Source of the DNA: Alphaproteobacteria bacterium
GTDB lineage: Bacteria > Pseudomonadota > Alphaproteobacteria > UBA7985 > JAUIBT01
Direction: 5' to 3'
Assembly (NCBI GenBank): GCA_030428565.1
Contig: JAUIDR010000025.1
Coordinates: 1-44,813, forward strand
DNA length: 44,813 nt
The notes beneath the pieces are model-generated. The model saw only the letters and a program-made list of their open reading frames with translations, was not told the origin of the DNA and did no database searches. Below, piece by piece: positions 1-44,813 of the stretch (within the stretch, counting starts at the first letter, position 1; each line of letters starts with the position of its first letter). The translations under genes and the position numbers were made by a program.

Positions 1-651
1 TCCGACCATGCCAACATCAAATCACCTTGACGCTCTGTCTGACGCCCCATCGCCATCTGCATGTCCCCCGTTCAAATCGAGCTGGCAGAGAATCATGCAT
101 ACGCGACTTCGTCAACGGGCTGTTAAGATGGTCGCAATCCGTCCGGCAGGCATCGCTGATATTGTCAGCCTTGGTTGGGCATTCATTGAAATGCTGGCAA
201 CCGCTACGCTTGTGCTGATGCGCGCTGAAGCCGATAGCGCCAAGGCCAAAGGCGTGACAAGAAAGGTGACGAGAGAGACCGCGACGAGGGTAACAGCTTG
301 CTGCAAGATCAGGCAGACTGGGTCTAGCGGTCAGGGCCGCAGCGAAGTGCAAGTGGGCGGTCACGCGCTGTTTGCGAACGTTCGGTGTGCTCAATCCGCG
401 ATGCAAATCACGAAGCGTGGCGAAAATTGCGATTTTGGAGGGCTGGATTCGTGCTGACCTTCCGATTCGTGGCGAAAATTGTTAGAGTCGCCACATATTC
501 AACGCAATTCGTTTTCCCCTACCAGCAAACTTTTCGCGATTTCATGGCGGGGGCGGCGCAGAAATTTTCGCTGCATCAGTCCGCCCTCGGCGCGATTAAC
601 CCCATCCCAACGATGTATAGTGCGCCAGCGCGGGTCTGCCGATTTAGGTCG
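1..651. other. Leader region, no gene assigned
   Basis: I assign no gene here. Open frames exist on both strands, but they overlap one another, lack clear ribosome binding sites and have no recognisable domain. The reading frame of the gene at 652 stays open upstream to about 385, but that extension reads as arbitrary sequence ahead of a normal signal peptide, so I treat it as untranslated. From about 416 onward the stretch holds short repeats and an inverted repeat, annotated separately, that look like regulatory DNA for the gene at 652. Confidence 0.5.
416..571. promoter_or_regulatory. Cluster of GCGAAAA motifs with direct and inverted repeats
   Basis: A 14-bp sequence containing GCGAAAATTG occurs twice as a direct repeat, at 416-429 and 468-481, 52 bp apart. 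The core GCGAAAA recurs in reverse orientation at 531-537 and 565-571. The second direct copy is the left arm of a perfect 7-bp inverted repeat, GTGGCGA (469-475) and TCGCCAC (488-494), with a 12-nt loop. All lie within 240 bp upstream of the start at 652. They could be regulator binding sites or leader RNA structure. I know no regulator with this site and see no convincing -35/-10 pair. Confidence 0.4.
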
Positions 652-3534
652 ATGGTAAAGCCCGCTGCTTCGTTTGCGAGCGCGCGTACCGGGTTCGGGC
701 GGGCCGCGCAGCTTGGCACCGCAGCGGTTTTGGCCTTAGGCCTGACTGTTGGCCAAGCTTTGGCGCAACAAGCTCTTGAGCCACCAACGCCCATACCCGA
801 TTCAGATCAACCCGCGGCGCCAGAGAAGGCCGAAAGCGACGATCCGGTCGCGCGCGCCCTACGGCAGCGCTTACAGGCATGGTCACAACGCAATGGCAGC
901 GACGCGAAAACGGTATTTGACGACGGGCAAAGCGAGGAGAGCCGTGCCGCGGCGGCAGCGCTGAGCGAAGCCAAGCAGGCGCGAGTGGCTGAGGCGGAAG
1001 GTCAGAGCGTCAGCAGCGGTGGATCTTTGCCAGACCCTGAAAATGGGGCCGACCCGGAACAATTGCCCGCACCAACCAGCGATGAAGATCGTGAAGCGGT
1101 CGCGGCTGCCAGCGATGATGACCCGGACTTGGCGCAACCCAATGCGGTTGAGACCCAATCGCTGACCGGCGATCGTGAGTTGGACGCCATGTTGAGCGAT
1201 AGTCAGAAGCTGCTGCTCGTCCAGGCGATCCAAACCTTGCAGGTCATCAACAAGGAAGACGAACAGGCTCGTCAGCTCGCCGCGACTTTGACCGAAAAAC
1301 AAAAGCAAGCCCTGCTGAAACTGTTGCGCACCCTCGAAGATGTGCAAGCCGCTCAAGCTGAAGGCCAACGCGGTTTTACGCCCGATCAGCGGGCCGCAGT
1401 TGTGGATGTCTTGGAGACCTTGGAAGGCGAGCAAATCGCCATCGAGCGTGCACGCGAGCGCGCCCAGCAGCGGGCTGCTGCCCAGAAAGCGGCTGCGGCT
1501 CAGGCTGCTCAGGCAGGCGCGAACCAAGCGGCAAGCGCACAGGGGCTGTCGGGGGGGCTTCTCAATGCAGAGCAAGAAGCAGCACTTAACCGTGGCTTGG
1601 AAAAGTTGCGAGCGGCGCAGCGGGTGCAAGCCGAAGGCGGCGATGCGCAGGCGGCTTTGAATATGAGCGCCGCCGAACGGCAAGCTTTGTTGGCTGTTAT
1701 CCAGCTCATTGAAGGCCTGCGCGAACAGTTAGGCGATCAAGCCAGTGCCTCCAATTTGCGCGAGGAGCAAAAACAGGCCCTGGTGGCAGCCGTGACGCGT
1801 CTGCAAGAAGCACAGCGGCAACGCGATGCCGCGCCAACGACGCAGACAGCAGCGGCGGGTGCTACGGGCAATGCCGCTGCTACCAATGCTCAAGCGCGGC
1901 CAAGTGGGCCCTTGAACGGTGGCCTGCTGGCGACTTTGGGCGACAAGCGCGACGTCAACGCTGATCTTGCGCTCGAAGGTCCGGTAAAGGACGCGAGCAT
2001 GGTGGGGCGCCACAAGACCTTGCTATACACAACCCTGCGCGCTCCCGGTTCGGTGCAGACCGGCGTCAACTACCGTTCTGGAACCATGGCTTCTGGTCCG
2101 TGGGAAGCCAACTTCGGCATTGATGTTAGCGGTGAAATCAGCAGCCTGTTGGACGAGGGCGGCCCGGTGGGGAACTACCGCATTGTGCCCGACGCTACAG
2201 TAATGCGCCGCCTGACAAACACTATCAGCCTGAAGGCTGCGGCTCAGGGCGAATTTGTCAAAAACGCGGGCGCGGTTTTGGGCAGTTTGGGCTTGGTCTA
2301 TAGTCGTGGCAATACTGAAGTGACCGGCAATATCTTTGGCAAATACGAATACCTGGCGATGCCAGACCTGCCCGACGACAATCCCATGTCCTTCGTCGAT
2401 GCTACGACCTTTGGGGCGGATATCGGCGCCGCGCGTACCGATATCATTTTGGGCCCGACCAGCACCGACATCAGCGCTAAGGTGACGCTCTCGCATATCA
2501 TTGATCGCGACCCGACACTGGCCTTTGCCTCAAAAGCCATCACCAAATTAACCTCGGAAATGAGCCTTGGGGAGCGGGTTGCCAAAGCCCGTTCTGAATT
2601 CATCCAGCAGATTGGGGCGAGTGCCTACGGGCCACGGTCGGCGGGCGCATCGCCGATCACGGGCTTCGATGACATTTTTGCGCCCGAGGGCCAAAGCGCC
2701 GCCCCGCGAGGACCAATTGTGCGCCGAGGCGATGATATCTTTTCGCCCGAAGGGGCGGTGATCGGAGAACAGACCAGGGATTTGGTCGCAGAATTGCGCG
2801 GGCTTGACTTGGATGCTCTGCCCTATGACCTGCGCGAGGAGACGATCCGCAACTTCATTACCCAGCTCATTCGTCTGGGATATAGCGACGCCAAGACGCT
2901 GGAATTGAGCCTGGATCGCAACGCAGCCGGACTCATCACGGGCCGTGCCTCTGCGCGTTTACCCCAGATCTTCACGCCTAGCGTGGTTGGCGAGGCGCGC
3001 CTGTCCTACGCGGGGCAGTTTGTGCCAGCGGGCACCTTGGCGTTTAGCAATGACAGCTATATTCAGGAATTGGGCGGTCGGTTGATGGCCGCTTGGCAAG
3101 CTGCTGAGCGCACCACCTTGGCGGGGCAAGTCAACGCCTCAGTTAGCGGCGACTTCGCACTGAAATCGACCGCCGTCGCGCTTGAAGCGACCCAGGCATT
3201 CGCTCCCTACGCCAGCGCGTCACTGCGGGTCAAGAACACGAATTCCTACCTTTCGGGGCGCTATCTGCAGAGCCTCAATGAGCTGCGTGCAAGCCTGCGC
3301 GTGCGCGACGATGTCTATGGCGAATTCGAAGGCAGCATTGGCCGTGAGTTCGACGGTGATTTGACGCCGGGCGCCTTTGTTGCCGCCGCGGCCTACGCCA
3401 AAGGGGTCCGCAATGTTTTAAAGACAGGCCGTGATGCCGTGTTCGAGGCAGGCCTAGAGCTTCGTTATGATCCCGCCCTTGAACTGGACCCCCAACTAGG
3501 GGCCTTCGTTAAGGCCACATTTGAGCTAAACTGA
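652..3534 (+). CDS. Exported protein with six helical repeats and a beta-rich, probably outer-membrane C-terminus
   Basis: I do not recognise the family. The start at 652 is chosen because it opens a normal signal peptide (hydrophobic core, then ALAQ near residue 38) and has AGG a few bases upstream; earlier in-frame ATGs at 613 and 544 are possible. An acidic linker precedes six related helical units of about 30 residues starting near residues 181, 213, 242, 304, 338 and 369, with a pattern like L(S/T)xEQxxALxxxLxxLE. An Ala/Gln-rich spacer lies between units 3 and 4. From about residue 430 the sequence alternates polar and hydrophobic residues like beta strands. A helical insert near 640-750 carries a duplicated DDIF-x-PEG motif (residues 673 and 694). 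The protein has 960 residues and ends FELN. It probably anchors in or spans the outer membrane; this is inferred from pattern only. It is co-directional with the next gene, 59 bp apart, with a terminator after both. Confidence 0.75.
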   Translation: MVKPAASFASARTGFGRAAQLGTAAVLALGLTVGQALAQQALEPPTPIPDSDQPAAPEKAESDDPVARALRQRLQAWSQRNGSDAKTVFDDGQSEESRAAAAALSEAKQARVAEAEGQSVSSGGSLPDPENGADPEQLPAPTSDEDREAVAAASDDDPDLAQPNAVETQSLTGDRELDAMLSDSQKLLLVQAIQTLQVINKEDEQARQLAATLTEKQKQALLKLLRTLEDVQAAQAEGQRGFTPDQRAAVVDVLETLEGEQIAIERARERAQQRAAAQKAAAAQAAQAGANQAASAQGLSGGLLNAEQEAALNRGLEKLRAAQRVQAEGGDAQAALNMSAAERQALLAVIQLIEGLREQLGDQASASNLREEQKQALVAAVTRLQEAQRQRDAAPTTQTAAAGATGNAAATNAQARPSGPLNGGLLATLGDKRDVNADLALEGPVKDASMVGRHKTLLYTTLRAPGSVQTGVNYRSGTMASGPWEANFGIDVSGEISSLLDEGGPVGNYRIVPDATVMRRLTNTISLKAAAQGEFVKNAGAVLGSLGLVYSRGNTEVTGNIFGKYEYLAMPDLPDDNPMSFVDATTFGADIGAARTDIILGPTSTDISAKVTLSHIIDRDPTLAFASKAITKLTSEMSLGERVAKARSEFIQQIGASAYGPRSAGASPITGFDDIFAPEGQSAAPRGPIVRRGDDIFSPEGAVIGEQTRDLVAELRGLDLDALPYDLREETIRNFITQLIRLGYSDAKTLELSLDRNAAGLITGRASARLPQIFTPSVVGEARLSYAGQFVPAGTLAFSNDSYIQELGGRLMAAWQAAERTTLAGQVNASVSGDFALKSTAVALEATQAFAPYASASLRVKNTNSYLSGRYLQSLNELRASLRVRDDVYGEFEGSIGREFDGDLTPGAFVAAAAYAKGVRNVLKTGRDAVFEAGLELRYDPALELDPQLGAFVKATFELN

Positions 3535-3593
3535 TGTGTTACAAAAACTGGAATCGCGCTAAAACGCGATCACAAGCAAAAAGGAAAACCGCA

Positions 3594-4760
3594 ATGTTCA
3601 ACTGTGGTTTGAAAAAAGCTGGAGCTTCTGAACTTAAGCTGGAGAAGTCCGAGCAAAATGTTTCCTCGTCAGGTTGGTCCGCGACGCTGCGGCGTTGGCG
3701 CTTGAGCGCTGGCTTTGGCCTGGGTATGGCCAGTTTAGCCGCTGTCTTGCCGGGCCTGGCGCAAGCGCAGGTCATTTTGCAGCTCGATTTAGCGCTGTGG
3801 ACACGATTTAAAGGCACCGCGGTCGCGCTGCTGCAAGATGTGCAGCCTAATGGCGACGGCTTGCTGAGAGCCAACAAAACAAACGTCAACAATTACAATG
3901 CTAGCGACCAGATTGGCGCAGGCTCTTGGTTGCGTCTGGCTACGATTGCCCGCGATCAAGAAGCCATGCAAAAGGGGTTGCGCGCCATTGAAGTGACGCT
4001 CTCTGGCTCTTTGCCCGATGGCAGCTTTGTCCATGTTGAGCGTCTGGACAATACGCGGGTGCGTCGCGTCACGGGTCTACGTGGCAAATACTTGGACGCG
4101 TCTTTGCTGGGTGATTTTTGTTTGGGCCTACTTGTCGCTGACGCGGGCCAGCCGATTTCGGCCGAATACGGTCGTCGCAATTCGCCGCCGTTGGCGCGTA
4201 CCCTGCGCTCGCTAAAATTCCAGGCCCAGGCGCTGTTGCAGTTTTCGGCCTCTCGACCGGATCAGCTGATGACCTTGGCCGGTATGTTCCATTCTTGCGG
4301 CCTGCTGTTAAAGGATCAAAAGGCGCAAGCCATGGCGATCGCTTTTGCACAGCAAGCGGCCAAAAACACCACCTACGCGGGCGTTTGGACCTTCGGTGGC
4401 AAGACCGATACCAGTTTGGCCGCCAGCACCAACAAAGCGGCGCTAGACCTGTTGTCGTTGAAGTACGATGACACCTCTAAGCAACGCATTGAAGAGATCA
4501 TTGGCATGACCTCAAGCTGGTTGCTGGAGCGGATCGATTCTGACGGTGAGCTCAATTCAAAGGGCAATGCCTATAGCTGTGTGTCAAAGCGGGCCTTTGA
4601 CAGCAAACTATCCGGCATCAACCTGCGCGATTTGCTGTTCTCACTCTATCGCGGCGGCTTCTATCTGGATCGTGGCGACATGCTGGGCGCGGCCGAGAAG
4701 GTGGTCAATCGCCTGAATGCCAGCAACGTGCCCGACGGCTTCTGTTTCTTCAGGGCTTAG
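3594..4760 (+). CDS. Exported all-helical protein of unknown function
   Basis: A 388-residue exported protein I cannot name. The start at 3594 is preceded by AGGAAA at good spacing. The frame is open upstream to the previous stop, but that part lacks a ribosome site. A long basic n-region leads to a hydrophobic stretch ending LAQAQ near residue 62, so the protein is probably secreted to the periplasm or beyond. The mature part is helical, with recurrent turns such as LPDGSF and DSDGEL between helices. That resembles the alpha/alpha toroid of some glycoside hydrolases and polysaccharide lyases, but I see no catalytic signature, so this is only a fold guess. Four cysteines in the mature part, the last three residues from the end, could form two disulfides. 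Gene order and the shared terminator suggest it works with the preceding surface protein. Confidence 0.7.
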   Translation: MFNCGLKKAGASELKLEKSEQNVSSSGWSATLRRWRLSAGFGLGMASLAAVLPGLAQAQVILQLDLALWTRFKGTAVALLQDVQPNGDGLLRANKTNVNNYNASDQIGAGSWLRLATIARDQEAMQKGLRAIEVTLSGSLPDGSFVHVERLDNTRVRRVTGLRGKYLDASLLGDFCLGLLVADAGQPISAEYGRRNSPPLARTLRSLKFQAQALLQFSASRPDQLMTLAGMFHSCGLLLKDQKAQAMAIAFAQQAAKNTTYAGVWTFGGKTDTSLAASTNKAALDLLSLKYDDTSKQRIEEIIGMTSSWLLERIDSDGELNSKGNAYSCVSKRAFDSKLSGINLRDLLFSLYRGGFYLDRGDMLGAAEKVVNRLNASNVPDGFCFFRA

Positions 4761-4793
4761 CAGCCAGCGGCATTTCTTGGACGGAATTCTGAA

Positions 4794-4834
4794 AAAGGCT
4801 CGGTTCGATCGGAACCGGGCCTTTCGTTTTTTTT
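4794..4834 (+). terminator. Intrinsic terminator of the exported-protein pair
   Basis: A long hairpin (left arm from AAAGGC at 4794, right arm ending GCCTTT at 4824, GATC in the loop, one mismatch) is followed by a run of eight T at 4827-4834. It closes the two-gene unit. Confidence 0.9.
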
Positions 4835-5151
4835 AGCGCTCGCCGCCTTCTGTGGCAGAGCTGGCCATTTGATTTATCGTCCGGTTTTCCCTCTTGTGTC
4901 CTGGTTGTTCTTGGGGGTTTCTTGGTCGTTGCCCGGAGCCATTGAATGCAGGTCTACGTTCTAGGTTCCGGCAATGGGGCAGCGAGCATCGCGGCTCGTC
5001 TTCCCTGGCGACAAAGGGCGCTGTAGCCGCTTAGTTAGTTTGAGCGCTGACGATACCTAGCGGCACGGTCTTGCAGGAGAGATAAGGAGGCCAAACTGCA
5101 TTGCAGACTGGCTGTCGCACCTCTGCCGTTGTTTAGCGCGTTCCTCAGGGA
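4835..5151. other. Intergenic region with possible gene remnants
   Basis: No full gene is visible. Positions 4850-4870 match 21 consecutive bases of the nuclease-like gene at 28420-28440, and the same frame reads LWQSWPF in both places, so this may be a decayed copy. A 26-codon ORF at 4946-5026 has GGAG eight bases upstream and begins MQVYVLGSGNG, which resembles the first strand of a metallo-beta-lactamase-fold protein and then stops. A strong Shine-Dalgarno-like TAAGGAGG at 5083-5090 has no usable start codon after it. Together these suggest eroded genes, but none can be demonstrated from the sequence alone. Confidence 0.35.
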
Positions 5152-5895
5152 TTATAACTGGCCCGCGTGACTCATGTATTCGGTAAAGAGCAGCAAGCTG
5201 AAACTGGCAGCAGAAAAGGCACCCATCGTAGCAACGCGCCCGACCACCTGACCAGTTTGGGGCGCTGCCAAGATCCGTGGAAGGATTTGCATAGCAACAA
5301 CTTGCAGCAGTAGCCCAGAGCCGGCTGCGGTCAAGATTGGGGCCTCCCATCCAAAGCTTGTGCCCGCATAGCTGGTCAAGACGGCACCAAGGATTGCAGC
5401 GCCGCCTGAAATACCAAGATTAATCGCCAAGGCACGCAGGTTGCTCATACCGTTTGCGATCAATAGGCCCATTTCGCCCAGTTCGCTTGGGAGCTCGTGC
5501 AAGGTGACGATCAGAGCCGTAACGAGCCCTAACCAGGCATCGATCAGGGCTGCGCTAGCGATCAGGGCGCCGTCCACAAAGTTGCAGGCCGCGTCGCCCA
5601 ATTGCAGGCTGGTGATAGCTGACAAACGGTGGTGCGCACGCAGAGCGATCTGAATGCTCAGCCCCAAAACAGCTCCCAGGGCCATGTAACCCCAGAAGGC
5701 GGTGGTTGACAGTTGCGCGGCGGCTTCGGGCAACAGGTGTAGGACCACGTTTGCCAGCAAAGCGCTGGTTCCAAAGGCAGCCACCAACCAAATGCGTTCT
5801 CTTAAGCCGCCGATGTAGCCCAGAACGAACCAAGCCAGGCCAGCGGCCGAGGCGACTTGCAGAGCAACGATCAAAACAGGAAGCGCAAAAAACAT
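5152..5895 (-). CDS. ZIP-family divalent metal (zinc) transporter
   Basis: A 247-residue inner-membrane protein that probably imports zinc or a related divalent metal. It has about eight hydrophobic segments. Metal-path motifs of the ZIP family are visible: HLLPEA at residue 53, a CNFVDG segment at 104 where many members read HNFIDG, and HELPSELGE at 133. The His-to-Cys change at 104 is a variation in the usual metal site. The frame stays open upstream, but the residues before Met at 5895 do not look like a ZIP N-terminus, and the promoter of the divergent zur-like gene lies just beyond, so 5895 is preferred. It faces a Fur/Zur-family gene across a palindromic site, which points to zinc-dependent repression. 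Confidence 0.85.
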   Translation of the reverse strand: MFFALPVLIVALQVASAAGLAWFVLGYIGGLRERIWLVAAFGTSALLANVVLHLLPEAAAQLSTTAFWGYMALGAVLGLSIQIALRAHHRLSAITSLQLGDAACNFVDGALIASAALIDAWLGLVTALIVTLHELPSELGEMGLLIANGMSNLRALAINLGISGGAAILGAVLTSYAGTSFGWEAPILTAAGSGLLLQVVAMQILPRILAAPQTGQVVGRVATMGAFSAASFSLLLFTEYMSHAGQL

Positions 5896-5909
5896 TGTTT
5901 CGAGCCCAA

Positions 5910-5943
5910 TTGGAAGGAACTTGCTGCGTAGATATAATATATC
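5910..5943 (+). promoter_or_regulatory. Sigma-70-type promoter overlapped by a Zur/Fur-like palindrome
   Basis: On the plus strand TTGGAA (5910-5915) and a perfect TATAAT (5933-5938) are separated by 17 bp, a strong promoter for the regulator gene at 6077. The -10 lies inside the exact palindrome GATATA-A-TATATC (5931-5943). A-T-rich dyads of this kind are typical of Fur-superfamily sites. The same dyad sits 36 bp before the ZIP start, where a minus-strand -10 would be expected, so one bound dimer could control both genes. The assignment to Zur is inferred from context. Confidence 0.6.
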
Positions 5944-6076
5944 AATTGGGACTGCAAGTCTCTTTTGCGTGTGCCAGCCGTGCAGAGCACGCAGAGAGGC
6001 ACCAAACCGCGGCTGAAACCGGTTTGCTTTGACCTTCACGCTTGAAGGCGGCAAGCGTGCTGGCTACATTAACACC

Positions 6077-6517
6077 ATGACCCAGACCCTCGATCAAAGC
6101 TTGCTGGAACTCTGTTCGGCCAGGCAGCTCCGCCTGACGCCTCAGCGCCTTGATGTGCTCAAGGTGTTGGTCGCAGATGGCAAGGCCCTGGGGGCTTATC
6201 AGTTGTTGGAGCAGGTCAAGCCCCTCCACCCCAAGCTGACCATTACCTCTTTGTATCGAATTCTTGAGTTTTGGGCCCAGCAAGGCTTGGTGCACAAAGT
6301 TGCAGGGCTAAACGCCTATATTGCTTGCAATGACCCCCACGAAGAGCACACCCACGTGGTGATGTTCTGTGACTCTTGCGGCAAGACGATTGAGGTCTGT
6401 GACCACAAAGCGGGCTTTGACGCGGCTTCGACAGTGGGATCGCAAGGCTTTCACCAGTCGCCCAATCAAGTCGTCGAGTTTCGATGTTCGTGCGAGGATT
6501 GCCAAGCGGCGGCTTGA
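6077..6517 (+). CDS. zur: Fur-family transcriptional regulator, Zur-like
   Basis: A 146-residue metal-dependent repressor. The N-terminal half is the winged-helix domain with the typical segment LRLTPQRLDVLKVL and a recognition helix near LTITSLYRILEF. The C-terminal half carries the regulatory His cluster (HEEHTHVVMF) and two structural zinc pairs, C98-x2-C101 and C139-x2-C142. The ATG at 6077 matches where family members begin; an in-frame TTG at 6029 would add 16 residues with no family character. It is divergent from a ZIP transporter and shares a palindromic site with it, so zinc sensing (Zur) is preferred over Fur or PerR. It probably also regulates itself, since the palindrome covers its -10 box. 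Confidence 0.85.
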   Translation: MTQTLDQSLLELCSARQLRLTPQRLDVLKVLVADGKALGAYQLLEQVKPLHPKLTITSLYRILEFWAQQGLVHKVAGLNAYIACNDPHEEHTHVVMFCDSCGKTIEVCDHKAGFDAASTVGSQGFHQSPNQVVEFRCSCEDCQAAA

Positions 6518-6724
6518 TGCCCCGTGGCCAGGATCGCGGCAGCCCGCCGGTCCGATGCCGCCGCGAAAATTGCCCCGCCCAGGCATTGCTTCACCCCGTG
6601 GGATCGGCTAGAAGCCTCATTTCTTAAGGTCTTTTTGCGACCTTTGCCCCAACAATAACCCGGCCCCTTGGCTATCGCGTTCGATACCGAGAAATAGCGG
6701 CCAAAACCCCCTTGGGAACCACTC

Positions 6725-8044
6725 ATGAGCCGTCCATTGCGCGTTCGTTTCGCTCCTTCGCCCACCGGCAAACTACACCTGGGCAATATCCGTACCGCTG
6801 TTGTCAACTGGATGCACGTTCGCAGCCAAGGTGGCCAATTCTTGCTGCGGATGGATGATACCGATACCGAACGATCGACCCAAGACTACGCCGATGGAAT
6901 CATAAGCGATTTGAAGTGGCTTGGTCTGGATTGGGACGAGTTCGCGCGCCAGTCGGATCGCACCGATCGCTATGACTTGGCTCGCGATAAGCTGATTGCC
7001 GATGGTCGGCTCTATCCTTGCTATGAGACCGCCGACGAGCTGGCGCTCAAGCGCAAATCGCAGCTCCAGCGCGGTAAGCCGCCGATTTATGATCGCGCTG
7101 CCTTGGAGCTAAGCGAGGCACAAAAAGCAGCTTATGAGGCCGAAGGCCGTCGCCCGCACTGGCGCTTTAAGCTGGTCGATGGCGATATTGACTGGAACGA
7201 TTTGGTGCGCGGCGCCTCGCATTTCGAAGCGCAGTACCTATCAGACCCGGTTCTGATCCGCGAAGACGGTCGCTACCTCTATACGCTGTCGTCTGTCGTT
7301 GACGATATCGAGCTGGAGGTCAGCGACATCATCCGCGGCGAAGACCACGTTGCCAACACCGCTGTTCAGGTGCAGTTGTTCAAAGCCCTGGGCGGCGCGG
7401 TCCCAACTTTTGGCCATTTGCCCTTGATTACCGACGCTGAAGGTCAGGGGTTGTCCAAGCGCTTGGGTTCGGCTTCGGTCGAGCAGTTCAAAGCTGATGG
7501 TGTCGAGGCCTTGGCGATTGTTGCTTACTTGGCAGCGCTTGGTACGCCGGATGCGCCCAAAGTGGCCACTGAAGTCAGCCAGGTCGCCGAGGGCTATGAC
7601 ATCAGCCGCTACGGTCGCGCGACGCCAAAGGCTTCGATGGACGAGGTCTTGCAGCTCAATACCCGCGTTATTCATGCGCTCGATTTTGATACGATCGCTG
7701 ACAAGCTGCCCGGCTGGAGTGCTGACTTGTGGGCCGCGTTGAAAGACAACCTTGAGCAATACGAACAAGCCGACGAGATTTTGGCCATGGTCAAAGGGCC
7801 TGTGCATCCCGTCATCGAAGACGCGGTGTTCATTGCCGAGGCTGCTGCCTTGCTGCCCGAGACATGGGATAAAGGGACTTGGAAGACCTGGACCGATGCC
7901 GTCAAAGAAGCCACAGGGCGCAAAGGTAAGAACCTGTTCATGCCGCTGCGATTGGCTATTACCGGCCAGCCACGCGGGCCAGAGATGGCGACATTGCTGC
8001 CATTGATCGACCGCTCACGGGTATTGCAGCGGCTGGCTGTATAG
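6725..8044 (+). CDS. gltX: Glutamyl-tRNA synthetase (class I)
   Basis: Charges tRNA with glutamate. The 439-residue length fits the shorter alphaproteobacterial GluRS type. The N-terminus has the class I HIGH-type motif as HLGN (residues 18-21) within APSPTGKLHLGNIRTA, and the second signature reads GLSKR (242-246) in place of KLSKR, so the first lysine is replaced by glycine. I recall this form in alphaproteobacterial GluRS, so it is probably normal. Many alphaproteobacteria carry two gltX genes and one of them can charge tRNA-Gln for the transamidation route; which copy this is cannot be decided here. The ATG at 6725 has only a weak ribosome site (GGGAAC). It is followed by cysS on the same strand after 92 bp. 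Confidence 0.93.
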   Translation: MSRPLRVRFAPSPTGKLHLGNIRTAVVNWMHVRSQGGQFLLRMDDTDTERSTQDYADGIISDLKWLGLDWDEFARQSDRTDRYDLARDKLIADGRLYPCYETADELALKRKSQLQRGKPPIYDRAALELSEAQKAAYEAEGRRPHWRFKLVDGDIDWNDLVRGASHFEAQYLSDPVLIREDGRYLYTLSSVVDDIELEVSDIIRGEDHVANTAVQVQLFKALGGAVPTFGHLPLITDAEGQGLSKRLGSASVEQFKADGVEALAIVAYLAALGTPDAPKVATEVSQVAEGYDISRYGRATPKASMDEVLQLNTRVIHALDFDTIADKLPGWSADLWAALKDNLEQYEQADEILAMVKGPVHPVIEDAVFIAEAAALLPETWDKGTWKTWTDAVKEATGRKGKNLFMPLRLAITGQPRGPEMATLLPLIDRSRVLQRLAV

Positions 8045-8136
8045 ACTTGACTGCACAGACTGGCGATACCGACCGGTAATTAGATTGGCAGGCACGCCAA
8101 AGGGCCTAAAGGCAAGTAGATAAGGAAAGCTGGCAT

Positions 8137-9510
8137 ATGAGCCTGAAATTTCACAACACGCTGAGCGGCAAGCTGGAGACCTTTGAGCCCATTGATGCCA
8201 ACAAGGTGCGCATGTACGTCTGCGGCCCGACCGTCTATGACTTTGCCCACGTCGGCAATGCGCGGCCCATTGTTGTCTTTGATGTGCTCTATCGTTTGCT
8301 GCGTCACGTCTATGGCGCGTCGTCGGTACAGTTCACCCGCAATATCACCGACGTTGATGACAAGATCATTGAGCGCGCTCTGGAGAGCGGCGAGAGCATC
8401 GAAGTTATTACGCAGCGCACCACCGATACGTTTCACGAGGACATAGCGGCGCTGAATGCCTTGCCGCCGGATTTTGAGCCGCGCTGTACCGGCTATATTC
8501 CCCAAATGGTGGCCATGATCGAAGAATTGATTGAAAACGGTCACGCCTATGCCGCCGAAGGCCACGCTCTATTTGCTATCGACAGCTATGACGGCTATGG
8601 CCGCCTGTCCAAGCGCGACATGCAAGACATGATTGCCGGGGCGCGCATCGAAGTTGCGCCCTATAAGCGCAATCCGGGCGACTTCGTGCTTTGGAAACCG
8701 TCGAGCGATGAGCAGCCCGGCTGGCCCAGCCCCTGGGGGCGTGGCCGTCCTGGCTGGCACATCGAGTGCTCGGCCATGGCGCGCGATACGCTGGGCGCGA
8801 GTTTTGATATCCATGCTGGCGGTCTTGACCTGATTTTCCCGCACCATGAGAACGAAATTGCGCAATCGTGCAGCGCCAATGGGCAGGAGATGGCGCACAC
8901 CTGGATGCACAACGGCTATATCACTGTAAACGGCGAGAAAATGTCCAAGTCGCTGGGCAACTTCTATACCGTGCATCAGCTGCTGGAAGAGGGCATTCCC
9001 GGCGAAGCCATTCGCATGGCGCTGTTGTCGGGACACTATCGCAGCCCAATGGACTTCTCGAAGGAGAAGATCGCAGAGGTTAAGACCCAGCTCAATCGCA
9101 TGTATCGTGCGCTGGAAGGCGCTGAGGATAGCGGCGCTGCCCAGCCAGCCGACGCGGTTCTAGCGGCGCTGAGTGATGACCTCAATACGCCGCAGGCCTT
9201 GGCTGAACTGCATGCCTTGGTGACGGAGATCAACAAGGCGGATGCAGGAAACAAACCCGCTTTGCAGGCGCAGCTTCGGGCCTCGGCCAATCTTCTGGGC
9301 TTGCTGGAGCAAGAACCCAAAGCCTGGTTCCAAGGAGCCAGCGCCGGGCAGCTATCGGCGGATGAGATAGAAGCCATGATTGCCGCGCGCATCGAGGCAC
9401 GGGCGGCCAAGGACTTCGCCAAGGCCGACGCGCTGCGTGACGCGCTGGTCGCCGACGGTGTTGAGCTGCTGGACCGACCGGGTGGCAAGACCGAATGGCG
9501 GCGGCTTTAG
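8137..9510 (+). CDS. cysS: Cysteinyl-tRNA synthetase
   Basis: Charges tRNA-Cys with cysteine in the cytoplasm. The 457 residues match the usual length. Visible hallmarks are the zinc/substrate Cys29 in MYVCGPTVYD, the HIGH-type motif as HVGN directly after it, the HHENEIAQS segment that supplies further zinc ligands, and an intact KMSKS at 268-272. The start at 8137 is preceded by AAGGAAAG at suitable spacing. The next gene, a small phosphatase, begins three bases after the stop, so the two are almost certainly co-transcribed and perhaps translationally coupled. Confidence 0.96.
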   Translation: MSLKFHNTLSGKLETFEPIDANKVRMYVCGPTVYDFAHVGNARPIVVFDVLYRLLRHVYGASSVQFTRNITDVDDKIIERALESGESIEVITQRTTDTFHEDIAALNALPPDFEPRCTGYIPQMVAMIEELIENGHAYAAEGHALFAIDSYDGYGRLSKRDMQDMIAGARIEVAPYKRNPGDFVLWKPSSDEQPGWPSPWGRGRPGWHIECSAMARDTLGASFDIHAGGLDLIFPHHENEIAQSCSANGQEMAHTWMHNGYITVNGEKMSKSLGNFYTVHQLLEEGIPGEAIRMALLSGHYRSPMDFSKEKIAEVKTQLNRMYRALEGAEDSGAAQPADAVLAALSDDLNTPQALAELHALVTEINKADAGNKPALQAQLRASANLLGLLEQEPKAWFQGASAGQLSADEIEAMIAARIEARAAKDFAKADALRDALVADGVELLDRPGGKTEWRRL

Positions 9511-9513
9511 GCC

Positions 9514-10050
9514 ATGTCGTTGCCCGCAGCGCCAACGCGCTTTCCCATCTCTTGGGTGCCCTTGCCCGAGGGCACGACCGGCAGGCTTGGCTTGTCCTGC
9601 TGCCCTGGGCTGGGGCCGATTGGGCTGGAAGACGACTGCAAAAGCATTGCTGAACAAGGCGTCTTTCGCGTCGTCTCTTTGAACGAGCCCGAGAGCCGAG
9701 CCCAGTTGGGTGCCGAGCGCTTGAGCGAATGTTTGGGCGAACAAGAGGTGCTTTGGCAGGAGTTCCCTATCACCAACTACGGCGTTCCGGACGATCAAGC
9801 ATTGAAGCTTTTGCCTGGTCTGTTGGACGAGCTAGTGTTTAGCCTCACGACCGGCAAGACAGTCTTGTTGCACTGCTTCGCGGGCCTTGGGCGTGCGGGA
9901 ACAATTGCGGCCTTGTTGTTGGTCGAGCTAGGCTTGGACGGGCAAGAAGCAATCGAGCATGTTCGCACTCATCGCCCTGGCGCGATTGAAAGCCAGTCGC
10001 AAGAACAGCTCATTGTGAATTGGCGGCCCGCCAACACGGTCCTGAACTAG
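9514..10050 (+). CDS. Cysteine-based protein phosphatase (dual-specificity / CDKN3-like)
   Basis: A 178-residue enzyme with the phosphatase signature HCFAGLGRAGT: nucleophile Cys121 and phosphate-binding Arg127. Upstream, GRLGLSCCPG and the segment around FPITNYGVPDD (probable general-acid Asp) match the CDKN3-like branch of dual-specificity phosphatases known in bacteria. The natural substrate cannot be told from sequence. It starts three bases after cysS ends, so it shares that transcript; this is not known to be a functional pairing. Its last codons overlap by four bases the end of the convergent zinc protein gene on the other strand. Confidence 0.85.
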   Translation: MSLPAAPTRFPISWVPLPEGTTGRLGLSCCPGLGPIGLEDDCKSIAEQGVFRVVSLNEPESRAQLGAERLSECLGEQEVLWQEFPITNYGVPDDQALKLLPGLLDELVFSLTTGKTVLLHCFAGLGRAGTIAALLLVELGLDGQEAIEHVRTHRPGAIESQSQEQLIVNWRPANTVLN

Positions 10051-10457
10051 CCTTCCTCGCCGCTGCCCGCTGTCGCGTCAAACTTGGGTAGGCCGTCCGC
10101 GATCTGCAGCCAAGGCTCACGTTCGGCCCAATGGAAGTGCGCTTTGGGTTGGAAGCTCACGGCGTCATCCAATGTGGCGGCCATCATGTGGGTCTCGTTT
10201 GGCCAGCGCTGACTGCGATAGAACAAAGGCGTGTGGCAGGTGGCGCAATATCCGCGTTCGGTACCAGGTGAGGACTCGTGGATCGCGATAGGGCCTGTGA
10301 TTTTTAGTCCCGCATTTGGAAAGGCGATGTAGCCGACCATACTGGCCGCATTGGCGCGGCGACACGAATGGCAGTGACAGATGCCCTGCCAATTTGCGGG
10401 CGCTGGGCTGCGCCAGCTCACCGCGCCACAAAGGCAATGTCCGCAAGTATCTGCCAT
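10047..10457 (-). CDS. GFA-family (CENP-V / formaldehyde-activating-like) zinc protein
   Basis: A 136-residue member of the GFA family, the fold first described for glutathione-dependent formaldehyde-activating enzyme. Zinc-binding cysteines are visible as CGHCLCG near the N-terminus, CHCHSC near residue 27 and CATCHTP in the middle, the standard spacing. Most relatives have no proven activity, so the formaldehyde role should not be assumed. It is the last gene of a minus-strand run: the enolase-superfamily gene ends 12 bp upstream. Linkage with a zinc alcohol dehydrogenase two genes upstream is compatible with aldehyde metabolism, but this is inference. Confidence 0.85.
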   Translation of the reverse strand: MADTCGHCLCGAVSWRSPAPANWQGICHCHSCRRANAASMVGYIAFPNAGLKITGPIAIHESSPGTERGYCATCHTPLFYRSQRWPNETHMMAATLDDAVSFQPKAHFHWAEREPWLQIADGLPKFDATAGSGEEG

Positions 10458-10469
10458 GCGCGTCTCCTC

Positions 10470-11666
10470 CTAAGGCCAAATGGGGTCTTGGGTTACGTTT
10501 AAGTGCAGGCGATCTCCTGCATAGGGGTGCGCCCGGGCCACATCCTCATTCAGGTTGTGCCCTAAGCCGGGCTCGCTTGAGGGGATGACCGCGCCATCTT
10601 CCCAGCGGATCGGCCGGTCCAACAGCTCAGCATAGAAACCGTCGAAGGTCTTGATGCTCTCAAGTATCAGGAAGTTAGGGATGCAGGCGCAGAGCTGGAT
10701 GTTGGCCAGTGCCTCAATGGGGCCGCAATAAAGGTGAGGGGCCATTTGGGCATAGAAGGGTTCGGCCATGCCCGCGATTTTCTTGGCTTCTAGGATGCCG
10801 CCGACACGCGCCAAAGCGGGCTGCAGAATGCTGGCAGCTTGGGTCTGCAATACGCGTTTGAATTCATATTTGGTTGTCAGGCGCTCGCCAGTCGCGATGG
10901 GAATATTGGTCTGGCTGGCAACCCGTGCCATTTCTTCGGGCGTCTCGGCAGGCGTCGGCTCTTCGAACCATAGCGGATCAAATGGCTCCAGCGCGCGTGC
11001 GAGCCGGATCGCGCCGCCGGTCGAAAACTGCCCGTGTGTGCCGAACAACAGATCCGCGCGATCGCCAACGGCCTCGCGAATTTTCCTTAAAAAATCCACG
11101 GAGCGGCTGATGTCGTCCAGACGCGGCATGTGCGGGTCTGTGATGGTGTAAGGCCCTGCAGGATCAAACTTGACCGCCGTAAATCCTTGCTCGACATAGA
11201 GCGCCGCCTGCTCAGCGTGAGCGTCCGCATCGCCCCAAAAATTGGGGTCGCTTTCGCGCTCAGCGCTGGGATAAAGATAGGTGTAGGAGCGTAGGCGCTC
11301 ACGGACCTTGCCGCCCAGAAGATTATAGATGGGCTGGTCGGTTGCTTTGCCGACGATATCCCACATGGCGATTTCCAGGCCTGAAATGATGCCGACCAGC
11401 GATACATCGGGCTTGCCGATATAGCCCGCAGAGTAGGCGCGACGCCAAAACAGCTCAATCTGGAACGGGCTGGCGCCGTCGAGCCAGCGCTGAAAGATAT
11501 CCTCGATGCCCGCGACAGTGGCCTCAGGGCCAAAGGTGTTGGCGTAGACTTCGCCGTAACCCACGATGCCATTGTCGGTGGTCAGCTTGACGAAGATAAA
11601 ATAGGAGCCGCCCCAAGCGGGAGCTGGCGGGGCCACAACAAAGGTTTCTAGGTCTTTGATTTTCAC
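10470..11666 (-). CDS. Mandelate racemase / enolase-superfamily sugar-acid enzyme
   Basis: A 398-residue enzyme of the mandelate racemase subgroup, which abstracts the proton alpha to a carboxylate; a sugar-acid dehydratase is likely. An N-terminal capping domain (about residues 1-125, with DNGIVGYGEVY) is followed by the barrel. Catalytic positions seen are Lys166 in AVKFDP, metal ligands Glu235/236 in WFEEP and Glu261 in TGERL, and His311 in APHLYCGPIEA. The third strand reads LLFGTHGQF at 207-214, where dehydratases such as DgoD have D-x-H; the usual Asp metal ligand appears to be Gly209. This may be a family variant or a changed metal site. It lies between a Zn-dehydrogenase and a GFA protein in one operon, suggesting a sugar-acid or polyol pathway. 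Confidence 0.85.
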   Translation of the reverse strand: MKIKDLETFVVAPPAPAWGGSYFIFVKLTTDNGIVGYGEVYANTFGPEATVAGIEDIFQRWLDGASPFQIELFWRRAYSAGYIGKPDVSLVGIISGLEIAMWDIVGKATDQPIYNLLGGKVRERLRSYTYLYPSAERESDPNFWGDADAHAEQAALYVEQGFTAVKFDPAGPYTITDPHMPRLDDISRSVDFLRKIREAVGDRADLLFGTHGQFSTGGAIRLARALEPFDPLWFEEPTPAETPEEMARVASQTNIPIATGERLTTKYEFKRVLQTQAASILQPALARVGGILEAKKIAGMAEPFYAQMAPHLYCGPIEALANIQLCACIPNFLILESIKTFDGFYAELLDRPIRWEDGAVIPSSEPGLGHNLNEDVARAHPYAGDRLHLNVTQDPIWP

Positions 11667-11734
11667 GCTGGCCCCTGTTCGTCTGGTGTTGGTTTTCCGG
11701 TGATCGCGTCGCCGGTCTGTTCGTTCACATGACC

Positions 11735-12820
11735 TTAGTCGAACATAATGACGTTGCGCAAGGAACGCCCAGCGCGCGCATCGTCCAGGGCCTCATTGAT
11801 CTGATCAAAAGAGAATCGATTGGAAATAAGCTCCTTGAGCTTGAGGCGGCCTTGCTTGTGCATGTCGATGAGGCTGGGAATATCCTTGGCCATATGAACC
11901 GAGCCCATTTTAGAGCCAACAACCCGGTGTCCACTTGCGGCAAAGGTCGCGGCGTCGAACTTGGTCTCTTCGCCTGATGGGGGCATGCCGACTAGCACCA
12001 GCGTGCCAGAGCGGGCAAGTAAGCGATGCGCGTCGTCCATGACGCGTGACATGCCGACGGTCACAAACACAAAATCCAGGCCGCGGCCATGGGTTAGGGC
12101 TTGGACCTTTTCTACCAAATCCGAGGCCAGCGCGTTTTGGCTGTGCGTGGCGCCAAATTCACGTGCGACGGCCAATTTGCTGTCTTCCACGTCGATGGCC
12201 ACGATGGTCCGTGCGCCCTGATGCGCAGCGGCTTGAACCGCGTTTAGCCCGACACCACCGCAGCCGATTATGGCGCAGGTCGAGCCGTGCGGCATATCAA
12301 CGGTATTCGTCACCGCGCAGTAGCCCGTTATGACCCCGCAGGCCAAGAGGCTGGCGACATCAAACGGCATCTCGTCATCGATTTTGACGAGTTGGCTAGC
12401 ATCGACGGTGACGGCCTCTGCGAAAGCCCCCGTGCGCATGCCTTGTAAAGCTGGGCCGTCGTTTAGAACGATAGGCGAGTTCGCGTCCAGCGGGGTCTGA
12501 ACCTCGCACTGTACGTGGTTGCCGTCAGAACAGTAGTGGCAAGAGCCACAAGAGCGAATGAGCGTGACAATGACGCGATCACCGGGCTTATAGCGCGATA
12601 CGCCGGGCCCGACCTGCTCGACAACGCCAGCGGCTTCGTGACCATAGACGGCCGGAAGGTCGCCGCCCCATTTGCCATCAATGAAGGTTATGTCAGAATG
12701 GCAGATAGCGCAGGCCTTAATGGCAACCTGAACTTCGCCATAGCTGGGCGCGGCAAGCTCGACCTCTTCGAAGACCAGCGGGGCGGCAAATTCGCGACAA
12801 ACAGCGGCTTTGATGGTCAA
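11735..12820 (-). CDS. Zinc-dependent alcohol dehydrogenase (MDR superfamily)
   Basis: A 361-residue NAD(P)-dependent oxidoreductase. It keeps catalytic zinc ligands Cys40 (ACAICHSD) and His61-Glu62 (YGHEAAG), the four structural-zinc cysteines at 91, 94, 97 and 105 in the standard C-x2-C-x2-C-x7-C spacing, and the Rossmann loop GCGGVGLNAVQ. It resembles the class III / aryl-alcohol branch; the substrate is not predictable. It is the first gene of a minus-strand operon with the enolase-superfamily gene (68 bp gap) and the GFA gene, so the alcohol or polyol it oxidises may feed that pathway. Confidence 0.9.
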   Translation of the reverse strand: MTIKAAVCREFAAPLVFEEVELAAPSYGEVQVAIKACAICHSDITFIDGKWGGDLPAVYGHEAAGVVEQVGPGVSRYKPGDRVIVTLIRSCGSCHYCSDGNHVQCEVQTPLDANSPIVLNDGPALQGMRTGAFAEAVTVDASQLVKIDDEMPFDVASLLACGVITGYCAVTNTVDMPHGSTCAIIGCGGVGLNAVQAAAHQGARTIVAIDVEDSKLAVAREFGATHSQNALASDLVEKVQALTHGRGLDFVFVTVGMSRVMDDAHRLLARSGTLVLVGMPPSGEETKFDAATFAASGHRVVGSKMGSVHMAKDIPSLIDMHKQGRLKLKELISNRFSFDQINEALDDARAGRSLRNVIMFD

Positions 12821-12960
12821 GGTTCGACTCCCACAAACAACATGATTCGCTAGGTTCTAGCAGGCTTGCAAGCGATTACAGCCCCAAGAGCGACCCCAGT
12901 GTCGCGCAAACGGGGAACAGCCGCTAACTTCTAAAGCTGGGCGTCTTGATCAAAGTGGAC

Positions 12961-12992
12961 AAAAAAAACCGCGCTCCCACTGGGAAGCGCGG
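12961..12992 (-). terminator. Intrinsic terminator of the glycine-zipper gene
   Basis: On the minus strand a GC-rich stem (CCGCGCT pairing AGCGCGG, extended by three C-G pairs with one bulge) is followed by eight T, seen as the A run 12961-12968 on the plus strand. It lies about 55 bp past the stop of the gene at 13046-13657. Confidence 0.85.
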
Positions 12993-13045
12993 CGGCGAGG
13001 TCGCCCTTTGGAGTTTGTACTGTTGTGGGGAGGGCGATCTCTGGT

Positions 13046-13657
13046 TTATCGACGCACCTTAATAGTGATGTATTCGCCCGGGTGATAAGTTGTGAAGGTC
13101 TCGTACAAGTTGCCGTGGTAGCGGTAGGTCACATTGTAGCCCTTCAAAATGCGCTTCTTTTTGTGGCGACGTTTGACGGTCTTACAAACTTCACGGCTCT
13201 CGTAGCCGATGATACCGCGGCGATTTTCAACGTAGCCACCTTGACCGATCTGGGAGCCGACAAGAGCGCCACCAAGCGCACCAATCACGGTTCCAGCTTC
13301 GTCGTGGTCTGTGACTTGGTTGCCGATAAACCCGCCAACAATCGCGCCGACAATTGCGCCACCCGGGTCGGCGCCGTGGCTGTAGTAAGTGCCGCCGGTG
13401 CGCCCATAGATCGGCACCTGCTCAATGTGGCAGACCTGCTTGGGGCGGCGGTGATTGCGGCGGTTTTCATAGACCGGATCTACGTGAACGACGCGGGCTT
13501 GGCGGGTATAGCTGTGGCCGTAGCTGGGTGAGCTATAGCCACCGTATCCGTTGTGTTGGTGGGCCCAGCTGCGGGGGTGGGCTTCGGCCAGACTCGCCAT
13601 ACCAGCCATCAAGCTAGAGGCCAGCAATGCGGTCTTGGTTGCTTGTCTAAAAAACAT
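13046..13657 (-). CDS. Exported glycine-zipper (2TM, 17-kDa-antigen-like) protein
   Basis: A 203-residue envelope protein. A signal peptide ends near AEAH (about residue 26), with no lipobox Cys. A His/Tyr/Arg-rich segment follows, then a classical glycine zipper (PGGAIVGAIVGGFIGNQ, then GTVIGALGGALVGSQIG) of the type found in the rickettsial 17-kDa surface antigen and SlyB. The C-terminus contains KRRHKKKR and then YNVTYRYHG and HPGEYITIKV, which is typical of the family's small beta domain. Relatives sit in the outer membrane or periplasm; their biochemical role is poorly known. The start is supported by AGGAG upstream. It is a single-gene unit with its own terminator. Confidence 0.85.
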   Translation of the reverse strand: MFFRQATKTALLASSLMAGMASLAEAHPRSWAHQHNGYGGYSSPSYGHSYTRQARVVHVDPVYENRRNHRRPKQVCHIEQVPIYGRTGGTYYSHGADPGGAIVGAIVGGFIGNQVTDHDEAGTVIGALGGALVGSQIGQGGYVENRRGIIGYESREVCKTVKRRHKKKRILKGYNVTYRYHGNLYETFTTYHPGEYITIKVRR

Positions 13658-13978
13658 GAGGGTCTCCTGTTTTTTTGTGGCCCTGGCGTTGGGGAGAAAG
13701 CCGAGCCGCTGTTTAATCTATGTCCTGCTTATAGGCGAGGCCTGCTGAACCAAATCTGAACGCAAACGATGGGCTAGGTTTTGAACGCAACTCTTCGGGA
13801 AAACGCGCAGATCGACTCGGAACGGGTTGGCGCGATAAGCCCTGACGGGTTTGTGATTTTGCACGTCGCCGGCAGCCAGCTAAACCCCCGCGCGGGACCG
13901 GTGCTATTTGGCAATTTTCAAATGCACTGTGCCCCTTAAAACAAGACAAACACCTTACGAATCTTTGTAGGAGCAACT
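13658..13978. other. Divergent intergenic region
   Basis: This region separates the glycine-zipper gene (minus) from the cytochrome gene (plus). I see no gene. A 9-bp direct repeat TGAACGCAA occurs at 13757-13765 and 13782-13790, 25 bp apart, and could be a tandem regulator site. There is also a short palindrome CCCGCGCGGG near 13890. No convincing sigma-70 boxes were found for either direction. Confidence 0.4.
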
Positions 13979-14422
13979 ATGAACAAGGCCGCAATTTTGG
14001 CGACCGCCATCCTGATTACTTCTGGAAGCCTGGCGCTGGCTCACAAAGGCGCAAGCGGCGCCATGAAAGAACGAATGGATTTGATGTCCGCGTTGGGCGA
14101 TGCCACCAAAGCCCTGGCCATGATGGCGCGAGGTCGCACGGCCCTGGATTGGCAGGTTGTTGATCAAGCAGGACAAACAGCGGTTCACACCGGAGCTATG
14201 CTACCGCATAAGGTTCCCGCGGACAGCTTCAAAGCGCCGAGTGAAGCTAAAGCGATTATTACCAGCGAACTCGAGAATTTTACCCTGTTGTCCAGCGGAC
14301 TGGCAGACGCCGGGCAAGCGCTCCAGACGGCAGCAGCTAATCAAGACGAAGGCGCCTTTTTGGTCGCTTTCCAGGGCTTTACGCAGACGTGTAAGGCCTG
14401 CCACAGCCGCTACCGCGAGTGA
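13979..14422 (+). CDS. Cytochrome c' / c556 family (class II c-type cytochrome)
   Basis: A 147-residue periplasmic haem protein. An N-terminal signal peptide ends at LALAH (about residue 21). The haem-binding CKACH lies at residues 138-142, right at the C-terminus, the arrangement of class II cytochromes c, which form four-helix bundles. The body is helical, with Met residues near the N-terminus (MKERMDLM) where the axial ligand of c556-type proteins is usually found. Members take part in electron transfer or bind NO; no partner is encoded next to it. The start has AGGAG at ideal spacing. The gene stands alone. Confidence 0.88.
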   Translation: MNKAAILATAILITSGSLALAHKGASGAMKERMDLMSALGDATKALAMMARGRTALDWQVVDQAGQTAVHTGAMLPHKVPADSFKAPSEAKAIITSELENFTLLSSGLADAGQALQTAAANQDEGAFLVAFQGFTQTCKACHSRYRE

Positions 14423-14473
14423 CCTTGTCGGGGCGCACAGCAGCGCGGTGCCTGGTCTAAGATACAAATGGGG

Positions 14474-14611
14474 TGAGCCTTGTTGGCTCAGGGCTACCGC
14501 AGGCGGTGCAGGGCGTTGCTTTGCAACCAGGCCCCCTGCAGTGCAATGATGCGGGCCTGGCAGGGCCATGGTTGCGCCCAATGTTAAGCGCGGCGCGCCG
14601 TTTGTGGCGCG
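14474..14611. other. Hairpin-dense region upstream of pckA, possible structured RNA
   Basis: Within 138 bp there are five perfect inverted repeats: TGAGCC/GGCTCA (14474-14490), ACCGC/GCGGT (14496-14507), GTTGC/GCAAC (14515-14527), CCAGGCCC/GGGCCTGG (14527-14560, 18-nt loop) and CGCGCC/GGCGCG (14594-14611). None is followed by a T run, so they are not ordinary terminators. The open frames across the region look random. It ends about 170 bp before the pckA start. It could be a structured leader, a small RNA or DNA dyads for regulators; the strand is unknown. I do not recognise a known riboswitch. Confidence 0.4.
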
Positions 14612-14783
14612 GGGCTTGTCGAGTCCACAGTCAGGAAAAGTTCGCAAACGACGCTCTTGTTGGAAAACGAATGGCCTACATTTTCGGGTTTGAACATGGT
14701 TGTGGCCTCATGGCCGCAGGCGGTTGAACGCGAGGGAACGCTCCATTAAACCATGCGCTCCACTTTTCCTGCAGGACAAAAAC

Positions 14784-16307
14784 ATGACGACAATCGATGC
14801 GCTTCTTAACGGCGCCAAGCTTCTGAAAAACCTGTCACCTGCGGCTCTTACCGAGCGCGCTGTTGCAAATGAAGGAGCTCGATTTAACCGCTTTGGTGCG
14901 CTGGTTGTGGATACCGGCATTTTTACTGGTCGCTCGCCGAAGGACAAATTCGTCGTCGAAAGCCCCGAGAGCAAAGACTCGATTTGGTGGGGTTCTGTGA
15001 ACCAGCCCATCGCGCCCGCAAAGTTGGATGGCATACTGGAGCGCTTAGAAAAATTTGTCGCTGGCAAGCCGCTCTACAGCTCGGATCTGGCAGCATGCGC
15101 CAGCGATGACCACCGCTTTCCCGTGCGCATTGTCACCGAGTTCGCCTGGCATAACCTGTTTGCTTCGAACATGTTCCTGCGCCCCAGCACCGAAGAGCGC
15201 GCGGCCCAGACTCCCGAATTCACCGTCATCGACATTCCTAGCTTTAAGGCAGACCCGGCGATCGACGGAACGCGCAGTGAGACCTTTATCATTGTCTCAC
15301 TAGAAAAGCGCTTGGTCCTGATCGGCGGCACAGAGTATGCGGGCGAAGTTAAGAAGTCGATTTTCTCTGTCCTAAATTACCTGCTAGTCGATAAAGGCGT
15401 TCTGCCTATGCACTGTTCGGCCAACACCGGTAAGAGCGGCGATACCGCGCTGTTCTTCGGCCTTTCGGGCACGGGCAAGACCACGCTGTCTACCGACCCA
15501 CAGCGTTCGCTGATCGGCGATGATGAACACGGGTGGGGCGATGCTGAGGTCTTCAATTTTGAAGGCGGGTGCTACGCCAAGGCCATCAATCTGAGCGCCG
15601 AACAGGAACCCGAAATCTACGCCACGACACAGCGGTTTGGCACTATCCTTGAAAACGTGGTGATGGACGAGGATAGCCGTGAAATCGACTATGCCGACGG
15701 TTCCAAAACGGAAAATACGCGCGTCTCATACCCGATTGATTTCATTGATAACATTCAACCTGGTAGCCGGGGCGGTATTCCGCAGAACATCTTCTTCTTG
15801 TCGGCCGATGCTTTCGGCGTCTTGCCGCCGATCGCCAAGCTGACTCCTGAGACCGCCATGCGCTATTTCTTGGCCGGTTACACGGCAAAGCTGGCGGGCA
15901 CTGAGCGCGGCGTTACCACGCCTGAGGCAACCTTCTCGCCGTGTTTCGGCGGGCCTTTCTTGCCGCGTCCGCCAAAGGTCTATGGTGAAATGTTGGCGAA
16001 GAAAATCGCGGAATCAGGCGCCAAGGTCTGGTTGATCAATACCGGCTGGAGCGGTGGCGCCTATGGTGAAGGCGAGCGCGTCAAGCTGCGCTATACCCGA
16101 GCCATGATTAACGCAGCACTAGATGGTGAGTTGGATGCGGTCGAGACACGCCAAGACGAACGCTTCGAGCTGGAAGTGCCCGTCGCGGTGCCAGGCGTGC
16201 CCAGCGAGCTGCTAGACCCGCGCTCGTGCTGGAGCGATAACGCCGCCTATGACACCATGGCGGACAAACTGCGCGCAGACTTTGATACTGCTTTGGACAA
16301 GCTGTAA
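14784..16307 (+). CDS. pckA: Phosphoenolpyruvate carboxykinase (ATP)
   Basis: Converts oxaloacetate and ATP to PEP, CO2 and ADP, the first committed step of gluconeogenesis. The 507 residues fit the ATP-type enzyme. Visible signatures are the substrate-binding segment GRSPKDKF near residue 50, the kinase-1a P-loop GLSGTGKTT at 226-234 (Lys232) and the following metal-binding segment LIGDDEHGW. The ATG at 14784 is preceded by AGGA at proper spacing; the frame is open upstream to 14700, but without a ribosome site or family sequence. The long upstream region with many inverted repeats may be regulatory. A bidirectional terminator follows. Confidence 0.96.
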   Translation: MTTIDALLNGAKLLKNLSPAALTERAVANEGARFNRFGALVVDTGIFTGRSPKDKFVVESPESKDSIWWGSVNQPIAPAKLDGILERLEKFVAGKPLYSSDLAACASDDHRFPVRIVTEFAWHNLFASNMFLRPSTEERAAQTPEFTVIDIPSFKADPAIDGTRSETFIIVSLEKRLVLIGGTEYAGEVKKSIFSVLNYLLVDKGVLPMHCSANTGKSGDTALFFGLSGTGKTTLSTDPQRSLIGDDEHGWGDAEVFNFEGGCYAKAINLSAEQEPEIYATTQRFGTILENVVMDEDSREIDYADGSKTENTRVSYPIDFIDNIQPGSRGGIPQNIFFLSADAFGVLPPIAKLTPETAMRYFLAGYTAKLAGTERGVTTPEATFSPCFGGPFLPRPPKVYGEMLAKKIAESGAKVWLINTGWSGGAYGEGERVKLRYTRAMINAALDGELDAVETRQDERFELEVPVAVPGVPSELLDPRSCWSDNAAYDTMADKLRADFDTALDKL

Positions 16308-16328
16308 GCGCTCAGAGCGAAAGAAGTT

Positions 16329-16368
16329 AAAAAAGAGCGGTGCGCTTGGCGGGCCGCTCTTTTTTTTG
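16329..16368. terminator. Bidirectional intrinsic terminator
   Basis: An AAAAAAGAGCGG arm (from about 16330) pairs with CCGCTC at 16355-16360, followed by a run of eight T. The A run on the left gives a T run on the minus strand too, so it can serve both pckA and the convergent TauE-like gene. Confidence 0.9.
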
Positions 16369-16494
16369 CGCGACATACCTGTTGCACCGACGATCAGTGC
16401 CTCTCTGCCAATCTGCAATTGAGGCCATGATATGCGAGGCGCACGCCAGCAGATATGATACCCGTATGCATCAGGACTGCAGAGCGCTCGCAGG

Positions 16495-17325
16495 CTAAAT
16501 GGCGCTGAAGGTGGTCCAAAGCATGCGCACACCGTTGAAAGCCAAGAACAGGCCAAAGGCGCGCTTGAGCAGGATGGGGTTCATGGCATGGGCCAGTTTG
16601 GCTCCAAGCGGGGCAAACAAAACCGAAAGCGGCGCAACAAAGGCCACCGCGACAAAGTTGACATAGCCGAGGGAGAACGGCGGGCGCGCGTCCAAGCCAA
16701 GGCCAGAGATCATGAAGGCCAACGCGCCCGGCAGAGCGATGAAGAAACCGATCGCGGAAGAGGTGCCCACGGCACGATGGACCGGGACACCGAATGCGGT
16801 CAAGGTCGGCACAGAAATCGAGCCACCGCCGATCCCCATGAGCGTTGAAATAAAGGAGATAGAAGACGCGATAAGCGCGGCGCCCGGGCCTTTTGTTGGG
16901 GCCGGACGCTTGAGGTCATAGGTCTTTGGCAGCATGAGATTGGCGGCTGCTAGCAGAGCCACGACGCCAAAGACGCCCGTCAACACCGATGCATCCAAGA
17001 CCCGGGCGAGCAGGCCGCCGATGACGGCTCCAACCACCACCCAAGGGGCCCAGCCGCGCACAATATCCAAGTCAACCGCGCCCTTGCGATGGTGCGCGCG
17101 CACCGAGGATATGGAGGTCATGATGATGATGCACAGCGACGAGGCGACCGAGATGTGCATAGTCAGCGCTAAGGGGTAGTCGAGGAAGTTCAAGATCCCG
17201 AACAAGATCGGCACGAATATGATGCCGCCGCCGACGCCCAGCATCCCGGCCATGAGGCCCCCAAAACAGCCGCCGAACGCCAGGGCCAAACCCAAGCTGA
17301 TTAGCGCCGATATATCCATGTCCAA
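16495..17325 (-). CDS. TauE/SafE-family anion permease
   Basis: A 276-residue inner-membrane protein with about eight hydrophobic segments. The two halves share the family's glycine-rich motif: GMLGVGGGIIFVPIL near residue 28 and LMGIGGGSISVPTL near 164, the internal duplication typical of TauE/SafE (DUF81). Members export or import sulfite, sulfoacetate or other small organic anions; the substrate here is open. It follows an MFS gene on the same strand after 68 bp and may be co-transcribed with it. No sulfur-metabolism gene is adjacent. Confidence 0.88.
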   Translation of the reverse strand: MDMDISALISLGLALAFGGCFGGLMAGMLGVGGGIIFVPILFGILNFLDYPLALTMHISVASSLCIIIMTSISSVRAHHRKGAVDLDIVRGWAPWVVVGAVIGGLLARVLDASVLTGVFGVVALLAAANLMLPKTYDLKRPAPTKGPGAALIASSISFISTLMGIGGGSISVPTLTAFGVPVHRAVGTSSAIGFFIALPGALAFMISGLGLDARPPFSLGYVNFVAVAFVAPLSVLFAPLGAKLAHAMNPILLKRAFGLFLAFNGVRMLWTTFSAI

Positions 17326-17393
17326 TACGTCCTTGTCGCCTTAGTGCCAGTCAGGCTTGCTTTTGCCCGCAAACCCGGGGCGATACAAGCCGA

Positions 17394-18587
17394 TTACAGA
17401 CGCCGCGGCAACCAGGTCGTTAGGTAGGTTGTGCCCGCCATGATGCCTGCTAAGGCAAAGAACAGCCCGTTTAGCGGCGCGACGGCCAGTACAAAGCCTG
17501 CCAGACCGGGCGACGTGACCTCTGCTAAATCCCGCCATGTGGTAAAAACCATGGTCATATCTGCCCGTTCGCGCTCTTTGACCAAGCGCATAAAGGGCAC
17601 GTTGGCCACCACATCTAGGCAAAATGAAAACAGCGCTGCGATGATCCAGAAGACCAGCCCAATAGGTTTAGGCGAACCAATGAGTCCCAAGGCGACCAGC
17701 GATAGCGTCAGCATGGAGAAGCCGCCGATAATGGTTTTTCGAACGCCCAGCATGCGCGCGCCAGCTCCAATGACCGGTGCTAAAAAGATGATGCCGTTGA
17801 TCCCCGATAAGAACAGTCCAGCATAGAGCGGATCGAGCCCGGCCTGCGTGATGTACAGCGGTGAATAGATAAACAGACTTACCCAAAACATGGCTCGCAC
17901 CCACACGATGATGTAGGACAGGCGCAGGTGGCGGCGCTGGAAGAAGTGGACCACCGCCAAAAGTGGATGCTCTGGGTTCTGCCGTGCAGCCTGGATGACC
18001 TTGCCAGGGCCGAGGCGAAGCCACCAAAAATAGCCTAGGGCTGCCATTGAGCTGGCAACGCTGACTAAAAAGGGTGCCCATTCGCCGACGTTGGTTGACA
18101 GCCAAATGCCAAGCGTCGGACCTATGATCCAAGATGCCGACGAGAACAACAGCCGATTGGGCTCGTAGCGCGTAAAGTCTTGCTTGGAAATCAGGTCCAT
18201 GACGTAGAGCGAGACAATTGCCGTAATCATGCCCGTGCCGCTAGCGCGCAAAGCTACGCCGATAACGTATGCTTTGGGCGCTTCAAGCATGAACAGCAAA
18301 GACGCCACCGCGATCATGCTGATGCCGAGCGTATAGACATAGCGCCGCGCGATGAGCTGGATGAGCGCCGCCAAGTTGAGCGTCGAGACCAACCCAAACA
18401 AGGAGGCGATGAAAAGCATGTCCGATAGGGTCTTGGCCGAACCAAAGACCGCCAAGCCTTGGATAGGTACGATGGTCAGCAAGATTGCGCGCGACAGCGA
18501 TTCCAAACCGAACAGGGCGGCTAGTGAAATGCGGCGGTTGTCCCTCAGCCCATTGAGGTTAAGCGGGGAGCGGACGATAAATGCCAT
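17394..18587 (-). CDS. Major facilitator superfamily transporter
   Basis: A 397-residue, 12-helix-type carrier. Hydrophobic segments alternate with short loops, and there is a central basic loop (RQNPEHPLLAV region) between the halves. I cannot place it in a substrate subfamily. Two in-frame starts are possible, 18587 and 18617 (ten residues longer); neither has a strong ribosome site, and the shorter form gives a normal cytoplasmic tail. It lies upstream of the TauE-like permease on the same strand, so both may be expressed together. Confidence 0.8.
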   Translation of the reverse strand: MAFIVRSPLNLNGLRDNRRISLAALFGLESLSRAILLTIVPIQGLAVFGSAKTLSDMLFIASLFGLVSTLNLAALIQLIARRYVYTLGISMIAVASLLFMLEAPKAYVIGVALRASGTGMITAIVSLYVMDLISKQDFTRYEPNRLLFSSASWIIGPTLGIWLSTNVGEWAPFLVSVASSMAALGYFWWLRLGPGKVIQAARQNPEHPLLAVVHFFQRRHLRLSYIIVWVRAMFWVSLFIYSPLYITQAGLDPLYAGLFLSGINGIIFLAPVIGAGARMLGVRKTIIGGFSMLTLSLVALGLIGSPKPIGLVFWIIAALFSFCLDVVANVPFMRLVKERERADMTMVFTTWRDLAEVTSPGLAGFVLAVAPLNGLFFALAGIMAGTTYLTTWLPRRL

Positions 18588-18805
18588 GAGAAATTTCTGC
18601 TTTGCATGGAATGCCAAACGGCCTGGTCGCCCTCATGACGAAGGTAGAGACGTCAGTAAAGCAACACAGGCCTACGCCAGCCTAGGACGCCAATCGCGGC
18701 AGACTGCTACGCGGGCGACATATCTTGCTCATCCGCGCGAAAAATGTCGCCTTTATCAAAATATGCGCCGGTTTGAGGTGCGGTGAGCTGACAAGCAGCC
18801 GGAAG

Positions 18806-20128
18806 TTAGCTCGGTTTGGCGAACTGGGGCAGCTTATAAATGGTCTCATGATCGCACGGCCGGTGCGCGGTGAGAGACTCGCCATAGTCGGTAACGTGCC
18901 AATCGATACCTTGTCTCGCCATTTCTTTTAAGAAGGGGTCCGGGTCCAGCTCTTCGACGTTGACCATGCGCTTGGCATCCCAGGCGCCCTCGGCAATACA
19001 GAGCGCCGCCGCCACTGCGGGAACGCCCGTAGTGTATGATATAGCTTGGCTGCCTACTTCATTAAAGCAAGCCTCGTGGTCGCAAAAGGCGTGCAAAAAG
19101 ACCTGTCGCGGGCGACCGTCTTTGGTGCCACGGACCAGATTTCCGATGCAGCACTCGCCGGTGTAACCTGCAGCAAGGCTGGCAGGATCGGGCAGGACAG
19201 CCGCCAGCACGTCCAGCGGCGCAATCTGTTGTCCCTGCACATCGACCGACTGCGAGGACAAAAGGCCCAGGTTATAGAGGGTCTCAAAGACCTTTAAATA
19301 GCGCTCACCAAAGCCCATCCAAAATTCGATCCGTTTGGCGGGAATATGCTTGTAGAGCGAATGCACCTCGTCATGGCCGACCGAGAACAACTTGTGTTGG
19401 CCCAGCTTTGGAAAGTCGAAACTGAGTGAGCGCGAATGCGGGGGAATGGTCTTAAAACCACCGTCCTGCCAATAGATCACGTCTTCCATGATCTCGCGCA
19501 GGTTAATGATAGGGTTGAAGTTGGTCGCGAAAAAGCGCCCATGATCGCCCGCATTGACATCAAGGATATCAATGCTTTCGATCTCATCGAAATAGGACTT
19601 TTGAGCTTTCGCGGCAAAAGCATTGGTAGCGCCCGGATCGAAACCGATCGACAGAACAGCGGTCACGCCTCTTTCAGCGAAGTTGTCGGCCATGGCCCAT
19701 TCATAGTTGGCATACCAAGGCGCTGGCGCGAATTCTTCGCCTGGCTTTTCATAGACCGACGTGTCTAAGTAAGCGCACCCGGTCTCAAGGCAGGCTTCCA
19801 AGACCGCCAGGTTAGTGTGATTTGAGGCGACGTTGATCAGGATGCCCGCGCCAGATTTGCGAATAAGCGCCGCGACCGCAGCCGGGTCCATGGCATCCAC
19901 CTTTGCAACCTCGATCGCTTGGCTGGGGTCTTCCCGGTTGCCGCGCGCCAAGATGTCAGCACGTATAGCCTCAGCCTTGGCCAATGTCCGCGTGGCGATG
20001 GTCACCGTGCCCAAGCGCGCGTTGTTCATGGCGGCTTTTTGGGCGGCGACATTACCGACGCCGCCAGCGCCAAGAATGATGATACCGGGGCGAGAGACGA
20101 GTGGTTGGCCGGAAACGGCAGGGGACAT
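18806..20128 (-). CDS. Carboxynorspermidine synthase-like (saccharopine dehydrogenase family)
   Basis: A 440-residue NAD(P)H-dependent enzyme. Relatives (CASDH, Lys1-like) condense aspartate semialdehyde with a diamine to give carboxynorspermidine or carboxyspermidine, in the alternative route to spermidine. The Rossmann motif GAGGVGNVAAQKA lies near residue 20. The C-terminal segments AISYTTGVPAVAAAL and NVEELDPDPF are ones I remember as characteristic of this branch rather than of lysine-pathway saccharopine dehydrogenases. The ATG at 20128 has AGGAG seven bases upstream; the frame extends further, but that part is not family-like. The usual partner, carboxynorspermidine decarboxylase (nspC), is not in the window. 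A DegT-type aminotransferase is divergently transcribed. Confidence 0.8.
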   Translation of the reverse strand: MSPAVSGQPLVSRPGIIILGAGGVGNVAAQKAAMNNARLGTVTIATRTLAKAEAIRADILARGNREDPSQAIEVAKVDAMDPAAVAALIRKSGAGILINVASNHTNLAVLEACLETGCAYLDTSVYEKPGEEFAPAPWYANYEWAMADNFAERGVTAVLSIGFDPGATNAFAAKAQKSYFDEIESIDILDVNAGDHGRFFATNFNPIINLREIMEDVIYWQDGGFKTIPPHSRSLSFDFPKLGQHKLFSVGHDEVHSLYKHIPAKRIEFWMGFGERYLKVFETLYNLGLLSSQSVDVQGQQIAPLDVLAAVLPDPASLAAGYTGECCIGNLVRGTKDGRPRQVFLHAFCDHEACFNEVGSQAISYTTGVPAVAAALCIAEGAWDAKRMVNVEELDPDPFLKEMARQGIDWHVTDYGESLTAHRPCDHETIYKLPQFAKPS

Positions 20129-20294
20129 ATCAAGGCTCCTTGTCGTTGGACCGGTTTGATAACAGCGGCTGCTCCCCAAGGCCAGCCCCTTGCTCGCAAA
20201 AGTACGTTGCCAGCAAGCCGAAGGCCGCGCAAAGTGACGCGATTCACACGCGCCTGCCCAGCAACAACAGGGCAGGCCTTGGCAGGAGACAGTT

Positions 20295-21485
20295 ATGGCA
20301 TTGCCACGCTTTGAAGGCAGCTTTACCCAGCAAGAAGCCATTCCCGATGAGGCCATCGCTGCCGCCACGCGCGTGCTGCAGTCAGGCCGCCTTCATCGCT
20401 ATAACTTGGCGCCCGGCGAAGTCGGAGAGGTTGCAGCGCTGGAACGTGACTATGCCGATTGGCAAGGCGCTGACTATTGTCTGGCGGTGACATCAGGCGG
20501 GCAGGCCATTCAAATCGCGCTGCGTGCGGCGGGGGTGTCGCCAGGCGATGCCGTCTTGACCAATGCTTTCACGCTGGCCCCGGTACCGGGGGCTATCCAT
20601 GCGGTCGGTGGTAAGCCGGTGTTGGTCGAGATCGACGAGAACTTGCGCCTGGACTTGGATGATTTTGAGCGTAAGGCGTCGACGGGCGCGGCCAAGGTCA
20701 TGCTGGTCTCGCACATGCGGGGGCATTTGTGCGATATGGAGCGTCTGGCGGCCATCTGCCAAGCGCACAACATTCAGTTGGTTGAAGACTGTGCGCACAC
20801 CATGGGCGCGCGCTGGGCGGGCAAGCGGTCCGGCAATTTCGGCTTAGCGGGTTGCTTTTCGACCCAGACCTACAAACACATGAATTCGGGCGAGGGCGGG
20901 TTTTTGACCTCCGATGATCCCGATTTTATCGCGCGGGCCACCATCATGTCCGGCAGCTACATGCTGTTTGAACGCCACGGTGCGGGCCCCGATATCGGGC
21001 ATTTTGATCGCCCGCGTTTCGAACAGCCCAACACCTCGGCCCGGATGGATGCGCTGCGCGCCGCAATTTTACGCCCCCAGCTTGCCCGCCTTGAAGACAA
21101 CATAGAGCGCTGGAACCAACGCTATGCAGCGGTCGAAGACGCCCTGCGGGCCTCTCCATCCTTGCGGGTTCCCAGCCGTCCCAATCAGGAATCCTACGTG
21201 GGCTCGTCGATTCAGTTCAATCTGCGCGAAGGCGACGAAGCGCGCTGTTTGCGCTTGGTTTCGCTTTGCGCGGACCGCGGCGTTGAATTGAAGTGGTTTG
21301 GCCACCGCGAGCCGCACGGCTTTACCTCCTCGCACCGCTCTTGGCACTATGTGACGCCTCAGGAGATGCCCAAGACCGACGCCATCTTGGCGCGGCTGTT
21401 CGATATGCGCTTGCCGCTGACCTTCAGCGTTGAGGATTGCCAGCAAATCGGCGGCTTGATCGCCGAAGCTGCCGAAGCGCTTTAG
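20295..21485 (+). CDS. DegT/DnrJ/EryC1/StrS-family PLP aminotransferase
   Basis: A 396-residue PLP-dependent enzyme of the sugar-aminotransferase fold. Recognisable sites are the cofactor segment VTSGGQAIQIALRA near residue 66, VEDCAHTMGARW with the pyridine-binding Asp, and the Schiff-base Lys in FSTQTYKHMNSGEGG. Classical members aminate keto-sugars for antibiotics or surface polysaccharides, but no sugar-nucleotide gene is nearby. The only link is the divergent polyamine-type dehydrogenase 166 bp away, so a role on a non-sugar keto or aldehyde substrate is possible. The start has AGGAG at ideal distance. Confidence 0.85.
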   Translation: MALPRFEGSFTQQEAIPDEAIAAATRVLQSGRLHRYNLAPGEVGEVAALERDYADWQGADYCLAVTSGGQAIQIALRAAGVSPGDAVLTNAFTLAPVPGAIHAVGGKPVLVEIDENLRLDLDDFERKASTGAAKVMLVSHMRGHLCDMERLAAICQAHNIQLVEDCAHTMGARWAGKRSGNFGLAGCFSTQTYKHMNSGEGGFLTSDDPDFIARATIMSGSYMLFERHGAGPDIGHFDRPRFEQPNTSARMDALRAAILRPQLARLEDNIERWNQRYAAVEDALRASPSLRVPSRPNQESYVGSSIQFNLREGDEARCLRLVSLCADRGVELKWFGHREPHGFTSSHRSWHYVTPQEMPKTDAILARLFDMRLPLTFSVEDCQQIGGLIAEAAEAL

Positions 21486-21520
21486 GGCGAAGGCTGCGGT
21501 TGGGCTGGCCGAGCTGGCCG

Positions 21521-21754
21521 CTAGCTTGGTGTTTTGGTCGTGAGCGCTAGAGCGTGCAGTTCGTTGCCCATACGCCCCTGTAGCGCCGCGTAGACCATTT
21601 GATGTTGCTGGACGCGTGATTTGCCTGAAAAGGCCTGGGAGACAACGGTAGCGGCATAGTGGTCGCCGTCGCCCGCTAGATCTTGGATTTCGACCTGAGC
21701 GTCGGGCAGGGCTTCTTGAATAAAGCGTTGGATATCGTCGGCGTTCATCGGCAT
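21521..21754 (-). CDS. BolA/IbaG-family protein
   Basis: A 77-residue protein of the BolA fold. The ending MVYAALQGRMGNELHALAL contains the conserved helix and the near-invariant His of the family, and the N-terminal MNADDIQRFIQEALPDAQVEIQDL matches the short IbaG/YrbA branch. Such proteins pair with monothiol glutaredoxins and are linked to iron-sulfur cluster handling. No glutaredoxin is adjacent in the window. It may start at 21754 or at the second Met two codons later. It converges with the DegT gene. Confidence 0.88.
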   Translation of the reverse strand: MPMNADDIQRFIQEALPDAQVEIQDLAGDGDHYAATVVSQAFSGKSRVQQHQMVYAALQGRMGNELHALALTTKTPS

Positions 21755-22035
21755 GGGGCGATCCTTAACATCTGATATGGTTTTGCGCGTGCCGGGCTGA
21801 TTGAAGTTGTCTCACTCGGCGGACTGTTCTGGCATGTACCCTACTTAGAAAAGCGTGCAGGGTTTGGCAATCCGCGTGGCTGAATTGAGCGATTTGAACC
21901 GACGCAAATACTCTAAATCCGTCACAAAAGGGCGCGGGGAGTCGCATATTTTTTTAAAGACCCATGGTTAAGTGCAGGCGAAATCAAACCGGCCTGGGCC
22001 TTTTGCTCTCGCCGAACCCTTATTGGAGGTCAATC

Positions 22036-23253
22036 ATGGCTCTTACTCAAGATCGTCTGGTGCGTTGGCAAAACGGGGAAAAGTGGGGCACGCCGCCCTT
22101 CTCAGCCGCAGAAATGGACTCGCGACAGGCGAAGATTCGCGCCTACATGGCCGACAACGACCTGGACGCGGTGCTTTTTAACTCCATCCAGAACATTGGT
22201 TATTTTTCCGGCTTTATCTATTGCTCGTTTGGCCGCCGATATGGCTTGTTGATGACCCAAGATCAGGCGACGACCATCTCTGCCGGTATTGATGGCGGGC
22301 AACCTTGGCGCCGAACTCATGGTGACAACCTTATCTATACCGATTGGCGCAAAGATAATTTCTTTTATGCGATCCAAGAGCTGCTGCCCAGGGGTGCCAA
22401 GCGTGTCGGTATCGAGTTCGACTTCGTCAATCTGGACCTGAAAGCGCAGTTGGAAGCCGCTTTGCCCGGCGTCGAGTTGGTGGATGTGGGCACGGCCACT
22501 ATGTGGATGCGCACCATCAAATCAGCCGAAGAAATTGCCTTGATTAAGCAGGGTGCCGCTACTGCCGATATCGGCGGCGCAGCGGTCGCAGAAGCCATCG
22601 CACCAGGCGTGCCCGAGCATGAAGTTGCCCTGCACTCGACCCAAGCCATGGTGCGCCATATCGCGGGCCTTTATCCCAACACCGAGCTCATGGACACTTG
22701 GACTTGGTTCCAGTCGGGCATCAACACGGATGGTGCCCACAACCCTGTGACCAATCGCAAGTTGGAAGCAGGCGACATTCTTTCGCTGAACTGCTTTCCG
22801 ATGATCTTTGGCTACTACACAGCGTTAGAGCGCACTCTGTTCTGCCGCTCGGTAGACGATGCGAGCCTGCGTTTATGGGAAGTGAACGTCGAAGTACATG
22901 AAGCGGGTCTCAAGCTGATCAAGCCGGGCGCCAAGTGCAGCGATATCGCCAAGGAGCTGAACGAAATCTATGCCAAGCACGACTTGTTGCAGTATCGTTC
23001 GTTTGGATATGGCCACTCGTTTGGCGTGCTGTCGCACTACTACGGCCGTGAGGCCGGCCTAGAGCTGCGCGAGGATATCGACACTATCATTGAACCCAAT
23101 ATGGTCGTGTCTATGGAGCCGATGATCATGCTGCCCGAAGGTAAGCCCGGCGCGGGTGGTTATCGCGAGCACGATATCTTGGTCGTGAGCGAGGACGGCG
23201 CGGAAAACATCACCGGCTTCCCCTATGGCCCCGAACACAACGTCGTTGGCTGA
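22036..23253 (+). CDS. Creatinase (creatine amidinohydrolase, M24 fold)
   Basis: Hydrolyses creatine to sarcosine and urea. The 405 residues match creatinase (about 404), and long stretches agree with my memory of the Pseudomonas enzyme, including NIDGGQPWRRT-like (here GIDGGQPWRRT), MDTWTWFQSGINTDGAHNPVT, LSLNCFPMI-GYYTALERTLF and YGHSFG-LSHYYGREAGLELREDID. His235 in GAHNP corresponds to the catalytic His232 of that enzyme. It uses the pita-bread aminopeptidase fold but no metal. The ATG at 22036 has GGAGGT six bases upstream; the frame is open further up without a ribosome site. No creatininase, sarcosine oxidase or urease gene is adjacent; the gene has its own terminator. Confidence 0.93.
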   Translation: MALTQDRLVRWQNGEKWGTPPFSAAEMDSRQAKIRAYMADNDLDAVLFNSIQNIGYFSGFIYCSFGRRYGLLMTQDQATTISAGIDGGQPWRRTHGDNLIYTDWRKDNFFYAIQELLPRGAKRVGIEFDFVNLDLKAQLEAALPGVELVDVGTATMWMRTIKSAEEIALIKQGAATADIGGAAVAEAIAPGVPEHEVALHSTQAMVRHIAGLYPNTELMDTWTWFQSGINTDGAHNPVTNRKLEAGDILSLNCFPMIFGYYTALERTLFCRSVDDASLRLWEVNVEVHEAGLKLIKPGAKCSDIAKELNEIYAKHDLLQYRSFGYGHSFGVLSHYYGREAGLELREDIDTIIEPNMVVSMEPMIMLPEGKPGAGGYREHDILVVSEDGAENITGFPYGPEHNVVG

Positions 23254-23283
23254 AGCCCATAACGAAGCACGCTGTAAAATTGG

Positions 23284-23311
23284 AAAGGGCGGCTCACTTG
23301 GGCCGCCCTTT
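23284..23311 (+). terminator. Intrinsic terminator of creatinase
   Basis: AAAGGGCGGC and its partner GCCGCCCTTT form a 10-bp hairpin with a short loop, followed by a T-rich tail (TCTTTC). It lies 30 bp past the creatinase stop and 26 bp before the end of the convergent exporter gene. Confidence 0.8.
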
Positions 23312-23336
23312 CTTTCATGCTGCTGCTGCCCCTGGC

Positions 23337-24908
<1,572 letters not shown>

Positions 24909-25148
24909 CTAATCCTGGCGAGCCGAACTAAACCCGACCGCCAATAAAATGCGATTATGAAAGAAATGCGCTGTGGCGGCGAACAAAGAGGCCGCTGACC
25001 GTGCAATCTCGGTCCGGACTGACCAAACAGCTGCCGCAAGACCAAGATTTCAGGCTAGGCCCAGATGCCGCCCTTTGCCAAGTGAAAAGGCCGCGCCCGG
25101 GCAAGTTTGTTGATGATGATGTTCCTATCGGCTGAACCAAACGGCGGT

Positions 25149-27896
25149 CTAGTGCGCCTCTTTCCAATTGTCTCCGACACCGGCATCCGCGACCAGCGGT
25201 ACGCGCAATTTCAAAATCGGATCGCAGGCGGTCTCCATGACGCGGCGACCAACTTCGATCAGGGGCTTGACTTCGCCGTCCGGCACCTCAAACACCAATT
25301 CATCGTGGACCTGCAACAGCATGCGCGATGAAAGGTTGGCGTCGCTGAGGGCAGTGGGCAACCTTAGCATGGCGCGCTTGATGATGTCGGCGGCGCTGCC
25401 TTGGATCGGCGCGTTGATGGCCTGGCGTTCGGCGAAACCGCGACGGGCAAAATTCTTATCCTTGATATAGGGCAGGGCCATCTTGCGGCCGAACAGGGTT
25501 GATACGTAACCTTGCTCTGCGCCCAACTTTTTCATGGTCTCCATGTAGGTTTTGATGCCGGGGAAGCGCTCAAAGTAGGAGCTAATGAAGGCCTTCGCGT
25601 CGCTCTGTGGGATGCCCAGGTTGTTACCCAGGCCGTAGGCTGAAATACCGTAGATGACGCCGAAGTTGATGGCCTTTGCTTGGCGGCGAACCATGGGGTC
25701 CATGCCCTCTAGGGGCACATCGAACATCTGCGCTGCGGTGGCCGCGTGGATGTCCTCGCCGTTTTGGAAGGCCGCAATCAGAGCCTCTTCGCCTGCCATG
25801 TGGGCAACGATGCGCAGCTCAATCTGTGAGTAGTCGATTGACACCAGCTTGTGCCCAGGCTCGGCGATAAAGGCGGCGCGAATCTTGCGGCCCTCTTCGG
25901 TACGCACGGGAATGTTTTGCAGGTTGGGGTCGGTCGATGACAGCCGCCCGGTCGAGGCGATGGCCATCGCATAAGAGGTGTGAACGCGCCCGGTCTTGGG
26001 GTCGATCTGCTCTTGAAGTGCGTCAGTATAGGTGGATTTCAGCTTGGTGAGCTGGCGCCATTCGACAATCTTGCTGGGCAGATCGTGGCCCTTAGCGGCC
26101 AGCTCCTCCAAGACATCGGCGCTGGTGGCGTAAGCACCGGTTTTGGTCTTCTTACCGCCTTCTAGGCCCATCTTTTCAAACAAGATATGACCAAGCTGCT
26201 TGGGCGAAGCCAGATTGAAGGTCTCGCCTGCCAGTTCATAGCATTGTTCTTCCAGAACCTGCGCGCCCTGGGCGAATTCGCCCGATAGTTGTTGCAGCAA
26301 GGCGCGGTCTACTTTGATGCCTTCGCGTTCCATTGCGCAGAGCACGGGCACTAGGGGGCGCTCGATGGTCTGATAAACCGTGGCCGCTCGCTCCTTGGCG
26401 ATGCGCGGCGCCAAGCGTCGCCACATGCGCAAGGTGATATCGGCATCCTCTGCCGCATAATCGACAGCCTTGTCCAATGGCGCGTAGTCAAAGGTGATCG
26501 CCGACTTTCCGGTCCCGCATATGTCTTTGAATTTGATGGTGTTATGTTCGAACATCTTGACGGCCAAATCGTCCATGCCGTGGCCGCCGCCTTTGCCTGC
26601 GTCCAGCACATAGGACATGAGCATGGTGTCGTCGATTGGAGCGATTGCTATGCCCTCGTGCTGGAAAATCAGTCTGTCGAATTTGATATTGTGGCCGATT
26701 TTCAAAATGCGCGGGTCTTCCAGCAGCGGCTTGAGCTTGGCGATGGCGGCCTCAATCGGCACTTGGGTCGGCGCGCTGGGGCCCATCAGGTCGTCCGAAC
26801 CCTTGTGCCTTAGCGGAATATAGCAAGCTTGCCCTGGGGCAGTTGCTAGTGAGATGCCCACCAATTCAGCGCGCATAGCGTCCAAATTGTTGGTCTCGGT
26901 ATCGACCGCGATCACGCGAGCGGCAAAGGCTTTAGCGATCCAAGCATCCAATTTGCTCTCGTCGTCCACCAGCTCATAGCCCGAGCCCATGGGCGGCGGT
27001 GCGTCTTCGTCGTCCGGTTCGTCGTCTACGCCTAGTACGCCTTCGTTGAGCTTGGCTAGAAGCGACTTGAAGCCGTTCTCTTCAAGGAAAGGACGCAGGT
27101 TGTCGGGCGTGTGATCGTTGAAGAGCAGCTCCTCAAGCGGGGTCTCCACCTCAACATCGCGGCGCAAGCGTACCAGATCCCGACTGATGCGCGCTTGTTC
27201 TGCGAACTCGATCAGATTTTCACGGCGCTTCTTTTGTTTTATGCCTTCGGCCTGTTCCAGCAGGCTGTCCAGATCGCCGTACTCGCTGATGAGTTGCGCT
27301 GCGATCTTGATGCCAATACCGGGCACTCCGGGCACGTTGTCGGTACTGTCGCCCGCCAAGGACTGAACGTCGACGACCTTTTCCGGCGGTACACCAAATT
27401 TCTCAAAGCACTCGTCGGGCCCGACTCGCTTGGATTTCATCGGGTCTAGCATGGTCACGCCCGGCTCAATGAGCTGCATCAGGTCTTTATCAGAGCTGAC
27501 GATCATGACCTCATAATCCAGCTCAACGGCATGGCGGGCATAGGTGGCAATCAGGTCGTCAGCCTCAAACCCCTGCATTTCGATACACGGCAGATCGAAG
27601 GCGCGCACGGCCTCACGAATGATACCAAATTGCGGGCGCAGATCCTCGGGTGGCTCGGGGCGGTGCGCCTTATATTCGGGATAGATGTCATTGCGGAAAG
27701 TAAAGCGGCCCGCATCGAAGATGACCGCCAACAGGTCCGCGTTGTGGTCTTCGACGAAGCGCCACAGCATCTTGGTAAAGCCGAACACCGCATTGACGGC
27801 GGTGCCGTCTGGCCTGTTCATGGGTGGCAGGCTATGATAGGCGCGGAAGATATAGCCCGACCCATCAATTAGAATTGCTCGCTTTTTCTGCGCCAT
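25149..27896 (-). CDS. polA: DNA polymerase I
   Basis: Fills gaps and removes RNA primers in replication and repair. The 915-residue protein is complete. The 5'-3' nuclease domain covers about residues 1-290 (GSGYIFRAYHSLP, then GFEADDLIATYA and VSSDKDLMQL, and the helix-hairpin-helix at GVPGIGIKIAAQL). The proofreading exonuclease follows, with intact DTET from Asp332. The polymerase domain has motif A SIDYSQIELR near 685, motif B with KAINFGVIYG near 735 and motif C QVHDELVFEVP near 862. So, unlike some relatives, proofreading residues are retained. The start at 27896 faces a divergent nuclease-like gene. Confidence 0.96.
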   Translation of the reverse strand: MAQKKRAILIDGSGYIFRAYHSLPPMNRPDGTAVNAVFGFTKMLWRFVEDHNADLLAVIFDAGRFTFRNDIYPEYKAHRPEPPEDLRPQFGIIREAVRAFDLPCIEMQGFEADDLIATYARHAVELDYEVMIVSSDKDLMQLIEPGVTMLDPMKSKRVGPDECFEKFGVPPEKVVDVQSLAGDSTDNVPGVPGIGIKIAAQLISEYGDLDSLLEQAEGIKQKKRRENLIEFAEQARISRDLVRLRRDVEVETPLEELLFNDHTPDNLRPFLEENGFKSLLAKLNEGVLGVDDEPDDEDAPPPMGSGYELVDDESKLDAWIAKAFAARVIAVDTETNNLDAMRAELVGISLATAPGQACYIPLRHKGSDDLMGPSAPTQVPIEAAIAKLKPLLEDPRILKIGHNIKFDRLIFQHEGIAIAPIDDTMLMSYVLDAGKGGGHGMDDLAVKMFEHNTIKFKDICGTGKSAITFDYAPLDKAVDYAAEDADITLRMWRRLAPRIAKERAATVYQTIERPLVPVLCAMEREGIKVDRALLQQLSGEFAQGAQVLEEQCYELAGETFNLASPKQLGHILFEKMGLEGGKKTKTGAYATSADVLEELAAKGHDLPSKIVEWRQLTKLKSTYTDALQEQIDPKTGRVHTSYAMAIASTGRLSSTDPNLQNIPVRTEEGRKIRAAFIAEPGHKLVSIDYSQIELRIVAHMAGEEALIAAFQNGEDIHAATAAQMFDVPLEGMDPMVRRQAKAINFGVIYGISAYGLGNNLGIPQSDAKAFISSYFERFPGIKTYMETMKKLGAEQGYVSTLFGRKMALPYIKDKNFARRGFAERQAINAPIQGSAADIIKRAMLRLPTALSDANLSSRMLLQVHDELVFEVPDGEVKPLIEVGRRVMETACDPILKLRVPLVADAGVGDNWKEAH

Positions 27897-27981
27897 GGTT
27901 TTCGCCCACCCCTCGAAACGTCATTGTTCGGTTGACCTTTGGCAAATCCAGCCAAACCGAGAACCGGGCCAGACTAGGCAC

Positions 27982-28737
27982 TTGCATCGCAAAGGCCAAG
28001 CGCTTAGCGTGGTTGCCTTGTTTATGTTGGCTGTTTTCTGGATTGCGGGCGCGCAAGCCTGCGGGCGCAAAGGCCTTCAAGATCTCGGCAGCGTTCAATT
28101 TGTCCGCAATGATACACTGACGATACTGGTTGAGCGCAACGGGGGCGCGTGGCGGCTGGCGGGCGTGCAGGTTGTGGATGAAGAAGGGACCAAGGCGCTG
28201 CTTCGTTCTGTGATGCGCCAACCCCTTGAGGCCTATGCAGACCAACGCTTGCTTGATCGATATCAGCGCAGTTGGGGTTACTTCTGGCAGGGCGAAGACT
28301 TGCTTCAGGCCCGACTGATTGAGGCCGGGGTCGCGGTCGCTTGGCCCCGCGACGGTCAGCTCGCCTGCTTCGAACACCTTCTTAAATCAGAAGAAATTGC
28401 CCGTGCCCAGGGGCGAGGCCTGTGGCAGAGCTGGCCATTTTCCGTTACGGCGCCCAAGTCCCTTGGCCAAATCGCACGCGGACAATTCGTCGTGCTAGAA
28501 GGTCGCGTCAAGAGCGTCGGGCAGACGAGTGCGCGCCGTTATTTGAACTTTGGCGTTGATTACAGCAGCGACACAACCGCCGTCATTGAACGAAAGAACT
28601 TGAAGCGATTCCGTTCTGCCGGTATGGAGCTGAGCAAACTGAAAGGAAAACGACTGCGACTGCGCGGATTCTTGGACCAACGCAATGGTCCCTACCTGTC
28701 GCTGGCCTTTCCCGAACAAATCGAGCTGCTCGACTGA
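27982..28737 (+). CDS. Exported thermonuclease-like (SNase-fold) protein
   Basis: A protein of about 251 residues with an N-terminal hydrophobic signal (ALSVVALFMLAVFWIAGAQAC) and a staphylococcal-nuclease-like OB fold. NDTLTI, WRLAGV and DRYQRSWGYFWQ correspond to the strand, the first catalytic Arg region and the DRYGR-type segment of the family. The usual acidic site after RLAGI is degenerate (VVDE), so activity is uncertain. A second part (residues ~170-250, VLEGRVKSVG...) may be a further OB-like domain. The frame is open to 27895, but that would overlap the polA start; I chose the TTG at 27982, which gives a basic n-region, and ATG 28024 is the alternative. It lies 33 bp before typA. 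Confidence 0.75.
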   Translation: MHRKGQALSVVALFMLAVFWIAGAQACGRKGLQDLGSVQFVRNDTLTILVERNGGAWRLAGVQVVDEEGTKALLRSVMRQPLEAYADQRLLDRYQRSWGYFWQGEDLLQARLIEAGVAVAWPRDGQLACFEHLLKSEEIARAQGRGLWQSWPFSVTAPKSLGQIARGQFVVLEGRVKSVGQTSARRYLNFGVDYSSDTTAVIERKNLKRFRSAGMELSKLKGKRLRLRGFLDQRNGPYLSLAFPEQIELLD

Positions 28738-28770
28738 GCGCCGACCCTCCACATTTTCTGGACTCCTATT

Positions 28771-30615
28771 ATGAACGCACCCAGCCCGCAAGAGCGCCTG
28801 CGCAATCTTGCTATTATCGCGCACGTTGACCACGGTAAGACGACTCTCGTGGATTGCCTTCTCAAGCAATCCGGCACCTTCCGCGACAACCAACAGGTTG
28901 ATGAACGCGCTATGGACAGCAATGACCTGGAGCGCGAGCGCGGCATTACCATTCTGGCTAAAGTGACTTCCGTTGAGTGGGAAGGCATGCGCTTGAACAT
29001 CGTTGATACCCCGGGCCACGCCGATTTCGGTGGTGAGGTCGAGCGCATCATGTCGATGGTGGACGGTGTGGCGCTGTTGGTGGACGCCGCCGAAGGCCCC
29101 ATGCCGCAGACTAAGTTCGTCTTGTCCAAAGCTCTGGCGCGCGGCCTGCGCCCGATGCTGGTCATCAACAAGGTGGACAAGCCCGACGCGCGCGTTGATT
29201 GGGTTCTGGACGAGACTTTCGACCTGTTCGCAGCCCTGGGCGCGAACGAAGAACAACTCGATTTCCCGGTTCTTTATGCATCTGCAAAGAACGGATGGGC
29301 CAGCGAAGACCCCGATGCCGCGGGCGGTGATATGAAGCCGCTGTTCGATCTGATGGTGCGTCACGTCCCGGCCCCCGAAGTTGAGGCCGACGGCCCCTTC
29401 AAAATGCTGGCAACCACCTTGACCGCCGATAACTTCTTGGGCCGTATTTTGACCGGCAAGGTCTATTCGGGCACAGCCAAGGTCAACGCACCGGTTCACG
29501 TCTTGCGCCAAGGTGAAGGCCGGGTCGAAGTTGGCCGTCTGTCTAAGTTGTTGGCCTTCCGTGGCTTGGAGCGGACGCCCGTAAATGAAGTCCATGCGGG
29601 CGATATCATCTCAATTGCAGGCCTGGCCGAAGCCACTGTAGCAGATACCGTCTGCCTGCCCGAGGTCAGCGTCGGTATCGAAGCCCAACCGATTGATCCC
29701 CCGACCTTGGCCATGACCTTTAGCGTCAATGACAGCCCCTTGGCAGGCCGCGACGGCAGCAAAGTCACCTCGCGCTTGATCTGGGAGCGTCTGCAAAAGG
29801 AAGCCGAGGGTAATATCTCCATCGAAATCCGCGAGACCGAGAGCAAGGACGCTTTCGAAGTCGCGGGCCGCGGAGAACTGCAATTGGCGGTTTTGATCGA
29901 AAACATGCGCCGCGAAGGCTTCGAATTGTCGATTTCACGCCCGCGCGTGGTCTACCAAAAGGACGAGCAGGGCAACACGCTGGAGCCTATCGAAGAAATC
30001 ATTGTCGATGTGGACGAGGAATATTCTGGCGTCGTCGTCGAAAAGCTGGGCCAAAAGCGCTGTGAAATGAAGGAAATGAAGCCTTCTGGTGGCGGTAAGA
30101 CCCGTTTGGTCTTCCACGGTCCCTCGCGCGCCATGATCGGCTATCTGAACGAGTTTTTGACCGATACGCGCGGCACGGGCACGCTGAACCGATCCTTCCT
30201 ATCCTACCAGCCCTACAAAGGACCGCTGCCGGGCCGTATCAAGGGTACGCTGATTTCGATGGAGAGCGGCAAGGCTGTTGGCTACGCCCTGTTCAACTTG
30301 GAAGATCGTGGCCCCTTGATGATCAAGCCAGGCGATGATGTCTATCAAGGCATGATTATCGGCGAACACTCCAAGGGTACCGACCTTGAGGTCAACCCGC
30401 TGAAATCAAAGCAGCTCACCAACGTGCGCGCGTCGGGCACCGATGAAGCCATCCGCCTGACAACACCGATGGCGATGCCGCTGGAAAAGGCCCTGTCTTA
30501 TGTTGCGGACGATGAGTTGGTGGAAGTGACACCATCAGTCATCCGCTTGCGCAAGCGCTATTTGGACCCGCATGAGCGCAAGCGCATGGCGAAAAAGCTG
30601 GCGCAAGTGGCCTAA
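28771..30615 (+). CDS. typA: Ribosome-associated GTPase TypA/BipA
   Basis: A 614-residue translational GTPase of the EF-G/LepA superfamily that binds 70S ribosomes and supports 50S assembly and growth under stress such as cold. G-domain motifs are AHVDHGKTT (G1, residues 17-25), RGITILAK (G2), DTPGHADFGGE (G3) and NKVDKPDAR (G4). Then come the beta-barrel domain II, the EF-G-like domains and the BipA-specific C-terminus with RGTGTLNR and GKAVGYALFNLEDRG. Length and order are normal. It may share a transcript with the nuclease-like gene 33 bp upstream and is followed by a strong terminator. Confidence 0.96.
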   Translation: MNAPSPQERLRNLAIIAHVDHGKTTLVDCLLKQSGTFRDNQQVDERAMDSNDLERERGITILAKVTSVEWEGMRLNIVDTPGHADFGGEVERIMSMVDGVALLVDAAEGPMPQTKFVLSKALARGLRPMLVINKVDKPDARVDWVLDETFDLFAALGANEEQLDFPVLYASAKNGWASEDPDAAGGDMKPLFDLMVRHVPAPEVEADGPFKMLATTLTADNFLGRILTGKVYSGTAKVNAPVHVLRQGEGRVEVGRLSKLLAFRGLERTPVNEVHAGDIISIAGLAEATVADTVCLPEVSVGIEAQPIDPPTLAMTFSVNDSPLAGRDGSKVTSRLIWERLQKEAEGNISIEIRETESKDAFEVAGRGELQLAVLIENMRREGFELSISRPRVVYQKDEQGNTLEPIEEIIVDVDEEYSGVVVEKLGQKRCEMKEMKPSGGGKTRLVFHGPSRAMIGYLNEFLTDTRGTGTLNRSFLSYQPYKGPLPGRIKGTLISMESGKAVGYALFNLEDRGPLMIKPGDDVYQGMIIGEHSKGTDLEVNPLKSKQLTNVRASGTDEAIRLTTPMAMPLEKALSYVADDELVEVTPSVIRLRKRYLDPHERKRMAKKLAQVA

Positions 30616-30644
30616 GCTGAGCCCAACGGGCGACCCTGTAAGTC

Positions 30645-30697
30645 AAAAACGCTCGCCTGCAAGCTAGCATCACAAGCTTGTAAGCGGGCGTTTTTTT
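30645..30697 (+). terminator. Intrinsic terminator of typA
   Basis: A long imperfect stem has outer arms AAAAACGC and GCGTTTTT, and inner arms CAAGCT and AGCTTG. It ends in seven T at 30691-30697. Confidence 0.88.
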
Positions 30698-30790
30698 GAA
30701 CCTAAATTGGCTTAGGCCATGGCCAGGGTGGGTTTGGCAATGCTAAGAGGCATGCGAAGAACCTCGCTCAATCCATGGAAAGGTATATTC

Positions 30791-31672
30791 ATGACGTTTT
30801 TAGCCCCACGCGCCGCCGCCCTCGGCTTGGCCGTTGCCAGCGCACTGAGCCTGGCGACAAGTTTGCAGGCACAAGAAGCAGACGGTAACGCCCAGCTCAG
30901 CGCCGATCAGGTCTTGGCCCGCGTTGATGGAATGGCGATCACCTTCGGTGACATGGCGCAGGAAATCAACACGCTGCCGCCGCGTATTCGCCAACTGCCG
31001 ATTACGACCTTGCTGGGGCCGCTTTACCCCGACCTTCTTGAGCGCTTGATCGAAAAGAACCTGGTGGTCAATGCCGCTGAAGACGCCAAATTGGACCAAA
31101 CCGAAGAGTACAAAGCCCAAATGGCTTTGGCGCGTCGCACGCTGTTGGAGCAAATGTTTCTAGAGCGCATGTACCGCGAGACCCTCACCGACGAATACCT
31201 GCAACAGAAGTACGATGCCTACGCAGCGGACACGACAAACGCCGGCGAGGAACGCTGGGCGCGTCATATCCTTGTAGAGACCGAGGACGAAGCCAAGGCG
31301 GCAATCGCGCGCCTGGAAAAGGGCGAAGACTTCGCCGAACTGGCCAAAGAGCTATCGACCGGCCCGACGGGCCCGAATGGGGGCGATTTGGGTTACTTCG
31401 TACCTGAAGACATGGTCGCGCCCTTCAGCGAGGCAGCGTTTGCCATGGAACCTGGCAGCTTTGGTAAGTCCCCGGTCAAGACCCAATTTGGCTGGCACGT
31501 GATTAAGGTCGAAGACGCGCGCCCACAGGCGCCTCTGCCGTTTGAGCAGATCAAAGACCAGCTGCGCGGTTCCGAACAACAAGCGCTGATGGAGAGCCTG
31601 ATTAAGACGCTGTCAGGCCCAGCTGAGATCGAGCGTTTCGACTTGCAGGGCAATCCGCTCGCGAGCAACTAG
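30791..31672 (+). CDS. Exported parvulin-type peptidyl-prolyl isomerase (PpiC/SurA-like)
   Basis: A 293-residue periplasmic foldase. The ATG at 30791 has AAAGG seven bases upstream and opens a signal peptide ending near SLQAQ (residue 28); an in-frame extension to 30719 lacks a ribosome site. A helical SurA-N-like chaperone region (about 35-145) is followed by one parvulin domain: ARHILVETEDEA, FAELAKELSTGP, NGGDLGYFVPEDM, FGWHVIKVED. It probably assists folding of exported or outer-membrane proteins and may act on substrates like the barrel-type proteins encoded in this window. It forms a single-gene unit. Confidence 0.9.
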   Translation: MTFLAPRAAALGLAVASALSLATSLQAQEADGNAQLSADQVLARVDGMAITFGDMAQEINTLPPRIRQLPITTLLGPLYPDLLERLIEKNLVVNAAEDAKLDQTEEYKAQMALARRTLLEQMFLERMYRETLTDEYLQQKYDAYAADTTNAGEERWARHILVETEDEAKAAIARLEKGEDFAELAKELSTGPTGPNGGDLGYFVPEDMVAPFSEAAFAMEPGSFGKSPVKTQFGWHVIKVEDARPQAPLPFEQIKDQLRGSEQQALMESLIKTLSGPAEIERFDLQGNPLASN

Positions 31673-31694
31673 CTCTTCGTACGGTAAAGCGATG

Positions 31695-31725
31695 GGGCGA
31701 GCCACTAAGGTGGTCTCGCCCTTTT
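31695..31725 (+). terminator. Intrinsic terminator of the foldase gene
   Basis: GGGCGAG-CCAC pairs with GTGG-T-CTCGCCC around the loop TAAG, with one unpaired T, followed by TTTT. It ends just before the minisatellite. Confidence 0.85.
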
Positions 31726-31729
31726 GCAT

Positions 31730-31819
31730 GTGGGGCCTGTGTATTTTGGTCACGTGTATTTTGGTCACGTGTATTTGGGGCCTGTGTATTTGGGGCCTGT
31801 GTATTTGGGCCATGTGTAT
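31730..31819. repeat. 15-bp tandem repeat, six copies
   Basis: Six head-to-tail units of exactly 15 bp, each ending GTGTAT, with variants TTGGGGCCTGTGTAT (two exact copies and one with a changed first base pair), TTTGGTCACGTGTAT (two copies) and one TTGGGCCATGTGTAT. A seventh, decayed unit follows. It lies between a terminator and the APC permease gene 134 bp downstream. Because 15 is a multiple of three, several frames stay open across it on both strands; I consider these by-products. Copy number probably varies between strains. Confidence 0.9.
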
Positions 31820-31953
31820 TTCGGCCAAGGCGACCTTGGCGTTGGCCCCGAAAAAAGCCGCGAATCGCTGATGCCCTCGGACTATTCCGGGCTGATAATT
31901 GATTGCCAAGCCTGCTAGATTTGCCGTGACGATGCAAAAAGAGCGATAGCGAC

Positions 31954-33300
31954 ATGCCCCTAAAACGACGGTTCAAATTGTCCAAAAAATCGGCGCGAGC
32001 GGAGGGGAGCCCGCCGCTCGGTTTGGCCGAGCTGATCGCGATTGCGTTGGGTGGCATGATCGGCGGCGGCATCTTTACCGTGCTCGGGGTGGGGGTCGCC
32101 CTGATTGGCGTCTGGACGCCGCTCGCGATCGCGCTTGGCGGCGGTGTTGCGGGCTTGGCCGCCTATTCTTATGTCAAATTAGCGCTGTATTTTCGCGATG
32201 AGGGCGCGACCTATGCCTTTTTCAAGCGCAGTTTCCCCAATCACGATTTTGCCGCTGCTCTCATCGGCTGGTGGGTCGTTTTCGGATACATCGCGACCAT
32301 CGCGCTTTATGCCTTCACTTTTGCATCCTACGCCTTGGCCCCCTTCGATGTGGGCGACTGGGCGCGAAAACTGGTTGCGCTGGCCGTCATCGCCGCTTTT
32401 GCGGGCATCAATGTTTGGTCAACGCGCGGTATGGGGCGCTTGGAAGATTTCTTAGTCTACACAAAGATTGTCATATTGCTGGTGGTGGCCGGTGTCTTGC
32501 TGGGTAACGCCGACGGCGGTCCCAGGGTATGGCAGGCGCTGTCGAGCACGCCGCCGCCGGTGTTCGGTCTTGTGACGATCGCAGCAGTGACATTCGTTGC
32601 TTACGAGGGGTTTCAACTGGTGATCCATGCCATGGAGGAGATGGTCCGCCCAGAAGTCAACATTCCTCGTGCGATTTATTCCGCTGTAGGTCTTGCTACG
32701 CTGGTCTACGTCGTGATCGCGGTTGGCGCCATTCTTGCCATCCCGCTGCAAAGCATCATTGAGACCCAGGAATACGCTCTAGCCGCCGGTGCAAGCGATG
32801 TGTTGGGCGAAGCCGGGCGTAGCTTGGTCATCGCCGGCGCCTTGCTCGCAACCATGAGCGCCATTTCGGGGACGCTGTTTGGAGCCTCCCGCCTTATGGC
32901 CGTAATTGCGCATGATCGCTATTTGCCCTGGGCGCTGGCGCAGCGGGACGATGGTATCCCAAGGCGCGCGGTTCTCACAATGGCCGCCGCGTCGGGGGGA
33001 CTGATTATCATCGGCGACCTGCGCCTTATCTTGGAGTTCGGTTCCATCACCTTCTTGTTGGTGTCGATCTTGATGGCTTGGGCGAACCACAAGCGTCGCT
33101 TGGAGACGCAATCGCACCCGGTCATGACGGTGCTCGCTATGGCGGGCTTGGGCGCAGGGGCCATCTTGATCTTGATCTACGAGGCCCGATACGAGCCCTG
33201 GCAGCTTGCTTTTGTGATTCTGTTGTATGTGCTGCTGACCGTCGGCGCTTGGGGCTATGCTGGCCGCCAAACGAGGCGGCCAAGCCAGGGTAGCGCTTAG
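31954..33300 (+). CDS. APC-superfamily amino-acid/polyamine permease
   Basis: A 448-residue, 12-helix-type inner-membrane transporter. The first helix carries the family hallmark IALGGMIGGGIFTVLG (substrate-binding unwound region), and helix 6 has AAVTFVAYEGFQLV. Downstream EEMVRPEVNIPRAI is the conserved cytoplasmic loop of amino-acid permeases. The substrate is unknown. No strong ribosome site is seen before 31954. A minisatellite lies in its upstream region. It converges with the class V PLP gene. Confidence 0.88.
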   Translation: MPLKRRFKLSKKSARAEGSPPLGLAELIAIALGGMIGGGIFTVLGVGVALIGVWTPLAIALGGGVAGLAAYSYVKLALYFRDEGATYAFFKRSFPNHDFAAALIGWWVVFGYIATIALYAFTFASYALAPFDVGDWARKLVALAVIAAFAGINVWSTRGMGRLEDFLVYTKIVILLVVAGVLLGNADGGPRVWQALSSTPPPVFGLVTIAAVTFVAYEGFQLVIHAMEEMVRPEVNIPRAIYSAVGLATLVYVVIAVGAILAIPLQSIIETQEYALAAGASDVLGEAGRSLVIAGALLATMSAISGTLFGASRLMAVIAHDRYLPWALAQRDDGIPRRAVLTMAAASGGLIIIGDLRLILEFGSITFLLVSILMAWANHKRRLETQSHPVMTVLAMAGLGAGAILILIYEARYEPWQLAFVILLYVLLTVGAWGYAGRQTRRPSQGSA

Positions 33301-33400
33301 CGCAAAACACGAACGAGTAGCAACACGAGTGAGCATGGACTTGCGTTAGAATTCAGTCAGCTAGAGCGGATGGGCTGTTGCGACACAAGCACCGGACGCT

Positions 33401-34654
33401 CTAGGCTCCGCTCAGTTCCTGCATGACCGACAAGAAGCGGGCGACTTCATCGCGGTCGTTGTAGTGGCATAGCGAGACCCGAACGCAGGTCTCCATGCCC
33501 AGCGGCTGCAAAATATTGGCGGAGTAGTGGTCGGCTTTGCGGGTGTGGGTGCGGATGCCCTGCGCGTTCAGCGCCTCGACCAGATCCGCTGAAGCCCAGC
33601 CATCAAGCGCGAAAGATACCAAGCCTTCACGCAAAGGATTGTCCGCGCCTGCGACGATGGTCACACCGGGTAAAGCCGCTAGGCCCTTCAAGTTGTCGAC
33701 CCCATAGAGCATGGCGTCGGTCAGGGACTTTTCATGCGCATGAATGGCGGCTCCAGCGGCCTCGATACGTGCGCGCCGATCTTGACCGTCGGTGAAATGG
33801 CCGCCGAGCCATTCCATGTAGGCCACCACGTCCGAGAGGGTGGCGTATGAGCCGGTATCGCGCGTGCCCAGCTCCCAGTTTAGTTCTGGGCCTCCGATCA
33901 GGGCGTCGTGGGGCAAACGCTCGAAGCGCTCGGAGATCCAGGCCAAGCCGTAGCCATGGCGGGAAAACATTTTGTAAGGCGAGATCACGTAGGCGTCGAT
34001 GTCATAGGCGGCAATGTCGATATGCCCGTGCGCGGCGTGCTGAATGCCATCAACAATGATGAAACAGTCCGGCGCAACCGCGCGTATGGCTTTGGCAACG
34101 GCGGCGACATCCACCCCCATGCCGGAGACTGGCGAGGTGTGCAAGATGGTGGCAACGCGGGTCTCTGGCGTCACCTTGGCGGCGTAAGCCTCGGCCGTGA
34201 CAGAGCCCAATTTGGCGTCGTGCTCAACGTTGATATAGGCTTTGCCTGCAATCTTGGCCCAGCGTTGGGCGGCGCTGCGTGAGGCGGGGTGCTCAAGGCT
34301 ACAGCCGAGCACATCGCCTGCGGGCGTCTCGACGATGGCATTGCAGATCAGGCGAAACAAGAGTTCGCTGCCACTCTCGCCGACAAAAACCTGTCCGTTC
34401 GGCGCATTGAAGAACAGCTTCATGTCGGCCTTAGCCTTGGCGATGGTGTCCACCAGCGCTTGCGAGCCCGGATTGGCGCGCCCTTGATTATCGGGAATGG
34501 CAGCAAAGCGCGCCGAGGTCTCGACAACCGATTTAAGGGTCAGCGCACCGCCAGCGTTTTCAAAGAAGATGCGCGGGCCTTGAACGGGACAGGCGTCAAC
34601 CTGAGCAAAGCGGTCGCGCACAGCTTGCATGAGGCCGGGTTGGTCTTGAATCAT
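33401..34654 (-). CDS. Class V aminotransferase (cysteine desulfurase-like family)
   Basis: A 417-residue PLP enzyme. The Schiff-base region reads VISPYKMFSRHGYG, preceded by the cofactor-binding IIVDGIQHAAHGHIDI. The N-terminal IFFENAGGALTLKSV replaces the YLDNAATT of true cysteine desulfurases, and no mobile catalytic-Cys loop is apparent, so it belongs to the broader cysteine-desulfurase-like group whose substrates are mostly unknown. The start at 34654 is preferred to 34696 because family sequence begins just after it. No iron-sulfur assembly genes are adjacent. Confidence 0.82.
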   Translation of the reverse strand: MIQDQPGLMQAVRDRFAQVDACPVQGPRIFFENAGGALTLKSVVETSARFAAIPDNQGRANPGSQALVDTIAKAKADMKLFFNAPNGQVFVGESGSELLFRLICNAIVETPAGDVLGCSLEHPASRSAAQRWAKIAGKAYINVEHDAKLGSVTAEAYAAKVTPETRVATILHTSPVSGMGVDVAAVAKAIRAVAPDCFIIVDGIQHAAHGHIDIAAYDIDAYVISPYKMFSRHGYGLAWISERFERLPHDALIGGPELNWELGTRDTGSYATLSDVVAYMEWLGGHFTDGQDRRARIEAAGAAIHAHEKSLTDAMLYGVDNLKGLAALPGVTIVAGADNPLREGLVSFALDGWASADLVEALNAQGIRTHTRKADHYSANILQPLGMETCVRVSLCHYNDRDEVARFLSVMQELSGA

Positions 34655-34838
34655 GGTGAAGCATCCCAAAACGCTCGGCGCTCTGCACCGAGGCATACGA
34701 ACGATAATGAGGAAAGAGGTCCAGCGGGCAGCGGCCAGCTCACGACCGGCTGGTCACGAGAGCACAGAGCACCCCTGGCTGCAAGCGGCAATGCCGCTAA
34801 CCCCTGGACGAATGGCGGTTTGTTGCCCCGCCTCAGAC

Positions 34839-35396
34839 CTATTGTATCGGGTTGGCGGCTGCTGCGGCTTCTGGGCTTGCCGTCGGCGTGCCAGGAGGCG
34901 TCCGGTAGATCTTGAACTCAGCGAAACGGTTCAGACGATTGTGACAATCGAAGTGGACCAGGATCTTTTTGGGCTCCGCATAAGCGTAGCCCGGCGGAGT
35001 GATCAGCTCAATCTGGTAGGAGCGCGGCTGCGAATTGAGCTGCTCGCCCGATTGATAGCCCATGGGCAGACGCACGGTCTGCTCGGGGATGATCTGGCCA
35101 TCAAAGCGCGAGCCGGACAGGCGTGCCACAACGCCGTCAATACGCTGGCCCGTTACGCCGTCATAGGCGGCGACTTCGAGGCCGCCGAGGTAACAGTTGC
35201 CACCAGCCCAGGCGGTGGCCGGGCTGCCGTAGACGCGAAGGTTGGGATCCTCGGCGGGTTTTGTCTCTGCGGCCTTGGGGCGTGAATTCAATCCAGACAG
35301 CCCCGAGGGCAGTCCAGACTCGCAGGCAGCAAGTCCAAGAGTTGCTAAAATCAGCACTGCAAAGTGCGTAAGGGAGGTCGGAAAACGGTAGTGCAT
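34839..35396 (-). CDS. Small lipoprotein of unknown function
   Basis: A 185-residue lipoprotein: hydrophobic signal followed by lipobox LAAC with Cys25 as the lipidation site, then a Ser/Gly/Pro-rich linker. The rest looks like beta strands (YLGGLEVAAYDG, YQIELITPPGYAYAEPKK) and resembles small Ig-like or carboxypeptidase-regulatory sandwich domains, but I cannot name the family. Two cysteines, in GGNCYLG and HFDCHN, could form a disulfide. The tail is Pro/Ala-rich. It is divergent from the subtilase gene, with about 150 bp between them; neither has a clear ribosome site. Confidence 0.72.
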   Translation of the reverse strand: MHYRFPTSLTHFAVLILATLGLAACESGLPSGLSGLNSRPKAAETKPAEDPNLRVYGSPATAWAGGNCYLGGLEVAAYDGVTGQRIDGVVARLSGSRFDGQIIPEQTVRLPMGYQSGEQLNSQPRSYQIELITPPGYAYAEPKKILVHFDCHNRLNRFAEFKIYRTPPGTPTASPEAAAAANPIQ

Positions 35397-35546
35397 GGTG
35401 GCAGAAACCCAAAACTGCAACGGAAGTCAACCACTTGCCGGGCAATTTGGTCCAAAGCTAGGCAAAATGCGTCTCCAGATGGACAACTTTAGATTGTAAA
35501 GCTATCAAGCCGTCTACGCGATACTTTAATCAGTTTATATAAATTT

Positions 35547-37727
35547 ATGATTCTGCGTCCCTTTTTGGTCGCCCTTGGCTTGGCTGCATTCTTGTCAGGT
35601 TGTGCGGAAACTCTCAAGCTCCAGGAGCTGGCAAGCAATTCTGGCGTGCCGGTCGAACCGGCTAGTTCAACGGGCTTGCCTGAAGTTGACCTGGAAACCG
35701 AGCGCGAGGCTAATTCCGGTCTTATGCAAATCAAATGGTCTGCGAGTGCCTTTGACGGGACGGGTGTGACCTTGGCTGTGGTCGATTCTGGCATTGATAT
35801 GGACCACGAGGAGTTCGCGGGCGCGATCCACGCGGATTCCTACAATGTCGCCAGCAGCAACAACGATCTGACCGACGAACTCGGGCACGGCACCAACGTC
35901 TCCGGCGTCATCGGCGCGCGTGAAAACTACAAAGGGCTGGTTGGTGTATCGCCCAATGTCAGCCTTATGGTGCTCAAGACCGACCGCGACGGCGTCATTT
36001 TCGAGAGTTCGATTTCTCGGGCCTTTCGCTGGGCGGACGATCATGGGGTGCCAATCACCAATTTGTCGCTGGTGTCGAACCGGGATCTGCTTGGCGGCAC
36101 CATCGAAGTCATCCGCGACGCCATGCAGGCGGGCATGTTGGTGGTGGGCGCTGCCGGTAATGATGGCCTCGCCGAACCTTCTTGGCCAGCGAGCTTTGCA
36201 AGTTTCGAGGGCCAAGGGGCAATTTTGGCCGTCGGTGCGGTTGGCGCGAATGGCACCATCAGCAGCTTTTCAAATCGCGCGGGCAGTGCCAAGGCGATGT
36301 ATTTGGTGGCGCCCGGTGAAAACATTGTCACCACAAGCATGGACGGCAATCTTGCCTTGGCGAGTGGCACTTCGGTCGCCGCGCCCTTCGTTTCAGGCGC
36401 CGCTGCCGTGCTCTTGTCAAAGGATCCGCATTTGACCGGCGCGGACCTTGCAAAAATCTTGCTGACGACTGCCGAAGATTTGGGTGTGGCGGGCGTCGAT
36501 GATATCTATGGCCACGGTTTGTTGGATCTGGAAAACGCACTTCGTCCGGTGGGCTATACGCGCATCATCAATGGCGCCACGGTCTCCAGCGCGGGCAGCA
36601 CGACGGATCAATCCAGCGCCAGCTATTCCAGTAGCCTCAACACAACGGCGCTGACGGCGGCTCTGCAGAGCACGTTGGTGCTGGATGATTTTGATCGCAG
36701 CTATCAAGTGGACCCGACGCTGGGGGTCGTTCCGGTCGCCACCAGCCTGCTGCAGCGCTGGTCATCCCAGCCGGTCTATGGCTTCAGCCCGGCGGCAACG
36801 CGCGAGACGGTGGCCGCGCTTGATCTACAATTCAGTGAGAGCCAAAGCGCGCCGATCAATTTCAGCGTTGGCGGCGAATTTAGTCCAAAGCTCCACTTCG
36901 AGGCCGCCATTGGCGATATGAGCGCTTGGAAGGGTGTGGAAAGAAGCGCGGTTCAACAGCCGCTGGCTGGTGCAACATTGCATAGTTTTGATCGCTTGCA
37001 AGATCAGGCCCTAGCCATTGGCGGGCGCTATGAAATCAGCCCCCATTGGCAAGCCGAGACCCGCATTGCGCGTTCCCTTGGTTTTGAAGAAGACGTGTGG
37101 GGGCCTGCTGAACAGACCAGCGTGCAGGCAAGCCTGGCCTACGATTCGGCCTTGCTTGATTTTGAGCTTTCAACAGGGGTGCTGAACGAGTCTAACAGTT
37201 TGCTGGGCTCAAAAATCGAAGGCGCATTTGGTGGTTATAGCGACGAGCAAAGCCAGTACCTTGCCTTGCAGGGACAAAGAGCGCTGTTTGGCGGCGTCAG
37301 CCTACAAGGACAAGTCAGCTTTGCCCATAGCCGCGCGAGCAATCCTGGTGGTTTGATCGCCGCACAAAGCGGGCTCTTGAGCTCTGGGTTCGATTTGGCG
37401 GTGGCCAAAGAGGGCCTCTTGAACCGCTCTCAGCAGTATTCAGATCGCCTGGCCTTCTCGCTCTCGCAGCCCTTGCGGGTCATGTCTGGCCAAGCCTTGA
37501 TTGATAAGCCCGTTTCCCGTGATCTGGATGGGAATGTCACGCGCGCTCAACAGCTCATCGATCTGAGCCCCGAAGCGCGTCAGCTCGATCTGTCGTTGGC
37601 CTATGGGGCCTTCGATGCGCAAGCGCAGTCCGGTTTTGATTTCATGGCAGGGCTCAGCCTCAATCCGGGGCACATCGAGCAGGCGCCAGAGCTGACCTTG
37701 GGCCTGCGGTTTAAGCGCGAATTTTAA
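35547..37727 (+). CDS. Lipoprotein subtilisin-like (S8) protease with C-terminal barrel-like domain, autotransporter type
   Basis: A 726-residue surface protease. A lipoprotein signal ends in LSGC (Cys19). The S8 catalytic set is complete: Asp80 in VVDSGID, His114 in ELGHGTNVSG, oxyanion Asn205 in GAAGNDG and Ser276 in ASGTSVAAP. The protease domain ends near 330, a Ser/Thr-rich linker follows, and residues ~390-726 alternate like outer-membrane beta strands and end in the terminal Phe (KREF) recognised by the BAM machinery. This plan resembles the lipoprotein autotransporter proteases NalP and SphB1, although the passenger is shorter and I cannot confirm the autotransporter domain. No ribosome site precedes the ATG; an A/T-rich TTATAT lies six bases upstream, so a leaderless start is possible. 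Confidence 0.82.
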   Translation: MILRPFLVALGLAAFLSGCAETLKLQELASNSGVPVEPASSTGLPEVDLETEREANSGLMQIKWSASAFDGTGVTLAVVDSGIDMDHEEFAGAIHADSYNVASSNNDLTDELGHGTNVSGVIGARENYKGLVGVSPNVSLMVLKTDRDGVIFESSISRAFRWADDHGVPITNLSLVSNRDLLGGTIEVIRDAMQAGMLVVGAAGNDGLAEPSWPASFASFEGQGAILAVGAVGANGTISSFSNRAGSAKAMYLVAPGENIVTTSMDGNLALASGTSVAAPFVSGAAAVLLSKDPHLTGADLAKILLTTAEDLGVAGVDDIYGHGLLDLENALRPVGYTRIINGATVSSAGSTTDQSSASYSSSLNTTALTAALQSTLVLDDFDRSYQVDPTLGVVPVATSLLQRWSSQPVYGFSPAATRETVAALDLQFSESQSAPINFSVGGEFSPKLHFEAAIGDMSAWKGVERSAVQQPLAGATLHSFDRLQDQALAIGGRYEISPHWQAETRIARSLGFEEDVWGPAEQTSVQASLAYDSALLDFELSTGVLNESNSLLGSKIEGAFGGYSDEQSQYLALQGQRALFGGVSLQGQVSFAHSRASNPGGLIAAQSGLLSSGFDLAVAKEGLLNRSQQYSDRLAFSLSQPLRVMSGQALIDKPVSRDLDGNVTRAQQLIDLSPEARQLDLSLAYGAFDAQAQSGFDFMAGLSLNPGHIEQAPELTLGLRFKREF

Positions 37728-37733
37728 CCGCGG

Positions 37734-39026
37734 CTACTGCGGAACCTTGGCGCGGATCAGGCTCTCGATTGTTAGGCCTTGCGTAATGATGGAAAAGACC
37801 ACCACGCCATAGGCGACCGCCAGCATAATATCGCGCTCATGGCCCGCGGGCAGCGAAAGCGCTAGGGCGACCGAGATGCCGCCGCGAAGCCCGGCCCAGG
37901 TTAGGATGCTGCTGGCGCCCGGCGTCAGGTCGCGGAACAAAGAGAAGAACTTGACCGGCACGCCGACCGCCAAGAAGCGCACGACCAGCACCAAAGGTAT
38001 GACGGTCACGATCAAGCCCGCCAGCGACCAGGACCAGGCAATCACCATGATTTCAAAGCCAATGAGCAAGAACAAAACGGCGTTCAAGATCTCGTCGAGC
38101 AGCTCCCAAAAGTGCTCCAGGTGATCGCGCGAAGTCGGCGAAATACCGGGTATTGAGCGTTTGTTGCCGATGAAAAGGCCCGCGACGACCATGGCCAAGG
38201 GCCCCGACAGGTGCAACATGATAGCCACCGAATAGGCTCCGGTCACGAGCGCCAGCGTGATGATGACATCCAAAACATAGTCATCCACGGCCTTGATCCC
38301 GAGGTAGGCAATATAGCCACCGATGAGCCCCAGCACCACGCCGCCCACAGCTTCTTGCACAAACAGAGTGATCGCGCCCAAAAGATCAAAACCGGCCTGG
38401 CCAGCTTCGCCGCCGTGGCCCGCAGCGGCGCCATGTCCTCCAGCGTCACCGAACGCCAGGCCAACCAGCAGAGAAAAGACCACGACCGCCACGCCGTCAT
38501 TGAACAGGCTCTCCCCGGCGATTTTGGCTTCCAAGCTTGCCGGTACTGTTTGGCGTTTTAGCACGGCTAGAACCGCGACCGGGTCAGTGGGTGAGATTAA
38601 TGCGCCAAACACCAGGCACATTAAGAAAGGCAGAGCCAAACCGAATGCTTGGGTGAGGGCCCAAAAGCCAACCGCATTCAAGAATGTGGACACCAGCACA
38701 CCCACGCTGGCCAATAGTAAGATTATGCCTTTGCGTTGCCAAAGGCTGGGCAGATCGACGTGCATGGCACCGGCGAACAACAAGAAGCTGAGCAGGCCCT
38801 CCATCAGGGTCTTGTTGAAGTCAATGCTGCTCAACAGGAACCGGCTTTGTTCGCCCAGTCCCCAATTGGGCACCAGCCAATCCAAACCCATGACGCCGAC
38901 GGCAGCCAGCAGAGCAAACAAGACCAGACCGATTGTCATCGGCAGCTTTAGGGTCAGCCGGTTGAGCAGGCCAAGGGCGGCTGTCAGCGTTAGTAGGAGG
39001 GCGGGCAGGGCCAAGAAAGGCAGCAT
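37734..39026 (-). CDS. CPA1-family Na+/H+ (cation/proton) antiporter
   Basis: A 430-residue, 12-13-helix antiporter for sodium or potassium homeostasis. The ion-binding segments are clear: FGALISPTDPVAVLAVLK (residues ~135-150) and the ND motif in GESLFNDGVAVV that defines the electroneutral CPA1 type, plus the conserved TWAGLRGGISVALALSLP near the end. A Gly/His-rich loop (GDAGGHGAAAGHGGEAGQ) between helices is unusual and might sense pH or metals. It converges with the subtilase gene, six bases apart. No large C-terminal regulatory domain is present. Confidence 0.9.
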   Translation of the reverse strand: MLPFLALPALLLTLTAALGLLNRLTLKLPMTIGLVLFALLAAVGVMGLDWLVPNWGLGEQSRFLLSSIDFNKTLMEGLLSFLLFAGAMHVDLPSLWQRKGIILLLASVGVLVSTFLNAVGFWALTQAFGLALPFLMCLVFGALISPTDPVAVLAVLKRQTVPASLEAKIAGESLFNDGVAVVVFSLLVGLAFGDAGGHGAAAGHGGEAGQAGFDLLGAITLFVQEAVGGVVLGLIGGYIAYLGIKAVDDYVLDVIITLALVTGAYSVAIMLHLSGPLAMVVAGLFIGNKRSIPGISPTSRDHLEHFWELLDEILNAVLFLLIGFEIMVIAWSWSLAGLIVTVIPLVLVVRFLAVGVPVKFFSLFRDLTPGASSILTWAGLRGGISVALALSLPAGHERDIMLAVAYGVVVFSIITQGLTIESLIRAKVPQ

Positions 39027-39173
39027 GGCAGACGGTCTCCGCTAGTTGAGCCAAAGGGGGAGGCAGGTCGTCAAATCCTGGCCAGATTATCGCGCCGCAT
39101 TCAACTTGAAAATCGACTATGCCCAAGCCGGTCGCAAAGCCTAGGTTGTAATCGTCGCCGCTTGGCGCTGCCT

Positions 39174-39866
39174 TCAGTCCAGCGCGCTGGCCAGCAAGTC
39201 GCGATAACGGTCTAGATAGCGGGCCTTAATCTCGTTCGCTGGCAAAGGACGCATATCCATGGGGCAGGGAATTTCTGGGCAGCCAAAAAAGCGTTTGGCT
39301 TCATCACCAGAAAATCCGGCCAGCTCGGTCGCTTCAAAGTAGGCGGCGATGCGGTCGGCACGCTTAACGCGCGCTTGTGGGTACATTGCTAGGTCGCCGC
39401 CCAGCCCGACGCTGATCATGATGGCGGACAACAGGCGGTTTTCCAGGCTCTTATAAGAGGGGCCGACCAGGGCTTTAAACGGTGAAATCAAGTCGCCAAC
39501 CACATACTCTGCGCCGTCATGCAGCAAAGCGAACAGCCGATCACCACGGCTGGCTTTGGGGTAGAGCGCTTCAAAGATCGCCAGGACCAGCAGCGAGTGC
39601 TGGGCGACACTAAAAGCATGGTCTCCAGTGGTCTGGCCATTCCATCGTGCCACACGCGCTAGGCCGTGGGCGATGTCCTCAATTTCAATATCCAGGGGCG
39701 AGGGGTCGGCAAGGTCCAGGCGTCGCCCGGAGAGCATGCGCTGCCAAACGCGCGGCGGTTGGGTTGAAAACGAAGGCGGCAAGGCGATCTCTTTTCCTGG
39801 TAATGAGCGGCGGCGATTAAGAAAGGGCGGCAAGGGTGACGGCAATAGGCCAAGGGACCTGGACAT
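39174..39866 (-). CDS. HD-domain phosphohydrolase (YfbR-like)
   Basis: A protein of about 230 residues with an HD fold: metal ligands in FSVAQHSLLV, the HD pair in LFALLHDGAEYVVGDL, and a C-terminal Asp in KRADRIAAYFEA. The preceding segment RMLSGRRLDLADPSPLDIEIEDIA is characteristic of an alphaproteobacterial branch related to 5'-deoxynucleotidases. The biological substrate is not established. The start is uncertain: 39866 gives a short basic lead, while Met at 39737 would remove the family-specific segment's first residues; the frame extends further upstream over dusA, but that part is not coding-like. It is divergent from dusA. Confidence 0.82.
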   Translation of the reverse strand: MSRSLGLLPSPLPPFLNRRRSLPGKEIALPPSFSTQPPRVWQRMLSGRRLDLADPSPLDIEIEDIAHGLARVARWNGQTTGDHAFSVAQHSLLVLAIFEALYPKASRGDRLFALLHDGAEYVVGDLISPFKALVGPSYKSLENRLLSAIMISVGLGGDLAMYPQARVKRADRIAAYFEATELAGFSGDEAKRFFGCPEIPCPMDMRPLPANEIKARYLDRYRDLLASALD

Positions 39867-39889
39867 GATGATATCCGCGCGCTTATATC
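39860..39889 (+). promoter_or_regulatory. Possible promoter for a leaderless dusA transcript
   Basis: TGGACA (39860-39865) and TATATC (39884-39889) are 18 bp apart. The expected transcription start, about seven bases on, coincides with the dusA ATG at 39897. The only Shine-Dalgarno-like GGGAG is one base from the ATG, too close to work. A leaderless message is therefore plausible but unproven. Confidence 0.35.
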
Positions 39890-39896
39890 CGGGAGT

Positions 39897-40994
39897 ATGA
39901 ACAAGCCTAGTTTTGAAACAAGTCTTGCGGACAATGTATCGCCCTTTGGGTCCAGCCATCAGCCCCTTACTCGCGGTGGTGCTGCGCTGCCAATCCCTAC
40001 GCGCGCCACGGATGTCGCGCTCTTTTCGGTGGCGCCCATGATGGATTGGACAGACCGCCACTGCCGCTATTTTCACCGACTGATTTCCCGGCATGCAGAG
40101 CTGTGGACCGAAATGGTCACGACCGGCGCGCTGCTCTATGGCGATGTCGAACGGCATTTGCGTTTCGATGGCATGGAGCAGCCGGTTATCTGCCAGCTAG
40201 GCGGCAGTGAGCCTGCTGCGCTTGCAACCTCGGCGCGTTTGGTGCGCGACTGGGGCTATGCCGGCGTGAACCTCAATTGCGGCTGCCCCTCGGATCGGGT
40301 GCAGTCCGGGCGCTTTGGAGCCTGCTTGATGGCCGAAGCTGGCTTAGTGGCCGATTGCATCAAAGCCATGCAAGACGCGGTGGATATCCCGGTGTCGGTC
40401 AAGTGCCGCATTGGCATTGACGACCAAGACAGTGAACAGGCTCTGAGCGATTTCGTCGGTCAAATCGCAGAAACCGGCTGCCGGTCCTTTACCGTCCATG
40501 CGCGCAAGGCTTGGCTGCAAGGCCTGAGCCCGAAAGAAAATCGCGATGTGCCGCCACTCGATTATCAGCGCGTGCAACGTCTCAAGCAAGCCAATCCGCA
40601 GCTCTCGATCGCGCTAAATGGCGGCTTGCAAGATTTGGCGAGTTGCCAGGCCGCGCTGGACTGGTGCGATGGTGTGATGGTCGGGCGGGCGGCCTATCAG
40701 ACGCCCTGGATGCTGTCAGATGTCGATACGTTGATCTATGGCGACCGTGACGGCAACCAACGTGATCGCTGGCAGGTTGCTGCGAACATGGCGAACTACG
40801 CCGATCAGCAAGCTAGCCTGGGCGTGCCGGTCAAGAGCGTCACGCGCCACATGATGGGCGTGTTCAACGGCCTACCTGGCGCCAAGGCCTGGCGGCGCTA
40901 TTTGAGTACACAAGCCCATCTTGCAGGCGCCACAGGCGATGTGATTTTGCGCGCCGCAGACTTGGTGGCACGGGCCACGACGGAAGAAGCCTAG
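39897..40994 (+). CDS. dusA: tRNA-dihydrouridine synthase A
   Basis: An FMN enzyme that reduces uridine to dihydrouridine in the tRNA D-loop. The 365-residue protein has the DusA start SVAPMMDWTDRHCRYFHR, the active-site Cys in LNCGCPSDRVQSGRFGACLM (this GRFGACLM form is DusA-specific), KCRIGIDD, and HARKAWLQGLSPKENR for substrate and flavin contacts. The first 40 residues before the flavin-binding start are longer than usual and may be partly non-essential; an internal start cannot be excluded, but none has a clear ribosome site. It is divergent from an HD hydrolase and may be translated from a leaderless message. Confidence 0.95.
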   Translation: MNKPSFETSLADNVSPFGSSHQPLTRGGAALPIPTRATDVALFSVAPMMDWTDRHCRYFHRLISRHAELWTEMVTTGALLYGDVERHLRFDGMEQPVICQLGGSEPAALATSARLVRDWGYAGVNLNCGCPSDRVQSGRFGACLMAEAGLVADCIKAMQDAVDIPVSVKCRIGIDDQDSEQALSDFVGQIAETGCRSFTVHARKAWLQGLSPKENRDVPPLDYQRVQRLKQANPQLSIALNGGLQDLASCQAALDWCDGVMVGRAAYQTPWMLSDVDTLIYGDRDGNQRDRWQVAANMANYADQQASLGVPVKSVTRHMMGVFNGLPGAKAWRRYLSTQAHLAGATGDVILRAADLVARATTEEA

Positions 40995-41044
40995 AACCAA
41001 GCCCGCGCCGTCGCCATTCCTTCTTTCTTTGTTTGCGATCTGCT

Positions 41045-42454
41045 CTAAGCGCTGGCCCCATCCATCAAGGCTTCGACCTTGGGGTAGGCCAAGACCAACA
41101 CCAGGGTCCGCGCAGCGAAAAAAGCGGCCAAGCCCAGCCAAACGCTGACAATACCCTGGCTCTGCGTTGTCAGGACCAGCGCCCAAAAGACGCCCGCAGC
41201 CAGAAGCGTTGAGTTGCGCAAGTGATTGCTTTGCGTCGTGCCGAAAAACACACCGTCAGCTTGGTAAGCCCAGACCCCAATCAAGGGCAAAATGGCGGCA
41301 TAGAGCGCCGTGGTGCCCGCTGCCTGTCGTACCGCCTCAATCGTCGTCATCAGCGCAATGATCGACGGGCTGGCCAGCGCATAGGTTAGGCTGATGACCA
41401 AAGCCAGCGCGAAGGCCCAAATCGAGGTCTTCTTGATTACATCGCGAAATAGTCGGCGGTTTTTGCGCCCAAACGCAGCGCCGCATAGGCTCTCTACGCT
41501 GACCGCGAAACCGTCTAGCCCGTAGGCCGCTATTTCAAGAAAGTGCATGTGAATGGCGGTGGCCGCCACCATGACGGTGCCGAAATTACTAGCGTAGCGC
41601 AGCATGAGCGAGAACACCGCCTGCATAGCCATATTGCGTATCAAAATGTCGGTATTGGCGGTGAGTAGTCGCTTGAGCTTTTGTGGATCGAAAATCCGTG
41701 TCCAAGGCGCTGCCAAGTCGCGAAACGGCCACAGCACCAGCACCGCGCCAACCGCAAAAGCGCTGGCCTCTGCGATCACCGAAGCCAGAGCCACGCCTTC
41801 AATGCGCCAGTCCAGTCCGATCACAAAGACCAGATCTAAGCCCATGTTTAAGCCATTGAGAAAGAATTGCAGTGCCACCATGAGGCCGGTTCTTTGTTGG
41901 CCAATCAACAGCGCCAGCACGACCATGTTGCCCAAAATAAAAGGCGCTGAGAGCAGGCGTATGGCCAGATAGCGCGCCATGAGGTCTTCGGTGGCTTGGC
42001 TATCAATGAAGAACCAGCGGGCGGCTATTACGAGGGCCGGGCTTGCAACCACAATGACGATGCCAATCGCCAGAGCCATCATCAAGGCGCGCCAAAAGAC
42101 GGCCAACAGCTCGGGGCGGTCGCCAGCGCCAAAGGCTTGGGCCGCATAGCCCCCCGTCACAATGCGCAGGAAACTGAAATTGAAAACCGTCAGGCTGACC
42201 GCGGTTGCCCCCAAAGCGGCACCCGCCAGATAGGCAGGGTCGGGTAGACGGCCCAAGACGGCGGTATCCACGGCTCCAACCAGCGGCACCGAGGCGTTCG
42301 ATAAGATCACCGGCAGGCTTATCTTTAAGATACGCCAATGGCTTATGGTGGTGGAGTCGTGCGCGCTCGGCCTGTCGTTGGCCTCCGGTCGCAGGGTGTC
42401 GCTCTCACTTCGGGCCGCGCCGTCGGGGGCTTGGGCTTTGTCGGTGTGTGTCAT
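41045..42454 (-). CDS. MATE-family efflux transporter (DinF-like)
   Basis: A 469-residue, 12-helix cation-coupled exporter. SLPVILSNASVPLVGAVDTAVLGRLPDPAYLAGAALG near residue 45-80 is typical of the DinF branch, and the second half repeats the fold (GYGLDGFAVSVESL-like segment AYGLDGFAVSVESLCGAAFG). The N-terminal 38 residues are polar and poorly conserved in appearance; a later start is possible. Substrates are unknown. It follows the N-formylglutamate-amidohydrolase-like gene after 33 bp on the same strand, so both are probably co-transcribed. Confidence 0.9.
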   Translation of the reverse strand: MTHTDKAQAPDGAARSESDTLRPEANDRPSAHDSTTISHWRILKISLPVILSNASVPLVGAVDTAVLGRLPDPAYLAGAALGATAVSLTVFNFSFLRIVTGGYAAQAFGAGDRPELLAVFWRALMMALAIGIVIVVASPALVIAARWFFIDSQATEDLMARYLAIRLLSAPFILGNMVVLALLIGQQRTGLMVALQFFLNGLNMGLDLVFVIGLDWRIEGVALASVIAEASAFAVGAVLVLWPFRDLAAPWTRIFDPQKLKRLLTANTDILIRNMAMQAVFSLMLRYASNFGTVMVAATAIHMHFLEIAAYGLDGFAVSVESLCGAAFGRKNRRLFRDVIKKTSIWAFALALVISLTYALASPSIIALMTTIEAVRQAAGTTALYAAILPLIGVWAYQADGVFFGTTQSNHLRNSTLLAAGVFWALVLTTQSQGIVSVWLGLAAFFAARTLVLVLAYPKVEALMDGASA

Positions 42455-42487
42455 AGAAGTTTGGCGGCGCTCTTGGAGAGTCAGGCG

Positions 42488-43570
42488 CTACTCCGCAGCC
42501 TTGGAGCGCGAGATCGGTTGATTGATGCTGGACTGTAGGACTTCAGCCAGAATGCACAAGGCGCGAACGACCTGCGCGCAGCCTTTTTTAGATAGTGGTG
42601 CCTTGCGCGCATGCTGAGCTGCTGGCCGCCACAACTCGCCCAGATTTCGCTGCGCACTTTGGGTTAGATAGGTGCTGCGGCAGATTTCGACCTGTAAGGC
42701 ATAAAAGCCTTCTTCGGGTGTCGCGTGCCGCTCGACCACATAGCCGCCAGCGTATGGCAAGTTGCGCGCAACGCTAAAGCCCAACTCCTCCAATGCAACC
42801 GCGCCGCGCTCTAGAAGCCAATCGGGGCAGCTCCGCCCAAAGCGATTTCCCAACACGAAATGAGCCGAGGGCAGGGGCTGAGGTCTAAGCCGAGGCATGG
42901 AGTGAAGATCCAGAATAAGCACGCGGTCATGCGCGCATCGGCTTTGGGCGATCATGCTATCAATCGCGTCATGATAGGGACGGTGGAAGTGGGCCAAACG
43001 GCGGGCAAAGTCTTCGGGATTAAGCTTGCCTGCGTAGAGGGCGTCGGTGCCCAGTCGGGTCGGCACCACACCCAGCCCCAGTTGTGCTTTTTCGCTGACG
43101 TTAGGCCGATCGCCCTCTGACGTGGCCATTGTTGATACGCCAGCGGCGTAGGCGCCAGAATCCCCGGCACCCGCGACCACTACACTCGAAGGCGGCAAAC
43201 CCGAAGGCGGCAAACCCCCAGGGGCCACACCCGAAGCCGCCATGCCCCCGGGGGCCACACCCGCAGACTCGGAGCTGTCCAGTAAGGCTTGAGGGTCCAT
43301 GTCATCGGGGGCACGGTTGACGTCTGCCAAGACCCGGGGGGCGGACTGAATAATGATCGGCCGTTTCTGACGCACCAAGGGCAGGGCCAGGCTATCAACG
43401 TAAGGATCTTCGCCGCGCCGCAAGACCGACAGGGGAGCGGTAGGGGCCTGGAAGCCTGCTAGCCAGTCATAGCGCCGCCCGGCATGGGGAACAGAGACCA
43501 GCAAATTGCTGGGCTGGCATTCGTTACTTGCGGACAAAATACGGTAAGGCCGGACAGGGGGACGAGGCAT
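42488..43570 (-). CDS. N-formylglutamate amidohydrolase family protein with in-frame repeat insert
   Basis: A 360-residue zinc-dependent amidohydrolase relative of HutG, the last step of one histidine-degradation route. Conserved pieces are LLVSVPHAGRRYDW, GEDPYVDSLAL, RVLADVNRAPDDMD, LILDLHSMPR and GGYVVERHATPEEGFYALQVEI; the His/Asp/Glu in these are the likely metal and catalytic residues. Between DPQALLDSS and the next family segment lies an unusual Gly/Ala/Pro/Ser stretch made by a 15-bp tandem repeat (annotated separately), which should form a flexible surface loop. No other hut genes are present, so the substrate may differ. It is upstream of a MATE exporter on the same strand, 33 bp apart. 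Confidence 0.85.
   Translation of the reverse strand: MPRPPVRPYRILSASNECQPSNLLVSVPHAGRRYDWLAGFQAPTAPLSVLRRGEDPYVDSLALPLVRQKRPIIIQSAPRVLADVNRAPDDMDPQALLDSSESAGVAPGGMAASGVAPGGLPPSGLPPSSVVVAGAGDSGAYAAGVSTMATSEGDRPNVSEKAQLGLGVVPTRLGTDALYAGKLNPEDFARRLAHFHRPYHDAIDSMIAQSRCAHDRVLILDLHSMPRLRPQPLPSAHFVLGNRFGRSCPDWLLERGAVALEELGFSVARNLPYAGGYVVERHATPEEGFYALQVEICRSTYLTQSAQRNLGELWRPAAQHARKAPLSKKGCAQVVRALCILAEVLQSSINQPISRSKAAE
43176..43265. repeat. In-frame 15-bp tandem repeat inside the amidohydrolase gene
   Basis: Five recognisable 15-bp units run from 43191 to 43265 (for example GGCGGCAAACCCGAA at 43191 and GGGGCCACACCCGAA at 43221), with a more diverged unit before them at 43176. They encode five-residue blocks in the minus-strand protein: SGVAP, GGMAA, SGVAP, GGLPP, SGLPP. 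Slippage would change length by five residues without a frameshift. Confidence 0.85.
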
Positions 43571-43667
43571 ACCGAATCCTATCGAGCTATCGATTGGAAA
43601 ACGAGTCTAATTTTCTGCACTATTTGACTTGCCATGCGCTAAGGCTCTTGCTAAAGACCCAATCCAC

Positions 43668-43742
43668 GGTCGGTTAGCTCAGCGGTAGAGCACTTCGTTG
43701 ACATCGAAGGGGTCACAAGTTCGATCCTTGTACCGACCACCA
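43668..43742 (+). tRNA. tRNA-Val (anticodon GAC), CCA encoded
   Basis: A complete cloverleaf: acceptor GGTCGGT/ACCGACC, D arm GCTC/GAGC, anticodon stem CTTCG/CGAAG with loop TTGACAT (anticodon GAC, valine), variable loop GGGTC, T arm ACAAG/CTTGT with loop TTCGATC, discriminator A and encoded CCA at 43740-43742. A -35-like TTGACT lies at 43624. An integrase gene pointing toward its 3' end begins a likely inserted element, so the 3' half is the probable attachment site. Confidence 0.97.
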
Positions 43743-43833
43743 AGCGCCTTTTTTGCGCCTTTAAGTCTTTGAAATTGCCTAATTTTTTATTGGGTGCGGG
43801 CGGCGCGAATTTAGGTGCGGGCGACCTAGATGT
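43743..43833. other. Island edge with short direct repeats between tRNA and integrase
   Basis: The 91-bp gap is A/T-rich and then carries the 10-bp direct repeat GGTGCGGGCG at 43793-43802 and 43814-43823, 21 bp apart (two helical turns). Such repeats next to an integrase can be arm-type or accessory binding sites for recombination. The core attachment site is probably the 3' end of the tRNA; its second copy would lie outside this window. Confidence 0.5.
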
Positions 43834-44813
43834 TCAAATGGTGTTCCATCCATCCAACGCGAGTCTTCTGCGATCCACTGTCCGGGTGTAGTGCGAGGCC
43901 ATTTTTCCACCGCTCCAACCGAACATGGCTTCGAGCTGTGCTACCGTCGCGCCAGCTTCGGCGGCGCGTGTCGCTGCCATCTTGCGAAGGCCGTGGGCGG
44001 ATTTCTTGACGCCTGCGGCGCTAGCGGCGGCCCTAAACATGTTGCCGAAAGAATCGTTGGCAAATGGGCGCCCTAACTCCCCTATGATGAAATGCAGGTC
44101 GCCCGTTGGCCCTGCATCCAAGGTCGCCTGGAGGGGGGCAAGGATTGGGATCGTTACCTCTGTCCCGGTCTTTTTGGTTTTGATCGTCGCAACGCCGTCC
44201 TTGACATGTTGGCGGCCTAAGATGACCGCATCGCCTCTGCGTAGACCTGTGTAGAGCAGGACGTCAAACCAGACCCTTTCTCTGGTCCCTCGTGGCCACC
44301 TTTCTTCGTAGCGTGCCACGTCCTCCTCCGTCCACGCGGGGAAACCTTCAGTCTTGACCAACTTGAGTCCCTTGACGCCGGCGGTTGGATCAATTTCGAC
44401 CATCTCAGCTTCCAGAGCCCAAGCGAACATTCCGCGCATCGTTTTTAAGAAACTGTTTGCCGCGGCGGGCGTCGCCTTGCGGCGCTCCCGCCCGTCCACA
44501 ATTGTCTTCTTGGTGATCTTGTTGAATGGTTCATTGCCAGCGCTGTCGATGACGTTCGCGAAGATCGCGTCGCGCTGTTTTCGCGTGGCTTTGGAAAGGC
44601 CAAGATAGGCGCTCGATGTTCGGTATTGCATGATCAGCCACTCTAGCGATTTTGAGTCTGGACCTGTTTTCGCCGGCTTCTTCGCTCCCCATTTCAACGC
44701 CCGCATGTAGGCTTCATCGAAGGCCTTGTCGTAGAGGTCCGGCAGGCGGATGCGCTTGCCGTGTTTGCGGCGGAAGTAGTAGCGGACCTGCCCGTGGCGG
44801 CTCCGCTCCTTGG
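43834..44813 (-). CDS. Tyrosine recombinase (phage/island integrase), N-terminus cut by window edge
   Basis: A site-specific integrase. The internal Met at 44706 is not the true start: the frame continues to the last base of the window and reads KERSRHGQVRYYFRRKHGKR there, the typical N-terminal DNA-binding segment of proteobacterial island integrases. A SAM-like core-binding domain follows (KATRKQRDAIFANVI, then FLKTMRGMFAWALE). The catalytic domain has the first Arg in LLYTGLRRGDAVIL, Lys in IKTKKTGTEV, HGLRK with His and the second Arg, the HxxR-type region ending GWSGGKMASHYTRT, where Tyr is the likely nucleophile. It lies 92 bp from tRNA-Val and is transcribed toward it. Confidence 0.92.
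   Translation of the reverse strand, partial: KERSRHGQVRYYFRRKHGKRIRLPDLYDKAFDEAYMRALKWGAKKPAKTGPDSKSLEWLIMQYRTSSAYLGLSKATRKQRDAIFANVIDSAGNEPFNKITKKTIVDGRERRKATPAAANSFLKTMRGMFAWALEAEMVEIDPTAGVKGLKLVKTEGFPAWTEEDVARYEERWPRGTRERVWFDVLLYTGLRRGDAVILGRQHVKDGVATIKTKKTGTEVTIPILAPLQATLDAGPTGDLHFIIGELGRPFANDSFGNMFRAAASAAGVKKSAHGLRKMAATRAAEAGATVAQLEAMFGWSGGKMASHYTRTVDRRRLALDGWNTI

Follow-up and report, generated by a model that had tools for sequence, protein, structure and literature searches.

Two adjacent plus-strand genes near one end of an alphaproteobacterial contig encode exported-type proteins that, judging by their sequences, well support the recognition of two new protein families, and that are so far confined to one genus within the genomes searched. 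The novelty is that of two new families within an ordinary exported architecture: gene 1 carries an export-type N-terminus, a region of degenerate repeats and a C-terminal region with a beta pattern, and gene 2, second in order, encodes a shorter protein with an export-type N-terminus and a strongly constrained mature part. In the window, that is, the whole stretch of 44,813 nucleotides analysed here, the pair and its surroundings comprise the following features:

390-600, plus strand: conserved upstream DNA (promoter or leader region), non-coding by its substitution pattern
652-3534, plus strand: gene 1, from ATG 652 to a stop ending at 3534, 960 aa
gene 1 residues 1-38, plus strand: signal-like stretch with a hydrophobic start
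gene 1 residues about 39-160, plus strand: acidic low-complexity linker, net charge -17
1141-1908, plus strand: gene 1 repeat region (residues 164-419), six degenerate units by eye, probably helical
gene 1 residues about 430-960, plus strand: amphipathic beta-rich, barrel-like domain
2668-2754, plus strand: two DDIF-(A/S)PEG motifs, at residues 673 and 694, within the barrel-like domain
3594-4760, plus strand: gene 2, from ATG 3594 to a stop ending at 4760, 388 aa, exported-type
4794-4834, plus strand: intrinsic terminator 3' of gene 2, a 13-pair stem followed by T8

The first-pass annotation of this DNA had described two exported genes 59 bp apart, and both the coordinates and the signal-like starts are confirmed here. 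An alternative ATG for gene 2, at 3534, overlaps the stop of gene 1. Over the 62 nucleotides 5' of ATG 3594, however, differences between the window's genome and its relative G002 amount to 7/20, 7/21 and 8/21 by codon position and show no periodicity, which rules out the start at 3534, while a 600-nucleotide stretch of gene 2 compared in the same way gives 29, 5 and 114 changes (200 positions of each). Since this aperiodic segment and a AAGGAAAA stretch common to both genomes precede ATG 3594, the gap of 59 bp between the two genes is the right one. The frame of gene 1 is likewise open upstream of ATG 652, back to 385, and an N-terminal extension to that point is ruled out because positions 400-599 lack codon periodicity (22/67, 18/67 and 14/66 differences by codon position, the values for gene 1 being 22, 14 and 55, 100 of each). 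The terminator placed after the pair stands in two of three genomes, as a 13-pair terminator also follows gene 2 in G001, but none was found in G002 upon scanning 9150-9420. As the GC contents of gene 1 (60.8%) and gene 2 (56.2%) are near that of the window (58.2%), composition gives no support to a foreign origin.

Neither protein matched a described family. Pfam searches at E up to 10 returned nothing for gene 2 in all three orthologues or for gene 1 in both of its orthologues, NCBIfam (E up to 10) nothing for the two window proteins, and PHROGs (E up to 1) and a profile search of PDB sequences (E up to 10) nothing for either. The earlier statement that the proteins have no recognisable family is thereby upheld, and no match to a well-described unrelated family emerged. 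Pfam's silence even at this permissive E means that TPRs, known export porins, GH8, alginate lyases and PgaB-like domains all go unrecognised in the pair. For gene 2 specifically, for which a toroid fold had been suggested, family profiles of alpha/alpha-toroid polysaccharide lyases or glycosidases gave no match (Pfam, E up to 10, 3/3 orthologues); for gene 1, no recognisable TPR/SLR repeats or known export-porin domain appeared (Pfam in 2/2 orthologues and NCBIfam, E up to 10). We found no published description of the pair in a narrow literature search, on orphan outer-membrane genes in Alphaproteobacteria, which proves nothing in itself.

The description of gene 1 as a repeat-plus-barrel-like protein is borne out to the extent that both its repeats and its beta pattern exceed chance. 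By eye, the repeat units begin near residues 181, 213, 242, 304, 338 and 369, the one at 304 being the weakest. Compared against itself, the region yields 84 pairs of sequence windows scoring at least 28 versus 9.6 (sd 7.3) in shuffled sequences, and 28 pairs scoring at least 33 versus 1.9, with none of 300 shuffles reaching either count; the best single score, 43, was matched by 5 of 300 shuffles. The G002 protein behaves similarly, with 64 pairs at or above 28 (0/300), 17 at or above 33 (1/300) and a best score of 41 (11/300). A separate test with five shuffles gave 7 pairs versus 0, 2, 0, 0 and 0, a number of shuffles too small to rely on. In the C-terminal region (residues 430-960, about 530 in all), 171 amphipathic-beta windows were counted on the window protein against 81 (sd 18) in shuffled sequences, using a simple heuristic with hand-set thresholds rather than a trained predictor; no excess was seen in the rest of gene 1 (24 versus 41, sd 12), in gene 2 (53 versus 50, sd 14) or in the phosphoenolpyruvate carboxykinase PEPCK (73 versus 78, sd 17). 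Hydrophobicity autocorrelation in the beta region is negative at lags 1, 3 and 5 and positive at lags 4 and 6 (|z| 2.1-3.3). The lag-2 value, which a beta pattern should make positive, is not significant (z 0.8 in the window protein, 0.2 in G002); this counts against a barrel, as does the last residue, an Asn, outer-membrane barrels usually ending in Phe or Trp. A helical period, expected at lags 3-4, is not seen in the repeat region, and this in turn counts against helices. Because of these lag-2 and lag-3-4 results, we use both 'barrel' and 'helical' in a predictive sense throughout. Both DDIF-type motifs are kept in G002, one of them as DDIFSAEG, and neither the window protein nor that of G002 contains a cysteine. 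Gene 1 evolves faster than gene 2, at 67.6% identity to G002 in the repeats and 55.7% in the beta region, and its AlphaFold model, built on a two-row alignment, has a pLDDT of 27.9.

Gene 2 presents the opposite picture in its mature part. The hydrophobic starts of both proteins end by eye in A-x-A-like sites (G-x-A in G002 gene 2), with cleavage of gene 2 expected near residue 58. Residues 1-58 have diverged to 41% identity with G002; the mature protein retains 90.3% with synonymous sites saturated, and the 304 residues readable in G001 are 96.1% identical at a dN/dS of 0.015. PEPCK, the sole cross-genome control, stands at 88% (G002) and 92% (G001). Four cysteines of the mature protein (176, 235, 329 and 384) are invariant in all three orthologues; of the cysteine-paired protein previously described, the cysteines themselves are secure, while their pairing as disulfides is putative. 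The gene 1 linker (-17) and mature gene 2 (+7) carry net charges of opposite sign. The AlphaFold model of gene 2 (three-row alignment) reaches a pLDDT of 37.1, and Foldseek returned no match to it at E 0.001, the best being GH116 (E 0.32, TM 0.25), with TPR, 14-3-3 and designed helical proteins next in the list at comparable E; with a model of such low confidence, this list carries no weight for the fold.

All clear matches to the pair fall in the window's genus. Gene 2 was matched in 3 of 96 relatives and 3 of the 11 genomes of the order, gene 1 in 2 of 96 and 2 of 11, where for many genomes part of the first-look candidates was scored (9/20, for instance, for gene 1 in the relatives). In G001, which is 86% complete, gene 1 was not found, and as the contig begins inside gene 2 its absence and an assembly gap are indistinguishable. 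Across a class sample of 385 genomes, with 3 to 5 candidates scored in many of them, the gene 2 profile at E up to 0.1 gave 13 matches, two in genus members and 11 weak ones (<15 bits), and the barrel profile at E up to 0.01 gave four, two in genus members and two unrelated by eye. The latter two (E 0.004-0.006) were rejected, since the ORFs containing them look, on inspection by eye, NAD-epimerase-like and HlyD-like. In a phylum sample, scored to the same depth, 1 of 398 genomes matched, the window's own; this sample overlaps the class sample and may lean towards that class, to which all 21 genomes listed belong. A gene 2 pattern scan of genome contigs, which reaches close relatives only, found two loci, and these add no genome to those above. 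Viral contigs gave no match, nor did plasmids for the barrel; one plasmid match to gene 2 (E 0.05) was discarded as antisense to a predicted AAC(3) gene.

The two genes are neighbours in G002, the sole relative in which both are readable: gene 1 ends with its stop at L006:8001 and gene 2 begins at 8061, preserving the 59-bp gap. No ATG stands there where the gene 1 start would align, and a TTG at L006:5089 was chosen instead. The conserved DNA upstream of gene 1 extends across both genomes (window 390-586 versus L006 4848-5044, 79% identity), which alone among the 11 genomes of the order give a strong match, all other hits having E of at least 0.09. Its predicted RNA shows no excess folding (z -0.48) and no Rfam match. 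Two copies of a 19-nucleotide near-repeat (411-429 and 463-481) lie within it and may be due to chance.

In G002 the pair stands 3' of a LysR gene divergent from a LigB-type dioxygenase, and a convergent GMC oxidoreductase follows; it is more likely that LysR serves the divergent dioxygenase rather than the pair. In the window's genome, the LysR homologue lies on another contig, C28, with about 360 bp left between it and the contig end; the corresponding contig of G001 also stops, about 300 bp past LysR. The end of C28 and window 1-126 have a 15-base terminal repeat in common and resemble opposite ends of a single insertion sequence, the ends alone having been read. On this basis LysR very probably lies upstream of the pair in the window's genome as well, with an insertion in between, and the contig break next to LysR would be explained. 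Window 1-126 itself represents one end of an element, probably an insertion sequence, that is present in multiple copies: its first ~125 bases are listed at 14 places in the genome (98-100% identity), one of them being the window's own, and of the 13 other copies 6 begin no more than 40 bases from the first base of a contig. Since the first part of an ORF at 8-457 consists of this element end, that ORF was not accepted as a gene. A 75-bp block 3' of LysR is 84% identical between G002 (L006 4599-4673) and the window's genome (L038 150-224) and is partly visible by eye near the G001 contig end.

Downstream of the pair, the window and G001 have in common a ZIP-like transporter (below the Pfam cut-off), a Fur-family gene, GluRS and CysRS, which are absent from this position in G002 and therefore point to rearrangement. 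Elsewhere, a dispersed repeat of ~120 bp, 84-85% identical among its copies, occurs between two convergent genes in the window (33291-33411) and at L038 7793-7913 and L039 4766-4888 and 2975-3081, and lies on both strands in G001. The window further holds a subtilase (S8) of 726 aa at 35547-37727, whose Pfam match covers residues 71-324 only and leaves about 400 C-terminal residues without a match at E up to 1e-5, and a tRNA gene (43668-43739) adjoined by a phage-type integrase (43834-44706), a possible boundary of an integrated element.

As to function, we tentatively propose, by analogy, that gene 1 is a porin of the outer membrane bearing a helical arm and gene 2 its exported partner, together working like the outer-membrane end of a synthase-dependent exopolysaccharide system, a reading that is plausible and may well be wrong. 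The C-terminus of gene 1 would form a beta-barrel in the outer membrane, its acidic linker and helical repeats a periplasmic scaffold, and gene 2 a soluble, disulfide-bonded partner that probably binds or enzymatically processes a polymer passing the barrel, most likely a glycan. Such a layout would copy the outer-membrane end of PgaA and PgaB, BcsC and BcsZ, or PelB and PelA in a stand-alone two-gene unit. The order of domains in gene 1 (signal, repeats, C-terminal beta region) counts for this reading, as do its barrel-like pattern and lack of cysteines, the spacing kept in G002, the constraint on gene 2 and the opposite charges of linker and partner. The silence of Pfam, the low-confidence models, the lag-2 and lag-3-4 results, the final Asn, the failure to find a synthase nearby and that to find gene 1 in the G001 assembly count against it. 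On this reading the barrel would be closed, the repeats would be helical and periplasmic, and the two products would be physical partners acting on a glycan. The first-pass annotation had gone further, to a complete envelope unit perhaps concerned with polysaccharide. Its exported two-gene unit, with no recognisable family, a repeat-plus-barrel-like member and adjacency in G002, withstands analysis; the toroid fold stays conjectural and the completeness is not borne out, nor is the polysaccharide link, as no synthase or glycosyltransferase family was found among 27 window ORFs (two of them without any family) and three G002 neighbours at E up to 1e-5. The closest candidate for such a link, at a distance of 15 kb, is a DegT-type aminotransferase, of a family that includes nucleotide-sugar enzymes.

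A genus-specific structural or surface component, such as an envelope scaffold, matrix or adhesin anchor, would account for the one-genus distribution in the genomes searched, the very strong constraint on gene 2 and the failure to recognise a catalytic family; the gene 1 arm would tether the outer membrane, and gene 2 would be a non-enzymatic matrix or surface protein. Codon usage speaks weakly against this somewhat doubtful alternative, as relative adaptation bears no sign of high expression for gene 2 (0.656) or gene 1 (0.650) next to BipA (0.752) and PEPCK (0.700); two transporters score lower still (0.612 and 0.634), and the reference set of 13 window genes excludes the pair and holds the controls BipA and PEPCK. 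It is unlikely that the barrel instead imports a nutrient, with the exported partner capturing or trimming it as in SusC/SusD pairs: uptake pairs also combine a barrel with a helical exported partner, and transporters or catabolic enzymes make up several of the window neighbours, but no TonB-dependent receptor, plug or SusD domain was detected (Pfam, E up to 10), no lipobox is seen by eye in gene 2, and the long N-terminal repeat arm would be unlike a plug. Least probable is that gene 1 exports gene 2 as cargo like a two-partner system, which would suit the order, spacing and co-conservation of a barrel-like gene and an exported protein but not the lack of any POTRA, ShlB or TPS domain (Pfam, E up to 10) or a gene 2 product that is small, has no beta excess and is unlike beta-helical cargo.

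An orphan gene 2 constrained like a housekeeping enzyme (by the one control, PEPCK) beside an orphan barrel-like protein suggests an important, genus-limited envelope function. Should the pair truly be a polymer porin and its enzyme, outer-membrane export pairs would be extended to one without a linked synthase. Bolder, and improbable as a whole, is the idea that the two new families make up a self-contained outer-membrane device for export or processing that works without a linked synthase operon. Its helical-repeat arm would be new, as would the fold or activity of its exported enzyme, and one alphaproteobacterial genus would either have evolved it or be the only one to have retained it.

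For the porin-and-partner reading, three known systems serve as comparison, in which PgaA and PgaB export and process PNAG, BcsZ is a periplasmic cellulase, the exported partner in the BcsC system of cellulose export, and AlgL the alpha/alpha-toroid lyase of alginate export. Because the family tests fail, no synthase was found nearby and neither fold is predicted with confidence, we liken the pair to these systems in how it may work and claim no membership. The pair as read would have the same parts as AlgE/AlgK/AlgL, namely a barrel, a helical-repeat scaffold and an alpha/alpha-toroid lyase, yet Pfam recognises neither an alginate lyase nor AlgE in it at E up to 10, and the repeats and barrel, which are separate proteins in alginate export as outlined in PMC9384988, are joined in gene 1. 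According to the sections of the same source on the other systems, alpha/alpha repeats are joined to a porin in PgaA, BcsC and PelB, with PgaB and PelA as enzyme partners (PMC9384988). Like the pair, BcsC/BcsZ combine repeats and a barrel-like domain with a second, exported protein, but gene 1 has about six short degenerate repeats versus the 19 TPRs predicted in BcsC (as given in that part of PMC9384988), and the pair has neither a GH8 match nor a cellulose synthase found nearby. PgaA/PgaB differ in that gene 1 has no TPR or porin family match, gene 2 no recognised deacetylase or hydrolase domain, and no synthase family was found adjacent; as far as they are treated in PMC9384988, they nonetheless resemble the pair both in uniting helical repeats and porin in one protein with a separate exported partner and in presenting an electronegative periplasmic surface.
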